The translations under genes and the position numbers were made by a program. DNA of 64,000 bases from positions 62,001 to 126,000 of the forward strand of contig DATMML010000103.1 in NCBI GenBank assembly GCA_035570235.1, written 5' to 3'. Source of the DNA: Vicinamibacteria bacterium. GTDB taxonomy: Bacteria > Acidobacteriota > Vicinamibacteria > Fen-336. The notes below the pieces were generated by a model that worked only from the letters and a program-made list of their open reading frames with translations, ran no database searches and was not told the DNA's origin. Each line of letters begins with the position of its first letter. Positions within the stretch are counted from its first letter, which is position 1. Of this stretch, positions 1-64,000 are shown one piece after another.

Positions 1-463
1 CTCCTCCCTGCGCCTCACCAACACCTACGGCCCCCGGCAGCTCATCAAGCACAACCGACAGGGCTTCATCGGCTGGTTCATCCGCCAGGCCGCCTTGGGC
101 GAGCAGATCCAGATCTTCGGCGACGGGCGCCAGAAGCGCGACTTCAACCACGTGGACGACGTGGTAGACGCCTTCCTCCGCGCGGGGGCCATGGACGCGG
201 CCGACGGGCAGGTTCTGAACCTGGGCTCGTCCCCCCCCGTCGCGCTCTTGGACTTGGTGAAGCTCATGATCGAGGTGGCGGGCGCGGGGTCCTTCATCCT
301 CACCCCCTTTCCCCCCGAGCGGAAAAGGATCGACATCGGCGACTTCTACGCGGACACCACCAAGATCCGGAAGCTGCTGGGCTGGGAGCCGCGGGTGGCG
401 CTCCGCCAGGGGCTCGCGGACAGCATCGCCTTCTACCGCGCGCACAAGGAGCATTACCTTTGA
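1..463 (+). CDS. NAD-dependent sugar epimerase/dehydratase, C-terminal part (5' end outside window)
   Basis: The reading frame is open from base 2 and its start lies upstream of the window. The visible 153 residues are the C-terminal half of an extended short-chain dehydrogenase acting on nucleotide sugars: a TNTYGPRQ motif at the very start, then QIFGDGRQKRDFNHVDDVV and LNLGSS, which in UDP-glucose 4-epimerase and dTDP-glucose dehydratase relatives line the sugar-nucleotide pocket. The Rossmann GxxGxxG and the catalytic YxxxK are not in the window, so the exact substrate cannot be told. The stop overlaps the TTG start of the aminotransferase (TTGA), so the two are translationally coupled; epimerase plus DegT aminotransferase is a common pair for making amino sugars. 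Confidence 0.9.
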   Translation, partial: SSLRLTNTYGPRQLIKHNRQGFIGWFIRQAALGEQIQIFGDGRQKRDFNHVDDVVDAFLRAGAMDAADGQVLNLGSSPPVALLDLVKLMIEVAGAGSFILTPFPPERKRIDIGDFYADTTKIRKLLGWEPRVALRQGLADSIAFYRAHKEHYL

Positions 464-1581
464 CCGTCCCCTTCGTGGACCTGAAGGCGCGGGTGGCCGC
501 CCTGCGGGGGGAGTTGGACGGCGCCCTGGCCCGGGTGCTCGACTCCGGCCGGTTCATCCTGGGGCCGGAGGGGGAGGCCCTGGAGGAGGAGCTGGCCCGA
601 GCGCTCGGGGCCGAGCACGCGGTGGGGGTGGCCAGCGGCACCGACGCCCTCCACCTGGGCCTGGCCGCCCTGGGGGTGGGGGCGGGGGACGAGGTCGTGA
701 CCTCGCCCCTCTCCGCCGCCTTCACCGCTCTGGCCATCGTGGCCGCGGGTGCTCGGCCCGTCTTCGCCGACCTCGACCCCCTGACCCTCAACATCTCCCC
801 CGAGGCCACGGAGCGGGCGGTGACGCCGAGGACCAAGGCCATCGTGCCCGTCCATCTCTACGGCCATCCCGCGGACATGGACCCCATCCTGGCCCTGGCC
901 CGCGACCGCCGCCTCCACGTCCTGGAGGACGCCTGCCAAGCGCACGGGGCTCTCTACAAGGGCCGGCCGGTGGGCACCCTGGGGGGGCTGGGGGCCCTCT
1001 CCTTCTATCCCACCAAAAACCTGGGCGCGCTCGGCGATGGGGGGGCCCTGCTCGTGGCGGACCGATCACTAAGGGACCGCCTCCGCCGCTTGCGCAACGG
1101 CGGCCAGAGCGACCGCTACCGGCACGAGACGCTGGGCGCCAACAGCCGCTTGGACGAAATGCAGGCCGCGATCCTGAGGGTCGGGCTCCGCCACCTTCCG
1201 GCCTGGACAACGAGGCGGCGGGCCCTGGCCGCCCTCTACTCTTCCGCGCTTCAGGGCGCGGGGGTGACCCTGCCCCGCGAGCAGCCCTACGCGCACGCGG
1301 TCTATCATCTCTACGTGGTCCGCCATCCTCGGCGCGACGCCCTGGCCGCGTCCCTTAAGGAGCGCGGGGTGGGCACCCTCATCCACTATCCCATCCCCCT
1401 CCATCTCCAGCCCGCTTTCTCCGACCTGGGTGGACGGGAGGGCGACTTTCCGGTGGCGGAGAGAGCGGCCCGGGAGATCCTCTCCCTGCCCCTCTACCCC
1501 GAGCTCAGCGACGCCCAAGCCCAGGCGGTGGCGGCGGCCGTGCGCGAGGCCACCGCCCACCCCACGGTCGGTGCGGGGTGA
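460..1581 (+). CDS. DegT/DnrJ/EryC1/StrS family sugar aminotransferase
   Basis: The 373-residue product is a full-length PLP-dependent aminotransferase of nucleotide-sugar keto groups. Typical features are GRFILGPEGEALEEELA near residue 31, ASGTDALHLGLAALG near 59, DACQAHGA near 157, and FYPTKNLGALGDGG, whose Lys186 is the expected PLP-binding lysine. The C-terminal LIHYPIPLHLQPAF block is also family-typical. The TTG start overlaps the stop of the preceding epimerase by four bases, and its own stop overlaps the GTG of the next glycosyltransferase. It probably aminates a 3- or 4-keto sugar destined for a cell-surface glycan; the sugar itself cannot be read from sequence. Confidence 0.92.
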   Translation: MTVPFVDLKARVAALRGELDGALARVLDSGRFILGPEGEALEEELARALGAEHAVGVASGTDALHLGLAALGVGAGDEVVTSPLSAAFTALAIVAAGARPVFADLDPLTLNISPEATERAVTPRTKAIVPVHLYGHPADMDPILALARDRRLHVLEDACQAHGALYKGRPVGTLGGLGALSFYPTKNLGALGDGGALLVADRSLRDRLRRLRNGGQSDRYRHETLGANSRLDEMQAAILRVGLRHLPAWTTRRRALAALYSSALQGAGVTLPREQPYAHAVYHLYVVRHPRRDALAASLKERGVGTLIHYPIPLHLQPAFSDLGGREGDFPVAERAAREILSLPLYPELSDAQAQAVAAAVREATAHPTVGAG

Positions 1582-2336
1582 GGGGCCGGATCCTGGTCGT
1601 GGTCCCCACCTACAACGAGCGGGAAAACGTGGGCCCGCTCATCCGCGAACTCCTCGCCCAGGGGGAGGAGATCGACGTCTGGGTGGCCGACGACGGCAGC
1701 CCCGACGGCACCGGGGAGGCCGTCCGCGCCGCGGGGGCCGAGTTCCCCGGGCGGGTGGAGCTCCTCGAGCGCAGGGAGAAGGGGGGACGGGGTGCGGCCG
1801 TGATCGCGGCCTTCAAGCGGGGCCTGGCCGATCCCCGCCGCTACCGGATCCTCTTCGAGATGGACGCCGATTTTTCCCATCATCCCCGGGAGATTCCCAA
1901 GTTTCTGGAGAGGCTCGAGGCCTGCGACATGGTCATCGGCTCCCGCTACGTCCCGGGGGGGGGAACGTCGGAATGGGGCCTCGCGCGGGCCGTCCTCTCC
2001 TGGCTCGCCAACAAGTACATCGCGCTCGTGGCCGGCGTCCCCGTTCGGGACACCACCAGCGGATACCGCGCCTATCGTCGCGAGGTCCTGGAGGCCACGG
2101 ACTTCGACCGCATCAAGATCAAGGGCTACGTGGTCCACGGGGAGATGGCCTACCAGGCCTGGATCCACGGGTTCCGGCTGGGCGAAGTGCCCATCCACTT
2201 CAAGAACCGGGCGCGGGAAGCCTCGAAGCTGACCGGCCAGGAGATCTACATGGCCCTCGCCAACTTCGCTCTCCTGCGTTTCCGCTACGGCTTCCGGCCC
2301 CGGAAGCGGCCGGCCCCCGACCGCCTCTGGACGTGA
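1578..2336 (+). CDS. Glycosyltransferase family 2, polyprenol-phosphate mannosyltransferase (DPM1-like)
   Basis: The 252-residue protein has the GT2 fold signature VVVPTYNERENVGPLI at the N-terminus, the nucleotide-binding VADDGSPDGTGE and the metal-binding FEMDADFSHHP, followed by GSRYVPGGG and DTTSGYRAYRR. This set is typical of dolichol/polyprenol-phosphate mannose synthases, which transfer a hexose from a nucleotide sugar to a membrane lipid phosphate on the cytoplasmic face. It has no C-terminal membrane domain, so it would act as a peripheral enzyme. GTG start in a GTGA overlap with the preceding aminotransferase; the stop overlaps the next gene in the same way. Confidence 0.88.
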   Translation: MRGRILVVVPTYNERENVGPLIRELLAQGEEIDVWVADDGSPDGTGEAVRAAGAEFPGRVELLERREKGGRGAAVIAAFKRGLADPRRYRILFEMDADFSHHPREIPKFLERLEACDMVIGSRYVPGGGTSEWGLARAVLSWLANKYIALVAGVPVRDTTSGYRAYRREVLEATDFDRIKIKGYVVHGEMAYQAWIHGFRLGEVPIHFKNRAREASKLTGQEIYMALANFALLRFRYGFRPRKRPAPDRLWT

Positions 2337-3418
2337 AGACCCTCGTATTCTGGGGAGGGGGATCCCCCGACCGGGCCCGGCGCCATCACCGGGAAGGGGC
2401 GGTCTTCGTGCTCTGGGGCGAGAAGCGGGGCGCGCTGGACGCCGCGTCCATTCCCTTCCGGACCGCCGACCTCGCCCCCGCCCAGGCGGAGGGGGTGGAG
2501 CGGGCGGCCCTGCGGTGGAGCCGGGCCTGGCCCCGCATCCCCCTCGTGGACGGGCGGAGTTTCCGCGAGCTTCTGGAATGGAAGGGACTGAGCCTGGCCG
2601 ACCTCCTCGATGACTTCTGGCGCGCGTCCCCAAGGCTCGGGGACTACGTGCGCCTCATCGAGACCGTCGAGCTCCTTCTGGAACAGGAGACGCCCGACGA
2701 GGTGGAGGCGGTGGGCCTCAAGGGGCCGACCGCGCTGCTCCTCGGCCGGGCCTGCACGCGGCGCGGGATCCTCTACCACGGCCCCCAGCCCCGGCCCTTT
2801 GGGGCGGGCGGGGGGGCCGCGTTCCGGGGCCGGGTGCAGGCCCTGGCCACACTCGCCCGCTCCCTCCGGGCGTCGTTCTCCGGGGGTCCGCCTGCCCCCG
2901 CGTGCGGCGGCCGGGCGGTGGCCCTCCTCTTCCTTTCCGCCGATGAGGGGCAGGCCTCGCTCGCGCGCGCGGCCGGCGCGGATACCCTTCTCTGCCCCTT
3001 CGCGGTCACGGTGGGGGCAAGGACCCCGCGACCCTCCCTCGCGGACTACCCGGCGCTCCGGGAGGTGCGGGCGGTCTCCCGGCGTTTGCGGGAGACCTGG
3101 GGCCGGCTCCGCCGGAGCCCCGCCCTGGGCGATGCCTTCAGCCACCGCGGGGTTGCCTTCGCCGACCTGGCCCGGCGCGACCTGGCCGAGCTGATGCTCG
3201 TCTGGCTCCCCCGCGCGGTCTCCCGGTTCGAACAGGCGATCGCCGTCCTGCGCGCCGTCCGCCCCGCGGTAGTGTGCCTGGGGAGGGCGCCCGGCCCCCT
3301 TCTCCTCGCCTGCCGCGCGGCCGCGGTCCCTACCGTGGAGCCGCGGGCGGGGGAGACGGGGGAGAGCCTCCTCGCCCGCCTGCGGGCTGCGGCCGGCGCG
3401 CCCGCGGGGGCGGCGTGA
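2333..3418 (+). CDS. Uncharacterised protein of the polysaccharide cluster
   Basis: A 361-residue soluble protein with no domain I can name. I place the start at the GTG that overlaps the previous stop (GTGA); the frame stays open further upstream, but that part lies over the glycosyltransferase gene. There is no signal peptide or membrane segment. The middle is rich in Arg, Ala and Gly. It begins with a short beta-strand-like stretch (VKTLVFWGGGSP), and a helical stretch ETVELLLEQETPDEVEAVG is followed by alternating hydrophobic segments, as in the paired Rossmann-like domains of GT-B transferases, but no donor-binding motif is evident. Its place between glycosyltransferase and NeuB-like genes suggests a role in glycan synthesis. 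That is inference from position only. Confidence 0.75.
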   Translation: MKTLVFWGGGSPDRARRHHREGAVFVLWGEKRGALDAASIPFRTADLAPAQAEGVERAALRWSRAWPRIPLVDGRSFRELLEWKGLSLADLLDDFWRASPRLGDYVRLIETVELLLEQETPDEVEAVGLKGPTALLLGRACTRRGILYHGPQPRPFGAGGGAAFRGRVQALATLARSLRASFSGGPPAPACGGRAVALLFLSADEGQASLARAAGADTLLCPFAVTVGARTPRPSLADYPALREVRAVSRRLRETWGRLRRSPALGDAFSHRGVAFADLARRDLAELMLVWLPRAVSRFEQAIAVLRAVRPAVVCLGRAPGPLLLACRAAAVPTVEPRAGETGESLLARLRAAAGAPAGAA

Positions 3419-3431
3419 TAGCTTCTTAGCC

Positions 3432-4460
3432 ATGCGACCGACCACGTTCAGCCTGGGGGCGCGGCAGGTGGGAGAGGGCCAGGCCTGCGTGATCGTGGCC
3501 CGGGTGGCCTCCGCCCACGAGGGCTCTGCGGAGACCGCCCAGCGCATGATCGAGGCCGCCTTCAAGATGGGGGCGGACGCGATCCAGTTCCAGATCTTCC
3601 GGTCCGAGCTGCTCGTGGTTCGGCGCCACCCGGGCCGGCGGAACCTGGACGCGGTCGAGCTCAGCGCCAAGGAGTGGCGGGGGGTGCTCAAGGCGGCCAA
3701 GGCCTCGGGCCTGGCCGTGCTCGCGGAGGCCCTTGACCACGCTAGCCTGGAGCTGGCGGCGGAGGCGGGAGTGGACGCGCACCAGGTCCACACCACGGAC
3801 ATGGAGAACCCGGAGTTCATACGCGCGGTGGGGAGCCTGGGCCGGCCCGTTCTCCTGACCGTGGGGGCGGTGCCGGAGGCGGTCGTGCGGGAGGCCTGCG
3901 ACCTCGTGGGGGGCCCGCTGGGGCTGCTCCACGGTCTGCCCACCGTGCCCGCCCCGCTGGAGGAACTGCGCTTCCGCGACCTCCTGGCCTTGAAGGAGTC
4001 CTACCGAGTTCCCGTGGGCTTCTTGGACCAGACCGACGGGGGGAGTGCCTTCGCCCTCCTGGCCCCCGCCCTCGCCGCCGCCCAGGGCGCGGACCTCGTG
4101 GAGAAGCCTTTCACCCTGGACCGCTCCCTAAAGGGCCCCGATTACCAGCCCTCCCTGAGCCCCGAGGACTTCTACCGCATGGTGGAGCTGCTGCGGCAGG
4201 CGGAGCGGGCCCGGGGGGACGGGGCGGCGGCGGAGAGCGAGGGCGCCCGCCGCCTGCGGCGGCAGATGGCGCGCTCCATCGTGGCCGGGGGCCTCATCCC
4301 GCGGGGGGAGGTTCTGACCGCGCCCATGCTGGCCTTCAAGCGCACGGACGCGCGCTTCGAGCCCGGCTTCCCGCCCCGGGAGGCCCACCGCGTGATCGGG
4401 CGCCGGGCCGCCCGTCCCATCCAGGCCGACGAGACCATACGGGAGGACATGCTGGAATGA
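3432..4460 (+). CDS. NeuB/SpsE-like protein (N-acetylneuraminate synthase family) with SAF domain and altered active-site residues
   Basis: The 342-residue length and layout match sialic-acid synthases: an N-terminal TIM barrel (about 15-260) and a C-terminal SAF/antifreeze-like domain (about 272-340, containing RSIVAGGLIPRGEVLT and ARPIQADETI). Family members condense PEP with an N-acyl sugar using a metal. Here the usual EIGxNHxG stretch reads ARVASAHEG (Arg24 and Ala28 instead of Glu and Asn), the VKFQ lysine is Gln52, and the SDHT histidine that binds metal is replaced (LDQT, Gln200), while the other metal histidine (LLHG, His167) is kept. It may use a different substrate or be inactive as a synthase. 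It starts 13 bases after the preceding gene and overlaps the next by ATGA. Confidence 0.8.
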   Translation: MRPTTFSLGARQVGEGQACVIVARVASAHEGSAETAQRMIEAAFKMGADAIQFQIFRSELLVVRRHPGRRNLDAVELSAKEWRGVLKAAKASGLAVLAEALDHASLELAAEAGVDAHQVHTTDMENPEFIRAVGSLGRPVLLTVGAVPEAVVREACDLVGGPLGLLHGLPTVPAPLEELRFRDLLALKESYRVPVGFLDQTDGGSAFALLAPALAAAQGADLVEKPFTLDRSLKGPDYQPSLSPEDFYRMVELLRQAERARGDGAAAESEGARRLRRQMARSIVAGGLIPRGEVLTAPMLAFKRTDARFEPGFPPREAHRVIGRRAARPIQADETIREDMLE

Positions 4461-5434
4461 AGACCCTCATCACAGGCGGGGCCGGCTTCGTGGGCAGCCA
4501 CCTCGCGGAGGCGCTCCTCGCCCGCGGCGACGAGGTCTACGTCCTCGACAACCTCTCCACCGGCTCCATCGAGAACATCGAGCACCTGAAGGGCCAAGCC
4601 CGCTTCCACTACGCGATCGAGAGCATCATGAGCGAGCCCGTCACGGCCGAGCTCGTGGACCGGGTGGAGGTGGTCTACCACCTGGCGGCGGCGGTGGGGG
4701 TGCGGTTGATCGTCGAGAGTCCCGTGAACACCATCGAGACCAACGTGCACGGGACGGAGATGATCCTGAAGCTCGCGAACAAGAAAAAGAAGAAAGTGAT
4801 CGTGGCCTCCACCTCCGAGGTCTACGGCAAGGGGGAGGTGGTCCCCTTCCGGGAGGACGCCGACCTCGTGATGGGCCCCACCAGCAAAGGGCGCTGGAGC
4901 TACGCCTGCAGCAAGGCCATCGACGAGTTCCTGGCCCTGGCCTACCACAAGGAGAAGCGCCTGCCCGTGGTGGTGGTGCGCCTCTTCAACACCGTGGGTC
5001 CGCGGCAGACGGGTCGCTACGGCATGGTCATCCCCAACCTGGTGAAGCAGGCCCTGCTCGGGCACCCCTTGACCGTGTACGGGGACGGCACCCAGAGCCG
5101 CTGCTTCACCTACATCAGCGACGTGGTGGGGGCCCTGATCCGGCTGGCGGAGGTCAAGGAGGCGGTGGGCGAGGTCTTCAACATCGGCAACGACGGCGAG
5201 GAGATCACGATCATGGACCTGGCCCGCCGGGTCAAGACCCGCACCGGCACCAAGAGCGAGATCGTGCTCGTCCCCTACGCCACCGCCTACGAGGAAGGCT
5301 TCGAGGACATGCAGCGCCGGGTGCCCGACCTCTCCAAGATCCGGGCCCTCATCGGCTACGAGCCCCGCGTCCAGCTGGACGAGATCCTGGAGCGGGTCGT
5401 CGCCTACTTCACCTCCGACCAAGCCCGTTCGTGA
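4457..5434 (+). CDS. NAD-dependent nucleotide-sugar epimerase/dehydratase
   Basis: A complete 325-residue extended SDR enzyme. The N-terminal LITGGAGFVGSHLAEAL is the NAD-binding glycine motif, LDNLSTGSIENI follows the ribose-binding Asp, VVYHLAAAVGV is the family HLAA block, SEVYGKG carries the catalytic Ser/Thr region, and YACSK is the catalytic YxxxK. RLFNTVGPRQ and the QSRCFTYISDVV segment complete the sugar-nucleotide site. This resembles UDP-glucose 4-epimerases and UDP-glucuronate decarboxylases; I cannot choose between them. The ATGA start overlaps the NeuB-like gene and the stop overlaps the methyltransferase GTG, so it is made as part of the same operon. Confidence 0.88.
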   Translation: MKTLITGGAGFVGSHLAEALLARGDEVYVLDNLSTGSIENIEHLKGQARFHYAIESIMSEPVTAELVDRVEVVYHLAAAVGVRLIVESPVNTIETNVHGTEMILKLANKKKKKVIVASTSEVYGKGEVVPFREDADLVMGPTSKGRWSYACSKAIDEFLALAYHKEKRLPVVVVRLFNTVGPRQTGRYGMVIPNLVKQALLGHPLTVYGDGTQSRCFTYISDVVGALIRLAEVKEAVGEVFNIGNDGEEITIMDLARRVKTRTGTKSEIVLVPYATAYEEGFEDMQRRVPDLSKIRALIGYEPRVQLDEILERVVAYFTSDQARS

Positions 5435-6177
5435 ACACCGCCGAGTACGAGCGGATGTTCGAGGCGGAGGAGACCCAGTGGTGGTACGCGGGGATGCGCG
5501 CCATCGGCCTCGCCCTCCTCGATCCGCCCCTGGCCCGCCTCAAGGACCACGGCCGGCCGCCCCTCATCCTGGACGCGGGCTGCGGGACGGGGCTTAACCT
5601 CCGCTACCTCGGGGAGCGCGGCCGGGCCCTGGGCGTGGACCTCTCCCCGGAGGCGCTCCGCTTTTGCGGACGCCGGGGGGTGAGCGCGGCCCGGGCCAGC
5701 CTCTTGGCCCTTCCCTTCCCGGAAGGGGTCTTCGACTGCGTCACCTCCTTCGACGTGCTCTACCACGCCTGGGTCACGGACGATTCTGTCGCGACCCGGG
5801 AGCTGGTCCGCGTGCTGCGGCCGGGCGGCCTCCTCCTCCTGCGCGTGCCCGCCCTCCGCATGCTGTGGGGCGCGCACGACCAGGCCGTCCACTCCCGGCA
5901 CCGCTACCGACGCCGCGAGGTCTTCTCCCTGCTTACCTCGGCCGGCCTCGAGGTCGAGCGCATCAGCTACTGCAACACCCTGCTCTTCCCGATCGTGGCC
6001 TTGCGCCGCTCCCTCGACCGCCTGACCGGCCGGGAGGGCTCGGACGTGGGCTTCCTCCCCGCCCCCCTGGAGTGGGCCTTTCGCAAGGCCCTGCTCGCGG
6101 AGGCCGCGCATCTGACCCGGGGGCGGGGCCTGCCCTTCGGAGCCAGCCTCGTCGCGCTCGGTCGCAAGCCCGCCTGA
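5431..6177 (+). CDS. Class I SAM-dependent methyltransferase
   Basis: The 248-residue product has the SAM-binding LDAGCGTGLNLRYL (near residue 49), an acidic ribose-binding strand GVDLSPEAL, and post-motif blocks FDCVTSFDVLYH and RVLRPGGLLLLRVPAL, which together define a Methyltransf_11-type enzyme. The N-terminal EETQWWYAGMR resembles methyltransferases that modify sugar or lipid-linked intermediates in polysaccharide loci, but the acceptor is unknown. Late hydrophobic stretches near residue 190 (YCNTLLFPIVAL) could touch the membrane. GTG start in a GTGA overlap with the epimerase. Confidence 0.87.
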   Translation: MNTAEYERMFEAEETQWWYAGMRAIGLALLDPPLARLKDHGRPPLILDAGCGTGLNLRYLGERGRALGVDLSPEALRFCGRRGVSAARASLLALPFPEGVFDCVTSFDVLYHAWVTDDSVATRELVRVLRPGGLLLLRVPALRMLWGAHDQAVHSRHRYRRREVFSLLTSAGLEVERISYCNTLLFPIVALRRSLDRLTGREGSDVGFLPAPLEWAFRKALLAEAAHLTRGRGLPFGASLVALGRKPA

Positions 6178-6206
6178 CGGGGTGCCGGTTTCCGGGGCCC
6201 CCCGGT

Positions 6207-6212
6207 TACAAT
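6207..6212 (+). promoter_or_regulatory. Possible -10 element TACAAT
   Basis: TACAAT matches the sigma-70 -10 consensus at five of six positions. It lies in the only notable gap of the polysaccharide cluster, between the methyltransferase stop (6177) and the coiled-coil gene (6230). No convincing -35 is seen. A start site 6-7 bases downstream would fall at the GTG at 6219, which opens a four-codon frame whose TGA overlaps the GTG at 6230. Confidence 0.4.
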
Positions 6213-6229
6213 CCTCGCGTGAGGGGCCG

Positions 6230-6820
6230 GTGAACGAGGAGCAGGAACGCTTGGCGCAGAGGCTGCGCCGGGTCCGCGAGGAGGTGCGCGAGCGCGCGCT
6301 GCTCGAGCGCGATCCGGGGAGCGTGCTGCCCCCCGCCCTCTTGCCCCGCTCCCCGGAGCCCCGACCGGACGCGTCCGCACCGCCGGCGGAGGCGGCACCT
6401 CCCCCGCCCGACCCCGCGGCCGTGAACGCCCTCTGGCGGGCCGAGCCCCCGGACGCGCCGCGCAGCCTCTGGAGCCGGCTCGCGGCCCGGCTCCTCCGCC
6501 CCCGCCTGGAGGCCCAGGTGGCCTTCAACGCCCGCCAGGTCCAACTGGACAACGAGATCCTGGCCTACCTCGACGCGCGGTTCGCGGCCACCCACCGCCA
6601 TTACGACGCGGTGCTCGGCCTGACCGGCCGCCACCTGACGGACATCGACGAGCGCCACCTGATCCTCCAGGAGGAACTGGTGGCCCATGTCCACGACCTC
6701 ATCCGGCGGATCGACCTCGTTCTCGCGGAGGTGGAGCGCGGGCGCGTGAGCGGGGAGTCCGCGCTCAGGGACGTGCGGGCCCGACTGCGTCTTCTGGAGG
6801 AGCGGCTCCCCCGCGGATGA
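6230..6820 (+). CDS. Coiled-coil protein of unknown function in polysaccharide cluster
   Basis: A 196-residue, highly charged protein. I chose the GTG at 6230 because GAGG (6221-6224) sits 5 bases upstream; the frame is open further 5' but without a ribosome-binding site. Residues 1-30 and about 90-195 are strongly helical with heptad-like patterns, separated by a Pro/Ala-rich linker around 40-70. There is no signal peptide and no membrane helix. Similar small coiled-coil proteins sit beside glycosyltransferases in polysaccharide loci and may act as scaffolds; no enzymatic motif is visible. It overlaps the following glycosyltransferase by ATGA. Confidence 0.72.
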   Translation: MNEEQERLAQRLRRVREEVRERALLERDPGSVLPPALLPRSPEPRPDASAPPAEAAPPPPDPAAVNALWRAEPPDAPRSLWSRLAARLLRPRLEAQVAFNARQVQLDNEILAYLDARFAATHRHYDAVLGLTGRHLTDIDERHLILQEELVAHVHDLIRRIDLVLAEVERGRVSGESALRDVRARLRLLEERLPRG

Positions 6821-7863
6821 AGACGGTTCTGGTCTGCGCCGTCCAGGCCCCCTTCACGCTCGGGGGGGCGGAGATCCTGGTCGGAGAGCTGAGGGTCAAC
6901 CTGGAGCGTCGCGGCTTCGAGGTCGACGTGGTCAACATTCCCTTCCACGGCCATCCCGTCTCCGAGCTGGTGCGGCAAGCCCTGGTCTGGCGGCTCCTGG
7001 AGGTCAGGGAGTCGAGCGGGAGGCGGGTGGACCTCGTGATCTCCACCAAGTTCCCGAGCTACCTGGTGCGCCACCCCCGCAAGGTGGTCTGGCTCTTCCA
7101 CCAGCACCGAGAGGCCTACGACCTCCACGGCACCGAGTATTGCTCCTTCACGGAGAGCCCCGAGGACCAGGAGGTGCGGGCCGCGATCAAGACCATGGAC
7201 GAGACGGCCCTCTCCGAGAGCCGCTCCGTCTTCACCATCTCGCGCAACGTGGCCGACCGTCTCTCGCGCTTCAACGCCCTCTCCGGTACCCCGCTTCATC
7301 CGCCCCCCCACCACCTGGGCCGCTATCGCACGGACGCCTATGGGGACTACCTCTTCTATGCGGGCCGCCTGGACCGCTTGAAGCGCCTGGACTTGGCGCT
7401 CGACGCCCTGAAACGGGTGCGGAGCGGGGCGCGCCTGAAGATCGCGGGCACGGGCCCCCTGGAGGGGGAGCTCCGGAAGCAGATCGCGCGCCTGGGCCTC
7501 GGGGACAGGGTGGACATGCTCGGTTTCGTCCCCGGGGAGACGCTGCTCGAACTCTACGCGGGCTGCCGGGCCGCCTACTACGCCCCCTTCGATGAAGACT
7601 ACGGCTACGTGGCCGTGGAGTCCTTCCTCTCCAAGAAGCCGGTGGTCACCACCCGCGACGCGGGGGGCCCGCTGGAGTTCGTGACCGACGGGGAGACCGG
7701 CTTCGTGGCCGCGCCCGGACCGGAGTCGATCGCGGAGGCCATCGATTCGCTGTGGACCTTGCCCCTCCCCCGCCTGCGCGAGATGGGCGAGGAGGGCCGG
7801 CGGAGGGTCGAGGACATCACGTGGGACCGCGTGATCGATTGTCTCACCGCGGACCTGAGGTGA
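6817..7863 (+). CDS. Glycosyltransferase family 4
   Basis: The 348-residue protein is a GT-B glycosyltransferase. The N-terminal domain starts with the acceptor-side LGGAEILVGEL, and the C-terminal domain shows YAGRLDRLKRLDLALDAL, then ADFVPG-like LGFVPGETLLELYAG, and the donor-site FDEDYGYVAVESFLSKKPVV with the conserved glutamates, followed by GETGFVAAPGP. Such enzymes transfer sugars from nucleotide donors to a growing glycan on the cytoplasmic side. The ATGA overlap with the coiled-coil gene suggests the two are coupled. It is the last gene of the cluster; the next gene has its own leader. Confidence 0.9.
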   Translation: MKTVLVCAVQAPFTLGGAEILVGELRVNLERRGFEVDVVNIPFHGHPVSELVRQALVWRLLEVRESSGRRVDLVISTKFPSYLVRHPRKVVWLFHQHREAYDLHGTEYCSFTESPEDQEVRAAIKTMDETALSESRSVFTISRNVADRLSRFNALSGTPLHPPPHHLGRYRTDAYGDYLFYAGRLDRLKRLDLALDALKRVRSGARLKIAGTGPLEGELRKQIARLGLGDRVDMLGFVPGETLLELYAGCRAAYYAPFDEDYGYVAVESFLSKKPVVTTRDAGGPLEFVTDGETGFVAAPGPESIAEAIDSLWTLPLPRLREMGEEGRRRVEDITWDRVIDCLTADLR

Positions 7864-7892
7864 GGCGGTAGCCTTAGAGCGGCGCTAGAGTC

Positions 7893-7901
7893 TGATATCG
7901 T
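7893..7901 (+). promoter_or_regulatory. Possible extended -10 promoter for the lipase-like gene
   Basis: TGA-TATCGT has the extended -10 form (TGn followed by a TAtnnT-like hexamer), 22 bases before the ATG at 7923. No clear -35 is visible, which is usual for extended -10 promoters. It would start transcription of the lipase-like gene just after the polysaccharide cluster. Confidence 0.35.
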
Positions 7902-7922
7902 CTGCCTCATCGAGAGGTCTCC

Positions 7923-8741
7923 ATGACCTGGGACAAGCGCCATGTTCCCTACGATCCGAGGCGGCCCTCCCTCTATCGCCCCGGAGACGCCGACGACTTC
8001 TTTACGCGGACCGGGGGCTGGGGCCAAGCGGCTCTTTGCGCCGAACTGTCGCGGCTCTCGTACTGCAATGATGCCGACCGACGGACGCGGAGCTTGGCGC
8101 GGGTCGGGCTCGAGGAGCAGGAGTTTCTCGATGTGGAGGGAACGCGGACCCTCATCGCCCGGGACGCGGCCCGCGTATTCGTCGCCTTCCGCGGGACGGA
8201 CAATCCCAAAGCCCTTCTCCAGGACCTGAACGCACTGCCGGTCTCTTGGGAGCAAGGCGGCCGGGTTCATAAGGGCTTTGTCAGCTATTTGCGCCCGGTT
8301 CGCGACGCCCTGGCCCGGATTGTGGACGCGGCCAGAGGGCGCGAGCTCTTCTTCACCGGGCACAGCCTGGGTGCGGCGGCCGCGACCCTTTGTCTAAGCC
8401 TCTGGCCGAAAGCGACCCTCTACACGTTCGGCTCGCCCCGCGTTGGGGACGCGGCGTTCGTGGCCACCCTGCCCGCGGACCGGGTCCAGCGCTTCGTCGA
8501 CTGCTGCGACCTCGTCTGCCGGGTCCCTCCGGAGAACTTGCAGTACGCCCACGTGGGTGCGCTCCGTTACATCGACCATGACGGCCTCCTTTCCGCCCCG
8601 CTCGGCCCGGAGGAGATCGAGGCCGACCAGCGAGCCGGCCGCTGGGCCTATCGACTCCGGTACGCCTGGGTCTTCTGGATGAACGTCCTCATCCGCGATT
8701 TGGCGGATCACGCACCCGTTAACTACGTGGTGGCGGTCTGA
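7923..8741 (+). CDS. Class 3 lipase-like alpha/beta hydrolase
   Basis: The 272-residue protein contains FVAFRGTDNP, then a His-Lys-Gly-Phe segment (RVHKGFVSYL), the nucleophile elbow FFTGHSLGAAAATL with Ser148, and TLYTFGSPRVGD. This order is characteristic of fungal-type (class 3) lipases; the expected catalytic Asp lies in the CDLVCRVPP block and the His near the end (DHAPVNY). No signal peptide is seen, so it is probably cytoplasmic or membrane-associated through a hydrophobic C-terminal region around 245-260. The start is supported by GAGAGG seven bases before the ATG. The lipid substrate is not predictable. Confidence 0.85.
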   Translation: MTWDKRHVPYDPRRPSLYRPGDADDFFTRTGGWGQAALCAELSRLSYCNDADRRTRSLARVGLEEQEFLDVEGTRTLIARDAARVFVAFRGTDNPKALLQDLNALPVSWEQGGRVHKGFVSYLRPVRDALARIVDAARGRELFFTGHSLGAAAATLCLSLWPKATLYTFGSPRVGDAAFVATLPADRVQRFVDCCDLVCRVPPENLQYAHVGALRYIDHDGLLSAPLGPEEIEADQRAGRWAYRLRYAWVFWMNVLIRDLADHAPVNYVVAV

Positions 8742-8761
8742 ACCCTTTTTTTGCACGCGAA

Positions 8762-9394
8762 ATGAAAGGCCGGGGGTGGCCTAAAGCGGCGCCCGCGAGG
8801 CTCCTCTCGTGTCTGGGCGTATCCCTAGTTTTCTTGGGTTGCAGCCCTATGAAAACGACACACGGTGTTCCGAACCTGGTCGAGGTTGGTCCGGGCCTCC
8901 TACGCGGCGGCCAACCGAGTGCCGAGGGGTGGAAATGGCTCAAGGAGGAAAAAGGCGTCACCGCCGTGGTCAAGCTCAACTATGAGTCCGAGGGCTCGGA
9001 CGACGAGGCGAGAGGGCTTGGCCTGCGCGTCATCGTCAATTCCATTCAACCCGCGGGGCTGGATGGGAAGAGTCCGGAGGCGATCCTGAATGCGGCCATG
9101 GAGACTCGAGTCGTTCCGTCCGATGAGTCCATAGCGAGCGCGGTGCGGGCAATGGATGCGCACCCGGGCGTGATGTATGTGCACTGCACCCACGGCCAGG
9201 ACCGCACGGGGCTCGTGGTGGGCGTCTACCGGGTGCTGCACGACGGTCTGACCAAGGATGATGCGTACCGGGAGATGCTCGATAATCATTTCCACGCGGG
9301 TCTGCACGGTCTGCACGAGTTCTGGGAACGGTTCGACATCGTTCGCTGGCAAGTCCTGCGCTCGTCTTGGAAGGAGTCGCCCGCGAGCCCGTAG
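8762..9394 (+). CDS. Dual-specificity/tyrosine-phosphatase-like lipoprotein
   Basis: The 210-residue protein begins with a lipoprotein signal peptide whose lipobox FLGC puts the lipidated cysteine at Cys27. The mature part has GLLRGGQPSAEGWKWL, typical of the SIW14-like/DSP phosphatase entry, and the catalytic P-loop HCTHGQDRTG (HCx5R, Cys142 and Arg148). Members hydrolyse phosphotyrosine, phosphoserine or inositol phosphates; the lipid anchor would place this one in the periplasm or outer membrane, which makes phosphorylated proteins of the cytoplasm unlikely substrates. No clear Shine-Dalgarno precedes the ATG. It follows the lipase-like gene by 20 bases and may be co-transcribed. Confidence 0.85.
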   Translation: MKGRGWPKAAPARLLSCLGVSLVFLGCSPMKTTHGVPNLVEVGPGLLRGGQPSAEGWKWLKEEKGVTAVVKLNYESEGSDDEARGLGLRVIVNSIQPAGLDGKSPEAILNAAMETRVVPSDESIASAVRAMDAHPGVMYVHCTHGQDRTGLVVGVYRVLHDGLTKDDAYREMLDNHFHAGLHGLHEFWERFDIVRWQVLRSSWKESPASP

Positions 9395-9485
9395 GGAGGC
9401 GACCGCCGCCCTAGGGTTCCCCGGCGCCCGTGGCGAAGCAAGGGAGGACCGGAGACGGCGCGCACCGGCCACGTGAGGGTGTGAC

Positions 9486-9563
9486 ATGAAATACATGATG
9501 TTGACGTGCTCCCGCGAGGCGCCGAAAGGGCCTTCGCCAAGGTTGGAGGACCAAGAATCATGA
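9486..9563 (+). CDS. 25-residue small ORF resembling the start of YCII-related proteins, coupled to next gene
   Basis: The frame reads MKYMMLTCSREAP and then stops after 25 residues. GAGGG (9475-9479) lies six bases before its ATG, and its TGA overlaps the ATG of the following membrane protein (ATGA at 9560), the usual sign of translational coupling here. The opening is strikingly like the first strand of YCII-related (DGPF-domain) proteins, which begin MKYMLLI. It may be the truncated remnant of such a gene or a short leader peptide that delivers ribosomes to the next gene. There is no independent evidence that it is translated. Confidence 0.45.
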   Translation: MKYMMLTCSREAPKGPSPRLEDQES

Positions 9564-9979
9564 GAACAACCCTGTTGCTTCGCGTGGCCTCCGTTACCTC
9601 CCTGCTCTTCGCGGCGGGACACACCCTGGGAGGCACGCAAGAGTGGTCGCCGATGGGGGAGACGGACGTGCTCCAGGCCATGAGGACGCATCGCTTCGAC
9701 GTCATGGGTTTGAGCCGGACGTATCTGGACTTCTACCGGGGGTTCGGCTACACCCTGACCGTGACCCTCCTCCTCCAGGCGGTCCTGCTCTGGCAGCTCG
9801 CGTCCCTCGCCAGGACCGAGCCGAGGCGGGCCAGCCCGATGATCGCGTCCTTCGTCCTGGCGTCCCTCGCGAGCACGGTGATAGCCTGGGCCATCATCCT
9901 GCCCGTGCCGGCCTACTTTGCTGCCTTCCTCACGGCTTGCCTGGCCGCCGCCCTCCTCACCTCCTGGCGCGGGCGGTGA
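9560..9979 (+). CDS. Small multi-pass membrane protein
   Basis: A 139-residue protein with about four predicted membrane helices (near 5-25, 63-83, 92-112, 115-135). The ATG at 9560 is preferred over the upstream GTG in the same frame because GGAGGA (9545-9550) sits just upstream and because it overlaps the preceding small ORF by ATGA. The motif FAAGHTLGGTQEWSP in the first loop and a DFYRGFGYTLT block recall a family of small conserved membrane proteins often annotated LIC_13387-like; I am not certain of that name. No catalytic residues can be assigned. Confidence 0.75.
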   Translation: MRTTLLLRVASVTSLLFAAGHTLGGTQEWSPMGETDVLQAMRTHRFDVMGLSRTYLDFYRGFGYTLTVTLLLQAVLLWQLASLARTEPRRASPMIASFVLASLASTVIAWAIILPVPAYFAAFLTACLAAALLTSWRGR

Positions 9980-9992
9980 GGAGGCCGTGACC

Positions 9993-10130
9993 ATGACGCG
10001 GACCCGGAAGAGTGCGCGCGAGGCCGCGGCATCCCTTGTCCAACCCGGCTGCTGGCGATGCGCCACCCTAGCGTGGCCCCGCTCCGCGAGGGAGGCATGG
10101 GTGAGGTCGCAAGGCGAGGGGCCCTCCTAA
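9993..10130 (+). CDS. Doubtful small ORF (45 residues)
   Basis: The ATG at 9993 is preceded by GAGGAGG (9978-9984) with eight bases of spacing, and it follows the membrane protein by only 13 bases, which is why it is listed. The predicted peptide is basic with Trp-Arg-Cys near the middle and no recognisable motif. Its composition is what a random frame in GC-rich DNA would give. It could be a truncated gene; I would not rely on it. Confidence 0.22.
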   Translation: MTRTRKSAREAAASLVQPGCWRCATLAWPRSAREAWVRSQGEGPS

Positions 10131-10232
10131 GTCTCCACCTCGAGCGCTAGTGAGGGCGGGGTCCCTCGAGGTCCCTGGGCGGGGGTGCCGCCGGTAGGCC
10201 CGTCCGCAACGAGCGTGGAGAGGAACCTTTAG

Positions 10233-10238
10233 TATATT
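10233..10238 (+). promoter_or_regulatory. Probable -10 element TATATT upstream of the exported protein gene
   Basis: TATATT stands out in very GC-rich sequence and lies 81 bases before the ATG at 10320. No good -35 is seen 16-18 bases upstream. The rest of the interval 10131-10319 shows nothing else I can name. Confidence 0.45.
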
Positions 10239-10319
10239 AGGGAGACGTCGCGCCAGCGGCGCGGACGTGCCCAAGAGGAACCGGACCGATTCGTTCGGAG
10301 CCACGTGCGGAGGTCTCTC

Positions 10320-11159
10320 ATGCCGCAGGGACGCGTTTCGATCTCGATGACGTTTGGCGTAATGGCTTGGCTCGTCGTCGCCCCGCGGTTGGCGCACGGC
10401 CAGACGCCCGACGAGCTGGCCCAATTTCGTCACCTGAATCACCTCCGCCACCTGCCCGCCGGCCTGGTGGCGGCCGAGCTGCGGGCGGGCGAGGAGGCGG
10501 ACAACGACGCCGACGACGCCGACCGTCTGCGCGCGATACCCGCGGTGTTCGTGGGGCCGAGCGGCTCCTGTGGGCCGGGCTATCCCGCGGGTGCGAACAT
10601 CGTGACCGCAGCCTGGATGCGCGGCCTCGGACTCCCCGACGAAGGCCAGCCGAACGCGAACCCGATTGATCCCCGCGACAACCCGGCCAAGAGGAATCCG
10701 CGCTTCGGGCTGCTCCTTTCCAAGAATGGCCCCACCCCGGACTGCTCCGCCGCCGTGGCCCGCATCGTGGGGACCGGCCGGAGCTTCACCATTCGCGAGC
10801 TGGGCTTCGACTACCGGATGGGCTCGCACTGCGGCGCCGGCGCTCCCCGCTTCAACATCGTGACCACCGACCAGCGGCTCTATTTCGCGGGTTGCCTGGA
10901 CGGGACCAAGACGCCCGCCCCCCAGGATCCAACCCAGTGGACCCGCATCCGCTTCTCGGCCGACCAAGTCTTCCCGGCCGACCCTGCGTCGCCGCCCTTC
11001 GAGTTCGGGGTCACGGAGGTGCGCCGCCTCGTCATCAACTACGACGAAGGCACGGACATTCCGACTCCCGAAGAGCCCAGCGGTGTCGGCCTCGTGGTCC
11101 TCGACAACATCGACGTCAATGGTCAGTTGATTACCGCGGCCGGCAAGGTTCGCGAGTGA
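10320..11159 (+). CDS. Exported protein of unknown function
   Basis: A 279-residue protein with an N-terminal signal peptide: residues about 10-23 are hydrophobic and a cleavage site fits AHGQ near residue 28. The ATG is chosen because GGAGGT (10309-10314) lies five bases upstream; an in-frame GTG at 10305 has no such site. The mature part has four cysteines in two pairs (GSCGPG and DCSAA; SHCGAG and AGCLDG), which could form disulfides in the periplasm, and acidic stretches (EEADNDADDAD). The C-terminal third looks like a beta-sandwich (TWTRIRFSADQVF, LVVLDNIDVNG). I recognise no family. Confidence 0.78.
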   Translation: MPQGRVSISMTFGVMAWLVVAPRLAHGQTPDELAQFRHLNHLRHLPAGLVAAELRAGEEADNDADDADRLRAIPAVFVGPSGSCGPGYPAGANIVTAAWMRGLGLPDEGQPNANPIDPRDNPAKRNPRFGLLLSKNGPTPDCSAAVARIVGTGRSFTIRELGFDYRMGSHCGAGAPRFNIVTTDQRLYFAGCLDGTKTPAPQDPTQWTRIRFSADQVFPADPASPPFEFGVTEVRRLVINYDEGTDIPTPEEPSGVGLVVLDNIDVNGQLITAAGKVRE

Positions 11160-11180
11160 CGCTGGTCGCCTGAACCAGCG
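11160..11180 (+). terminator. Hairpin directly after the exported-protein gene
   Basis: CGCTGGT (11160-11166) and ACCAGCG (11174-11180) form a perfect seven-base-pair stem with a seven-base loop, beginning at the last base of the stop codon. There is no T-run after it, so intrinsic termination would be weak. A third copy of CGCTGGT occurs at 11211. Confidence 0.4.
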
Positions 11181-11307
11181 CGGCCTCGAGCTCGGTTGGT
11201 GACGAAAATACGCTGGTTCGGCGGCGGCTCTCTTCCGGGCGCGGAGCTTCGATGACGCCTCTTCTCGACCCCGCGGCTGTCGGCCGCGGATGGGGTGGGG
11301 AGGAGCG

Positions 11308-12477
11308 GTGAGGCTCCGCGTGTGGAGCCCCGAAAAGGAGGAGAGCGCCCCCTACCTGGCGGAAATCCAGCCCCACCTGTGGCGACACCCGGAGATCGAG
11401 CCGGCCGCCGGCGAGGCGGCCGACCTCGACCTTTACCCGATCGGCGACGGCCCCGCCTTCGCCCTCCCCTACCGGGCCGCCTTGCGGCGGCCGGGGGTGG
11501 TCCTCCTGCAGGACTGGAACCTTCACGCCCTGGTGCGGGGGGAGACGCGGGAGCGGGGCGGGGTGCGGGGCTATCTGCGGGAGATGCGCCGCTCGGGCGG
11601 GGAGAGCGGCACTTTCGTGGCCCGCCAGATCGTGAGGGGCCTGGGCGGCGACCTGCTGCCCGCCCTCTTCCCCCTGAACGATCGCTTGCTGGAGGGGAGC
11701 CTGGCCGTGGTGGCTGCGACCGAGCACATCCGCTCTCGGGTCGCGCGCGCCTTGCCCGGCCGGCCCGTCCTCCACTTGCCCTTCCCTTTTCTCGTCCCCC
11801 GCCCGGGCGGCTCTCCGCGCGAGCTGGCCCGGCGGGCCCGAGGCCTGGCCGAGCGCGACCTCTTGATCGGCGCCGCCGGGGAGGCGCGGAGCCTGGCCCG
11901 CGCCGAGCAGGTCGCGGAACGCCTCCGGGGCGACTTTCCGTCCCTGCGCCTCGAGGTTCTGAGCGCCCCCGACCGGCTCTTTGACCTCGCGGCCGCGGAC
12001 GTGGTGCTCGCCCTCCATGTCCCCTCGGGAGGGGGCGTCCCCCCGGAGCTGGTGCGCGCCGCCCTCTTGGGGATCCCCGCCCTGGTGAGCGCGGGCACGC
12101 CGGCGGAGGAGGAGTTCCCGGAGGGAGCGGTGGTGCCGGTGGATCCGGGACCATCGGAGGCGGCGGAGATCGAGGCCCTGCTCCGGCTCCTCCTCGTGGA
12201 CCCCTCCCTCCGGCAGGCGATCGGTCGCCTGGCCCGGGAGCACGTGGAGAGCCACTCCCCGCAGCTCCTGGCCGACCGCCTGGCCGTCTTCCTGGCCGGG
12301 GTGGAGCGGGGCAAGGAGGCGGCGCTTGGGGCCCTCAACAAGGACCGCGCGGCGGAGGGGAGCCGTCTCGAATACCTCATGGAAGAGGTGCGCTGGGCGG
12401 CGCGCGATCTGGGGCTGGCGGGGGCGCGGCTGGGCCTGGAGCCGCTGCTCGCCCCCCTCGGAAAAGACGCCTCGTGA
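11308..12477 (+). CDS. Divergent GT4-like glycosyltransferase
   Basis: The 389-residue product is a GT-B-like protein. The GTG at 11308 is preferred because GGGGAGGAG lies just upstream; an in-frame ATG at 11290 has no ribosome-binding site. The C-terminal half has the layout of GT4 enzymes: a strand GAAGEARSLARAEQVAERL, AADVVLALHVPSGGGVPPELVRAALLGIPALVSAGTP corresponding to the donor-site glutamate region, and a final helix HVESHSPQLLADRLAVFL. The N-terminal half is poorly conserved (DLDLYPIGDGP, VVLLQDWNLHALVRG). A C-terminal extension of about 60 residues is helical. It overlaps the next glycosyltransferase by GTGA, so both probably act on the same glycan or lipid carrier. Confidence 0.7.
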   Translation: MRLRVWSPEKEESAPYLAEIQPHLWRHPEIEPAAGEAADLDLYPIGDGPAFALPYRAALRRPGVVLLQDWNLHALVRGETRERGGVRGYLREMRRSGGESGTFVARQIVRGLGGDLLPALFPLNDRLLEGSLAVVAATEHIRSRVARALPGRPVLHLPFPFLVPRPGGSPRELARRARGLAERDLLIGAAGEARSLARAEQVAERLRGDFPSLRLEVLSAPDRLFDLAAADVVLALHVPSGGGVPPELVRAALLGIPALVSAGTPAEEEFPEGAVVPVDPGPSEAAEIEALLRLLLVDPSLRQAIGRLAREHVESHSPQLLADRLAVFLAGVERGKEAALGALNKDRAAEGSRLEYLMEEVRWAARDLGLAGARLGLEPLLAPLGKDAS

Positions 12478-13205
12478 GGGCCCCCGCCCTCTCGGTGGTG
12501 ATCCCGGCGTTCAACGAGGCGGAGCGGCTCCCGCCCACCCTGAAGCGGCTGAAGGAATACCTGGCCGAAAGGGAAGGGTCCTACGAGATCGTGGTCGTGG
12601 ACGACGGCTCCACGGACGGGACGGCGGAGCGGGCGCTCGCCGAAGGCGGCGCCTCCGTCAGCGTCGTCCGCAACCCCACGAACCGAGGCAAGGGCTACTC
12701 CGTCCGGCGCGGGATGCTGGCCGCGACGGGGGAGCGTCGCCTCATGACGGACGCCGACCTCTCCACTCCCATCGAGGAGCTGTCGCGCCTCGTCGCCCGC
12801 ATGGACGAGGGCCAGGACATCGTGATCGCCTCCCGGGCCCTTGCTCTGTCCAACGTCGAGGTCCACCAGCCCTTCTACCGCGAGAACATGGGACGTCTCT
12901 TCAACCTTCTGGTCCGCCTCCTGGTGGTGGGCGGGCTCCACGACACCCAGTGCGGCTTCAAGCTCTTCACCGCCGCCGCCGCGCAGGAGTGCTTCTCGGC
13001 CGCCCTCCTCGACGGCTTCTCCTTCGACGTGGAGACGCTCTTCATCGCCCGGCGGCGGGGCCTCAAGGTCGCGGAGGTTCCCGTGACCTGGCGGAACGAC
13101 CGGGCCAGCCGGGTCGGCTTCTACCGGGGCTCCCTGGCCTTCCTGGACCTGCTGCGCATCCGCTGGCACGGCCTGCGCGGGCGGTACGGGGCTCAGGGGT
13201 TGTAG
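12474..13205 (+). CDS. Glycosyltransferase family 2, dolichyl-phosphate beta-glucosyltransferase-like
   Basis: The 243-residue protein shows LSVVIPAFNEAERLPPTL, VVDDGSTDGTAE, and the metal-binding MTDADLSTPIEEL, then DTQCGFKLFTAAAA and SFDVETLFIARRRGLKVAEVPV. The TDADLSTP form together with GFKLF is characteristic of ALG5-type polyprenyl-phosphate glucosyltransferases. It would load glucose or a related sugar onto undecaprenyl phosphate. GTGA overlap with the preceding transferase. It ends inside the last codons of the convergent SurA-like gene: the two coding regions overlap by 13 bases tail to tail. Confidence 0.88.
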   Translation: MRAPALSVVIPAFNEAERLPPTLKRLKEYLAEREGSYEIVVVDDGSTDGTAERALAEGGASVSVVRNPTNRGKGYSVRRGMLAATGERRLMTDADLSTPIEELSRLVARMDEGQDIVIASRALALSNVEVHQPFYRENMGRLFNLLVRLLVVGGLHDTQCGFKLFTAAAAQECFSAALLDGFSFDVETLFIARRRGLKVAEVPVTWRNDRASRVGFYRGSLAFLDLLRIRWHGLRGRYGAQGL

Positions 13206-13744
13206 CGGATCTCCGCCCCCGCGCGGAGCTCCTTGACCCAGGCCTCGATCCTCTCGTCCAGGTCGCGGCGGGTCAGACCCTCTCGCAGCGTCTCCTCCAC
13301 CTCCGCGAGGGGGGGGGCGGGGCGGCCGCGGTACTCGTCTTCGTAGGCCTGGCGGACGCGTTCGTCCGCGATGCGGATCTGGGCGCGGAAGCGGAAGTTC
13401 ACGTACTTGAGGATGGCGGCCTGCCGGCGAGCCAAGCGGCGGAGGTCGGCCTCCGCCACCGCGCCTTGAAGGTCGGGCCGCGATTGAAGGAGGCCGCGCA
13501 GCGCTTGCTCCTCCTCCTCCGCGCTGACCGCGGCTTGGGGGAGGCGCGCGGCCTCCCGGAACATGAGCCATTCGTCGATGAGCTTCTCGAGGGCCCCCGC
13601 GGGATCGAGGCCGAGCACCCGCTCCACCACCCGGACCTCGGTGAGGAGGATCGGCCGGTCGTCCACCACGGCCAGGATCCGCTCCCGCACCTCCGCGCCC
13701 GCGGGAACGGCGAGGAGGAGAAGGACGAGCAGGCTAGAACGCAT
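13193..13744 (-). CDS. SurA-N-terminal-like periplasmic chaperone/foldase
   Basis: A 183-residue protein with a clean signal peptide (LLVLLLLAVPAGA) followed by EVRERILAVVDDRPILLTEVR, the usual entry of the SurA N-terminal chaperone domain, and an all-helical body. It lacks a parvulin (prolyl isomerase) domain, so it would bind unfolded outer-membrane proteins without catalysing isomerisation. The ATG at 13744 lies 11 bases inside the end of the TamA-like gene, so it is the last gene of the same operon. The pairing of a SurA-like chaperone with TamA and TamB supports a role in outer-membrane assembly. That role is inferred. Confidence 0.8.
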   Translation of the reverse strand: MRSSLLVLLLLAVPAGAEVRERILAVVDDRPILLTEVRVVERVLGLDPAGALEKLIDEWLMFREAARLPQAAVSAEEEEQALRGLLQSRPDLQGAVAEADLRRLARRQAAILKYVNFRFRAQIRIADERVRQAYEDEYRGRPAPPLAEVEETLREGLTRRDLDERIEAWVKELRAGAEIRYNP

Positions 13745-16394
13745 TCCCGACGGTGACGTGGAAGTGGTAGGGGGACTCTCCGGGCATCCGGTTGAGCTTG
13801 TACCCCCAATCGAAGCGCAGGGGACCGAAGGAGGTCTTGTAGCGCAGGCCCAGCCCGGCCGTGTAGCGCAGCTCCCCCAGATCCACGTCGGAGACGAGCG
13901 GATAGACGTTGCCCACGTCGCTGAAGGCGGCCAGGGAGAGGGAGTGGGTGGCGTCCAGGCGCACCTCGGCGTTGCCGAGGACGAGGGCGTTGCCGCCCGT
14001 GGGGTGCAGGGTCCCGTCGGAGGCGGGGGCCAGGGGCCCCGCGAAGTCCACGTCGAACCCCCGCAGGCTGCTGTCGCCGCCCGCGAAGAACCGCTCCGGC
14101 AGGGGGAGGAGGAGCGGTTGCCCCGCCCCCATGGTGCGGGCCAGACCCAGCCGCCCGGAGAGGGCGAACACCACCCGGCCCCCCAGCCGCCGATAGCCGG
14201 CAGCCTGGAAGAAGCCCTTGAGGAAATCGGCGCCCCCGAGGACATGGGTGGAGAGCTGGATGTCCGCCCCCAGGAAGGCCCCCCGGTGCGGGTCGAGGGG
14301 ATCGTCCCGGGTGTCGTTGAGGATCGAAGCCGAGGGGCCGGACGCGGTGTAGGAGCGGAACTGGCGGTCGATCACCTCGATCGGGACCTGCACGTTGTAG
14401 ACCCGGGTCTGCTGGAAGGCGAGGCGCAGGATCAGGTTGAGGCGGCGGGTGAGCGTGCGCGCGGTCTGGGCCTGCCCGCCGAAGCGCGTGTAGGCGAAGC
14501 TCGTCCGGTCCTCCTGCTCCCGGTAGCCGGTCACGAACAGGTCCTGCTTGTAGGCCAGGAAGTGCGGCTCCCGATAGCTCAAGAGGAAGCGGTTTCCCAG
14601 GAAGCTCGCGCGGGCGTAGGCGGAGAGCGTGCGGTCCAGGCCGAACAGGTTCCGCCGGCTCAACTCCACGCTGCCCCGCAGCCGGTCCTGCTCCGCGTAG
14701 CCGATCCCGTAGGCGATCGTGGTGGGGGGGCCTTCCCGCGCCACCACCACCACACTCTGGGGAGAGCCCCCCTCGGGGTCCAGCTCCTGGATGTCCACCC
14801 GCTCGAAGATCGCGAGCGTCCCCAGCCGCCGCTGGCTCGTCAGGAGCTTCTGCAGACCTAAGGGCTGGCCCTCCTTCAGGAGCAGCTCGCGCCGCACGAC
14901 CTCCTCGCGGGTCTGCTCGAGGCCCGCGATCACCAGATGGTCCACCTCCGTGCGGGGTCCGGAAGAGACCCGCAGGGTGATGCGGGCCTCCGTGCGGTCG
15001 GCGGAGAAGACCACCTCCGGCCTCACCTCCGCCGTCAAGTAGCCGGCGTTGCGGTAGGCGGTCAGGACCGCGTTGCGCGCGCTGGCCAGCTCCCGCACGC
15101 GGTAGGGGGCCCCCTCCTTCAGGCGCAGCTCCCCAAAGCCCTCCCCGGGGGGCAGGGCGGGCGTCGCCTCGATCACGACCTCGCGGACGGTGGTCTTGGG
15201 GCCGGGGCGGACCCGGAAGAGGACGCGGGTGGGTCCGCCCCCCTCCGGGGCGTCGTCCTCCACCGCGCGGCTCGCGTAGCCCTCCTCCTCCAGCATCCGG
15301 GTGAGGGTGCGCACGTCCTCGTCGAGCAGGCGCTCCTCCAGCGGCTGGCCCGCGCGGGTGCCGAGCAGAGGCTGGGAGAAGGGCGCCCCCTCCACCCGCA
15401 CGGAGGCCACGGTGTATTGCGGGCCGGGCTGGATCTCGAATACCACCGCTTGGCCCGAGGGGCGGGGCTCCTCGTGGTGCCGGACGGCCACGTTGCGATG
15501 CCCCTGGTGGCGGAAATACTCCTCGAGCTGCTCCGTGGCCTGGTCCAGGACGTCGTCCTTCACCTGCCCGTCCCGGATCAGGTCCTCGAGGTGGCGGCGC
15601 AGGCCAGCGGAGACGCGTCCGCCCACGACCTCGAGCGTGGTCCAGGCCCCGGGGGTCACCCGGAAGGTCAGGGCCACCCGGGAGGTGGCGGGGTCATAGG
15701 CTGGCTCCAACTCCACCGTGGCACGCCAGCGTCCGATCGCGACCAGCTGCTTGCGCATCGCTTCCGCCGCCTTGTCCGCCTCCTCGCGGCGGTAGATCTG
15801 GCCGGTGCGCGGCCGCATGAGGTCCTGCAGGGTGCCCGGGGCGGGGCCCCCCACGGACTCGATCAGCGCCTTCCCCACCCGGGCCCGGGGCCCCGCGCGT
15901 ACACGAAAGAGGGCGTCGGCCCCCGCGAAGGGATCGGCCGCTGAGACGGCGATGGCAATGACACTGGCCTCGAGGTAGCCGTCCTTGGCGAGGGCGAGGC
16001 CGGCCTCGGTGGCCGCCTTGTTCAGCCGGTCCTGCCACAGGGGTTCCCCCATGCGGAGCCGGGCCAGCCGCCTCAGCGCGCCCGGGCCGAGCACGCGGTC
16101 CCCCTCGACTCGGATCTCCCGCAGCCGGGGAGCGGGCTTGGGCAGGAAGACCACGTCCAGCCCGTCCGGCCGGGAGTGCGTGCCCACCTCCACGTCCTCG
16201 AACTCGCCCGTGGCGTACATGAGCTCCACCGCCCGGCGCACGGCGGCGGGGTCGTAGGGCGCGCCCACCTTCAGGTCGATGTAGCGCAGCAGCCTCTCCG
16301 GGGCCGGCGCCTCAACAACCAGGGAGCGGATGATCTCGCTTTCCGGGGCGGGGCCCGGGGCGAGGGCGAGAAGGGCGAGGACGGCCAGCGTCAT
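13734..16394 (-). CDS. TamA/BamA-family outer-membrane assembly protein (Omp85)
   Basis: The 886-residue protein starts with a signal peptide (LAVLALLALAPGPAP) and then several POTRA modules, visible as repeats of strand patterns such as LREIRVEGDRVLG, ARVGKALIESVGG, TVASVRVEGAPF, TVREVVIEATPALPPGE and EVDHLVIAGLEQT. From about residue 530 it becomes a 16-strand-like barrel with the family end block ERFFAGGDSSLRGFD (the VRGF/Y-type motif of Omp85 proteins) and a terminal phenylalanine (HVTVGNAF). It would insert proteins or lipids into the outer membrane. Start: ATG in ATGA overlap with the TamB gene; the frame is open upstream but there it covers tamB. The direct pairing with tamB makes TamA the better label than BamA. 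Confidence 0.88.
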   Translation of the reverse strand: MTLAVLALLALAPGPAPESEIIRSLVVEAPAPERLLRYIDLKVGAPYDPAAVRRAVELMYATGEFEDVEVGTHSRPDGLDVVFLPKPAPRLREIRVEGDRVLGPGALRRLARLRMGEPLWQDRLNKAATEAGLALAKDGYLEASVIAIAVSAADPFAGADALFRVRAGPRARVGKALIESVGGPAPGTLQDLMRPRTGQIYRREEADKAAEAMRKQLVAIGRWRATVELEPAYDPATSRVALTFRVTPGAWTTLEVVGGRVSAGLRRHLEDLIRDGQVKDDVLDQATEQLEEYFRHQGHRNVAVRHHEEPRPSGQAVVFEIQPGPQYTVASVRVEGAPFSQPLLGTRAGQPLEERLLDEDVRTLTRMLEEEGYASRAVEDDAPEGGGPTRVLFRVRPGPKTTVREVVIEATPALPPGEGFGELRLKEGAPYRVRELASARNAVLTAYRNAGYLTAEVRPEVVFSADRTEARITLRVSSGPRTEVDHLVIAGLEQTREEVVRRELLLKEGQPLGLQKLLTSQRRLGTLAIFERVDIQELDPEGGSPQSVVVVAREGPPTTIAYGIGYAEQDRLRGSVELSRRNLFGLDRTLSAYARASFLGNRFLLSYREPHFLAYKQDLFVTGYREQEDRTSFAYTRFGGQAQTARTLTRRLNLILRLAFQQTRVYNVQVPIEVIDRQFRSYTASGPSASILNDTRDDPLDPHRGAFLGADIQLSTHVLGGADFLKGFFQAAGYRRLGGRVVFALSGRLGLARTMGAGQPLLLPLPERFFAGGDSSLRGFDVDFAGPLAPASDGTLHPTGGNALVLGNAEVRLDATHSLSLAAFSDVGNVYPLVSDVDLGELRYTAGLGLRYKTSFGPLRFDWGYKLNRMPGESPYHFHVTVGNAF

Positions 16395-19300
16395 TTGGTG
16401 TGTCGGAGCAGGATGTCGAAGCCGAGGCCGTCCAACTGCGATTGGGTGAGGAGGATGGAAAGGCGGTCGGAGAGGGTGTACTCCACGGACAATACCGGAC
16501 CGTCCACCCCCCGCAGGTCCACGGAATAGAGCACGCTCAGGTCCGCGGTCAAGCGCTTGCCCACGGTGAGGCGGGCGGTGGGGTTGGTGGTGGCCCCCCG
16601 CAGCAGCGCGGGGTCGATGGAGAAGCGGTTCAGGCCGAAGACCCGCTCCGCGCCGCGCTCCAGGCCCACCTCTTCGGCCAGCCGGCCCGTGGCCAGGGAG
16701 GCCGCCCCCGTGGCCGCCAGCTGCCACTGGGCGGACTGGGCCTGGGTCAGGCTGGCCACCGCGCTCTCGTCCGCCCCCGCCAGGAGGTTGAGGATCTGCA
16801 GAGCGGCCAGGGGCGGGTCCGAGGTGAGGGTGGAGTTGATGTTCTTCAAGGTTCCGCCAAGCTTGAGCGTGATCTGGTAGGAGCGGACCCGCGTCTCCGC
16901 CTCGATGTTGAAGAGGGGATCCGTCCGTTGGGGATTGGAGAAGACGATGGTCCCCCGGCGGATGACGTAGGTGCGGCCCTGGAAGTACACCCTCCCGCGA
17001 TCCACCTCCGCCCGGCCCAGGAGCACGGGCGCGTCGAAGGTGCCCTGGACCACGAGGTCGGCCCGCGCCTGGAGGGTGGCGAGGTTGTTGTCGATGTGGA
17101 GCGTGCCCGGAGCGCGGACCTTCAAGTCATAGCGCACCCCCTCGCCCAGCGACTCGGGCTGCTCGAAGCCGCCCCCCCCGGACAGGAGCTCGGTGGCCAG
17201 GTCGTAGCGTCGGGTCCAAACCGCTTGCTTCACGTCCACGGTGCCCGTGATCCACTGGCGGCTGGCGTCCCCGAAGAGCCTGAGGTCGGCGTCGATCAAG
17301 CTGCGCAGCCCCTCCGGGTAGCGCAGGGCCATGTCCCGACCCGAGGGCCGGATGTCGAAGGACTTGAGCTGGCCCGCCGCGTAGGCGGCCTGGCCCTCGA
17401 GCTCGACCGCCCCCCCGGCCAGGGTGCCGGTGAGGCCCACGAGCTCCGCCGCGGACTCCGTGAAGCGCACCGTCCCGTGCACGTCGTCGAGGCCGTGGGG
17501 GAACCCGCGCACCCGCACCCCCGCCCCTTCGAGGGTGAGGGTGCCCGCGAGCTTGGGGGCCCCGAGCGTGCCCCCCACCTCCACGGCCAGGCGGGCCGCC
17601 CCGCGCCCCCGCAGGTTGCGCATGATCACGGAGAGCGTGCGCAGGTCGGCCGCTCCCTTGGCGCCCACGCGGAGGGGACCCTGGCCGAGAAGGTCGGCCC
17701 CTCCCTCCACGACCAGGTCCGTCCCCTCCCCCGCCATGTGCACCGCGCGCAGGTCCAGGTGTCCACCGGCCACGGTCACGTGCAGCGGCTCGCGGTTGCG
17801 GATCGGGTATTCCGGCAGCTGCACCTGCACCTCGGGGAGGGTGGCGTCCAGGGCGAGGTCGCGGGGCGCGCGCAGGGGGCCGCGGATGTCGAGGCTGCCC
17901 GTGGCCACGATGCCGACGAGGGAGGGCAGGGAAGGGAAGGGAGCGCGGAGGAAGGGATCCAGACTCGTGTCCCGGGCCTCCAGACGCAGGGCGCCCTCGT
18001 AGGGGGCGTCCGCCCCCACCGTCCCCCCGAGGCTCAGGTCCACGCGTGGAGAGCGGCAGCGCGCGGTCACTGCCAGCCGTCCGTCTCCGGAGCCGGTGAG
18101 GGTGGCCTCGAGCGACCCCAGGCCCTCGTCGCCCACGAAGAGTCGCGGCGAAGAGAGCGACCCCCGCAGGCGGGGGCGGGTCAGGGGGCCCTGGAGGGCG
18201 ATCCGGCCCGAGACCCTCCCCCCGAAATGGATCTGGGGGGTCAGGGGGGGCAGGACCGAGTCCACGTCCACTCCCTCCACCTCCGCGGCCCCGTCGTAGA
18301 GGCCGTCGTCGCTCAGGGAGCCTCGGAAGCGCACGCCTCCCCCCCCGATGCGGGCGAGGCCGGAGGTGATCTCGGTCAGGGGACCGCGCCAGCGCGAGAC
18401 CACGGCCAGGTCCGCATAGGGGATCCCGTAGTACCGCCCCTCCGGGCTCGTCACGCGCGCGGAGCCGTCGGGGGCGCTGCGTCGTCCGCGGATGGTGGCG
18501 TCGCCGGAGAGCAGACCACCCAGGTTCAGCTTCCAGTCCAGCGCCTTCGCGACGTCCGCCGCCGGCCAGGCCCGGAGGCGGACGCTCAAGTCGTTGCCGT
18601 CGTGAGCCCCGTAGTCGCCGGTCTCGGCCCGGCCGTCCAGCCAGATCTCACCCCCGCCCCGGCGCAGCACGAGGGAGCGCGAGCTCACCGAGTCGGCGTC
18701 CAGGACCCCCACCCACTCCGCCCCCCCCCACGCCACGCCCCGGTAGCCGAACTCCTGGCCGGTGAAGCGCCCCCCGAACACCGGCAGCTGCAGCGTTCCC
18801 GTCCAGCGGCCGTGGAAGACGCCGCTGCCGCTGACCCCGGCCAGCTCGGGGGCGGGGTTGCCGAGGGCCCGCCGGAGGCGCCGGAGCAGGTCGTCGGTGT
18901 CGGCGAGCGCCGTGCTCTCCCCATCCAGGGCCAGGTCGGCGCGGTCGTCGACCTCGATCCGCCCGGAGAGTCGGGCCCGGGTGGCCGGGGTTTTGAGGTC
19001 GGCCAGCTCCAGTTTCTCCACCCCCTTTTCCGCGCTCCACTCGACGCGGCCGGAGAGGGGCGTGCGGAGGTCGGCGCGGGGCTCGAGGTCCATGGCGAAG
19101 CGCCCCGAAATCTGGCGCGGCTTCCCCTTGGGCCAGCTGACCGCGAAGTCTCCGCTGGTCCCCGCGCCAAGGCCCATCTCGCCCACGTCGAAGATGAGCC
19201 GGATCAGGCCTTCCGCGTCCACGCCTCGCAGCGGCCCACTGAGCCGCACCGCCTCCGGCCCGTTGGGCACCTGGATGTCCAGGGTGGCGGTCCCGCCCAG

Positions 19301-20269
19301 GGCCTCGAGCTGCAAATCGTGGAGGTCGAGGCCGTCGCCGTCGTACTTCAGGAGGCCCCCGAAGCGGGGGACGCTCATGCCCTTGAAGACCCCCCCCGTC
19401 CCCTCCGCGCGCCCCTCGATGCGCAGGTGCGAGCCGTCGACGGACAGGAGCCCGTCCCAGCGCGTGGCGCCCTTCAAGCCGAAGCCGGTGCGCATGACGT
19501 GGCGGTCCAGCATCTCCAGGTCGACGGGACCGGTGAGCTGGAAGCGGCCCTGCGGCCGCGCGGCCAGGCGGATCTGCCCGTGGTAGGCGAGGTCCGTCCC
19601 GGGCGCGCGCAGGTGCGCGGAGGGCACCGTAATCAGCCCCTGGTTAAGGCTGAGGTCGATCTCGGTGCTCATGACCAGGGGGGGAGCGGTGCCGAACTGG
19701 AGCTTCCCGGGGCCGAAAGAAACGTTTCCCTCGAGGCCACCCCCTCTCCGCGCAAGGAGCCGACCGTGGAAGTCGGGCAGCTCGAGGTCCAGCGGCACCC
19801 GGGCGTGGTCGACAATGAACTCGCCCTGCTGGATGACGACCCGGCTCACGCTCACGTCCAGGCCGCCGCCCCCGCCCCCGTTTCCCATGCTGGGGATGTC
19901 GTCGCCCCCCGGCCCCTCGGGAGGGTCGGGGAAAGCGTGGACGCGCACCTTCAGGCCCTCCGCCCGCACCCGGGAGAGGACAAGGCGGCGCCCCCAGAGG
20001 GCAGCCAGGCTGGGGGTGACGACGGTGCGCGGGATCTCCAGGAAGGGCGGGGCCTCGGGAGTGTAGCCGCCCACCCGGAGGTCTAGGATCTCCGCCTCCA
20101 GGGGGACGAGGTGGAAGCGCACGCTCCCCACCGTGGCCGGACGGTGGAAGAAGCCGGCCAGGCCGGACGCGATCGCGTCGCGGGACCAGCCGGCGAGATG
20201 GGCAAAGGCGTAGGCCAGACCGGCCAGGAAAAGGACGGCCAGCAGCAGCAGTCGGCGGCGGCGGGTCAA
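16391..20269 (-). CDS. TamB-family inner-membrane-anchored translocation/assembly protein
   Basis: The 1292-residue protein has one N-terminal membrane anchor (residues about 7-25, LLLLAVLFLAGLAYAFAHLAG) and then a very long run of alternating short beta strands, as expected for the hydrophobic-groove fold shared by TamB, YdbH and AsmA-like lipid-transfer proteins. The C-terminal part (about 950-1292) is the DUF490/TamB domain, with FNIEAETRVRSYQITLKLGGTLKNINSTLTSDPPL and a closing YTLSDRLSILLTQSQ region. It spans the periplasm and works with an Omp85 partner, which here is encoded next to it with an ATGA overlap. Recent work on this family supports phospholipid transport; the substrate here is not shown by sequence. 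Confidence 0.88.
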   Translation of the reverse strand: MTRRRRLLLLAVLFLAGLAYAFAHLAGWSRDAIASGLAGFFHRPATVGSVRFHLVPLEAEILDLRVGGYTPEAPPFLEIPRTVVTPSLAALWGRRLVLSRVRAEGLKVRVHAFPDPPEGPGGDDIPSMGNGGGGGGLDVSVSRVVIQQGEFIVDHARVPLDLELPDFHGRLLARRGGGLEGNVSFGPGKLQFGTAPPLVMSTEIDLSLNQGLITVPSAHLRAPGTDLAYHGQIRLAARPQGRFQLTGPVDLEMLDRHVMRTGFGLKGATRWDGLLSVDGSHLRIEGRAEGTGGVFKGMSVPRFGGLLKYDGDGLDLHDLQLEALGGTATLDIQVPNGPEAVRLSGPLRGVDAEGLIRLIFDVGEMGLGAGTSGDFAVSWPKGKPRQISGRFAMDLEPRADLRTPLSGRVEWSAEKGVEKLELADLKTPATRARLSGRIEVDDRADLALDGESTALADTDDLLRRLRRALGNPAPELAGVSGSGVFHGRWTGTLQLPVFGGRFTGQEFGYRGVAWGGAEWVGVLDADSVSSRSLVLRRGGGEIWLDGRAETGDYGAHDGNDLSVRLRAWPAADVAKALDWKLNLGGLLSGDATIRGRRSAPDGSARVTSPEGRYYGIPYADLAVVSRWRGPLTEITSGLARIGGGGVRFRGSLSDDGLYDGAAEVEGVDVDSVLPPLTPQIHFGGRVSGRIALQGPLTRPRLRGSLSSPRLFVGDEGLGSLEATLTGSGDGRLAVTARCRSPRVDLSLGGTVGADAPYEGALRLEARDTSLDPFLRAPFPSLPSLVGIVATGSLDIRGPLRAPRDLALDATLPEVQVQLPEYPIRNREPLHVTVAGGHLDLRAVHMAGEGTDLVVEGGADLLGQGPLRVGAKGAADLRTLSVIMRNLRGRGAARLAVEVGGTLGAPKLAGTLTLEGAGVRVRGFPHGLDDVHGTVRFTESAAELVGLTGTLAGGAVELEGQAAYAAGQLKSFDIRPSGRDMALRYPEGLRSLIDADLRLFGDASRQWITGTVDVKQAVWTRRYDLATELLSGGGGFEQPESLGEGVRYDLKVRAPGTLHIDNNLATLQARADLVVQGTFDAPVLLGRAEVDRGRVYFQGRTYVIRRGTIVFSNPQRTDPLFNIEAETRVRSYQITLKLGGTLKNINSTLTSDPPLAALQILNLLAGADESAVASLTQAQSAQWQLAATGAASLATGRLAEEVGLERGAERVFGLNRFSIDPALLRGATTNPTARLTVGKRLTADLSVLYSVDLRGVDGPVLSVEYTLSDRLSILLTQSQLDGLGFDILLRHTK

Positions 20270-20282
20270 GGCACCCCCGCCT

Positions 20283-20774
20283 TCACTCCACGACGACGAG
20301 CAGGGCCCCGGTCTCCACCGCTTGGCCCTCGCGCACCAGGAGCTCCTTCACCCGCCCCGCCCGGGTCGCCCGGAGCTCGTTTTCCATCTTCATGGCCTCC
20401 ACCACCACCAGACCCTGCCCCGCCTCGACCGCCTGGCCAGCCTCGACCAGCAGCCGCACTAGCTTGCCGGGCATGGGCGCGGTGACGCGCACGGGACCGG
20501 CCTCGGCTCTGGCCCCGGGGAGAGCCACCCGGCCCGCGGCCAGGAGCTCAACCTCCACAACCTCGTGGTCGAGAACCACGGTGTACCCCCGAGGCGTGGT
20601 CAGAAGGCCGACCTCGTAGCTGCGCCCGTCGACGAGCAGGCTCAGGAAGTGGCGCCCCGTCTCCTCGAGGTCCACCTCGAGCGGACGGCCATCGAGGATC
20701 ACCGTGTAGCGCCCGCTCTTGCCTCGCACCTCCACCCGCAGGGTGCGGCCGTCCACCGCGGCCTCGAACATCAT
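20283..20774 (-). CDS. Biotin carboxyl carrier protein of an acyl-CoA carboxylase
   Basis: The 163-residue protein ends with a biotinyl domain: APMPGKLVRLLVEAGQAVEAGQ, then VVVEAMKMENEL, whose Lys129 in AMKM is the biotinylation site, and VKELLVREGQAVETGALLVVVE. The N-terminal half is two short beta-rich modules of the kind found ahead of the carrier domain in propionyl-CoA-type carboxylases. The start is the ATG pair at 20774/20771, ten bases after the accC-like stop; no strong ribosome-binding site is seen, so translation may be coupled. It carries CO2 between the carboxylase and the carboxyltransferase encoded just upstream in the operon. Confidence 0.9.
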   Translation of the reverse strand: MMFEAAVDGRTLRVEVRGKSGRYTVILDGRPLEVDLEETGRHFLSLLVDGRSYEVGLLTTPRGYTVVLDHEVVEVELLAAGRVALPGARAEAGPVRVTAPMPGKLVRLLVEAGQAVEAGQGLVVVEAMKMENELRATRAGRVKELLVREGQAVETGALLVVVE

Positions 20775-20784
20775 GAGGATGCAC

Positions 20785-22299
20785 TCACCGGGGGCCCCGC
20801 TGCGCCTCGCGCAGGCCGGCCTGCCACCAGCTCGAGGGCCCGCCCCGCCCGTCCCCCGCGGGCGCGCGGCCGGCCTGGCGGTCCCGAAAAGCGCGGATGG
20901 CGGCGGCCACCACCGCCAGCTCGGAGGCGCGCGCGGGCTCCCGGCCGGCTCCCGCGAAGGCCGTCTGCACGAAGGAGGTGTCGAAGTCCCCGGCCAAGAA
21001 AGCCGGGTGCCGCAGAACGCGCTCGAAGAACGGCAGGGTGGTCTTGGGGCCCAGGATCTTGTACTCGGAGAGGGCCCTTCGCATTCGCGCAAGCGCGTCC
21101 TCGCGGTCGCTCCCGTGGGCCACGAGCTTGGAGAGAAGGGGGTCGTAGTGGATGGGCACCTCGTACCCCTCGTAGATCCCGGAGTCGTCGCGCACCCCGG
21201 GGCCGCCGGGCACCCGCAGTCCGAGAATCCGCCCCGGGCTGGGCAGGAAGCCCGCGTCCGGATCCTCGGCGTAGACCCGGCACTCGATCGCGTGTCCGCG
21301 CTGTCTCAGGTCCTCCTGCCGGAAGGGAAGACGCTCCCCGGCCGCCACGCGGATCTGGAGCTTCACCAGGTCCTCGCCCGTCACCATCTCCGTCACCGGG
21401 TGCTCGACCTGAAGGCGGGTGTTCATCTCCAGGAAAAAGGGGTTGCGGTCCGCGTCTACCAGGAACTCGATCGTCCCGGCGTTGCGGTAGCCGACCCGCC
21501 TCACCAGGGCCACCGCCAGCTCTCCCATCCGCGCCCGCAGCTCGGGGGTGACGAAGGGGGAGGGGCTCTCCTCGATCACCTTCTGGTGGCGCCGCTGGAT
21601 GGAGCACTCCCGCTCGAAGAGGTGAACGGCGTTGCCGTGGTGGTCGGCCAGGATCTGGATCTCGATGTGCCGGGGCTTGAGGATGGCCTTCTCAAGGTAG
21701 AGGGCGTCGTCTCCGAAGGCGTTCTTGGCCTCGCTGCGGGCGCGGGCGGCGGCCGCGCTGAGGTCGGCCTCCCTCTCCACCAGGCGCAAGCCCTTGCCCC
21801 CGCCCCCCGCCGCCGCCTTCAGCATGACGGGGAAGCCGATCTTGGCCGCCTCCGCCCGGATGGTGGCGTCGTCGGGGATAGGGGTGAGCGTCCCCGGAAC
21901 CACCGGCACCCCCGCCTCCTTCGCCGCGCGGCGGGCCGAGGTCTTCTCGCCCATGAGGGCAATGGTCTCGCTGCGGGGCCCGATGAAAACGAGGCCGGCC
22001 TCCTCGCAGGCGCGGGCGAAGGCCGCGTTCTCGGCCAGGAAGCCGTAGCCGGGATGGATGGCCTCCGCCCCCGTCTTCCGCGCCGCCTCCAGCACCCGCT
22101 CCCCCCGCAGGTAGGACTCCCGCGACGGGGCTCCGCCCACCGGGTGGGCCTCGTCCGCCCGCTGGACGTGGAGGGCGGCGCGATCGGCCTCGGAGTAGAC
22201 AGCCACGCTCGCGATGCCCATCTCCCGGCAGGCCCGGATCACCCTGACCGCGATCTCCCCGCGGTTGGCGACCAGGATCTTCTTGAACGGAGGCTTCAC
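20785..22299 (-). CDS. accC: Biotin carboxylase subunit of acyl-CoA carboxylase
   Basis: The 504-residue protein begins [22 protein letters not shown] and contains [12 protein letters not shown], the ATP-grasp glycine loop [41 protein letters not shown] with the catalytic Glu-rich segment, and [20 protein letters not shown]. These are diagnostic for the ATP-dependent carboxylation of biotin. The GTG at 22299 overlaps the carboxyltransferase stop (GTGA). The last 60 residues are less conserved and Arg/Ala-rich. Length matches other AccC/PccA-type subunits without a fused carrier. It acts in the cytoplasm with its two neighbours. Confidence 0.93.
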
Positions 22300-23843
22300 A
22301 GGGGGATGTTGCCGTGTTTCTTGGGCGGATTCTGGTCGCGCTTGGTCTTGGCCATCTCGAGGCCGGTGATGATCTTGAGGCGGGTCTGCCGAGGCTCGAT
22401 CACTTCGTCGATGAAGCCCCGGTCCGCGGCCGCGTAGGGGTTCGCGAACTTCTCGCGAAACTCCTGGACCTTCTGGGCGCGGAGGGCCTCGGGGTCGCTG
22501 GCCTTGCCGAGCTCGCGGCGATAGAGCACGTTCACCGCCCCCTCCGGCCCCATGACCGCGATCTCGGCCGTGGGGTAGGCCAGGTTCAGGTCCGTGCGGA
22601 TGTGCTTGCTGGCCATCACGCAGTAGGCCCCGCCGTAGGCCTTGCGGGTGACGACGGTGATCTTGGGCACGGTGGCCTCCGCGAAAGCGAAGAGCAGCTT
22701 GGCCCCGTGCCGGATGATCCCCCCGAACTCCTGGGCGGTGCCGGGCAGGAAGCCGGGCACGTCCTCGAAGGTCACGAGGGGGATGTTGAAAGCGTCGCAG
22801 AAGCGCACGAAGCGCGCGCCCTTGACGGAGGCGTCGATGTCCAGGCAGCCGGCCAGCACCGCGGGCTGGTTGGCCACGATCCCCACGCTGCGGCCCCCGA
22901 AGCGGCCGAACCCCACCACGATGTTCTGGGCGAAGTGGGCGTGCACCTCCAGGAAGCGGCCCTCGTCGGTCACGGCGGTGATGAGCTTCTTGATGTCGTA
23001 GGGCTTGTTCGCCTCCGGGGGAATCAGGGTGTCGAGGGCGGGATCCTCGCGCTCGGAGGGGTCCTCGGTAGCGTGCGCGGGGGCCGGCTCGAGGTTGTTG
23101 GAGGGGAGGTAGGAGAGCAGCTCGCGGATGAGGCCGAGGCACGCCCGGTCGTCGTCCACCGCGAAGTGGGCCACCCCCGAGCGCGCATTGTGGGTCATGG
23201 CCCCGCCCAGGTCCTCCTTGCTCACCTCCTCGTGGGTGACGGTCTTGATCACGTCGGGGCCAGTCACGAACATGTAGGAGGTGTCCTTCACCATCACGTT
23301 GAAGTCGGTGATGGCGGGGCTGTAGACGGCCCCCCCCGCGCAGGGGCCCAGGATGGCGGAGATCTGGGGGATCACCCCCGAGGCCAGGGTGTTGCGGAGG
23401 AAGATGTCGGCGTAGCCGCCGAGCGAGGCCACGCCCTCCTGGATGCGCGCGCCCCCGGAGTCGTTGAGCCCGACCACGGGGGCCCCCGTCTTTAGGGCCA
23501 GGTCCATCACCTTGCAGATCTTCTTCGCGTTGGTCTCGGAGAGGCTGCCCCCGAAGACGGTGAAGTCCTGGGCGAAGACGAAGACCGGCCGGCCCTCGAT
23601 GCGGCCATAGCCGGAGATGACCCCGTCCCCGGGCACCTTCTGATCGGCCATCCCGAAGTCGAGGCAGCGGTGCTCCACCAGCTTGTCCAGCTCCTCGAAG
23701 GAGCCGGGGTCGAGGAGCAGCTCCACCCGCTCGCGGGCGGTCAGCTTCCCCTCCGCGTGCTGGCGCTCTCGCCGCTCGGGACCGCCCCCTTCCTCGGCGC
23801 GGCGGACCCTTTCCCGAAGCTCGGCCAGCCGGTCCATCAGCAT
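22296..23843 (-). CDS. pccB: Acyl-CoA carboxylase carboxyltransferase subunit (propionyl-CoA type)
   Basis: The 515-residue protein has the full crotonase-like pair of domains: [19 protein letters not shown] and [16 protein letters not shown] in the N-terminal half, [17 protein letters not shown] with [16 protein letters not shown] in the middle, and [26 protein letters not shown] plus [17 protein letters not shown] in the C-terminal half. This pattern fits propionyl-CoA carboxylase beta and related methylmalonyl-CoA enzymes more than acetyl-CoA carboxylase. The ATG at 23843 gives the normal family length; the frame is open upstream but with a Pro/Gly-rich, non-conserved stretch. It transfers CO2 from carboxybiotin to an acyl-CoA. 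Confidence 0.92.
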
Positions 23844-23889
23844 CCCCGCCCGGGGCCACGCGCGGGGCGGGCCGGCCGCACGCCCGGGC

Positions 23890-24105
23890 TCACGAGGCCC
23901 GGCACCCACAGCCCCCCCGGCCACACCCGCAGCCGCCGCCCCCGCCGGAGGAGCCCCCCCCGCCGCCCGTGAAGGCGAAGCTCGAGAGTTGTTTCTCGAC
24001 CGCGTCGTTGTGGCAGGCGGGGCAGCTCACGGCCTGGCCCCAGGCCCGCACGTAGGTCTCGAAGTGGTGGGCACACTGGGCGCAGATGTACTCGTAGATG
24101 GGCAT
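23890..24105 (-). CDS. FmdB-family zinc-ribbon protein
   Basis: A 71-residue protein starting [11 protein letters not shown]. Cys8, Cys11, Cys28 and Cys31 form two CxxC knuckles, the mark of the FmdB/YgiT-like putative regulatory zinc ribbon. The C-terminal 25 residues are almost only Gly, Ser and Cys ([15 protein letters not shown]), a tail seen in several members of the family, possibly an extra metal-binding region. The function of the family is unknown; a link to transcription has been proposed for FmdB. It sits four bases after the aldolase gene and 46 bases before the carboxyltransferase gene in the same operon. Confidence 0.88.
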
Positions 24106-24108
24106 GGC

Positions 24109-24777
24109 CTACCTCGCGACCTTGCTGCCCATCTCCTTCTTGGCCTTCTCCCAGTCCTCGAGGAAGCGCTTCAGGCCGACGTCGGTCAAGGGGTGCTTGA
24201 GGAGGGAGGAGAAGACGCTCATGGGCATGGTGCCGATGTGGGCCCCCATCTTGGCGGCCTCCACCACGTGCATGGGGTGGCGGAGGCTGGCGGCCAGGAC
24301 CTCGCACTCGAAGCGGTAGTTGCCGAAGATCGTGAGGATATCCCCCACCAGCTCCATGCCGGGGGTGGCCACATCGTCCAGCCGGCCCACGAAAGGAGAG
24401 ACGAAGCGGGCCCCCGCCTTGGCCGCCAGCAGGGCCTGGGTAGGAGAGAAGATCAGGGTCATGTTGACCCGGTGGCCCTCGGCGGTGAGGGCCCGGGTGG
24501 CCTTCAGCCCCTCGGGGATGCAGGGGCATTTGACCACGATGTTCTTGTGGAGCTTGGCCCAGTGCCGGCCTTCCCGCACCATCCCCTCCGCGTCGGTGGC
24601 CACCACCTCGGCGGAGATCGGCCCGTCCACGGTCTTGCAGATCTCGAGCAGGATCTCCTCGGGTTCCCCGCTCTCCTTGGCCAGGAGGCTTGGATTTGTG
24701 GTGATGCCGTCGATCACGCCCAGGGTCACGGCTTCGCGGATCTCTTTGAGGTTCGCGGTATCCAGAAAAATCTTCAT
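24109..24777 (-). CDS. Fructose-6-phosphate aldolase / transaldolase-like protein
   Basis: The 222-residue protein is the short transaldolase type: [29 protein letters not shown], and [19 protein letters not shown], in which Lys83 is the expected Schiff-base lysine, followed by [34 protein letters not shown]. Enzymes of this size are either microbial transaldolases or fructose-6-phosphate aldolases; sequence alone does not separate them. The ATG at 24777 is preceded by GAGGAAG (24780-24786), and upstream in-frame residues are not conserved. It is the first gene of the long minus-strand operon that continues with the carboxylase. Confidence 0.9.
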
Positions 24778-25249
24778 GGCTTCCTCAAGAATTAGGTCCC
24801 AAACAAATGGCGGGGGCTCTACCCGTCCCCCCAAAGCTCGCCACGGACACTAAGGGCACGGACTCAAGGCCCGTGTGTCTCAAGGAGATGATATCCCCAA
24901 TCATCGCGCCGCAGGCACGCGAGTCGCCGCCCAAGTGCTGCAAACACCATACTTGCGCCATGGACCGCCCCCCGGTGAGAGGGAGAGGGGCGACGGCCCC
25001 CGCCGGGGCGACGGGCGGACCGCGGAGGCGGCGGAGGAGGCTCCGCGCGGTGGGCCGGCAGAGCCCGGCACCCGCCCGCTTCTCCCTGCTCTTGCGACTC
25101 GGATTCCCCCCATTCGAGGGTTCCATCGGGGCCGAGAGGCATCCTGCTTTCCGGACCAGGCATCCTCCGTCCCGGACAGGGGCGGAAGCACGTCCCCGGA
25201 AGTCCTTATCGTGCTTCGCGAGCGCGCCTGGCAGCCCTCTTGCTAAGCT
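24778..25249. other. 472-base interval between divergent genes, no convincing gene
   Basis: This stretch separates the aldolase operon (minus) from the phosphate-binding-like gene (plus) and should hold promoters for both, but I find no good -35/-10 pair. AAGGAG at 24882-24887 touches an ATG at 24888 that opens a plus-strand frame of 135 codons; its Arg/Pro-rich composition looks like chance. A short inverted repeat CACGG...CCGTG occurs around 24857-24875. I see no tRNA or other RNA. Confidence 0.5.
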
Positions 25250-25726
25250 ATGCGTGTCATGCCGACCAGAGTCAGCTCCAAGAGCGCGGTTTTAACCCTG
25301 CGCGTCCTCATCCTCGGCCTCGCTTTGGCGGCCAGGCTGGAGGCGCAACCGAGCGATCCGCACGGCGCCTTCCGGGTTATCGTGAATGCGAAGGCCAGTG
25401 GACGAAGTATCGCCCGAGACGTTTTGGCCCAGATCTATCTCGGAAAGGTCCAGCGCTGGAGCGATGGCGTTCCCATCGTGGCCGTGGACCTCTCCGGCAC
25501 GTCTCCCGTCCGTCGCGCGTTCTGCGAGCAGCTCCTCGGCATGTCGGTGGAAGCGGTGAGGGTCTACTGGCTGCAGACCGTGTCTTCAACCGGCAAGCGG
25601 CCACCCCTCACCAAGCCCTCCAACGAGGATGTCATCGCCTTCGTGGCCAGCAAACCGGGCGGGGTCGGGTACGTTTCCTCCGCGACACCCCTTCCGGAAA
25701 CGGTGCGGGAAGTCGCTGTTCACTGA
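25250..25726 (+). CDS. Exported phosphate-binding-like (PstS-like) single-domain protein
   Basis: The 158-residue protein has a signal peptide (VLTLRVLILGLALAARLEAQ) and then FRVIVNAKASGRSIARDVLAQIYLGKVQRWSDGVPI, which resembles the PBP-like-2 domain of PstS-type phosphate-binding proteins, ending in PGGVGYVSSATPLPE. It is about half the size of a PstS and has only one lobe, as in the many small PBP-like proteins found without a transporter. No Pst transport genes are nearby. An alternative start is the ATG at 25259, nine bases downstream of TAAGCT (25244-25249), which would give a better signal peptide. Confidence 0.8.
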   Translation: MRVMPTRVSSKSAVLTLRVLILGLALAARLEAQPSDPHGAFRVIVNAKASGRSIARDVLAQIYLGKVQRWSDGVPIVAVDLSGTSPVRRAFCEQLLGMSVEAVRVYWLQTVSSTGKRPPLTKPSNEDVIAFVASKPGGVGYVSSATPLPETVREVAVH

Positions 25727-25844
25727 GAAAGCGGCAGTTGGGCACGTGGCGGGCGACGACCGGGGCCTGTCGGGTGCTGTTCCGGGGGGACAAGGGGTTC
25801 TCGGCGGAGGTCCCCAAGGTCGAGCGGCCCGGATCCCGCCTGTG

Positions 25845-26645
25845 ATGTCCGGGGAGAAGACCATCCTGGTCTCCCGGACGGCGATCCCAAGGAGCCCCCT
25901 TGGCGCCGCTCTGTTGCTCGCCCTTTCCAGCGGGGCGTGCAGTGAGAGCCGCGAGATCGCCGTGAACTCCTGGTTCCAGATCCGGGCCAAGCAGCCGGTG
26001 GTGAAGGGCATCGTTTCCTTCGGCCCCGGGCCGACCCAGTCTTACCGCATACGCTCGACATGGGGGTGGAGGGAGGTGGCGCACGGGAGCTTCGGTTGCG
26101 TCATGAGGCTTCGCCGGGACACCGCGGTTCTGTTCTCTCCGTCACCATCTGACCCGCTCCGTATCCTTTATGAAGGGGAGGCAGAGAGCCGGCCGATTCC
26201 CGACCTCCTGGGGAGCGATGGCCGGCTCTCCGTGCCGCCCGACGGTGCTTTCATCGACTCTCTTCGGTGTATGGCCGGGAAGTCCGCCGTGAGCTGCGAG
26301 GAAATGGGCTTCAGGCGCTACGACGTCGCGTTGCGCACCGTGAGCACGGCGAGCCTCCCCAAAGCGCCGCCCGGGAACGCCTACCTGCCGCCTTGGGTCT
26401 TTGCCTACGATGCGGAGGACACGCCCTACTTCATGAGTCGCCCCCCCCTAGGCGAGCTGGGTGATTCCTCGTGCCTGCTCGTGGCCCTGGGTCCGTCAGG
26501 ACTTCGTTCCTGGACCGCCCCCCCGGCCTCGAGATGGGGATGTCCCGATGCCAGGGCCTGGTCAGGGACAACCGGACGGGCGCTTCGGGAGCCGAAGGCC
26601 TTCGGGGGCTTCTTCGGCACTCCACCCCAGACGATCCCTCCGTAA
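25845..26645 (+). CDS. Exported protein of unknown function (possible lipoprotein)
   Basis: A 266-residue protein. With the ATG at 25845 the N-terminus has a hydrophobic stretch [16 protein letters not shown] whose Cys could be a lipidation site, though the residues before it fit the lipobox only partly. The mature region is beta-rich, with Cys pairs ([32 protein letters not shown]) that could form disulfides. I recognise no family. It starts 118 bases after the phosphate-binding-like gene. A longer upstream reading frame exists but is not supported by a start signal. Confidence 0.6.
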
Positions 26646-26698
26646 TTGGGGAGAGCGCGCGGGTCGGGCTTCCCGAGCCCCTCGCACCCCGCGACGGG

Positions 26699-26704
26699 TA
26701 TCAT
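26699..26704 (+). promoter_or_regulatory. -10-like TATCAT six bases before the amidohydrolase start codon
   Basis: TATCAT followed by six bases and then the GTG at 26711. If used, transcription would begin on or next to the start codon, giving a leaderless mRNA. No Shine-Dalgarno sequence is present before this GTG, which agrees with that idea. No clear -35 is visible. Confidence 0.4.
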
Positions 26705-26710
26705 CCCCGC

Positions 26711-28333
26711 GTGGACCTGGCCATCGTTGACGCGCAGATCTGGACGGGGGACCCCAAGCAGCCCGAGGCCGAGGCCCTGGGCATCTCGGGCTCGAGGATC
26801 GTGGCTGTCGACACCACGGCCGCGATCCTCGGTCTAGCCGGACCCCGCACCCGGAAGATCGACGCGGGCCGCAAACGCGTGGTCCCCGGCTTCAATGATG
26901 CCCATGTGCACTTCTACATGGGCGGCGACTCCCTCGCCGGCGTCGACCTGCGGGGGGCGACCTCGGCCCGCGAGCTCAGTGACCGCCTGGCCGCCTTCGC
27001 GAAGACGCGCCCGAGGGGCGAATGGATCCTGCACGGCAGCTGGGACCACGAAGCCTGGACACCCCCCCTGCTGCCGACCCGCGAGCTGATCGACGACGCG
27101 ACCCCGGACCACCCGGTCTTTGTAAGTCGGCTGGACGGGCACATGGCGCTCGCCAACGCCCTCGCCATGAAACGGGCGGGCGTCGATGGGGGAGCGGCGG
27201 ATGTGGCGGGCGGCGAGATCGTCCGCGACGCCCTCGGCCGCCCCACGGGCGTGTTCAAGGACGCCGCCCAGAACCTCGTCGATCGGGTGATCCCGATCCC
27301 CTCTCGGGAGCGGGTGCTCGAGGCGATCCGGGCCGCCCAGGCCCTGGCCTCACGGAACGGAGTCACCAGCGTGCAGGACATGGGCGTCCTGGGCACCCAC
27401 GGCGCGGAGACGATGGCCGAGGTGGTGAGAACCTATCGGAGCCTGCTTCGCGCGGGGGAGCTCAGGGTGCGCGTCTCCGCCCACCTCCCGCTCCCCGAGT
27501 GGCGGCGACTGGCCGAGGCCGGCCTCCGGGTGGAGGACGGAGGCGAAATGCTGCGGGTCGGCGCCGTCAAGAGCTTTCTCGACGGCTCCCTCGGCTCGAC
27601 CACCGCTTGGTTCGACGAGCCCTACGCCGACGCGCCGGGGACCTGCGGCACGCCCAGCGACGAGATTCTCGACCCGGAGCAGCACTACCGCAACATGCGC
27701 GAGGCCGACGCCGCGGGCCTGCGCATCGCCCTCCATGCGATCGGTGACCGTGCCAACGGCGTCGCGCTCGACCTCTGGCGCCGGCTCGCCGCGGACAACG
27801 GGCCGCGCGACCGCCGCCCCCGCATCGAACACGCCCAGCACTTGCGGCCCGCGGACGTCGCGCGCTTTGCCCAGGGCGGCGTGATCGCGTCCATGCAGCC
27901 GTACCACTGCCTGGACGACGGTCGCTGGGCCGACAAGCGCATCGGCGCCGCGCGGGCCCGATTCACCTACGCCTTCCGATCGCTGATAGACGCGGGGGCG
28001 GTCGTGGCCTTCGGGTCGGACTGGTCGGTCGCGCCCATGAACCCGCTGCTGACCATCTACGCCGCGGTCACGCGGCGGACGCTCGACGGGCAGCACCCCG
28101 ATGGCTGGGTCCCCGAGCAGAAGGTGAGCGTGGCGGAGGCGGTGCGCGCCTGCACCTACCAGGGCGCCTACGCGTCCGGGGAGGAAGAGCTCAAGGGAAC
28201 GCTCGCGCCCGGGAAGCTGGCAGATCTGGTGGTGCTCTCCGACGATATCTTCTCCATCGAGCCCGGGGCCATCCGGGACGTCAGGGTGGACATGACGATC
28301 TTCGACGGGAGGGTCGTCTTCGAGCGGTCGTGA
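26711..28333 (+). CDS. Amidohydrolase family 3 (YtcJ-like)
   Basis: The 540-residue protein begins with the small beta domain ([31 protein letters not shown]) and enters the metallo-barrel at [16 protein letters not shown] with the HxH metal ligands. Further family landmarks are [81 protein letters not shown] and [19 protein letters not shown]. This is the YtcJ-type of exo-acting deaminase/amidase-like hydrolases of unknown substrate. I chose the GTG at 26711, which gives the normal N-terminus; the frame is open upstream through the preceding gene. It appears to be transcribed alone. Confidence 0.9.
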
Positions 28334-28442
28334 GGCCTCGGCCGCCCGCTCCTGAGCGTGCCCGCGGGGTGGGTTCCCGAGGGAGGAGAGCAGCGACGGA
28401 AACAACATCCCGTTCGACCACCGGGAATGGGACGGAGGGGCC

Positions 28443-29639
28443 TCAGGGACGATTCGCCTCCGCGGGGTTCGAGGAGCCGCTCTCGTTGCCGCTCTTGTCC
28501 ACCGCGGTCAGGGTGTAGCGGTAGGAAACCCCCGGCGCGGCGCCCTTGTCTTCGAACCGGGTCTGGCCCCCGGGGACGGTCGCGAGAAGGGTGGGCTCGG
28601 CGCCGCCCGTGGACCGGTACAGGCGATAGACGTCCAGATCCGTCTCCGGGGACGGGCTCCAGGTGAGCTCGATCAGGCCCTCCCCGGCGAGAGCGGTGAG
28701 GCCCACCGGGGGGGCGGGAGGCGTGATGTCCTTGACCAGAACGCAGACCTCCTCCGAGGCCGCACTCTCCGCCACGGGGTCCGTGGACGCCACCGCCCGC
28801 ACCACGTAGCACGCGGTCTGATCCATGGGGGGGGCGGCGTCGAGGAACTCGCGGGCCTCCGTGGGAAGCGGGAAGAGGGGACGGCCATAGGCCCCGTCGC
28901 TCGCCCGACGGTACACCCAGAAGCCGCCCGCAAACGGGGGCGGCGTGGGCGGGGGGCTCGGGGACGGGGCGGGGGCGGCCGAGCCGGCGGGGCTGGGCGA
29001 GGTGAGGGGAGGAGCAGCCGGGGGGGAGGCGGGGGGTGTGGCCGGAAGGGACGCCACGGGTGAGGGCGAGGGCCGCGGCAACGTCGGGGGCGCGCCCGGG
29101 GGCGGCGCCACGGGCGACGGCGAGGGCCGCGGCTGGACGACCGGCTTCGGCCCGCGCCACGCGAGGGCCACTCCTTCCCCCGTCAGAGTGGCGGTGAGCG
29201 CCTTGGGGGCGGCCGGTATGGGCTGGACGGTGAGGGTCGCGATCGCACCCCGCACCGATGGACGCCCCCGCACGATGGCCCGCACCGTCGCGCGCACGGT
29301 GGTCTCGGGCGCGGGTAAGGGACCGACCTCCACCAGCGTTTCCCCCGGGGCGGCCGACCGCCGATGGCGAACGCTGACCTTCTCCAGATCGCCGGGGGCG
29401 TCGGCCCGCAGGATCTCCAATTGGAGGACGGGTAGGGGCCCGCCGTCGGTGGCCGCCCGCGGCGCCGCGTAGGTGAGCTCTAGCTGGTCGCCGCGCTGGG
29501 CGAGGTGAACGCTGGTGACGGGCGGCGGGACCCGGCGCAGGGGCGGGAGGGGATTCCCTCTCTTTCCGCAGGAGGGAAGGAAGAGAGCGAGCAGAGCGAG
29601 GGAAAGGCGGATACGCCGTTGCGGGCCGCGGGAGCGCAT
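28443..29639 (-). CDS. Proline-rich fibronectin type III lipoprotein
   Basis: The 398-residue protein has a lipoprotein signal (LLALFLPSCGKRGNPLPPL) with the lipidated Cys near residue 28. Two beta-sandwich regions with fibronectin type III character flank a low-complexity linker (about 165-235) rich in Pro, Ala and Ser (PSPSPVAPPPGAPP and similar). The C-terminal module reads PPAPPVGLTALAGEGLIELTWSPSPE and YRYTLTAVDKSGNES, typical of FN3. It starts 13 bases after hslU and is probably read from the same transcript. Its role at the cell surface is unknown. Confidence 0.82.
   Translation of the reverse strand: MRSRGPQRRIRLSLALLALFLPSCGKRGNPLPPLRRVPPPVTSVHLAQRGDQLELTYAAPRAATDGGPLPVLQLEILRADAPGDLEKVSVRHRRSAAPGETLVEVGPLPAPETTVRATVRAIVRGRPSVRGAIATLTVQPIPAAPKALTATLTGEGVALAWRGPKPVVQPRPSPSPVAPPPGAPPTLPRPSPSPVASLPATPPASPPAAPPLTSPSPAGSAAPAPSPSPPPTPPPFAGGFWVYRRASDGAYGRPLFPLPTEAREFLDAAPPMDQTACYVVRAVASTDPVAESAASEEVCVLVKDITPPAPPVGLTALAGEGLIELTWSPSPETDLDVYRLYRSTGGAEPTLLATVPGGQTRFEDKGAAPGVSYRYTLTAVDKSGNESGSSNPAEANRP
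29052..29132. repeat. Two copies of a 27-base repeat inside the FN3 lipoprotein gene
   Basis: 29052-29078 and 29106-29132 are identical except for two positions. They encode the PRPSPSPVA units of the proline-rich linker and are a likely site of copy-number change. Confidence 0.75.
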
Positions 29640-29652
29640 CGGGGGAGCGTAC

Positions 29653-31056
<1,404 letters not shown>

Positions 31057-31599
31057 CTAGAGGCTCTCCACCAGGATGGAGTCGTTGGTGTAGATGCAGA
31101 TGCCGGCCGCGATCTTCATGGCCTCGAGGGCGAGGCGGGCGGCGTCCATCTCTGTGTGGCGGGCGAGGGCGCGGGCGGCGGCGAGGGCGAAGGGGCCGCC
31201 GCTCCCCACCGCGATCAGTCCGTCGTCGGGGGTGATCACGTCCCCCGCTCCCGAGAGGAGGAAAGAGGAGTCCCGGTCGGCCACCACCAGGAAGGCCTCC
31301 AGCCTCCGCAGGACGCGGTCCGTCCGCCAGTCCTTGGCCAGCTCCACCGTGGCCCGCTCCAGGCTGCCCCGGAACTCCTCGATCTTGGCCTCGAACTTTG
31401 CGAAGAGGGCCATGGCGTCGGCGGTCGAGCCCGCGAAGCCGGCCAGGACCTGGCCGTTGTGGAGGCGGCGGATCTTGCGGGCCGTGTGCTTCACCACCGT
31501 TTGGCCCAGCGTGACCTGACCGTCGCCCGCGATCGCGCAGCTGCCCTTCACGCGCACGGCCAGGATCGTGGTCCCGTGGGGGGTGGTGTCGCTGTTCAT
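31057..31599 (-). CDS. hslV: ATP-dependent protease peptidase subunit HslV
   Basis: The 180-residue protein aligns with HslV over its whole length: [94 protein letters not shown] and [10 protein letters not shown]. The catalytic N-terminal threonine should be Thr10 after removal of a nine-residue leader (MNSDTTPHG); no in-frame start closer to it exists. A strong promoter lies upstream. It assembles as two hexameric rings capped by HslU. Confidence 0.95.
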
Positions 31600-31630
31600 G
31601 GGGAGGGCTCGGGTACGGACCGAAAAGCTT

Positions 31631-31660
31631 AGTATAGGGGGGGGCGTCGGGGCGGGTCAA
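31631..31660 (-). promoter_or_regulatory. Sigma-70 promoter of hslVU
   Basis: On the minus strand TTGACC (31660-31655) and TATACT (31636-31631) are separated by 18 bases. The start site should be near 31624, leaving a leader of about 25 bases before the hslV ATG, with a GGGAGG-poor, pyrimidine-rich stretch just before the start codon. Confidence 0.7.
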
Positions 31661-31696
31661 CGAAGCGGGGGGCCCTGATCCCCCGGGAGGTCGTGG

Positions 31697-32065
31697 GTGG
31701 GCCTGAAGTCGCTGGCGCTCGTCTCCGGACTCTACGACCTCGCGCTCGCCCTGCCCATGCTGGTGGCGGCACCCCGTCTGGCCGAGCTCTTCGGTGCGCC
31801 TCCTCCCGTGCCCCTCCTCAACGCCCAGCTCAACGGCATCTTCACCCTGACCCTCGCCGTGGGCTACTTCTGGGCGGCCCGGGACCCCGAGGCGCGGCGC
31901 GGCTACTTCTGGGTGGCGGGTGTCCTGGCCAAGGGGTTGGGGGCCGCCCTCTTCGTGCTCGACCACTTCACGGAGGGCTCGCCCGCCGCCTTCCTCCTCT
32001 TCGCGGCCACGGACGGGACCCTGGCCCTCGCCACCCTGGCCCTGCTCTGCCGCCGCCGGGCCTAA
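31697..32065 (+). CDS. Small four-helix membrane protein
   Basis: A 122-residue protein with about four membrane helices (near 7-27, 45-62, 71-90, 97-118). The GTG at 31697 has GGGAGG (31685-31690) at six bases. The sequence LYDLALALPMLVAAPRLAELFGAPPP at the N-terminus is typical of small uncharacterised membrane proteins in GC-rich bacteria. It is divergent from hslV, and its TAA overlaps the stop of the convergent exported-protein gene. No function can be proposed. Confidence 0.7.
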   Translation: MGLKSLALVSGLYDLALALPMLVAAPRLAELFGAPPPVPLLNAQLNGIFTLTLAVGYFWAARDPEARRGYFWVAGVLAKGLGAALFVLDHFTEGSPAAFLLFAATDGTLALATLALLCRRRA

Positions 32066-32931
32066 TACTCGACGTACTCGATCCGACGGTGCAGCTCCTC
32101 GGGCGCGATCTTGCCCGCGGCCCGGTCGTCCAGCTCCTTCTTGCGCACGCGCACCACCAGGGTCCGCAGCGGACGCGCGATCACGAAAGGGGACCCGGGG
32201 ACGAAGTCCACCGCCACCACCACGGACTCCTCCGGGCGCACGATCCGCAGGCTGTGACCCTGGCCTTCGAGCGCGCTGGTGACGGCGGCGCGGACATCGG
32301 AGATGACCTGCCCGGGGCCGCGGGTGTCCTCCGGGCCCTCGGACTCGAACCAGAAGCGCCAGGGGGGCGGGATGGGCGGGGGGACGGGACCGGAGGGCGG
32401 CGAAGGGGCGGGGGGCGGCCCCAACCGGATCTGGATCTCCTGCGTGAACTCCTCGAGGTCGTGCTCGGCCTTCTGTCGGTCACGCTCCGCCTGACGCTGC
32501 AGGTCTTCCGCCTGCTCCACCATAGTCTTCACGTCTTGCTCCCGCAGCTCGGCTTCGTCGGTGCGGCCTTGCTGGGCGAGACTCTGGGCCTCACGCTGCA
32601 GCCGTCGCTGCTCTTGGCGGAGCCGCGCCACCCCCGTCTGCGCCCGCCCCCGCATGATGAAGACGCGCCCTTCCTCGGGGAGGGCGCGGGGGGCGAGGAT
32701 GAAGACCGCGCCCATGCCTTTGAGGTGGTAGGCCCGGCAAGAATCTCCCCCCAAGACGAGGCTCGTCCCGCTTCGGCTCACCTTGGCCACCGCCCCTACG
32801 AGAGCGGACTGCACGGCCTGGAGGTCGGCGCGCGGATCGGGGGTCGCCTGAGCGAAGGCCCGCGCGGGAAGGACAAGGAGCGCCGTCGCCAGGGCGGCGG
32901 CGGGGGCAAGACGCCAGGGCATGGTCATCAC
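32062..32931 (-). CDS. Exported coiled-coil protein, third gene of the ECF sigma operon
   Basis: The 289-residue protein has a signal peptide ending near AFA-QA (residue 27). Residues about 100-165 form a long, highly charged coiled coil (RLRQEQRRLQREAQSLAQQ and following), then a proline-rich linker around 172-190 and a C-terminal beta/alpha domain (VISDVRAAVTSALEGQGHSLRIV, ESVVVAVDFVPG). No enzymatic motif is visible. The ATGA overlap with the anti-sigma gene ties it to the sigma factor operon; in such operons the third gene is often either a regulated envelope protein or a partner of the anti-sigma factor. Confidence 0.78.
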   Translation of the reverse strand: MMTMPWRLAPAAALATALLVLPARAFAQATPDPRADLQAVQSALVGAVAKVSRSGTSLVLGGDSCRAYHLKGMGAVFILAPRALPEEGRVFIMRGRAQTGVARLRQEQRRLQREAQSLAQQGRTDEAELREQDVKTMVEQAEDLQRQAERDRQKAEHDLEEFTQEIQIRLGPPPAPSPPSGPVPPPIPPPWRFWFESEGPEDTRGPGQVISDVRAAVTSALEGQGHSLRIVRPEESVVVAVDFVPGSPFVIARPLRTLVVRVRKKELDDRAAGKIAPEELHRRIEYVEY

Positions 32932-33581
32932 CTCTTCTGTGCGGCCTCAAGCACGTAGCCCATGAGCTCGGTGGTGCGGGCCACTTGCTGTCCGTTCTTG
33001 CCGTCCAGATAGGAGAGGCCCGCGCTGATACGGGCCATATCGTACCGGCGCTGGGCTTCCTTCTTCGCGGTCCAGTCCTCCAGGCTCGCGCGCAGGAGCT
33101 CCCCCTGACGCAACTCGCTCTTCTGGATCATCTCCTCGACCTGGGGCAGGACCGCCGGCTCGGCACGCGGGGCGGCCGAGAGCGTGGCCTGCAGGGCCTG
33201 GATCTCTTCGTGGTGGCGGGCGTCCTGCTCGGCGAGCAGCCGCCGCAGATCCCGGTCTCCGCTCCCCAGGCGGATGGCGAGCTGGCCCTTCTCGTAGCGC
33301 ACCTCGGAGCCGGAGAGGCCGAAGGCCGCGCCCACGGCCAGGAGGAGGACGGCGGCCGCGGCCAGGAACCGGGAGGGGGCGGAGCGGGGCCGCACGGTCT
33401 TCCGCAGACCCTCCGGAACCTCCCAGGCCGCGAGCTGCCCGCGAAGGCCGCGCAGGGCCGCCATCTCCTCGCGGCAGGTGGAGCAAGCCGCCAGATGCTC
33501 CTCCACGCGCTCGCGGGTGGCGGGGTCAGCCTCCCCGTAGAGCACGTCCAACCTCTCGTCACGAAGAACGCTGCATTCCAT
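32928..33581 (-). CDS. Membrane-anchored anti-sigma factor with zf-HC2 domain
   Basis: The 217-residue protein starts with the anti-sigma zinc finger: MECSVLRDERLDVLYGE followed by HLAACSTCREEM, which gives the HxxxCxxC metal site. A single membrane helix follows at about 72-90 (FLAAAAVLLLAVGAAFGL), and the periplasmic part is a helical, glutamine-rich region (about 110-215). It should hold the ECF sigma factor encoded 19 bases upstream at the membrane until a signal triggers release. Its periplasmic part does not look like a known sensor. Confidence 0.88.
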   Translation of the reverse strand: MECSVLRDERLDVLYGEADPATRERVEEHLAACSTCREEMAALRGLRGQLAAWEVPEGLRKTVRPRSAPSRFLAAAAVLLLAVGAAFGLSGSEVRYEKGQLAIRLGSGDRDLRRLLAEQDARHHEEIQALQATLSAAPRAEPAVLPQVEEMIQKSELRQGELLRASLEDWTAKKEAQRRYDMARISAGLSYLDGKNGQQVARTTELMGYVLEAAQKR

Positions 33582-33600
33582 AGCCGTCTCTCCTCGTCCT

Positions 33601-34203
33601 TTAGGGCGTGGGGGCGGGCAGGGGCGTCGTGCCCCGCAGGCCCTGGTGCTCGAGCCTCTGCCGGAGCTGTCCGAGCCCGCGGTAGAGCCGTGTCTTCACC
33701 GTCGACAGCGGCACGTCGAGGACCTGCGAAATCTCGAGGAACGTGAGCTCTTGGTACTCCTTGAGCACGATCACCTCGCGCTGCTCCTCGGGCAGCGCCG
33801 CCACCGCCGCCGCCACCGTCCGGCACACCTCTCGCCTCTGAAGCAGATCGAGCGCGCTCGGCCGGGCCTCGGGGAGCGATTCCCCGCCCTCCTCCAACTC
33901 ATCGAGGCTCACGAGCGTCCTTCCCTTTCGTCGACGGACCCGGTCCCGGCAGAGGTTGAGGGCGATCTGGTAGAGCCAGGAGGAGAAGCGGGCCTCCTTC
34001 TTGAAGGTTCCGAGGCCGCGGTAAGCCTTAAGGAAGGCCTCCTGGCACAGGTCGCGGGCCTCTTCTTCCGAACCCACCAGCCTGTAGATAGCGCCTCGAA
34101 TCTTCCTCTCCCATCGCACCAGCAGCTCATCGAACGCAGACCACTCCCCGGCCAGACACGCTTCCACCAGCGCTTCATCGGTGCGCCCCATGTCCCTCCG
34201 CAT
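33601..34203 (-). CDS. ECF-type RNA polymerase sigma factor
   Basis: The 200-residue protein has region 2 (EEARDLCQEAFLKAYRGLGTFKKEARFSSWLYQIALNLCRDRVRRR) and region 4 (LPEEQREVIVLKEYQELTFLEISQVLDVPLSTVKTRLYRGL) separated by an acidic linker, without region 3: the normal ECF layout. It directs transcription of its own regulon. A zf-HC2 anti-sigma gene follows in the operon, and a 16-base perfect palindrome (34241-34256) lies 37 bases upstream of its ATG. A longer start is not available in frame before the xerC stop region. Confidence 0.92.
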   Translation of the reverse strand: MRRDMGRTDEALVEACLAGEWSAFDELLVRWERKIRGAIYRLVGSEEEARDLCQEAFLKAYRGLGTFKKEARFSSWLYQIALNLCRDRVRRRKGRTLVSLDELEEGGESLPEARPSALDLLQRREVCRTVAAAVAALPEEQREVIVLKEYQELTFLEISQVLDVPLSTVKTRLYRGLGQLRQRLEHQGLRGTTPLPAPTP

Positions 34204-34240
34204 CAGATAGGACGCGGTGTGGCTGGTAAGAGTCCAATAT

Positions 34241-34256
34241 TCTGTCTATAGACAGA
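34241..34256. promoter_or_regulatory. Perfect 16-base palindrome upstream of the ECF sigma gene
   Basis: TCTGTCTATAGACAGA is a perfect inverted repeat with no spacer, in the 54-base gap between the xerC stop (34258) and the sigma factor start (34203). Its AT-rich centre (TATAGA on the minus strand) could also act as a -10. This is the shape of a dimer-binding operator, not of a terminator. Confidence 0.55.
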
Positions 34257-34257
34257 T

Positions 34258-35142
34258 TCAGGATGCTCGCGGATGATGCTCTCTGTAAATCTGCAGTATA
34301 TGTCGAGCATCCACATGGGTGTATCTCTGGGTGGTCGAGAGGCTGCTATGCCCCAGAAGCTCTTGAATCGTACGCAGATCCGCGCCCCGCTCCAAGAGAT
34401 GGGTCGCGAAGCTGTGGCGGAGCGTGTGGGGGCTCATCTTCTTTGCCAGGGCCGTCTCCCCCAGCCGCCTGCTGAAGATCATACGAATACTTCTATCTGT
34501 CAATCGCCCCCCGCGGAGGTTGACGAAGAGGGCGTCGGTCCGTGGCTGGGCGCGCGAGCGGGCGGGCAGGTAGGCCATGAGAGCGGCCCGGGCGACGGTG
34601 CCGAACGGGACGACCCGCTCCTTTCTCCCCTTTCCCAGGACTCGGACCAGCCGCGCGTCGAGATCCACCTCGCCCAGGTCCAGGCCCACGAGCTCGGCGC
34701 ATCGGATCCCGGTGGCATAGAGGAGCTCCAAGATGGCGCGGTTCCTGAGCGCCCCGTCGGTCACTCCGGGCAGGTCCAGGAACGCGGCCACCTCCGCTTC
34801 CTCGAGGTGGGCGGGGATCCGACGCTCGGTGCGGGGCGACAGCAGGGCCCGGGCCGGGTTCCGCTCCACCGTCCCCTCGCGGCAGAGGAAGCGGAAGAAG
34901 GTCCGCAGGCTGGCCAGCTTCCGGGCCGCGGTCGCCTTCTTGACCCCCCGCTCATGGAGGTGGGCCAGGAAGGAGCGTATGAGGAGGTGATCGACGTCTC
35001 GCGGGTGGGCCTCCCTCCCCACGGCCGCCCGCAGGTGGGCGCGGAACTGTTTGAGATCCTCCCCGTAGGCGCGGACGGTGTGGGGGGAGGCGTTTCGCTC
35101 GTCCTCAAGGTGCCGGAGGAACGCGGCCACCGCTCGCTGCAT
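34258..35142 (-). CDS. xerC: Tyrosine recombinase XerC/XerD type
   Basis: The 294-residue protein has an N-terminal SAM-like core-binding domain (FLRHLEDERNASPHTVRAYGEDLKQF) and a catalytic domain with YATGIRCAELVGL (first Arg), LGKGRKERVVPFG (Lys), SPHTLRHSFATHLLERGADLRTIQELLGHSSLSTTQRYTHV (HxxR, His and the nucleophile Tyr). Length and motifs match chromosome-dimer recombinases rather than phage integrases. It follows trmFO by eight bases, an arrangement also seen in other bacteria, and is probably co-transcribed. XerC versus XerD cannot be decided from one sequence; the trmFO neighbourhood favours XerC. Confidence 0.9.
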   Translation of the reverse strand: MQRAVAAFLRHLEDERNASPHTVRAYGEDLKQFRAHLRAAVGREAHPRDVDHLLIRSFLAHLHERGVKKATAARKLASLRTFFRFLCREGTVERNPARALLSPRTERRIPAHLEEAEVAAFLDLPGVTDGALRNRAILELLYATGIRCAELVGLDLGEVDLDARLVRVLGKGRKERVVPFGTVARAALMAYLPARSRAQPRTDALFVNLRGGRLTDRSIRMIFSRRLGETALAKKMSPHTLRHSFATHLLERGADLRTIQELLGHSSLSTTQRYTHVDARHILQIYREHHPRAS

Positions 35143-35150
35143 GAGAGGGC

Positions 35151-36503
35151 CTAGACGGTGGTGGCGGCCCGGGGCGCGGGGGTTGCTACGCCCTCCTGGA
35201 GCCGCGGAGCGAACCGTCGCAGGCTGTCCAGGGCTCGCTGCGCCATGGCCAGGCGCTTGCGCGCCTTGTCCCGGATGCGGACGGGAAGGTCGGGCAGCAA
35301 GCCGAAGGCAATGTTGGTGGGCTGATAGTGGCGGGGATCGCTCCGGGCGATGTAGCGGCCGAGCGCTCCCAGGGCGGTGTCTTCCGGGAAGACGGGGGGG
35401 GCGCCGCCCTGGGACCGGAAGGCGGCGCCGATGCCCGCCATGAGTCCGGAGGCCGCGGATTCGACGTATCCCTCGACCCCCGACATCTGACCCGCGAAGA
35501 AGAGGCCCGGGCGCCGCCGGGTCTCGAAGGTGGGCTCGAGGGTGGCGGGGGCGTTGACGTAGGTGTTCCGGTGGATCATCCCGTGGCGCACGAACTCCGC
35601 CCCCTCCAGGCCGGGGATCATCTGAAAGACGCGCTTCTGCTCGCCCCACTTGAGCTGGGTCTGGAAGCCCACGATCGAGAAATGGCTGGCCGCCAGGTTG
35701 TCCTGGCGGAGCTGGACCACCGCGAAGGGGCGGGCGCCCGTGCGGGGGTCGTTGAGGCCCACCGGCTTCAGGGGGCCGAAGCGCAGGGTCTCGGGGCCCC
35801 GGCGGGCCATGACCTCGAGCGGGAGGCAGCCCTCGAAGAAGAGCTCGTGCTCGAAGTCGTGGAGGGTGGCGCACTCGGCCGCGATCAGGGCCTCCTGGAA
35901 GGCGTGGTACCCAGCCTCCGTAAGGGGGCAGTTCACGTAGTCATCCCCCCCCTTGCCGTAGCGCGAGGCTCGGAAGGTCTTGCTGAAGTCGATGCTCTCC
36001 GCCTCCACGACCGGGCTCACCGCGTCATAAAAGTAGAGGTGGGCCTGGCCCACGAAAGCGGCCACGTCCTGGGCCAGCGCCTCCGAGGTCAAGGGCCCGG
36101 TGGCCACGATCGAGACGGGTGCGTCGGGGATGCGGAGCACCTCGTCCCGATGGATGGTGACCCCGGGTAGGGCGTTCACGGCCGCGGTGACCCTTTCCGC
36201 GAAGAGACCGCGGTCGACCGCGAGCGCACTCCCCGCCGGCACCCGGACCTCGTCCGCCACCCGGATGATCAGGGAGTCCAGCCGCCGCATCTCCTCCTTG
36301 AGGAGGCCGGCCGCCTGGTCGAGCGCGTTCCCCCGCAGGCTGTTCGAGCAGACGAGCTCGGCCAGGTTAGAGGTCTGGTGAACCGGGGTGGGGCGGGTGG
36401 GCCGCATCTCGTGGAGCTCCACCTTTACCCCGCGCCGGGCCAGCTGCCACGCGGCCTCGCTGCCCGCGAGGCCGCCCCCGACGATCGTCACCGGCGAGCT
36501 CAT
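35151..36503 (-). CDS. trmFO: tRNA uridine-54 C5-methyltransferase TrmFO (folate-dependent)
   Basis: The 450-residue protein starts with the FAD motif PVTIVGGGLAGSEAAWQLARRGVKVELHEMRP and contains HQTSNLAELVCSNSLRG, GSALAVDRGLFAERV, YFYDAVSPVVEAESID, FEGCLPLEVMARRGPETLRFGPLKPVGL and a C-terminal GQMSGVEGYVESAASGLMAG. These are diagnostic for TrmFO, which methylates U54 in the T-loop of tRNAs using methylene-tetrahydrofolate and FADH2. The ATG at 36503 begins the FAD fold; TATACT lies nine bases upstream with no Shine-Dalgarno between. Confidence 0.94.
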   Translation of the reverse strand: MSSPVTIVGGGLAGSEAAWQLARRGVKVELHEMRPTRPTPVHQTSNLAELVCSNSLRGNALDQAAGLLKEEMRRLDSLIIRVADEVRVPAGSALAVDRGLFAERVTAAVNALPGVTIHRDEVLRIPDAPVSIVATGPLTSEALAQDVAAFVGQAHLYFYDAVSPVVEAESIDFSKTFRASRYGKGGDDYVNCPLTEAGYHAFQEALIAAECATLHDFEHELFFEGCLPLEVMARRGPETLRFGPLKPVGLNDPRTGARPFAVVQLRQDNLAASHFSIVGFQTQLKWGEQKRVFQMIPGLEGAEFVRHGMIHRNTYVNAPATLEPTFETRRRPGLFFAGQMSGVEGYVESAASGLMAGIGAAFRSQGGAPPVFPEDTALGALGRYIARSDPRHYQPTNIAFGLLPDLPVRIRDKARKRLAMAQRALDSLRRFAPRLQEGVATPAPRAATTV

Positions 36504-36512
36504 CTTCGAAAC

Positions 36513-36518
36513 AGTATA
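36513..36518 (-). promoter_or_regulatory. -10 element TATACT just upstream of trmFO
   Basis: On the minus strand TATACT ends nine bases before the trmFO ATG. Transcription from it would start about 1-3 bases before the start codon, giving an almost leaderless mRNA. There is no Shine-Dalgarno sequence in the gap. The -35 region, which overlaps the end of topA, is poor. Confidence 0.5.
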
Positions 36519-36558
36519 GCGCCCCCCGAAGGGAGGGGTGGAGCCTAGGCGGGCGCGC

Positions 36559-39012
36559 TCAAGCCGCGCGCTTGTAGTGGCAGGCCTCGTTGCCGCAGAA
36601 GACGACCTTGCCCTCTTTCTTGGTCTCTTTCTCGAGAAGGTAGGGGCGGCCGCAGTCCGGGCAGGGCTCGGGGATGGGCTTGTGGTAGGCCGTGAACTTG
36701 CACTCCGGGTAGCGCCGGCAACCATAGAAGAAGCGCCCCCAGCGTCCCTTTCGCTCCACCACTTGGCCCTGGCCGCAGTCCGGGCACAAAAGGCCTATCT
36801 CCCGGGCTTCCTTCTTCTTGATGTACTTGCAGGTGGGATAGTTGCTGCAGGCGATGAAGGCCCCGAAGCGCCCCCGGCGCCACATGAGGTCGTTGCCGCA
36901 GGCGGGGCACTTCTCCTCGATGGGAGCCAGGACTTCCACCTGGAGCTTGCCCCCCTCTCCCCGCACCAGGCGCTTGGTCTCCTTGCACTCCGGGTAGCGC
37001 GTGCAAGCCAGGAAGGGGCCGAACCGGCCCTTCTTCAGGACCATGGGGTTGCCGTCCTTGGCGCAGACCGCCTGGGCCACGTCCTCGTGCACATCGGGAG
37101 AGTCGGTCCCCTCCCCGCCCGCGAGCTGGCGGGTGTTCTTGCACTCGGGATAGGCGGAGCAAGCCAGGAACTTCCCGTAGCGGCCCCACTTGATCACCAT
37201 GGGAGAGCCGCACTTGTCGCAGACCTCGTCCGTCTTCTCCTCCATCCGCTTGATGTCCTTCATGTCGCGGTTGGCGTTGTCGAGATCCTTCTTGAACTTC
37301 TTCCAGAACTGGTTCAGGGTGTTGAGGAGGTTGTCCCGCCCCTCCTCTATCTCGTCGAGCTCCAGCTCCATGGCCGCCGTGTACTCGACGTTCATGATGT
37401 CGTGGAAGTGCTGGACCAGGAGATCCGTGACCAGAAACCCGAGCTCGGTGGGGTAGAGCTTGCCCTCCCGCTTCTCCATGTACTCGCGGGCTTCGATGGT
37501 GGAGATGATGGAGGCGTAGGTGCTGGGACGCCCGATCCCGTTCTCCTCCATCTCCTTCACCAGGCTGGCCTCGCTGAACCGGGGCGGGGGCTGGGTGAAG
37601 TGCTGGTCGGTGTCGAGCTTCTTCAGCTCGAGCACATCGCCCACGGCCAGGGGCGGCAGCACGGCCCCCCCCGTCTCCGGCTCCCCATCCTCTCCGGCCG
37701 GGGCGGGGGGCCGGGTGTCCACCTTCTCCTCCCCGGTCTCCTCGTAGACGGCCAGGAATCCCTTGAATCTCAGGTTGGAGCCCTTGGCCCGCAGCAGGTA
37801 CGGCCCGGCCGTGATGTCCACCACCGTCTCGTCGTAGACCGCGGGACGCATCTGGGAGGCCACGAAGCGGTTCCAGATGAGGGTGTACAGGGCCAGCTCG
37901 TCTTTGCCCAGATACTTCTTGATGGACTCGGGGTCTCGCTCGAGGTAGGTCGGCCTTATCGCCTCGTGCGCGTCCTGCGCATCCTTCTTGCTCCGGTAGA
38001 AGACCGGCTTCTCGGGTACATAGTCCTCGCCGTAGGTGGCCGCGATGTGTCCCCTCACCGCGGTCAGGGCGTCGGCGGAGACCCGCGTGGAGTCCGTCCT
38101 CATGTAGGTGATCAGGCCCTGGCTCCCCTCGGGCCCGAGCTCGATCCCCTCGTAGAGCCGCTGGGCCACCTGCATGGTCTTGCGGACGGGGAAGCGCAGC
38201 TTCTTGAAGCCCTCCTGCTGGAGCTTGGAGGTGATGAAGGGAGGAACGGGATTGCGCTTCCGCTCCTTGGGCTGGACCTTTTCCACCCGGAAGGTGGCCG
38301 CCTCCAGGTCCTTCCGAACCGCCGTCGCCCCCTCCCCGCCCCCGATCTCGAGGTTCTTCCCCTCCTTCTTTATGAGGCTGGCGGGGAAGACGGGCGGCTC
38401 TTTTGCCGCCAGGTGGGCGAGGACCGTCCAGTACTCCTCGGGGACGAAGGCCCGGATCTCCCGCTCGCGGTCGCAGATGAGCTTCAGGGCCACGGACTGC
38501 ACCCGCCCCGCGGAGAGGCCCCGCCGCACCTTCTCCCAGAGGATGGGGCTCACCTTGTAGCCGACCAGGCGATCCAGGATGCGGCGCGCCTGCTGGGCGT
38601 CGACCTTCTTTTCGTCCACCTCCACCGGGTTCCGGAAGGCCTCGTCGATGGCCTTCTTCGTGATCTCGTTGAAGACCACGCGTCGGACCTTCTTCCGCGC
38701 GCGGACGCTCTTCCCCGCCAGCTCCTCCGCCAGATGCCAGCAGATGGCCTCCCCTTCGCGATCGGGGTCGGCGGCCAGGAAAATCGTGGAGGCGTCCTTG
38801 GCCGCCGCCTTGAGCTCGTCGAGGACCTTCTTGCGCGTGGCCAGGACCTCGTACTCCGCGAGGAAGCCGTGCTTGACGTCCACTCCCAGCTTCTTCTTGG
38901 GGAGGTCGCGGACGTGGCCCATGGAAGCCTTCACGCTGTAGTCGCGGCCCAGGTACTTGTTGATGGTCTTGGCTTTTGCGGGGGACTCGACAATGACTAG
39001 GTTTTTCGCCAC
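36559..39012 (-). CDS. topA: DNA topoisomerase I
   Basis: The 817-residue protein starts LVIVESPAKAKTINKYLG (Toprim), with ADPDREGEAICWHLAEEL carrying the metal-binding acids, RRGLSAGRVQSVAL, and the active-site region GLITYMRTDSTRVS, whose Tyr cleaves DNA. The C-terminal part (from about 590) has five zinc-ribbon repeats, such as VCDKCGSPMVIKWGRYGKF and CPACGNDLMWRRGRFGAF; in the second one (VCAKDGNP) one of the four cysteines is replaced by Asp. It relaxes negative supercoils. GTG start; a strong promoter lies about 390 bases upstream, so the transcript should have a long leader. Confidence 0.96.
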   Translation of the reverse strand: MAKNLVIVESPAKAKTINKYLGRDYSVKASMGHVRDLPKKKLGVDVKHGFLAEYEVLATRKKVLDELKAAAKDASTIFLAADPDREGEAICWHLAEELAGKSVRARKKVRRVVFNEITKKAIDEAFRNPVEVDEKKVDAQQARRILDRLVGYKVSPILWEKVRRGLSAGRVQSVALKLICDREREIRAFVPEEYWTVLAHLAAKEPPVFPASLIKKEGKNLEIGGGEGATAVRKDLEAATFRVEKVQPKERKRNPVPPFITSKLQQEGFKKLRFPVRKTMQVAQRLYEGIELGPEGSQGLITYMRTDSTRVSADALTAVRGHIAATYGEDYVPEKPVFYRSKKDAQDAHEAIRPTYLERDPESIKKYLGKDELALYTLIWNRFVASQMRPAVYDETVVDITAGPYLLRAKGSNLRFKGFLAVYEETGEEKVDTRPPAPAGEDGEPETGGAVLPPLAVGDVLELKKLDTDQHFTQPPPRFSEASLVKEMEENGIGRPSTYASIISTIEAREYMEKREGKLYPTELGFLVTDLLVQHFHDIMNVEYTAAMELELDEIEEGRDNLLNTLNQFWKKFKKDLDNANRDMKDIKRMEEKTDEVCDKCGSPMVIKWGRYGKFLACSAYPECKNTRQLAGGEGTDSPDVHEDVAQAVCAKDGNPMVLKKGRFGPFLACTRYPECKETKRLVRGEGGKLQVEVLAPIEEKCPACGNDLMWRRGRFGAFIACSNYPTCKYIKKKEAREIGLLCPDCGQGQVVERKGRWGRFFYGCRRYPECKFTAYHKPIPEPCPDCGRPYLLEKETKKEGKVVFCGNEACHYKRAA

Positions 39013-39375
39013 CTTGTTGTTTCAGTTCCTCGGGAAGAGCGGGCAAAGACGTCGGCGCCGCTTCGGGCTCGCCTCCCGCCGCCAACGAGGTGTGCGGAGC
39101 AAGAGAAGCCGCGCGCGGCCCCTCTGCGCTCGAAGGCGGGGCCGGTTCCCAGGCGGATCCGGCCGCGAGATCATTCGCACATCTTGGTGCCGTGAAGGAG
39201 CGATCACCGTGCCCGGCGTCACTACGCCGAGCTTCAAGGCGAACTCCGCCGCGCTCTGAGCGCACCGCGACCCGGCGGGTCGGCCCCGGCCGCGCTCCGC
39301 CCCCGTTTGTCGCTCGATCGTCATCGGGTCAATGCTCTCATGGCTGCGTGTCACCGGCCGCTCCAAGGGTTGATC

Positions 39376-39403
39376 ATTGTATGGGCGACCCCCTGCCTGT
39401 CAA
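39376..39403 (-). promoter_or_regulatory. Strong sigma-70 promoter reading towards topA
   Basis: On the minus strand a perfect TTGACA (39403-39398) and TACAAT (39381-39376) are 16 bases apart. The predicted start near 39368 leaves about 355 bases of leader before the topA GTG at 39012. Confidence 0.7.
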
Positions 39404-39434
39404 GGTCCGGCTCTTTTTGGGAGGCAGGCGGAGT

Positions 39435-39473
39435 GTCCGTGTCAGGGGGCAGCGGGTGTCCCTGACGCGGGAC
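39435..39473. repeat. Long imperfect palindrome (hairpin 1)
   Basis: GTCC-GT-GTCAGGG (39435-39447) pairs with CCCTGAC-GCG-GGAC (39460-39473) over about 13 pairs with one bulge and one G-U, leaving a 12-base loop. It lies between the two divergent promoters, so neither would transcribe it. The form recalls REP-type or IS200-type palindromic ends. Confidence 0.6.
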
Positions 39474-39490
39474 AAAGCGGAGGCGGCCCG

Positions 39491-39520
39491 AAGGGCCCGG
39501 GGCCCTCATCCCGGGCCCTT
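39491..39520. repeat. Perfect inverted repeat (hairpin 2)
   Basis: AAGGGCCCGGG (39491-39501) and CCCGGGCCCTT (39510-39520) form an 11-base-pair perfect stem with an eight-base loop, 17 bases after hairpin 1. No T-run follows on either strand in a way that would suggest a simple terminator. Confidence 0.65.
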
Positions 39521-39568
39521 GCGGCGTTCCGCGCCCCATTGTACGGTGGGAGAGCCGTGGCACCGCCC

Positions 39569-39597
39569 TTGCTTTCGCCGAGCGTGCCAGCTACCAT
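39569..39597 (+). promoter_or_regulatory. Sigma-70 promoter for the TPR gene
   Basis: TTGCTT (39569-39574) and TACCAT (39592-39597) are 17 bases apart. The start should fall near 39604, about 20 bases before the GTG at 39625. A small hairpin (TCGAAGC/GCTTCGA, 39597-39614) overlaps the start region. Confidence 0.5.
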
Positions 39598-39624
39598 CGA
39601 AGCCTTCGCTTCGAGAGAGGGCTC

Positions 39625-39972
39625 GTGAACGCGCTTCTTCCGCTCCTTTGGCTCCTCCTCGCACCCGCCCCGGATCCGGCCAAGAGCACGACCGGTGCCG
39701 AGGAGCTGGGATTTGGGATCGAGGTGGCCCGCAAGGGCCTCTGGGGGGAAGCCCGCTTCCGCTTCGAAAAGGCGCTGGCCCTCAACCCCGACAGCGCGGA
39801 GGCTCTGAACGACTTGGCCGTGGCCCTCGAGCAACAGGGCGAGTTCGCGAAGGCCCGCGAGAGCTACGAGAAGGCCCTGAAAAAGAAGCCGGGAAGCCTT
39901 TACATCCAGCAGAACTACGACCTCTTCCGAGAGGCCGATGACAAGCGAAACCGCAAGACCAAGAAACGTTAG
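39625..39972 (+). CDS. Small exported TPR protein
   Basis: A 115-residue protein with a short hydrophobic N-terminus (LLPLLWLLLAPAP) that looks like a signal peptide, followed by tetratricopeptide repeats: EVARKGLWGEARFRFEKALALNPDSAEALNDLAVALEQQGEFAKARESYEKALKKKPGS. The C-terminus is basic (KRNRKTKKR). The GTG start has GAGAGG a few bases upstream. It overlaps the next, lipoprotein-like gene by 35 bases in another frame, so the two are coupled. A scaffold role for the lipoprotein or the large barrel protein downstream is likely but not shown. Confidence 0.85.
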   Translation: MNALLPLLWLLLAPAPDPAKSTTGAEELGFGIEVARKGLWGEARFRFEKALALNPDSAEALNDLAVALEQQGEFAKARESYEKALKKKPGSLYIQQNYDLFREADDKRNRKTKKR

Positions 39973-40705
39973 CCTCCTCTTCCTGGCCGTGCTTTCGAGC
40001 GTGGCCTGCGCGAGCTTCGTGGAGGTGCCGGTGGAGACCCCCCTCTCGTCTAAGCTGGACGTGGGGGCCTTCCGCCGCGTTCTCATCGCTGGCTTCGTGA
40101 CCGATCCCGGAGAGGCGGACGTGGACTTGGGTGCGGAGACCTCGCGCCTCCTCCAGAACCAGCTGCGCTCGAACACCAAGCTGCAGGTCCTCGACCCCGA
40201 CCACCCGCCCCTGAACGACGCCCTCGAGAAGGTGCTGGAGAAGCTGGGACCGGGCGGCAGGTACAACAAGCAGGAGAAGGAGCAGTACCGCCTGGAGACC
40301 GACCGGGTCCTGCAGGACCCCGAGTTCTGGCGGAAGATCGGCGAGGAGTACCAGAATCCCCTGATCGTCACCGGCCGCCTGGGTTTCGAGACCCAGAACC
40401 GCTCTGGCTTCCAGCCCGAGGAGCGCGTGCTCCGCCGGCCCAACTCGAACACGGCCCAGGTCGTGCGCGGCAACCGCTACCTGGAGCGGAAGGGCTACAG
40501 CCTGAGCGCGGACTTTTACTTCGTCGACGGCCGGACCGGGCAGACCCTCCACAAGGAGAAGTTCACGGAAGAAGTCCTCTACGGGGAGGACCAGAAGATC
40601 TCCCCCCTCTCGTCGTACTTCGAGCTCATGGACCGTCTGCTGCCGAACTTCCTGGGCGTGATCTCGCCCCAGAAGATCCGCGGGACCCGGGTCCTCCTGC
40701 GATAG
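39938..40705 (+). CDS. Lipoprotein of unknown function
   Basis: The 255-residue protein has a lipoprotein signal with the lipobox VAC (LLFLAVLSSVACAS), the lipidated Cys near residue 24. The mature protein has an alpha/beta pattern (FRRVLIAGFVTDPGEADVDLGAETSRLLQNQLRSNTKLQVL) similar to the nucleotide-free TolB-N/CsgG-like fold that many lipoproteins of this type share, and a late strand YSLSADFYFVDGRTGQTLHKEKF. It sits between the TPR protein and the protease/propeller/barrel protein, seven bases before the latter. I cannot name a family with confidence. Confidence 0.8.
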   Translation: MTSETARPRNVSLLFLAVLSSVACASFVEVPVETPLSSKLDVGAFRRVLIAGFVTDPGEADVDLGAETSRLLQNQLRSNTKLQVLDPDHPPLNDALEKVLEKLGPGGRYNKQEKEQYRLETDRVLQDPEFWRKIGEEYQNPLIVTGRLGFETQNRSGFQPEERVLRRPNSNTAQVVRGNRYLERKGYSLSADFYFVDGRTGQTLHKEKFTEEVLYGEDQKISPLSSYFELMDRLLPNFLGVISPQKIRGTRVLLR

Positions 40706-40712
40706 GAAACCC

Positions 40713-43712
40713 ATGAACACGCACGGCGTTGCTCTCCGGAGGCTGGGGAGGGTGCTGGCTCTCCCCTTCCTTCTGAACCTGGGAGGGCCGGCGCCCGCCT
40801 CCGCCCAGTTCATCCCCTATTACGGGAAGAACAAGGTCAAGTACGACAACTTCGCCTGGCGGGTCTACAAGAGCCCCCACTTCGAGGTCTTCTACTATCC
40901 CGAGTTCGAGCAGCATCTGGCGCGGCTGGTCTCCTACCTGGAGAGCGCCTACTTGAAGCTGGCCACCGGCCTCAAGCACGAGATCTCAAACCCCATCCCC
41001 GCCATCCTCTACAAGACCCATTCCGAATTCGAGCAGACCAACCTCTTCGGCGATTTCGTTCCCGAGGGTGTCTTGGCCTTCGCGGAGCCCCTGCGGGGAC
41101 GGCTCGTGCTGCCCATCGACGAGCCGCCCGATCGGCTGCAGGGACTGATCCAGCACGAGCTCACCCATATCTTCGAGTTCGACCTCATCCCGCGCTTCAT
41201 GGGCTACGGGTTCGCCCAGCGGCAGATCCCCCTCTGGATCGACGAGGGCCTGGCCGACTACTTCCGCGGGATCTGGGACCCCTTGGACCTCATGCAGGTG
41301 CGCGATGCGGCCGTGACCGAGCAGGTGCCCAAGCTCTCCCGGGCCGAGTTCGAGGCCTTCAGCGGCCGGCTCGTCTACAACATGGGCCACGCCTGTTTCG
41401 AGTTCATGGAAGCCCGCTACGGAAAGGAGGGGATCCGGCAGTTCCTCTACACCCTCCGCAAGGGGATCCTGGGCGGGTCCACCGAGGACATCTACAAGCA
41501 GGCGTTTCGGACCACCCCTGAGGAGTTCGACGAGGCGTTCGACAAGTGGCTGAAGGAGCGCTTCAAGCCCTACCGCGACAAGCAGCGGCCCAGCGACTAC
41601 GGAAGGGACCTCTCCCCCAACAAGGACAAGACCCCCTACACCCAGGTCTTCGGCTTCGCTCCCAGCCCTTCGGGAGAGATCGTGGCCGCCGTCACCGCCA
41701 ACCGCTCGGAGGGCGAGGCCGACGTGGTGCTCCTCTCCGCCCGGGACGGGACGGTGTTCCAGAACCTGACCCGGGGCCACTCCGAGTTCGAGAACATCAC
41801 CTTCAATGACGACTTCGTGGCCGGGCGCATGCTGAGCTTCGATCCCAAGGGCGACAGCGTGGCCTTCTTCGGGAGGGTGGGGAAGGGGCGGAGCCTCTTC
41901 CTGGTCTCGGTCCTGAACGGCAACGTCCTGCGCCGGGTCTCCCTCGACCTCGACGAGGCGCAGGCCCCCTGCCTGCTCCCCGACGGCCGGCACGCCCTCT
42001 TCGCCGCCCTTAAGGAAGGGGTGGCCGACATCTATCTTCTGGACATGCAGACGGGCAAGTACGAGAACCTCACCCGGGACCCCTTCTACGACGCCGACCC
42101 CCAGGTCTCCCCCGACGGCAACCTGGTCGTCTACACCAGAAGGATCAGCGGGCACGACAAGATCTTCGCCTTCCCCCTCAGTGACCCCGCCCACAAGACC
42201 CAGCTCACCTTCGGGCCCCACGACGACAACGCCCCCTCCTTCTCCACCGACGGGAAGAAGATCTTCTACTCCTCCAACGAGGACCAGGACATCTACAACG
42301 TGCGCAGCCTGGACCTGGAGACGGGGGTGATCGAGCAATACACCGACGTCCTAGGGGGCAACATGGCCCCCGCGCCCCTCAAGGGGAGGACGGGCGATCG
42401 GTTGGCCTTCATCAGCTACTTCAAGGGCGAGTATCGGCTCCAGACCAAGGACCTGAGCGAGCCCATGAAGGAGGTCGACCAGGAAGTCCAGGCCGCCTCC
42501 GAGGGATCGGTGGACTTCCAGCCCGACCTGAGCCACCAGGTGGTGCCCGAGAACAAGCGCCGCAAGCGGCTGTTCGAGGGTCTTTACCTCCAGGGCCGGC
42601 CGCCCCTCAACCTGGGGGTGACCTCGAGCGGAGACTTCTTCGGGGGCAGCCAGGTTGCGCTCACCGACGTCTTGGGCGACCACCAGTTCGTGCTGACCGC
42701 GTACTCCCTCCGGGAGTTCCGCACCTACGAGGGGACCTACATCAACCTCGCGAGCCGCCTCCACTGGGGCATCGAGGCCTTCGACACCACCCGCTTCTTC
42801 TACGCCGATCCCTACGGGGCCATTCTCACCAACTACTTCTCCCGGCAGGGCGCCATCGCGACCCAGCGTTTGACGGGCGCAAACGTAATCGGCACCTATC
42901 CCCTGGACAAGTTCCGGCGCCTGGACTTCTCGGCCGGGTTCTACCGGCTGGCCGAGGAGTTCCCCGACCCCACCACCCAAGCCCAGGTCCAGTCGCAGGC
43001 CCAGGCCTTGGGCGTTCCCTTCGTTTTGAACAACGGGAGCCTGGCGCCCATCAGCCTGACTCTCGTCTCCGAGACCACGCGCTTCGCTCCTTGGGGCCCC
43101 CTCGACGGCAGCACGTATTCGGTCGGCTACTCGGTGGCGCCCCCCATCGGCAGCTTGCTCTCCCGCCAGGTCGTCGACGTGGACGCGCGCAAGTACCTCC
43201 GATTGGGCTCCACCTCCACCCTCCTCGCCCTGCGGGCCCGGGGCTTCTACTCCACCGGCTCCAACCCCGCCATCTACTATTTCGGCGGCAACATGGAGCT
43301 TCGGGGATACCCATACCTGTCCTTCTCCGGGAACGAGGGCTTCTTCGCCAACGCGGAGCTGCGCCTGCCCCTCATCCACGCCATGCTCACCCCCATCGGC
43401 ATCCTGGGTCCCGTGCGGGGCAGCCTTTACTTCGGGATCGGGGGGGCCAAGTACAAAGGTCAGCCCTACAGCTTCTCGAGCAGCGCCTCCGGGACTTCTT
43501 ACGTGAACTGCATCAACCAGGGCGATCCGGCCTGCGCCTTCGGCGACCCCGTCTCCGGCTTCCATCTGGTGGACGCGCGGGCCTCGGTCGGCTACGGCCT
43601 CCAGATGTTCTTCCTGGGCTACCCCCTCCACTTCGACTTCACCAAGCTGACCGACCTCAAGGTGTACTCCAGCGGGTGGAAGTTCGACTTCTGGCTGGGG
43701 TTCGACTTCTAG
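40713..43712 (+). CDS. Fusion of gluzincin-like metalloprotease, PD40 beta-propeller and outer-membrane beta-barrel
   Basis: The 999-residue protein has a signal peptide (LALPFLLNLGGPAPASA). Residues about 40-290 are a peptidase-MA-like domain with the zinc motif HELTH (148-152) and the expected third ligand Glu178 in WIDEGLADY. Residues about 300-600 contain WD40/PD40 repeats of the TolB type, for example DPQVSPDGNLVVYTRR and APSFSTDGKKIFYSS. From about 640 to the end it is a barrel, with GGNMELRGYPYLSFSG (the Omp85-like motif) and a C-terminal Phe (FWLGFDF). The order suggests an outer-membrane-anchored protease on the periplasmic side. Start: ATG with AGGAAA just upstream. Confidence 0.85.
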   Translation: MNTHGVALRRLGRVLALPFLLNLGGPAPASAQFIPYYGKNKVKYDNFAWRVYKSPHFEVFYYPEFEQHLARLVSYLESAYLKLATGLKHEISNPIPAILYKTHSEFEQTNLFGDFVPEGVLAFAEPLRGRLVLPIDEPPDRLQGLIQHELTHIFEFDLIPRFMGYGFAQRQIPLWIDEGLADYFRGIWDPLDLMQVRDAAVTEQVPKLSRAEFEAFSGRLVYNMGHACFEFMEARYGKEGIRQFLYTLRKGILGGSTEDIYKQAFRTTPEEFDEAFDKWLKERFKPYRDKQRPSDYGRDLSPNKDKTPYTQVFGFAPSPSGEIVAAVTANRSEGEADVVLLSARDGTVFQNLTRGHSEFENITFNDDFVAGRMLSFDPKGDSVAFFGRVGKGRSLFLVSVLNGNVLRRVSLDLDEAQAPCLLPDGRHALFAALKEGVADIYLLDMQTGKYENLTRDPFYDADPQVSPDGNLVVYTRRISGHDKIFAFPLSDPAHKTQLTFGPHDDNAPSFSTDGKKIFYSSNEDQDIYNVRSLDLETGVIEQYTDVLGGNMAPAPLKGRTGDRLAFISYFKGEYRLQTKDLSEPMKEVDQEVQAASEGSVDFQPDLSHQVVPENKRRKRLFEGLYLQGRPPLNLGVTSSGDFFGGSQVALTDVLGDHQFVLTAYSLREFRTYEGTYINLASRLHWGIEAFDTTRFFYADPYGAILTNYFSRQGAIATQRLTGANVIGTYPLDKFRRLDFSAGFYRLAEEFPDPTTQAQVQSQAQALGVPFVLNNGSLAPISLTLVSETTRFAPWGPLDGSTYSVGYSVAPPIGSLLSRQVVDVDARKYLRLGSTSTLLALRARGFYSTGSNPAIYYFGGNMELRGYPYLSFSGNEGFFANAELRLPLIHAMLTPIGILGPVRGSLYFGIGGAKYKGQPYSFSSSASGTSYVNCINQGDPACAFGDPVSGFHLVDARASVGYGLQMFFLGYPLHFDFTKLTDLKVYSSGWKFDFWLGFDF

Positions 43713-43714
43713 GT

Positions 43715-43744
43715 TTGACGGCCGGTTCCACCCTGTGCTAAATT
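43715..43744 (+). promoter_or_regulatory. Sigma-70 promoter of rplU-rpmA
   Basis: TTGACG (43715-43720) and TAAATT (43739-43744) are 18 bases apart, just after the stop of the preceding gene. The start should be near 43751, leaving a leader of about 34 bases with GGGAGG (43771-43776) before the rplU GTG. Confidence 0.65.
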
Positions 43745-43784
43745 GTTGTGTTTTAGCGGGACTCTGTCGCGGGAGGCATGAGCG

Positions 43785-44096
43785 GTGTACGCGATCATCC
43801 GGACGGGCGGCAAGCAGTATCGGGTCCAGGCCGGGGATGTCGTCCGCGTGGAGCGCCTGGCGGCGGCGGTGGGAGCGAGCGTCACCCTGGACGACGTGCT
43901 CCTGATCGGGGACGAGGGCTCGACCCGAATCGGCGCCCCCCGGGTGGAGAACGCCTCCGTCCAGGGAACCGTGGTGGAGCAGGACCGGGACGCCAAGATC
44001 CGTATCTTCAAGTACAAGAAGCGCAAGCACTACCGCAGAACCAAGGGACACCGTCAGTCCTTCACCGCGGTCCGGATCGACCGCGTCCAGGCCTAG
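43785..44096 (+). CDS. rplU: 50S ribosomal protein L21
   Basis: The 103-residue protein begins MYAIIRTGGKQYRVQAGDVVRVERL and ends KRKHYRRTKGHRQSFTAVRIDRV, both diagnostic for bL21, which binds 23S rRNA near the L20 site. GTG start with GGGAGG eight bases upstream. First gene of the rplU-rpmA-obgE group found in most bacteria. Confidence 0.97.
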   Translation: MYAIIRTGGKQYRVQAGDVVRVERLAAAVGASVTLDDVLLIGDEGSTRIGAPRVENASVQGTVVEQDRDAKIRIFKYKKRKHYRRTKGHRQSFTAVRIDRVQA

Positions 44097-44114
44097 GGCG
44101 AAGGCAGGCAACAC

Positions 44115-44375
44115 ATGGCGCACAAGAAGGGGCAGGGCTCGAGCCGCAACGGGCGCGACAGCAATTCGCAGCGCCTGGGCGTGAAGCGATTCGGCGGTGA
44201 GCAGGTGAAGAGCGGCACGATCATCATCCGTCAGCACGGCACCACGTGGAAGCCGGGGAAGAATGTGGGGCTGGCCAAGGACCACACCCTCTTCGCGCTT
44301 TTGGAGGGGGTCGTGAAGTTCGAGGACCACGGCTCCCGCGGGCAAAGGGTGAGCGTGCTCCCGGCCGCGAGTTAG
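44115..44375 (+). CDS. rpmA: 50S ribosomal protein L27
   Basis: The 86-residue protein starts [28 protein letters not shown] and has [19 protein letters not shown], fully typical of bL27, whose N-terminus reaches the peptidyl-transferase centre. The N-terminus begins directly with the mature AHKKG form, so no Firmicutes-type leader cleavage is needed. It follows rplU by 18 bases and is separated from obgE by a hairpin. Confidence 0.97.
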
Positions 44376-46011
<1,636 letters not shown>

Positions 46012-46015
<4 letters not shown>

Positions 46016-46350
46016 TCAACGCCCTCAAGGTCGCCGCGCACTCCGCCCTGGGCAAGAAAGCGGAGGACGTGGTCGTGCTCGACCTCCGGCGCGGGGCCGC
46101 GTTCACGGATTACTTCCTGCTCGCCTCGGGAACGAGCCAGAGGCAGATCCTGGCCATCGCGGACGCGGTCCTGGAGGCGCTGCGCGGGGAGGGCTATCGC
46201 CCCGACCACATGGAGGGATACCCGCGCCAGGAATGGATCCTGCTCGACTACTCGGCGTTCGTGGTTCACATCTTCACCCCCCGCATGCGGAGCTTCTACG
46301 ACCTGGAGCGGCTCTGGGGGGGGGCCACCCGGGTGGAGATAGCGGGATGA
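46012..46350 (+). CDS. rsfS: Ribosome silencing factor RsfS
   Basis: The 112-residue protein contains KKAEDVVVLDLRRGAAFTDYFLLASGTSQRQILAIADAV and the end block YPRQEWILLDYSAFVVHIFTPRMRSFYDLERLW, which define the RsfS/DUF143 family. It binds uL14 and blocks subunit joining when nutrients are short. TTG start in a TTGA overlap with nadD, an arrangement seen in many bacteria. Confidence 0.95.
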
Positions 46351-47303
46351 GCCCGGCCTCGCTGCGCGAGGGCTTGACCGGGGTGGTGGCGGAGTCCCCC
46401 GCCATGCGCGAGCTCCTGCCCGTGATCCTGCGGCTGGCCGAGGCCAAGAGCGCGGTCCTCCTCGAAGGGGAGAGCGGCACCGGCAAGGACCTGGTCGCCC
46501 ATTGGCTGCACTACGCCGGGGCCCGCCGCGACGGCCCCCTCATCAAGGTCCACTGCCCCTCGATTCCGGAGGACCTCCTGGAGTCGGAGCTGTTTGGCCA
46601 CGAGCGGGGGGCCTTCACGGACGCCAAGCAGGCCAAGCTGGGCAAGATCGAGATGGCGGCGGGGGGGACCCTCTACTTCGACCAGGCCCAGGAGCTCTCC
46701 ATGGCGCTGCAGGCCAAGCTCCTGCGGGTGGTGGAGGAGAGGTCCTTCGAGCGACTGGGGGGAACGCGCACCATCGAGGTGGACGTGCGCGTCGTGTCCT
46801 CCTCCAGCGTGGACCTGCGGGAGGCGGTGGGGGCCGGACGCTTCCGGGAGGACCTCTTTCACCGTCTGAACGTCGTCCCCTTGAAGCTGCCCCCTTTGCG
46901 CAACCGGCGGGAGGACATCCGGCCCCTGGCCGAGCTCTTCCTGCTCCGCGAGAGGGAGAGGGGGACGACCAAAGCCAAAGACTTCGACCCCGAGGCGGCG
47001 CAGGCCCTCCGGGGCTACCTGTGGCCCGGCAACGTGCGTGAGCTGCGGTCGGTGGTGGAACGGGCCGCCCTGTATTCGGCGGGAGAGGCGATCCTGCCCG
47101 CGGCCCTGCCTGGATTCATCCTCGAGCAGCCCTCGACCCTGTGGGCGGGGCGGGACCGCCGCCCCTCCCTGAAAGACGTGCAGCAGGCCTACATCCGTTA
47201 CGTGCTGGACCAGGTGGGGGGCAGCCAGACCCGCGCCGCCGCCATCCTGGGCATCAGCCGCAAGGCGCTCTGGGAGAAACGTCGACGCTTTGGGATCCCT
47301 TAA
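46347..47303 (+). CDS. NtrC-type AAA+ regulator without receiver domain, altered Walker B
   Basis: The 318-residue protein has the sigma-54-activator ATPase core followed by a Fis-type helix-turn-helix (about 277-318, DVQQAYIRYVLDQVGGSQTRAAAILGISRKALW), with no N-terminal sensor beyond 15 residues. Walker A is GESGTGKD (41-48). The sigma-54 contact loop is GAFTDA (88-93) rather than GAFTGA. Walker B reads GGTLYFDQ, with Gln113 where the family has the catalytic Glu. Arginines of the FREDLFHR finger region are kept. The start overlaps rsfS by ATGA. It may bind ATP without efficient hydrolysis and act as a repressor or an unusual activator. Confidence 0.85.
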   Translation: MSPASLREGLTGVVAESPAMRELLPVILRLAEAKSAVLLEGESGTGKDLVAHWLHYAGARRDGPLIKVHCPSIPEDLLESELFGHERGAFTDAKQAKLGKIEMAAGGTLYFDQAQELSMALQAKLLRVVEERSFERLGGTRTIEVDVRVVSSSSVDLREAVGAGRFREDLFHRLNVVPLKLPPLRNRREDIRPLAELFLLRERERGTTKAKDFDPEAAQALRGYLWPGNVRELRSVVERAALYSAGEAILPAALPGFILEQPSTLWAGRDRRPSLKDVQQAYIRYVLDQVGGSQTRAAAILGISRKALWEKRRRFGIP

Positions 47304-47306
47304 GGA

Positions 47307-47666
47307 ATGACAATGGAACAAAAGAAGCTCAAGCTCTTCCGGGACAAGCTGGTCCAAAAAAAGCAGGACATCCTGGAGGCGTACAACAAGAACAAGACCT
47401 ACGGCAAGGAAGCCGACGAGGAGGGGGCCCAGGACATCGCCGACAAGGCCTCGAACTCCTATACCAAGGAATTCCTGTTCAGCCTGTCCAACACGGAGCG
47501 GGACCTCTTGCGGATGGTCGACGAGGCTCTGGGCCGCATCGACGGCCGCCGGTTTGGGTACTGCGTCTCATGTGAGGACGAGATGAACCAAAAGCGGCTG
47601 GACGCCGTGCCCTGGGCCCGCCACTGCCTGCCCTGTCAGGAGAAGCAGGAGCAGGGGCTGCTGTGA
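47307..47666 (+). CDS. DksA/TraR-family zinc-finger protein
   Basis: The 119-residue protein has an N-terminal coiled coil (LKLFRDKLVQKKQDILEAY) and a C4 zinc finger with Cys86, Cys89, Cys107 and Cys110 (YCVSCEDEMNQKRLDAVPWARHCLPC). The coiled-coil tip carries acidic residues (DEEGAQDIADKASN) where DksA has its DxxDxA motif; here the match is partial (DIADKA). Such proteins enter the RNA polymerase secondary channel and work with ppGpp. It starts three bases after the regulator gene and belongs to the same transcript. Confidence 0.88.
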   Translation: MTMEQKKLKLFRDKLVQKKQDILEAYNKNKTYGKEADEEGAQDIADKASNSYTKEFLFSLSNTERDLLRMVDEALGRIDGRRFGYCVSCEDEMNQKRLDAVPWARHCLPCQEKQEQGLL

Positions 47667-47673
47667 GGCGGCG

Positions 47674-48399
47674 GTGAGCCTGCTCTCCGCGGGCACCGCC
47701 CGCCGCCTGGTGGAGCCGGTCCTGGCCGTGGTCTTCCCTTCCCTCTGCCGGGTCTGCACGGAGCCCCTCGCGCTCCGGGGGGGCCCGCTCTGCGATCCGT
47801 GTTGGCAGGCGCTGCCCCGCCACCGCGGCCCCACGTGCGCCTGCGGAATGGCCGGCCGGGGCACCCCTTGCGGGCGCTGTCGGCGCGGCCTCCAGCCCCT
47901 GGCCGCGGGGGCCAGCCTGGGCCCCTACGAGGGCGGGCTTCGCGCTCTGGTCCACGAGCTTTCCGACCGGGGGCGACCCCGGTTAGCGGCGCGGCTGGCG
48001 GAAACGCTCCTCGCGGACGGGGCCGCGCGTCGGGTGCTGTCCACGGGGGGCCTCCTCGTGCCCATCCCCCTCCACCCGCGGCGCCGGCGCGAGCGGGGCT
48101 TCAGCCCGTCCGCGCTTTTGGCCCGCGAGCTGGCGCGGCGCAGCGGCCTGCCCTGCTCGGAGGAGGCCCTGGTGCGGCGCCTGGACACCCCGCCCCCGGC
48201 CGGCCTCTCCGCGGCCCGGCGACGGAAGGACATGGCCCTGGCCTTCGCGGTGAGGCGGCGGACAAAGATCGCGGGGCGGGTGGTCGTCCTCGTGGACGAC
48301 GTGCTCGCCACCGGGGCCACTGCCCGGGCCTGCGCGAGGGCTCTGCGGGCCGCGGGCGCGGCCGAGGTCCGACTCTTGACGGTGGCGAGGGTCGCTTAG
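47674..48399 (+). CDS. comF: ComF family amidophosphoribosyltransferase-like protein
   Basis: The 241-residue protein begins with a zinc-finger-like Cys cluster (LCRVCTEPLALRGGPLCDPCW, then CACGM and CGRC) and ends with a phosphoribosyltransferase fold: VPIPLHPRRRRERGFSPSALLARELA, and the PRPP loop VVVLVDDVLATGATARACARAL. This is the full ComFC layout. Homologues are needed for DNA uptake in competent species, although many bacteria with comF are not known to be competent. GTG start, seven bases after the preceding gene. Confidence 0.9.
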   Translation: MSLLSAGTARRLVEPVLAVVFPSLCRVCTEPLALRGGPLCDPCWQALPRHRGPTCACGMAGRGTPCGRCRRGLQPLAAGASLGPYEGGLRALVHELSDRGRPRLAARLAETLLADGAARRVLSTGGLLVPIPLHPRRRRERGFSPSALLARELARRSGLPCSEEALVRRLDTPPPAGLSAARRRKDMALAFAVRRRTKIAGRVVVLVDDVLATGATARACARALRAAGAAEVRLLTVARVA

Positions 48400-48421
48400 G
48401 GGTCTACGAGGGGAGGACGTC

Positions 48422-49246
48422 TTGAAAGAGCGGAGCCGAGGGAAGCGGGCGGGGACCGTGGGGGCGCTGGGGCTGCTGCTGCTGGCCGCGCCCGCCGGGG
48501 CCTGGGGTCCTATCGGAGAGCGGTTGGTGATCGCGCGGGCCGTCGACACCCTGCCCAAACCGTTGAACAAGTTCTACAAGGACCATCGGCTAGAGATGCC
48601 CTCCCTCGCCCCGGACAGCCGGCCGGGGCCGAGGACGCCGGACCGCCGCTTCGAGGTGGACCGGCTGCTGCCCTTCCCCTTCCTCGAGCTGCCCCGAACG
48701 GAGAAGGGCCTGCAGGAGAAGTTCGGGGAGGATGTGTCGGCCAAGGTGGGCCGCCTGCCCTGGCTCATTCAAGAATCCTACGCGCGGCTCTTGGAGGCGT
48801 TCCGCTCTCGGGACAAGGGTCAGATCCTGACCGAGTCCGACACCCTGGCCGGGCTCGTGGCCGACCTCAACAACCCGCTCTCCCTGACCGAGAACTCCGA
48901 CGGCCAGAAGACCGGTCAGAACGGCCTGGGGGCCCGGTTCTCGGAGCGCTCGCTGGAGGCCTGGCAGACCCGGCTCGGCCTGAACCCGGAGACGGCCGTC
49001 TTTCTCGACGACCCCAAGCAGTACGTCTTTTCCATCATCAACGGGACCTACATCTGGCTGGACAACCTCCTCTACCAGGAGGAGCTGGCCCGCCGGGGGA
49101 AGGCGGGATACACGGAAATCTACTACGAGGACTTGGAGCGCCGCGTGGGGCCCATCACCAAGGAGCGCCTGAGCCGCGCGGCCTCGGATGCGGGGAGCTA
49201 CTGGTACACGGCTTGGACGCAGGCCGGACGCCCCGAGCTCAAGTAA
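48422..49246 (+). CDS. Degenerate S1/P1-nuclease or zinc phospholipase C-like exported protein
   Basis: The 274-residue protein has a signal peptide that would be cleaved before Trp28 (PAGA/WGPIGE). In S1/P1 nucleases and zinc phospholipases C that Trp is the N-terminal metal ligand, followed by WGxxGH; here His is replaced by Glu33. The DxHQPLH block reads DLNNPLSLTENSDGQKTGQNG and the GIHxRFE block reads GLGARFSE, so further zinc-binding histidines are lost, while the surrounding sequence and the WYTAWTQAGRPEL end are conserved. It is probably a non-catalytic relative. TTG start with GGGGAGG upstream. Confidence 0.72.
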   Translation: MKERSRGKRAGTVGALGLLLLAAPAGAWGPIGERLVIARAVDTLPKPLNKFYKDHRLEMPSLAPDSRPGPRTPDRRFEVDRLLPFPFLELPRTEKGLQEKFGEDVSAKVGRLPWLIQESYARLLEAFRSRDKGQILTESDTLAGLVADLNNPLSLTENSDGQKTGQNGLGARFSERSLEAWQTRLGLNPETAVFLDDPKQYVFSIINGTYIWLDNLLYQEELARRGKAGYTEIYYEDLERRVGPITKERLSRAASDAGSYWYTAWTQAGRPELK

Positions 49247-49271
49247 GGGAAGGGCGCGGCCTCCGCGCGGT

Positions 49272-49300
49272 TTGACCGTCCCCGAGCATGTCATTATCAT
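49272..49300 (+). promoter_or_regulatory. Sigma-70 promoter of the ECF sigma/STAS operon
   Basis: TTGACC (49272-49277) and TATCAT (49295-49300) have ideal 17-base spacing. The start should be near 49307, leaving about 50 bases of leader. This suggests housekeeping transcription of the ECF factor rather than pure autoregulation. Confidence 0.65.
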
Positions 49301-49360
49301 CGGAGAATCACGGCGGTTCTCCCGGTACACTTTCACGGAACGAGGCCCTTGGACGAGGGA

Positions 49361-49972
49361 ATGGTGTCCCCTTCCGACGCTGAGCTCATCGAGCGCTGCC
49401 TCCGGAAGGACAACTCGGCGTGGGACCAGGTCGTCGCCCGTTTCCGGCGGAAGATCTTCCACATCGCCTACAAGTTCACCGGGAAACACGACGAGGCGGA
49501 GGACCTGACCCAGGAGATCTTCTTCAAGGTCTTCAAGAGCCTGGACAAGTTCAACCGCGACGCCGACTTCTCCACTTGGCTGAGCAGCGTGGCCCGCAAC
49601 TATTGCATCGACCACTATCGCGCGAGCAAGCGGGAGCGCGAGGTGCTGGTCGAGGACCTGGTGGCCTTCGACCTCGCCCCCGCCTCCTCCGGCAACCCTC
49701 ATCGGGCCCTCGAGGACCAGGACCGGCGCAGCTTTCTCCGCCGGGGACTGGACATGCTCCCCGACAAGCTGAGGGAGGCGGTCGTGCTGCGGGACCTGCA
49801 GGGCCTGAGCTACCAGGAGATGGCGGACCGCCTGGAACTGCCGGAGGGGACCGTGAAGAGCCGCATCAACCGCGGACGCGAGGAGCTCTCCCGCCTCCTG
49901 CTCCGGGCCCAGCAGCCGTTGCGGGGGAAGAGGGGCCGGGTGGCCGCGCGCAGAGGTCCGGAGGTGAGGTGA
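49361..49972 (+). CDS. ECF-type RNA polymerase sigma factor
   Basis: The product (203 residues from ATG 49361; in-frame TTG 49349 and GTG 49364 are alternatives, each with a nearby GAGG) has region 2 (EAEDLTQEIFFKVFKSLDKFNRDADFSTWLSSVARNYCIDHYR) and region 4 (DKLREAVVLRDLQGLSYQEMADRLELPEGTVKSRINRGREEL) and no region 3. Its C-terminus is basic (RGKRGRVAARRG). The stop overlaps the ATG of a STAS-domain gene by one base. No anti-sigma factor gene with a zf-HC2 or kinase domain follows, unlike the other ECF operon in this window. Confidence 0.9.
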   Translation: MVSPSDAELIERCLRKDNSAWDQVVARFRRKIFHIAYKFTGKHDEAEDLTQEIFFKVFKSLDKFNRDADFSTWLSSVARNYCIDHYRASKREREVLVEDLVAFDLAPASSGNPHRALEDQDRRSFLRRGLDMLPDKLREAVVLRDLQGLSYQEMADRLELPEGTVKSRINRGREELSRLLLRAQQPLRGKRGRVAARRGPEVR

Positions 49973-50340
49973 TGCAGCTCGCAGTGGAGGAACGCGGTGA
50001 CGTCCGGATCGTCCGGGTGCAGGAGGCTAAGCTGACCTACCCGGTCCTATCCTCCTTCTTCAGCGAGGTCCGCCAGCTCGTGGACGGGGGGATCCGCAAG
50101 GTGGTGATCGACCTGGGGGCGGTGAGCTACATCGACAGCGCTTCCATCGGCTGCCTCATGGACATCCACCGCCTGCTCCAGGAGAAGACGGGGGCGGTGA
50201 AGCTGGCCGGCCTGCAGCCGCGGGTGGAGACCATGATCTCCATGACGGGGGTGCACAAGATCATCGACATCCGCCGGGAAGTGGCGGAGGCCTTGAGCTC
50301 ATTCGGGATCAAGAAGGGGCGGGGTAAGAGCGATGCGTAG
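49972..50340 (+). CDS. STAS-domain protein (anti-anti-sigma factor-like)
   Basis: The 122-residue protein is a single STAS domain: VRIVRVQEAKLTYPVLSSFFSEVRQLVDGGIRKVVIDLGAVSYIDSASIGCLMDIHRLLQ. In SpoIIAA-type proteins the Ser after the Asp of this motif (here Ser56 after Asp55) is phosphorylated by an anti-sigma kinase. The later KLAGLQPRVETMISMTGVHKIIDI also fits. No partner kinase is encoded nearby. It follows the ECF sigma gene with TGATG overlap and itself overlaps the next gene by eight bases. Confidence 0.9.
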   Translation: MQLAVEERGDVRIVRVQEAKLTYPVLSSFFSEVRQLVDGGIRKVVIDLGAVSYIDSASIGCLMDIHRLLQEKTGAVKLAGLQPRVETMISMTGVHKIIDIRREVAEALSSFGIKKGRGKSDA

Positions 50341-50641
50341 GGTGCGCCTCACCACCGGTCACGAACTGAGCCTGGATGGTGATCTCCTCGGGATCCTGGA
50401 GGCCCTCTACCGGGAGGTTACCCTGAAGCACCAGCTCCGGGTCAGCTTCGAGGACATGATGCGCGAGATCGAGGGGCTGGTGGCCCAGATGGACGAGGAG
50501 GAGCGCAAGCGCTACCTTGTCGAGAGCCTGTTCCTGAACTCGGTGACCTACGAGAACGAGATGCTGGACGCTTACATGCGGAAGCTCACCGCCGCCAAGA
50601 AGAAGGGGCGGGGGGGACGCGCCGCCGGGAGGTCCCTGTGA
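50333..50641 (+). CDS. Small conserved-looking protein of unknown function
   Basis: A 102-residue, mostly helical, highly charged protein (RVSFEDMMREIEGLVAQMDEEERKRYLVESLFLNSVTYENEMLDAYMRKLTAAKKK). It begins with a short beta-hairpin-like segment VRLTTGHELSLDGDL. There is no signal peptide, metal site or recognised domain. It overlaps the STAS gene by eight bases and the DUF1573 gene by GTGA, so it is clearly made together with them. It may bind the STAS protein or the sigma factor, but nothing in the sequence shows this. Confidence 0.75.
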   Translation: MRRVRLTTGHELSLDGDLLGILEALYREVTLKHQLRVSFEDMMREIEGLVAQMDEEERKRYLVESLFLNSVTYENEMLDAYMRKLTAAKKKGRGGRAAGRSL

Positions 50642-51054
50642 GAAGAGCGTTGACCGCGGTGGCGGTGGTCCTGCTGGTCTCGTCCGCGTGGGCGCAAGAC
50701 AAGGGGGCAAAGGGGGAGGCCGCCCCCAAGGGGCCCAAGATCCGGGTGGAGCCGACCACGTTCGATTTCGGCAAGGCCCTGCCCAACAAGACGCTGGACA
50801 AGGAGTTCAGCCTCCGCAACTTCGGGAACGAGGATCTGGTGATCGAGAACGTCTCCACCACCTGCGGGTGCACGGCCGCCCTCATGGACAGCAAGGTGGT
50901 CAAGCCCGGCGGCACCACCCCCCTGCGCGTCTCCCTGCAGACCCGCGAGTACTCGGGAAAGGTGGAGCGCACGATCCTGGTGCGCTCCAACGACCCCACC
51001 ACCGCCCTCCTCGAGATCAAGGTCCAGGTAACGGTCGTCCCGGCCACGAAGTAG
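50638..51054 (+). CDS. Exported DUF1573-domain protein
   Basis: The 138-residue protein has a signal peptide (LTAVAVVLLVSSAWAQ) and a DUF1573 (ASPM/SPD-2/Hydin-like) immunoglobulin fold: PTTFDFGKALPNKTLDKEFSLRNFGNEDLVIENVSTTCGCTAALM, with the paired cysteines TTCGC typical of the family. These domains are found in periplasmic or surface proteins of unknown role. It ends the sigma/STAS operon and is convergent with the thioredoxin-like gene. Confidence 0.88.
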   Translation: MRRALTAVAVVLLVSSAWAQDKGAKGEAAPKGPKIRVEPTTFDFGKALPNKTLDKEFSLRNFGNEDLVIENVSTTCGCTAALMDSKVVKPGGTTPLRVSLQTREYSGKVERTILVRSNDPTTALLEIKVQVTVVPATK

Positions 51055-51136
51055 GGGCTCGCAGCCGTCCCGCTGATCTGACCTTCCTCCCGGTCACCGC
51101 CCGCGCGAGCTTCTCCCCGCGGTTCAGAACCAGCAC

Positions 51137-51150
51137 GGGGGCGCGCCCCC
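51137..51150. terminator. GC-rich palindrome between convergent genes
   Basis: GGGGGCGCGCCCCC is a perfect 14-base palindrome directly after the stop codon of the minus-strand thioredoxin-like gene and 82 bases after the plus-strand DUF1573 stop. It could serve as a terminator for both directions, although no T-run is present. Confidence 0.4.
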
Positions 51151-51690
51151 TCAGCTCGAGCAATCGGAGCCCTCGGCCAAGAGCTCCTCGATGCGGGCGG
51201 CCATCTTGCGTCCGCTCTCCTCGCCCAGGTGGACCTCCCCGACCGTCACCCCACGAATGGTGCCGCAGCGATCCACGAGATAGATCGCCGGCCAATACTC
51301 GTTGCCGAGCGCACGCCAGTACCGGAGATCGTTGTCCAGGAGGTGAGAGAAGTCGAGCTTGTGCTCGCTCACGTGCGCCGCGACGGCGGCCCGGACATGC
51401 TCGTAGGGGAACTCGGGAGAATGAATTCCCACGACGGTAAGGCCGCGCGACCCATAGCGACCAAGCGCATCCCTGACCCAGGGAATCGTGCGGGTGCAGT
51501 TGATTCAGCCGAATGTCCAGACGTCAAGCAGGACCACTCGGCCGCGCAACTCGCGGATGCTCACCGGGGTTCCGACCCAATGCTTGGGGTCCAGGGTCGG
51601 GAACTCGGGTACGTCACGGCGGGCCGGCCCGGCATGGAGGAGCAGAGCGCTCAGAGCCAGGGTGACGGCGGTGGCACTCATCTTTAGCAT
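51151..51690 (-). CDS. Exported thioredoxin-fold selenoprotein (TlpA/DipZ-like redoxin), UGA read as selenocysteine
   Basis: The full 179-residue frame is interrupted only by a UGA at 51507-51505 (residue 62). It begins with a signal peptide (MLKMSATAVTLALSALLLHA), then VGTPVSIRELRGRVVLLDVWTFG, the UGA codon, and INCTRTIPWVRD, TVVGIHSPEFPYE and GNEYWPAIYLVDRCG with cis-Pro134. Relatives have WTYxCINCxRTxP, so UGA stands exactly at the first redox cysteine, giving a U62-x-x-C65 site. A SECIS-like hairpin follows. ATG 51690 is preferred (GGAG six bases upstream); an in-frame TTG exists at 51702. A pseudogene or sequencing error (TGC to TGA) is the alternative, but sequence on both sides is intact. 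It would act in periplasmic thiol redox or peroxide defence. Confidence 0.8.
51466..51492 (-). promoter_or_regulatory. Candidate bacterial SECIS element downstream of the in-frame UGA
   Basis: In the mRNA, UCCCUG (51484-51479) pairs with CAGGGA (51475-51470) around a GGU apex; below it one U is bulged, an A-U pair can form, and CGCA/UGCG (51492-51489, 51469-51466) may extend the stem. A G-U in the apical loop and a bulged U a few pairs below are what SelB recognises in E. coli fdhF. About 26 bases separate the UGA from the loop, inside the usual range. Confidence 0.68.
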
Positions 51691-51762
51691 TCCCGGCTCC
51701 AAGAAATCCTAAGCCGTCCTGTCCATGAGTCCGTGGTGGACCGAGCTCTGTTCCCGCGAGCA

Positions 51763-51819
51763 GCCGAGGCTCGGGTCGGAAGCAATGTCCCGAGAGATCC
51801 CCCTCTTGCGAGCCTCGGC
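51763..51819. repeat. 11-base perfect inverted repeat in the leader of the selenoprotein gene
   Basis: GCCGAGGCTCG (51763-51773) and CGAGCCTCGGC (51809-51819) are exact reverse complements separated by 35 bases. The repeat lies between lpxC and the selenoprotein gene, next to the predicted transcription start. It could terminate lpxC transcripts or control the downstream gene. Confidence 0.55.
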
Positions 51820-51820
51820 T

Positions 51821-51848
51821 ACTGTAGCACCGCGAAGGCTTGACTCAA
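51821..51848 (-). promoter_or_regulatory. Probable promoter of the selenoprotein gene
   Basis: On the minus strand TTGAGT (51848-51843) and TACAGT (51826-51821) are 16 bases apart. The -35 overlaps a CTTGACTCAAG palindrome (51839-51849) that could be an operator. The leader before the ATG at 51690 would be about 120 bases. Confidence 0.5.
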
Positions 51849-51939
51849 GGCTTCGAGTCGTCCGTCGGATACTTAGCGGACGGCCACACCTGAGCAGAGA
51901 GGAGGAGTGCAGACGGGCGGGACAACGGAAGGAGCCGGC

Positions 51940-52848
51940 TCAGGCCTCGGAGGGCCGGAAGGAGAGGGCGGGCGCGCCCGGCGCGTCAAGAGCCGCGATG
52001 TCGGGGCTCGCCTCCAGCGCGAAGGCATCGGGCGTGGCCAGAAGCTTTCGCGCCACCGCCGCGTGCAGCGCATGGCCGGCCTTCACGGCCTCCAGGTGCC
52101 CCACGATGGGGTGGCCGAGGAGCGCCAGGTCCCCCACCGCGTCCAGCACCTTGTGCCGGACGAACTCGTCCTCGAAGCGCAGCTTGTTGTTGAGAACGCC
52201 GGTCTCCCCGATCACCACCGCATTTTCCAGGCTCCCTCCGAGGGCCAGACCGTTCTTGCGCATGGCCTCCACGTCGCGGAGGAAGCCGAAGGTCCGGGCA
52301 GGGGCCACACTGTCCACGAAGTTCCGGGGCGTGATCCTCACGGAGACGGCCTGGTGCCGCAACAAGGGGTGGTCGAAGCCGATGGTATAGCTCACGTTGA
52401 AGTGAGCGGAGGGGGAGAGGCGGGCTCTCTTGTTTCCCCGGATCACCTCCACCGGCTTCAGGATCTTGAGGTAGCGACGGGGCGCGGCCAAAGGCTTGAG
52501 CCCGGCTTCATGGATGAGGATCACGAAGGGCGCGGCGCTGCCGTCCAGGATGGGGATCTCGGGACCATCCACTTCCACAATCGCGTCGTCCACGCCCAGG
52601 GCGTAGAGGGCGGAGAGCAGGTGCTCCACGGTGTCGACGGAGACCCCGTCCCGGCTCAAGGTGGTGGCGTGGTCCTGCCGGGAGAGGCAGGCGAGACTGG
52701 CCGGAATCTCCACATCCACGTCGGTGCGGTGGAAGCGGATGCCGTGCTCGGCGGGGGCAGGGCGCAGACGAAGGCGGACGGCACGGCCCGAGTGGAGGCC
52801 GATCCCGGTGCAGCCAACGTCGCGCTTCAGTGTTCGCCGATAGGCCAT
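51940..52848 (-). CDS. lpxC: UDP-3-O-acyl-N-acetylglucosamine deacetylase
   Basis: The 302-residue protein starts RRTLKRDVGCTGIGLHSG, has DHATTLSRDGVSVDTVEHLLSALYALGVDDAIVEVDGPEIPILDGSAAPFV with the zinc-binding His76, and later TFGFLRDVEAMR, LRFEDEFVRHKVLDAVGDLALLGHPIVGHLEAVKAGHALHA, which carries the second zinc His, Asp and the catalytic His. It catalyses the first committed step of lipid A synthesis in the cytoplasm. It shows that the organism makes LPS or a related glycolipid. Upstream (52849-53026) a GATAAT-like -10 on the minus strand within TGTTGATAATG may be its promoter. Confidence 0.96.
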   Translation of the reverse strand: MAYRRTLKRDVGCTGIGLHSGRAVRLRLRPAPAEHGIRFHRTDVDVEIPASLACLSRQDHATTLSRDGVSVDTVEHLLSALYALGVDDAIVEVDGPEIPILDGSAAPFVILIHEAGLKPLAAPRRYLKILKPVEVIRGNKRARLSPSAHFNVSYTIGFDHPLLRHQAVSVRITPRNFVDSVAPARTFGFLRDVEAMRKNGLALGGSLENAVVIGETGVLNNKLRFEDEFVRHKVLDAVGDLALLGHPIVGHLEAVKAGHALHAAVARKLLATPDAFALEASPDIAALDAPGAPALSFRPSEA

Positions 52849-53026
52849 GCTGTTGTTTCGGTCGTAGCCTCGATCCAGCCGCTGATCTGACGAAAAGGGT
52901 GCAATGCCGATGCCACGAGGATTTCACCGCCAAGTGCCTCATTATCAACACTATTGACCGCCGTTCGTGACCTCCGGGCCACGGTTGCCGGGCCACGTTG
53001 TGGCTCGCCGACCACAGGAGGTCTCG

Positions 53027-54241
53027 TCAAAAGCCCGGCCCGCCCGTCCCGGCGTGAGCGCGGTGGGCCCCCGAGTCCAAGATCTCGCCGATCTCGGAGA
53101 TCGCCCGGCGGATCTCGTCGTCGGTCGTATAGAAGTGGGGCGAGAGCCGGATGCCCGCCCCCGGTCGGTAGTCCACGAGGATCTCCCTCTGGAGCAGCTC
53201 GCGCGTGACGGCCTCCGCGGCGGGCACATCCAGGACGACCATGCCTCCCCGCTCCTTTGCCTGGGCGGGGGTGCGGGCAGCAAGTCCCCGCTCCCGCGCG
53301 ACGTCGAGCAGGAGCTGGACCTGGCGCAGGGACTTGCTCCGAATCGAGTCCACCCCAACCGCGCTCACGATCTCGTAGCCGGCCTCGGCCGCGTAGAGCG
53401 CGGGCACGGGCGGTGTTCCTTGCATGAAGCGGCTGCTGTCGGCGGAGTACGCGATGGGGCCCGGCTCGAAGGCGAAGGGCCGCGCATGCGCCGCCCATCC
53501 CGTAAGCCGCGGCTCCAGGGAGGACCGCAGGTGCGGGGCCACGTACAGGTAGCCCGCCCCGGGGCCGCCGCACAGCCACTTCACGGAACCCCCGGTGGCG
53601 AAGTCGACTTCCCAGGCGGTCACGTCCACGGGCACGGTGCCCGCCGACTGGTAGACGTCCGCCACCACCAGCGCCCCCACCTCGTGGGCCCGGCGAGTGA
53701 TCGCGGCCACGTCCTGGACGAAAGCGCTCTTAAAGAGCACATGGGAGATGGGGACGAGGAGCGTGTGCTCGTCGATGGCGGCCAGCAGGCGGTCGAGGGG
53801 GACGGTGATGCCGTCCTCGCTCTTCACGGTCTCGATCCGCGCCCCCTGGGCGCGCTGGGCCTCGTAGACGTACATGACGGAGGGGAAGTTGAGCTCGTCG
53901 TAGACGATCTTGTTGCGGGGGCCTTGAAAATCGAAGCAGGAGAGGATGACGGCCTGGGCCAGGGAAACGTTGGGGAGCATCACCACCGAGCCCGGGGGCG
54001 CGCCGAGCAGGCGTCCCAGGGTGTCGCCAAGCTCCAAGGGCATGTGCCACCAGCCCTCCGCCCAGGCGCGCACCCCGCGCGTGGCCCACGCGTCGGCGTA
54101 GGCGGCCAGCCGATCCGCCGCTCCTCGGGGCATCGCCCCCAGGGAGTGGCTCACCAGATAGACGGATCGCTCCAGGATCGGGAACTCGCGCCGCCAGGCC
54201 AGCAGGGGATCCGCCGAAGGGAGGGGGAGGCTCTCCGTCAT
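53027..54241 (-). CDS. Class V aminotransferase / kynureninase-like PLP enzyme
   Basis: The 404-residue protein has the class V PLP fold: FPILERSVYLVSHSLGAMPRGAADRLAAYADAW, LPNVSLAQAVILSC, HVLFKSAFVQDVAAITRRAHEVGALVVADVYQSAGTVPVDV, and VDFATGGSVKWLCGGPGAGYLYV with the PLP-binding lysine, followed by RFMQGTPPVPALYAAEAG. The KWLCGGPG block is closest to kynureninase-like enzymes, but isopenicillin-epimerase-like or desulfurase-like activity is not excluded. The ATG overlaps the uvrA stop (ATGA), so it is cotranscribed with the repair gene; a functional link is not obvious. Confidence 0.88.
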   Translation of the reverse strand: MTESLPLPSADPLLAWRREFPILERSVYLVSHSLGAMPRGAADRLAAYADAWATRGVRAWAEGWWHMPLELGDTLGRLLGAPPGSVVMLPNVSLAQAVILSCFDFQGPRNKIVYDELNFPSVMYVYEAQRAQGARIETVKSEDGITVPLDRLLAAIDEHTLLVPISHVLFKSAFVQDVAAITRRAHEVGALVVADVYQSAGTVPVDVTAWEVDFATGGSVKWLCGGPGAGYLYVAPHLRSSLEPRLTGWAAHARPFAFEPGPIAYSADSSRFMQGTPPVPALYAAEAGYEIVSAVGVDSIRSKSLRQVQLLLDVARERGLAARTPAQAKERGGMVVLDVPAAEAVTRELLQREILVDYRPGAGIRLSPHFYTTDDEIRRAISEIGEILDSGAHRAHAGTGGPGF

Positions 54242-57048
54242 CGGCCCGGGGTCTCGAGCATTCCCCGCAGGTAGCGTCCAGTGTGGCTCTTGCGCGAGAG
54301 CGCCACCGCTTCCGGGCTGCCCTCCGCCACCACTCGCCCCCCCTCCTCCCCCGCCTCCGGGCCCAGGTCGATCACGTGGTCCGCGCTCTTGATCACGTCG
54401 AGGTTGTGCTCGATGACGACCACGGTGTTGCCCGTCTCGATGAGGCGCCCGAGCACGTGCAGGAGCTTCCGGATGTCGTCGAAATGCAGGCCGGTCGTGG
54501 GTTCGTCCAGGATGTAGAGGGTGCGCCCGGTCTCCCGCCGGCCCAGCTCCCGGGCCAGCTTCACGCGCTGGGCCTCTCCCCCCGAGAGCGTGCTCGCGCT
54601 CTGGCCGAGGCGGATGTAGCCGAGCCCCACGTCGATCAGGGTCACGAGCAGGCGGTTGAGGCGGGGATGGGCGGCCAGCACGGGTTGGGCTTCGTCCACC
54701 GTCATGTCCAGGATGTCGGCCACGCTGCGGCCTCGGTAGAGGACCTCGAGGGTCTCCCGGTTGTAGCGACGGCCCCGGCAGGCCTCGCACTCCACGTAGA
54801 CGTCGGGCAGGAAGTGCATCTCGATCGTGCGCACCCCATCCCCCTGGCAGCTCTCGCAGCGTCCGCCCCGGACGTTGAACGAGAACCGCCCCGGCTTGTA
54901 GCCGCGGGCCCGGGCCTCGGGCACCAGGCTGAACAGCTCGCGGATGAAAGCGAAGGCCCCGGTGTAGGTGGCGGGGTTGCTGCGGGGGGTGCGTCCGATC
55001 GGGCTCTGGTCGATGGCGATGACCTTGTCGATGGCCTCCGCCCCTTCGAGGTCGCGGTGCCGGCCCGGCTCCGCGGATGCTCCGTAGAGCCGCCGAGCCA
55101 GCGCGCGGTAGAGGATGTCGTCCACGAGGGTGGACTTGCCGGAGCCGGACACGCCGCTGACCGCGGTCAGGACGCCCAGGGGGATGGCGACGTCGATGTC
55201 GCGCAGGTTGTGGGCGCGGGCGCCCAGGATGCGGAGCCAGCCGCGCGGGGTCCGGCGCACGGCGGGGACGGGAATCATCAGCTCCCGGCGCAGGTAGCGT
55301 CCGGTCAGGCTCCCGTCGATGGAGGCCGGAGGGCCGGCGTACATGAGCCGACCACCCAGGCTGCCCGCCCCCTCCCCCAGGTCCAGCACGTAGTCGGCGG
55401 CGCGGATCGTCTCCTCGTCGTGCTCGACCACCACTACGGTGTTGCCGAGGTCGCGGATGGACTTCAGGGTCTCGATGAGTCGAAGGTTGTCGCGCTGGTG
55501 GAGCCCGACCGAGGGCTCGTCCAGGACGTAGAGGATCCCCTGCATGCGGGCGCCGATCTGGGTGGCCAGCCGGATGCGGTGGGCCTCACCCCCGGAAAGG
55601 GTGGTGGTGGAGCGGTCCAGGGTCAGATAGCCGAGGCCCACGGCCTCCAGGAACTGAAGCCGGGTGGTTATCTCGTGGAGCAGCCGGTCGGCCACCGGCC
55701 TCTCCCGCTCCGGGAACTCGAGGGCGGCGAGGGCAGGAAGGGCGGCTTGCACGGGCAGCCGTACATAGTCCGCCACCGAGCGGCCGCCCAGACGCACGGC
55801 CAGGCTCTCCGGCCGCAGGCGCGCCCCCTTGCAGGCGGGGCACGTCTCCTCCGTCAAATAGGGGCGCAGGTCTTCGAAGGCCTCGCTGCCTTCCCGGGCC
55901 TCGGGCTCCTCCCCCCCCGTGGGATCCACCCTCAGCAGGGACTCCACCCGCCGCCGCAGGTAGGCCACCGCCCCCGGAAAGCCCTGGCCATCCCCGTTCA
56001 GCAGGATGTCCCGCGCCCGACGGGGTAGCTCTCCCACCGGCACCTCGAGGGAGAAGCCGTGACGCTCCGCCACCTCCTCCAGGGCCTCGCGGACCAAGCG
56101 GGGGCCGTGGCGCTGCCAGGGTTGGACCGCCCCCTCCAGCAGGCTCTTCGACTCGTCGGGAATGACCTTGGCGGGGTCCACCGCCCAGCGCAGGCCAAGG
56201 CCGTCGCAGGCGGGGCAGGCCCCGTAGCCACTGTTGAAGGAGAAGGCGCGGGGGGAGAGCTCGGGGACCGAGATGTCGCACCTCACGCAAGCCATGCGAC
56301 GGCTGTAGAGGCGCTCCCGGCCTCCCTCGAAGGACACCAGCACCACGTCGCGGGCGAGGTCGAGGGCCCGGTCCAGGCTCGCCCGCAGGCGCTTCTCGAT
56401 CCCGGGCCGGACCACGACCTTGTCCACGAGGACGTCGATCCGGTGGTTTCGGCGTGGTTCGAGGACCACGGGTTGGGAGAGGTCGCAGGCCCGGCCGTCG
56501 ATGCGGGCCCGCAAGTGGCCGAGGGCGCCCAGCTCGGAGAGCTCCTTCTTGAAGGCCCCTTTCCGCCCCCGCACCACGGGAGCGAGCACGGCCACCGGCG
56601 TCCCCTCCGGGTAGCGCAGGAGCCGCTCCAGAATCTGCTCCGTGGTCTGGGAGGTGATGGCCTCGCCGCAGCGCGGGCAATGCGGCTTGCCGAGGGCGGA
56701 GAAGAGCACCCGCAGGTGGTCGTACACCTCCGTCACCGTACCCACCGTGGAGCGGGGATGGCTGACCGTCGTGCGCTGCTCGATGGCGATGGCGGGGGAG
56801 AGGCCGGAGACCGACTCCACCTCCGGCTTCTCCATCTGCTCCAGGAATTGACGGGCGTAGGCGGAAAGGCTCTCTACATAGCGCCTTTGACCCTCGGCGT
56901 AGAGGGTGTCGAAGGCCAGGCTGCTCTTGCCGGAGCCCGAGGGGCCGGTAATCACGACCAGGCTGTTCCGGGGAAGGTCGCAGTCCACCCCTTTCAGGTT
57001 GTGGACCCGCGCGCCCCGGATTGCGATCGGCTCCTCGGAGCCCTTCAC
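54238..57048 (-). CDS. uvrA: Excinuclease ABC subunit A
   Basis: The 936-residue protein has the first ATPase module (IRGARVHNLKGVDCDLPRNSLVVITGPSGSGKSSLAFDTLYAEGQRRYVESLSAYARQFL), zinc modules (CPRCGEAITSQT, CVRCDI, YGACPACDGLG, CPACKGARL and CESCQGDG with CEACRGRRY), two ABC signatures (TTTLSGGEAHRIRLA and ASTLSGGEAQRVKLA) and a second Walker A (GVSGSGKSTLVDDIL). It scans DNA for bulky lesions and loads UvrB. I place the start at GTG 57048, which gives the normal length; longer versions have a non-conserved N-terminus. A TAGAAT (57307-57302, minus strand) is a possible -10 about 250 bases upstream. Confidence 0.96.
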   Translation of the reverse strand: MKGSEEPIAIRGARVHNLKGVDCDLPRNSLVVITGPSGSGKSSLAFDTLYAEGQRRYVESLSAYARQFLEQMEKPEVESVSGLSPAIAIEQRTTVSHPRSTVGTVTEVYDHLRVLFSALGKPHCPRCGEAITSQTTEQILERLLRYPEGTPVAVLAPVVRGRKGAFKKELSELGALGHLRARIDGRACDLSQPVVLEPRRNHRIDVLVDKVVVRPGIEKRLRASLDRALDLARDVVLVSFEGGRERLYSRRMACVRCDISVPELSPRAFSFNSGYGACPACDGLGLRWAVDPAKVIPDESKSLLEGAVQPWQRHGPRLVREALEEVAERHGFSLEVPVGELPRRARDILLNGDGQGFPGAVAYLRRRVESLLRVDPTGGEEPEAREGSEAFEDLRPYLTEETCPACKGARLRPESLAVRLGGRSVADYVRLPVQAALPALAALEFPERERPVADRLLHEITTRLQFLEAVGLGYLTLDRSTTTLSGGEAHRIRLATQIGARMQGILYVLDEPSVGLHQRDNLRLIETLKSIRDLGNTVVVVEHDEETIRAADYVLDLGEGAGSLGGRLMYAGPPASIDGSLTGRYLRRELMIPVPAVRRTPRGWLRILGARAHNLRDIDVAIPLGVLTAVSGVSGSGKSTLVDDILYRALARRLYGASAEPGRHRDLEGAEAIDKVIAIDQSPIGRTPRSNPATYTGAFAFIRELFSLVPEARARGYKPGRFSFNVRGGRCESCQGDGVRTIEMHFLPDVYVECEACRGRRYNRETLEVLYRGRSVADILDMTVDEAQPVLAAHPRLNRLLVTLIDVGLGYIRLGQSASTLSGGEAQRVKLARELGRRETGRTLYILDEPTTGLHFDDIRKLLHVLGRLIETGNTVVVIEHNLDVIKSADHVIDLGPEAGEEGGRVVAEGSPEAVALSRKSHTGRYLRGMLETPGR

Positions 57049-57480
57049 CGATCGCGACCCAGGGCAGCCGGTTGCGCCCGCAGAGGCTCGCTCTTGGACC
57101 TGAGTCGGCGCCGGTTCGTAGCGCGGTCGCATACCGACTCGCCCACATGACGGGCGCTACGGCGAGGAGGGCGGGACGTAACGCCCGTGGAGCGACCTGA
57201 CCCCCGCCAAGGCTCTCGCGGACGCCGTGGGAAGCGTGAACGGCACGTCGAGGACGCCGACTCCGATCTGGGCTGCTCCATTGGGCTCAGGCCAATAGGA
57301 GATTCTAACAGATCCCGCTGCCGGGCCTTCGGTCGGTCCGGAGCAAGGACCCGACGACGGGCCTTCGCGATGCGCCCGCGCCGAGCGCGTCGCCCCCAGG
57401 GAGAGCCCCGGCCCCCGGGGTCCGCCCCGGATCTCCCTTTGCGCCAGGACCTTAGCGGCGGCCACACCCTGGCGGACACC

Positions 57481-57508
57481 CTCAGGCAACCGCGCTCAGG
57501 CAACCGCA
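57481..57508 (+). repeat. Tandem 14-base direct repeat next to a -35 element
   Basis: CTCAGGCAACCGCG and CTCAGGCAACCGCA follow one another and differ only in the last base. They end two bases before the -35 element of the TPR gene promoter, a place where activators with direct-repeat sites bind. Confidence 0.55.
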
Positions 57509-57510
57509 CG

Positions 57511-57539
57511 TTGCGCCGGGCGGTTTTTCGTGTTATTTT
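57511..57539 (+). promoter_or_regulatory. Probable promoter for the TPR gene and glmU region
   Basis: TTGCGC (57511-57516) and TATTTT (57534-57539) are 17 bases apart, in an unusually T-rich patch (GGTTTTTCGTGTTATTTTT). The start would be near 57546, leaving about 40 bases of leader with GGGAGG (57573-57578) before the ATG at 57586. Confidence 0.5.
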
Positions 57540-57585
57540 TCCGGGCTTTGTACCCGAGCCCCTTGCCCCGAAGGGAGGCGGTGGG

Positions 57586-58107
57586 ATGCCCGACAGGAAG
57601 GCGGCCTTGGCGGACCGACGTTTCGGCCAGGCCCTCGAGATCTACGAAAAAGCGGTCAAGGCCCTGGGTCGGAAGGATTACGACCGGGCCCTTGAGCTGT
57701 TTGACAGCCTGCTCGAGTCGCACCCCGAGGAGCGGGATCTCCTGGAGCGCGCCCGGGCCTACCGGGTGGTATGCGCGCGGGCCCGGGAGAAGCGGCCCTC
57801 ATTCCGCCCCAAGGGCTTCGAAGACCTCCTGAACTACGGCGTCTTCCTGCACAACCGCGGGGAGTTCGAGGAGGCGATCAAGTTCCTGCAGCAGGCGGCG
57901 GAGATCCACCCCCGCAACGAGCACGTGCTTTACTGCCTGGCCGCCGCTTCCGCCCGGTCGGGGGACACCGCGGGGGCCCTCAAGTTCCTGCGCTCCGCCA
58001 TCGCGGTAGGCCCGGCCAACCGCGCCCAGGCCCGCAGCGACTCGGACTTCGACCCCATACGTGAGGACACGGAGTTCATCGCGCTCGTCCACACCGCGGC
58101 CTCCTGA
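57586..58107 (+). CDS. Cytoplasmic TPR protein
   Basis: The 173-residue protein has tetratricopeptide-like helices: ALEIYEKAVKALGRKDYDRALELFDSLLESHPEERDLLERARAYRVV and LLNYGVFLHNRGEFEEAIKFLQQAAEIHPRNEHVLYCLAAASARSGDTAGALKFLRSAIAVGP. The ATG is preceded by GGGAGG at seven bases; the frame is open upstream but only through the non-coding interval. There is no signal peptide. It ends with a short acidic segment (SDFDPIREDTEFIALV) that is common in TPR proteins of this size. Function unknown. Confidence 0.85.
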   Translation: MPDRKAALADRRFGQALEIYEKAVKALGRKDYDRALELFDSLLESHPEERDLLERARAYRVVCARAREKRPSFRPKGFEDLLNYGVFLHNRGEFEEAIKFLQQAAEIHPRNEHVLYCLAAASARSGDTAGALKFLRSAIAVGPANRAQARSDSDFDPIREDTEFIALVHTAAS

Positions 58108-58164
58108 TCGGGCTCCCACCCGTCGACAACCGGCGCTTCCGACCCGCGTGCTAGGATCTTTGGC

Positions 58165-59562
58165 GTGAGCGCCTCTTCGACCCAGGCCGTCGTCATCGCG
58201 GCGGGAAGGGGCACGCGAACCGGGGGCACGCGGGCTAAAGTGCTGCTGCCCGTTCTGGGGGTTCCCCTCCTCGAGCACGTCCTGCGTGCGCTCGAATCGG
58301 TGGATGCGGACCCCACGGTCGTGGTGGTCGGCCATCAGGCGCAGGCCGTGGAGTCCGCTTTCGCCGGCCGCGGCCTCACCTTCGTCCTTCAGGAACCGCA
58401 GCTCGGAACCGGTCACGCCGTCCAGGCCGCCCGCGCGGCCCTGCAGAAGCACCCGGAGCGGACGGCATTGGTCGTGAACGGAGACCTGCCCCTCCTGCGT
58501 GCGCGCACGCTGGCCCGGCTGCTCGAGCATCATCGCGCCTCGGGGGCGGCCGCCACTCTCCTGAGCGCCCTCCTCCCCGGCCCCCCGGCCTACGGGCGCG
58601 TCCTTCGGGACGCTCGGGGCCGGGTCCAGCGAATCGTGGAGGCCCGCGACGCCTCGCCCGAGGAGCTCAAGGAGGCGGAGGTCAACGCCGGCGTCTACGC
58701 CTTCGAGGTCCCGCCCCTGCTGGAAGCGCTCGGGAAGCTCACGGCCAACAACGCCCAGAGCGAGCTCTATCTGACGGACGTCGTCGGGCTGCTCTCCGCC
58801 GGCGGCAGGGTGGTGGAGGCGGTGACGGTGGAGGATGCGAGCGAAGCCCTGGGGGTGAACACCCTGGCCGAGGTGGCGGACGCCTCCCGGCGCTGGCGCG
58901 AGCGGCGGCTCCTGGAGCTGATGGCGGGAGGGGTCCTCGTGGAGGACCCGGCTTCCACCACGGTGGGGCTCGACGTGCGGGTGGAGCCCGAGGCCACCCT
59001 GCGGGCGTTCACGTTCCTCGAGGGCCGGACCCTCGTGCGCGCGGGCGCGGTCATCGGCCCCTTCGCCCGTCTCGAGGACGCGGAGGTGGGGCCGGGAGCC
59101 CAGATCCTGGACCATTGCCTCCTGCGGAAGTGCGTGGTGGAGGCGGGAGCGATGGTGGGACCCTTCACCCACATCCGGCCCGAGAGCCGGATCGGGGCGG
59201 GGGCGAAGGTGGGGAACTTCGTGGAGCTCAAAAAGACGCACCTGGGGGACGGCTCGAAGGCTCCCCACCTCTCCTATCTCGGAGACGCCACCATTGGACC
59301 CAAAGTCAACATCGGGGCGGGAACCATTACCTGCAACTACGACGGGGCGGCCAAGCACCCGACGCGGATCGAAGCGGGCGCCTTCGTGGGCAGCGACGCC
59401 ACCCTGGTGGCCCCGGTCACGGTGGGGGAGGGCGCCTACATCGCCGCGGGGAGCGTCATCACCGAGGACGTGCCCGCCCAGGCCCTCGCCCTCGGCCGGG
59501 CCCGCCAAGTCATCAAGCCGGGCTGGACCCGCAAGCGGCGCGGGGCCGGGGAGGGGCGGTAG
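58165..59562 (+). CDS. glmU: Bifunctional UDP-N-acetylglucosamine pyrophosphorylase/glucosamine-1-phosphate acetyltransferase
   Basis: The 465-residue protein begins with the pyrophosphorylase domain ([59 protein letters not shown]) and continues with the left-handed beta-helix acetyltransferase domain ([64 protein letters not shown] and [25 protein letters not shown]). It makes UDP-GlcNAc for peptidoglycan and LPS. In the first motif GTRTGGT replaces the usual GTRM-S. GTG start. Its stop overlaps the GTG of glmS by one base. Confidence 0.95.
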
Positions 59563-61400
59563 TGTGCGGGATCGTCGGCTATGTCGGCTCCCGCGAGGCC
59601 GTGCCCGTCCTCATGGAGGGGCTGCGCCGGCTGGAGTATAGGGGCTACGATTCCGCGGGGCTGGCCGTGGTCCAGGACGGCGAGCTCCGCCGGCGCCGGT
59701 CGGCGGGCAAGCTTCAGCGGCTTGCCGAGAGCCTGGCCACGGAACCCCTCCAGGGGTCCTGGGGCGTGGGCCACACCCGCTGGGCCACCCACGGCCGTCC
59801 CACGGAGGAGAACGCACACCCGCACCAGGATTGCCAGGGGCGCATCGTGGTCGTCCACAACGGGATCATCGAAAACTACCTCGAGCTGAAGGAGCGTCTG
59901 CAGAGCGCCGGACACCGTTTCCAGACCCAGACCGACACCGAAGTCGTGGCCCACCTCGCGGAGTCCCACTACCGGGGCTCGCTGGAGGCGGCGGTGCGCG
60001 AGACGGTGGCCGAGCTCAAGGGGATCTTCGCCCTCGTCTTCCTCCACCGGGACGAGGCCCAGACCCTGGTGGGGGCGCGCCTGGGTCCGCCTTTGGTGGT
60101 TGGGCTGGGAGAGGGGGAGCGCTTCCTGGCCTCCGACATCCCGGCCCTGCTTCCGTATACCCGCGACTTCTTGTTCCTGGACGACGGCGACGTGGTGACG
60201 GTCCAGCCCAGCGGGACGAGGCTCGTCAACGGGGCGGGAGCGGCGGTGGAGCGGGCGCCCCAACGCATCACCTGGGACGCCGTCCAGGCCGAGAAGGGCG
60301 GCTACCGCCACTTCATGCTGAAGGAGATCCACGAGCAGCCGCGGGCCGTCCGCGACACGCTCCTGGGGCGGATCGGTCTCGACGAGGGGGGGATCCACCT
60401 GCAGGAGCTGGGGGCGGCCGGAGAGAGGCTGCAGCGCGTGGAGAGGGCAACCCTCATCGCCTGCGGCACCAGTTGGCACGCCGCTCTGGTGGGCAAGTTC
60501 CTGTTCGAGCAGGTGGCGGGCCTGCCCGCGGAAGTGGACTACGGGAGCGAGTTCCGCTACCGGACGCCCCTAGTGGGGCCGGAGACCCTGGCCGTGGCCA
60601 TCAGCCAGAGCGGGGAGACGGCGGACACCCTGGCCGCCTTCCGCGAGGCCAAGCGGCGGGGTGCCCTCAGCCTGGCCGTCTGCAACGTCGAGGGCTCCAT
60701 GCTCGCGCGGGAGGCGGCGGGCACGCTTCTCACCCATGCCGGCCCCGAGATTGGCGTCGCCTCCACCAAGGCCTTCACCGCCCAGATCGCGGCCCTGGCT
60801 CTGCTCGCCCTCCATCTGGGCCGGTTGCGGGGCACGCTGGGGGCGGAGGCCTGCCGCGAGCACCTGAAGGGTCTGGCCCGCGTCCCCCACCTCATGGAGG
60901 AGGCGCTCGGGAAAGAGGCGGCCATCGAGGAGCTCAGCCGGTCCCTGATGCAGACCCACGACTTTCTCTACCTGGGCCGCGGCATCAACTATCCCATCGC
61001 CCTCGAGGGCGCGTTGAAGCTCAAGGAGATCTCCTACCTCCACGCCGAGGGCTATCCCGCGGGGGAGATGAAGCACGGGCCCATCGCCCTGATCGACGAC
61101 GCGCTGGCGGTGGTCGCCCTCTGTCCGCAGGGAAGGGTCTACGAGAAGATGCTCAGCAACATCCAGGAGGTGAAGGCCCGGGGCGGGCGGGTGGTGGCCG
61201 TGGTCTCGGCGGGGGACAAGCAGGTGCGGGGCATCCTCGACGCCCGGGACGCAGTGCTGGAGGTGCCGGACTCGGCCGAGCTGTGGTCGCCCTTCCTGTT
61301 CGTGGTCCCCCTCCAGCTTCTGGCCTACCACCTGGCGGTGCGCGCGGGGCGGGACGTGGACCAGCCGCGCAACCTGGCCAAATCGGTCACGGTGGAGTAG
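59562..61400 (+). CDS. glmS: Glutamine-fructose-6-phosphate aminotransferase (isomerizing)
   Basis: The 612-residue protein starts (M)[32 protein letters not shown], so Cys2 is the glutaminase nucleophile after removal of the first residue; [19 protein letters not shown] follows. The isomerase half has two SIS domains ([53 protein letters not shown]-like stretch, [42 protein letters not shown]) and ends [12 protein letters not shown]. It makes glucosamine-6-phosphate, the entry to the GlmU pathway, and is coupled to glmU through TAGTG. Confidence 0.96.
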
Positions 61401-61409
61401 GGAGGCGGC

Positions 61410-63578
61410 TTGTCTTTGTCCGCGGACCCCCAACTCCTCACCGGCCTCAATCCCGAGCAGCGCGCGGCGGTGCTGGCCACGGAGGGCCCGGTCCTGATCC
61501 TGGCCGGGGCGGGGAGCGGCAAGACCCGGGTCATCATCCATCGCATCGCCCACCTGGTGCTGGAGCGGGGCATCGCTTCCGACCGCATCCTGGCCGTCAC
61601 TTTCACCAACAAGGCGGCGGGGGAGATGAAGGCGCGGGCGGAGGCCCTGCTCGGGGGGAAGGCGCTCGGGAGCTGGATCTCCACCTTCCACAGCTTCTGC
61701 GTTCGCCTCCTGCGCCGGGAGGCCGCCGCCGCCGGCCTTGCCCCCGATTTCGTGATCTACGACGAGGACGACCAGCTCCAGACCGTGCGCGAGGCCCTGA
61801 AGGGCCTGGATCTCTCCGAGAAGCTTCATCCGCCCCGGCGCCTGCTCTCCCGCATCTCCGCCCGCAAGAACTCGGGCCGGGGGCCGGAGGAGGGGGAGGA
61901 CGACTCCTTCGCGGCCGGGGCCTTCGCGCGCATCGAGGCCCGCTACCAGGAGGCGCTGGCCGCGGCCCACGCCCTCGATTTCGACGACCTGCTCCTGCGC
62001 GCGGTCCGCCTCCTGGAGGAGAACCCCACGGTCAAGGAGGTCTACCGGCGGAAGTTCGAGTACGTCCTGGTGGACGAGTACCAGGACACCAACCGGGCCC
62101 AGTACGAGCTGGTGCGGCACCTGGCCGGCCCCAAAGGGAACCTCACCGTGGTGGGGGACGAGGACCAGTCCATCTACTCCTGGCGCGGGGCGGACATCAA
62201 CAACATCCTGGACTTCGAGCGCGACTTCCCGGGAGCCCGTGTCTTCCGCCTGGAGGAGAACTACCGTTCCAGCCAGGCCATCCTCGACACCGCCTGCGCG
62301 CTCGTGGCCCACAACCAGCGGCGCAAGGGCAAGACCCTGCGCGCGGTCAAGCCAGCGGGGGCAGCGGTGCACCTGCACGAGGCAGCGGACGAGTTCGAGG
62401 AGGCGGCCTGGGTGGTAAAGCGGATCTCCGCCCAGGGCCGGGAGGGGCGGGTGGCGGTGCTCTTCCGCATGAACGCCCAGAGCCGGCTCTTTGAAGAGGC
62501 CCTCCTGCGCGAGCGCCTGCCCTACCTGGTGGTGGGGGGGGTCGGCTTCTACGCCCGCCGGGAGGTGAAGGATCTCCTCTCCTATCTGCGCCTCATCCAA
62601 AACCCCCGCGACCCCGTGGCCTTCCGCAGGGTGCTGAACGTGCCCGCGCGGGGGATCGGAGAGCGCACGGTGGAGGAGATCGAGCGGGTGGCGGGGGCAG
62701 AGAGCATCCCCCCCTGGGACGCGCTCGGGCTCGTGGTGGACGAGGCCCGGATCCCCGCGCGGGCCACCCAGCCCCTGGCCCGCTTCCGGGACTTGATCGA
62801 GGGCTTGAGGACCGAGGCCCCCTCGCTCTCCCTGAAGGGCCTCCTGGAGCGGGTGCTTCAAGGGACGGGCTACGCGGCCGCGCTCGCCCAGGAGGACACC
62901 CAGGAGAGCCAGGACCGGCTGGAGAACCTGGCCGAGCTCCTCTCCGCGGCCGCCGACTACGAGCAGCGGGGGGAGAGCCCCACCCTGGCCGGGTTCCTGG
63001 ACTCTACCGCCCTCCTCTCCGACGCCGACCAGATCAAGGACGACGCGCCCGTCCTCCTCATGACCCTGCACGCGGCCAAGGGCCTGGAGTTCCACTCCGT
63101 CTTCCTGGTGGGGCTGGAGGAGGGCCTCATTCCCCATTCGCGCAGCCTCACCGGCCCCGAGGCCCTCGAGGAGGAACGCCGGCTCTGCTACGTGGGGATG
63201 ACGCGGGCCATGGAGCGCCTCCACCTCACCCGGACCCAGAGCCGGCAGGTGTTCGGCCAGCGCCGCCTAGCGGAACCGAGCCGGTTCCTGGATGAGATCC
63301 CCTACGACCGACTGGAGATCAGCGGTCCGGGGCGACGGGTGGAGCCAAGCGCGCGCCCGCGGTTTCACCCGCCGGCGGCCACCTGGACGCCTCCCCCTCC
63401 CGTCCCCCCCGGCGCGGCCGACTTCAAGCCCGGCGTCCGCGTCCGCCATCCCCTCTTCGGAGTGGGCACCGTGCTGCGCCGGGACGGCGACGGGGAGGAC
63501 CTGAAGCTGACCGTCTCCTTCGCGGGCGTGGGGGCCAAGCGCCTGGTCGCTCGCTACGCCGGGCTGGAGCCGGTCTAG
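61410..63578 (+). CDS. pcrA: UvrD/PcrA-type superfamily 1 DNA helicase
   Basis: The 722-residue protein has all SF1A motifs: LNPEQRAAVLATEGPVLILAGAGSGKTRV (motif I, Walker A 32-39), VTFTNKAAGEMKAR (Ia), STFHSFCVRLLR, EYVLVDEYQDTNRAQYELVRHL (II), VVGDEDQSIYSWRGADI (III), LEENYRSSQAIL (IV), LMTLHAAKGLEFHSVFLVGLEEGLIPH (V) and LCYVGMTRAMERLHLT (VI). The C-terminus has a Tudor-like module (GVRVRHPLFGVGTVLRRDG), as in PcrA and UvrD. It unwinds DNA in excision repair and removes RecA or RNA polymerase. TTG start with GGGAGG seven bases upstream; uvrA also lies nearby. Confidence 0.93.
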   Translation: MSLSADPQLLTGLNPEQRAAVLATEGPVLILAGAGSGKTRVIIHRIAHLVLERGIASDRILAVTFTNKAAGEMKARAEALLGGKALGSWISTFHSFCVRLLRREAAAAGLAPDFVIYDEDDQLQTVREALKGLDLSEKLHPPRRLLSRISARKNSGRGPEEGEDDSFAAGAFARIEARYQEALAAAHALDFDDLLLRAVRLLEENPTVKEVYRRKFEYVLVDEYQDTNRAQYELVRHLAGPKGNLTVVGDEDQSIYSWRGADINNILDFERDFPGARVFRLEENYRSSQAILDTACALVAHNQRRKGKTLRAVKPAGAAVHLHEAADEFEEAAWVVKRISAQGREGRVAVLFRMNAQSRLFEEALLRERLPYLVVGGVGFYARREVKDLLSYLRLIQNPRDPVAFRRVLNVPARGIGERTVEEIERVAGAESIPPWDALGLVVDEARIPARATQPLARFRDLIEGLRTEAPSLSLKGLLERVLQGTGYAAALAQEDTQESQDRLENLAELLSAAADYEQRGESPTLAGFLDSTALLSDADQIKDDAPVLLMTLHAAKGLEFHSVFLVGLEEGLIPHSRSLTGPEALEEERRLCYVGMTRAMERLHLTRTQSRQVFGQRRLAEPSRFLDEIPYDRLEISGPGRRVEPSARPRFHPPAATWTPPPPVPPGAADFKPGVRVRHPLFGVGTVLRRDGDGEDLKLTVSFAGVGAKRLVARYAGLEPV

Positions 63579-63586
63579 AGCCTCTC

Positions 63587-64000
63587 TCAGGTCCGGGGGG
63601 TCACGCTCTCCACGATCCAGCGGCTGACCACGCGCGGCGCCTTGTCGCCGGTGAGGTCGTACTTGCGCAGGGTCATGACGTAGGGCTTGGCCTCTCCGGC
63701 GATGGTCAGGGAGAGGTCCACCCTCCGCGTGGTGACCTGCGCGGGCTGGTTCTCGACGTCCTCCACCTGGCCCAGAGACAGGGTGACCCGACGCTTCTCC
63801 TTCTCCACCGCGTCTTTGGCCTCCGCGACCGCCTTCTTGAGGTCCCGGTCTTTCTCGTTGAACTTGTCCCAGGCTGCCGCGACGGGGGCCAGATTGGCCG
63901 GGATCTTCGCGTTCTTCTTCTGCATATCCTTCACTTCCTGGATCTGCAGGAAGCGCTTCCCCTCCGCCTCGTTCGCGTAGTTCTGGGAAGCCTTCTTGTT
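63587..64000 (-). CDS. Unknown protein, C-terminal part (5' end outside window)
   Basis: The frame is open to the right edge of the window, giving at least 137 residues. The visible part begins with a lysine- and glutamine-rich helical region (NKKASQNYANEAEGKRFLQIQEV), a second helical stretch (DKFNEKDRDLKKAVAEAKDAVEKEKRR) and ends with a beta-rich region (QPAQVTTRRVDLSLTIAGEAKPYVMTLRKYDLTGDKAPRVV). The end, RWIVESVTPRT, is close to the stop. I recognise no family. It is convergent with the helicase gene, with only eight bases between the stops. Confidence 0.75.
   Translation of the reverse strand, partial: NKKASQNYANEAEGKRFLQIQEVKDMQKKNAKIPANLAPVAAAWDKFNEKDRDLKKAVAEAKDAVEKEKRRVTLSLGQVEDVENQPAQVTTRRVDLSLTIAGEAKPYVMTLRKYDLTGDKAPRVVSRWIVESVTPRT

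Follow-up and report, generated by a model that had tools for sequence, protein, structure and literature searches.

A predicted DipZ-like thioredoxin-fold selenoprotein with a UxxC active site in Acidobacteriota

Selenoproteins that combine a thioredoxin fold with a UxxC active site are well known (PMC1088965, PMC2398784), and a 2026 inventory of 119 families includes the UxxC families cd02966, PF08534 and PF00578, while a DipZ-like or NHL-repeat selenoprotein is absent from it (PMC13188914). Our search of the full-text literature returned nothing relevant on selenocysteine (Sec) in connection with DipZ, nor on a selenoprotein with NHL repeats. In full-length DipZ, a CcdA membrane domain is fused N-terminally to the thioredoxin domain, and we know of no report that NHLRC2 or SOQ1, which carry a related domain, is a selenoprotein. 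The protein described here is encoded in the window, that is, the whole 64,000-nucleotide stretch of Vicinamibacteria DNA that was analysed. It resembles the thiol-disulfide isomerase-like and Trx-like UxxC selenoproteins of the Sargasso Sea and GOS data (cd02966, COG0526; PMC13188914, PMC1088965, PMC2398784) in its thioredoxin fold, in the predicted Sec at the first position of UxxC and in a SECIS-type element within the coding region. Unlike those proteins, as far as their descriptions set them apart, it belongs to the DipZ/NHLRC2-like branch, marked by WTFGUINC, H-x-PE and YWP, and the catalogues do not name this branch. The gene and its elements are as follows.

51151..51690, minus strand: gene for a predicted stand-alone DipZ-like thioredoxin-fold selenoprotein of 179 aa, with Sec at residue 62
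51625..51690, minus strand: probable N-terminal signal peptide, hydrophobic, about 22 residues (from the sequence, the hydrophobic N-terminus across family members and a low-confidence model helix at residues 6-17)
51505..51507, minus strand: in-frame TGA, predicted selenocysteine U62, first residue of the UxxC active site
51496..51498, minus strand: TGC codon of the resolving cysteine C65, invariant in 20 aligned relatives
51470..51484, minus strand: predicted bacterial SECIS hairpin UCCCUG-GGU-CAGGGA, with a 6-bp stem and its loop 26 nt past the UGA
51289..51291, minus strand: cis-proline codon P134 (YWPAIY) of the thioredoxin fold; W133-P134 is invariant

The original prediction had described one minus-strand frame interrupted by a single UGA, and the sequence bears this out: the frame runs from the ATG at 51690 to the stop TGA at 51153-51151 and is open save for the TGA at 51507-51505. 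The flanks reported for the UGA, WTFG before it and INCTRTIP after it, lie in this one frame, as do the landmarks GIHSPEF and YWPAIYLVD. Placement of the UGA at the first active-site cysteine likewise held, whereas the motif attributed to relatives, WTYxCINC, did not, most of them having WTFGCINC. Table-11 ORF calling returned a 93-aa fragment (GTG 51432-51151) as its sole product. Of the 184 window TGAs flanked both before and after by 45 or more open codons, that at 51507-51505 ranked first for joint two-sided coding potential, and the DNA pattern for W[T/A]xxU[I/V]NC matched once in the window and in none of 100 shuffles. The window TGA with the second-best coding-like sequence on both sides lies at 36379 on the plus strand.

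Evidence for the fold came from several directions. The protein matched the AhpC-TSA/Redoxin families of Pfam (AhpC-TSA, 42.6 bits against a cut-off of 26), and its closest solved protein by sequence was the C-terminal domain of M. tuberculosis DipZ (E 2.7e-26), followed by SOQ1 and NHLRC2. An AlphaFold model, for which the window protein was combined with 19 relatives and Cys substituted for Sec, had a mean pLDDT of 93, placed residue 62 directly before a long active-site helix (63-82) and found its best PDB fold match in the same DipZ domain (E 1.7e-14). WxF(x)(U/C)xNC, H-x-PE and WP are invariant in the aligned relatives, a combination that marks a thiol-disulfide oxidoreductase of TlpA/DipZ type. 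Together with W133-P134, the Pfam match, the model and the PDB matches agree with the TlpA/DipZ-like thioredoxin first proposed.

Our protein shares with the DipZ C-terminal thioredoxin domain (PDB 2hyx, 5cyy) the position of the CINC site, the cis-Pro region and the H-x-PE motif; DipZ, however, has Cys, and the C-terminal fragment that has been solved is roughly double the length of our protein. The 179-aa frame amounts to the thioredoxin domain alone and lacks the CcdA membrane part that full-length DipZ has. The thioredoxin domain of NHLRC2 and SOQ1 (PDB 6gc1, 7djj) is related, but is followed by NHL repeats that our protein does not have. NF041054, the ResA-like WAxxUGC selenoprotein, is also TlpA/ResA-like, but its Sec motif is UGC, and our protein scored 18.3 bits on it against a cut-off of 300; no NCBIfam model reached its own cut-off with the window protein. 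The DipZ-like branch is thus apparently an unlisted addition to the selenium-using redox proteins, although the family may belong within the thiol-disulfide isomerase-like or the redoxin families, both of them loosely defined.

We compared the UGA codon across relatives in a class-level survey of 193 genomes and a phylum-level DNA pattern search of 396 genomes. Within the class, the same codon is TGA in our genome and in G012, G014 and G015, and TGC in G008 and G009; the phylum search added one TGA member from another class, G258, and 8 of its 12 matches were due to chance. The Cys/UGA mixture expected among relatives was therefore found, at this one codon. At about 80 loci in named genomes of many phyla, the site is Cys, except for TGA in three Acidobacteriota. 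In the tree, the Cys copies are nested in a mostly Sec group of Acidobacteriota, and the Sec label requires at least three changes across well-supported branches. Thioredoxin matches containing a TGA in G003, G030 (C45), G042 (C437), G075 and G160 were set aside, the TGA being an ordinary terminal stop in each.

These comparisons bear on whether the TGA is real. A Cys codon, TGC or TGT, misread as TGA might be suspected in a draft of 138 contigs (5.72 Mb, 99.6% complete); however, the same codon is TGA, with a matching hairpin, in independent assemblies from different studies. Because independent metagenome assemblies share the codon, a base-calling error is very unlikely, and the probability that we attach to a sequencing or assembly error is vanishingly small. 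The gene might instead be a pseudogene in which a nonsense mutation leaves the second half untranslated. Relatives showed no other disruptive mutations, save in G016, a genus mate of the Sec-form G014 and G015, which has a decayed C-terminal remnant of the gene (L164; C380, about 346-507), and a mere fragment there implies that some lineages can do without the gene. We considered whether G016 had lost its Sec system and rejected this, SelB having been found in that genome. Nevertheless, the identical TGA is preserved across five diverged genomes, which comes near to refuting a pseudogene, and the frame contains neither a frameshift nor a further stop. Purifying selection after the UGA also equals that before it: between G014 and G015, dN was 0.24 and dS 1.09 after the UGA, with a third-position excess, and dN was 0.24 with dS near saturation before it. 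The downstream half is thus translated, and constrained at the protein level just as the upstream half is. With the Sec machinery complete as well, we regard a pseudogene as extremely improbable, and a translated gene with an internal Sec codon as the preferred reading.

Downstream of the UGA, the coding sequence can form a hairpin that agrees with the published model of the bacterial SECIS (PMC13188914). The sequence CCCUGGGUCAGGG is identical in our genome, G012, G014 and G015, all of one order, and gives a 5-7 bp stem with a GGU loop at a distance of 26 nt from the UGA; the Cys genes of G008 and G009 carry CCCUGGCUGAAGG and CCCUGGGUGAAGU, which form no such hairpin. G258 has a different hairpin that likewise satisfies the constraints. 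The Arg codon within the hairpin is AGG in all four of these same-order TGA genes, and AGG accounts for 5.5% of Arg codons in seven window genes. The minimum free energy of our hairpin was -14.0 over 48 nt, no better than that of shuffles (z -0.5 to +0.3), and a single hairpin is expected in 1-20% of synonymous recodings. Its weight as evidence lies accordingly in its conservation among TGA genes and its absence from Cys genes, not in folding energy. An Rfam gathering scan of the whole window gave zero matches.

A search for the Sec machinery recovered every component sought in the same genome: a tRNA-Sec with anticodon tca, SelA (524 bits), SelB (342 bits) and SelD. The selD gene (L128 1501-2421, equivalent to 141313-142233 of contig C103 in this genome, G000) lies outside the window and itself has an in-frame TGA, SCAG-U-ASKLG, in agreement with the known UxxK motif of Sec-containing SelD. 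Since both SelD and the thioredoxin gene are on contig C103, contamination poorly explains their pairing. SelA and tRNA-Sec genes were also found in G012, G014 and G015, and SelB in G258. G008 and G009 retain SelA though their thioredoxin copy has Cys, which suggests a Sec-to-Cys switch without loss of the Sec system.

It might still be argued that the UGA specifies another amino acid, or is a regulated stop that yields a truncated product. Yet UGA serves as an ordinary stop, for example at the end of this very gene, the site aligns with the catalytic Cys, and Sec machinery and hairpin are both there; we consider such decoding highly improbable. Two-sided coding, one-codon Sec/Cys exchange, a conserved hairpin, the Sec machinery and the predicted thioredoxin fold together argue that the internal UGA is almost certainly decoded as Sec and that the gene would encode a selenoprotein. 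The original reading of the UGA as Sec is thereby upheld by the machinery, by the Cys/UGA mixture and by a hairpin seen only in TGA members.

A second architecture, in which the thioredoxin domain is joined to NHL repeats (Pfam NHL, AhpC-TSA), carries UGA in place of the equivalent Cys in three Acidobacteriota genomes:

G040, L029 1498-2943: thioredoxin-NHL protein, WTFC-U-INC
G042, L030 484-1950: thioredoxin-NHL protein, WTSG-U-INC
G449, L196, minus strand: thioredoxin-NHL protein, WTYG-U-INC

Each of these genes has a fitting SECIS-like hairpin, and other Acidobacteriota thioredoxin-NHL copies have Cys at the UGA site; SelB was not found in G449, a genome 75% complete. Overall, the DipZ/NHLRC2-like superfamily of Acidobacteriota quite probably comprises two uncatalogued selenoprotein families, one stand-alone and exported and the other thioredoxin-NHL, with Sec at the same site and with Sec/Cys switches even where the Sec system is kept.

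Regarding mechanism, tRNA-Sec and SelB would decode the UGA, directed by the coding-sequence hairpin just downstream, and the hydrophobic N-terminus makes export of the protein plausible. By analogy with the family, the U62 selenolate may attack disulfides of extracytoplasmic substrates and form a selenenyl-sulfide with C65, which a putative membrane donor of the CcdA/DsbD type would re-reduce. On this proposal the enzyme would work in the periplasm, reducing disulfides in the manner of TlpA and DipZ, rapidly and with tolerance of oxidation; an exported disulfide reductase is a fairly likely assignment.

The gene lies between a DUF1573 gene and an lpxC-like gene, which we take, by eye, to be lpxC. 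The DUF1573 protein (50638-51054, plus strand), encoded convergently with the predicted selenoprotein, has a CGC motif; DUF1573 is a listed UGC selenoprotein family, and the window copy has Cys. In G014, the gene follows what are presumably a sigma factor and an anti-sigma factor gene, and in G008 it follows, about 20 bases away, a presumed gamma-glutamyltranspeptidase gene, all recognised by eye. No gene context is conserved among the relatives; as their neighbours differ, context yields no function.

Because standard annotation splits or loses genes with an internal UGA of this kind, selenoproteins have probably been undercounted in Acidobacteriota, a large phylum that is for the most part uncultured. 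As close relatives with common Sec machinery have this enzyme naturally in a predicted Sec form or in a Cys form, the benefit of Sec over Cys would be directly testable. Finally, our findings would add the DipZ/NHLRC2 branch, which counts a human protein and a plant protein among its relatives, to those that use Sec.
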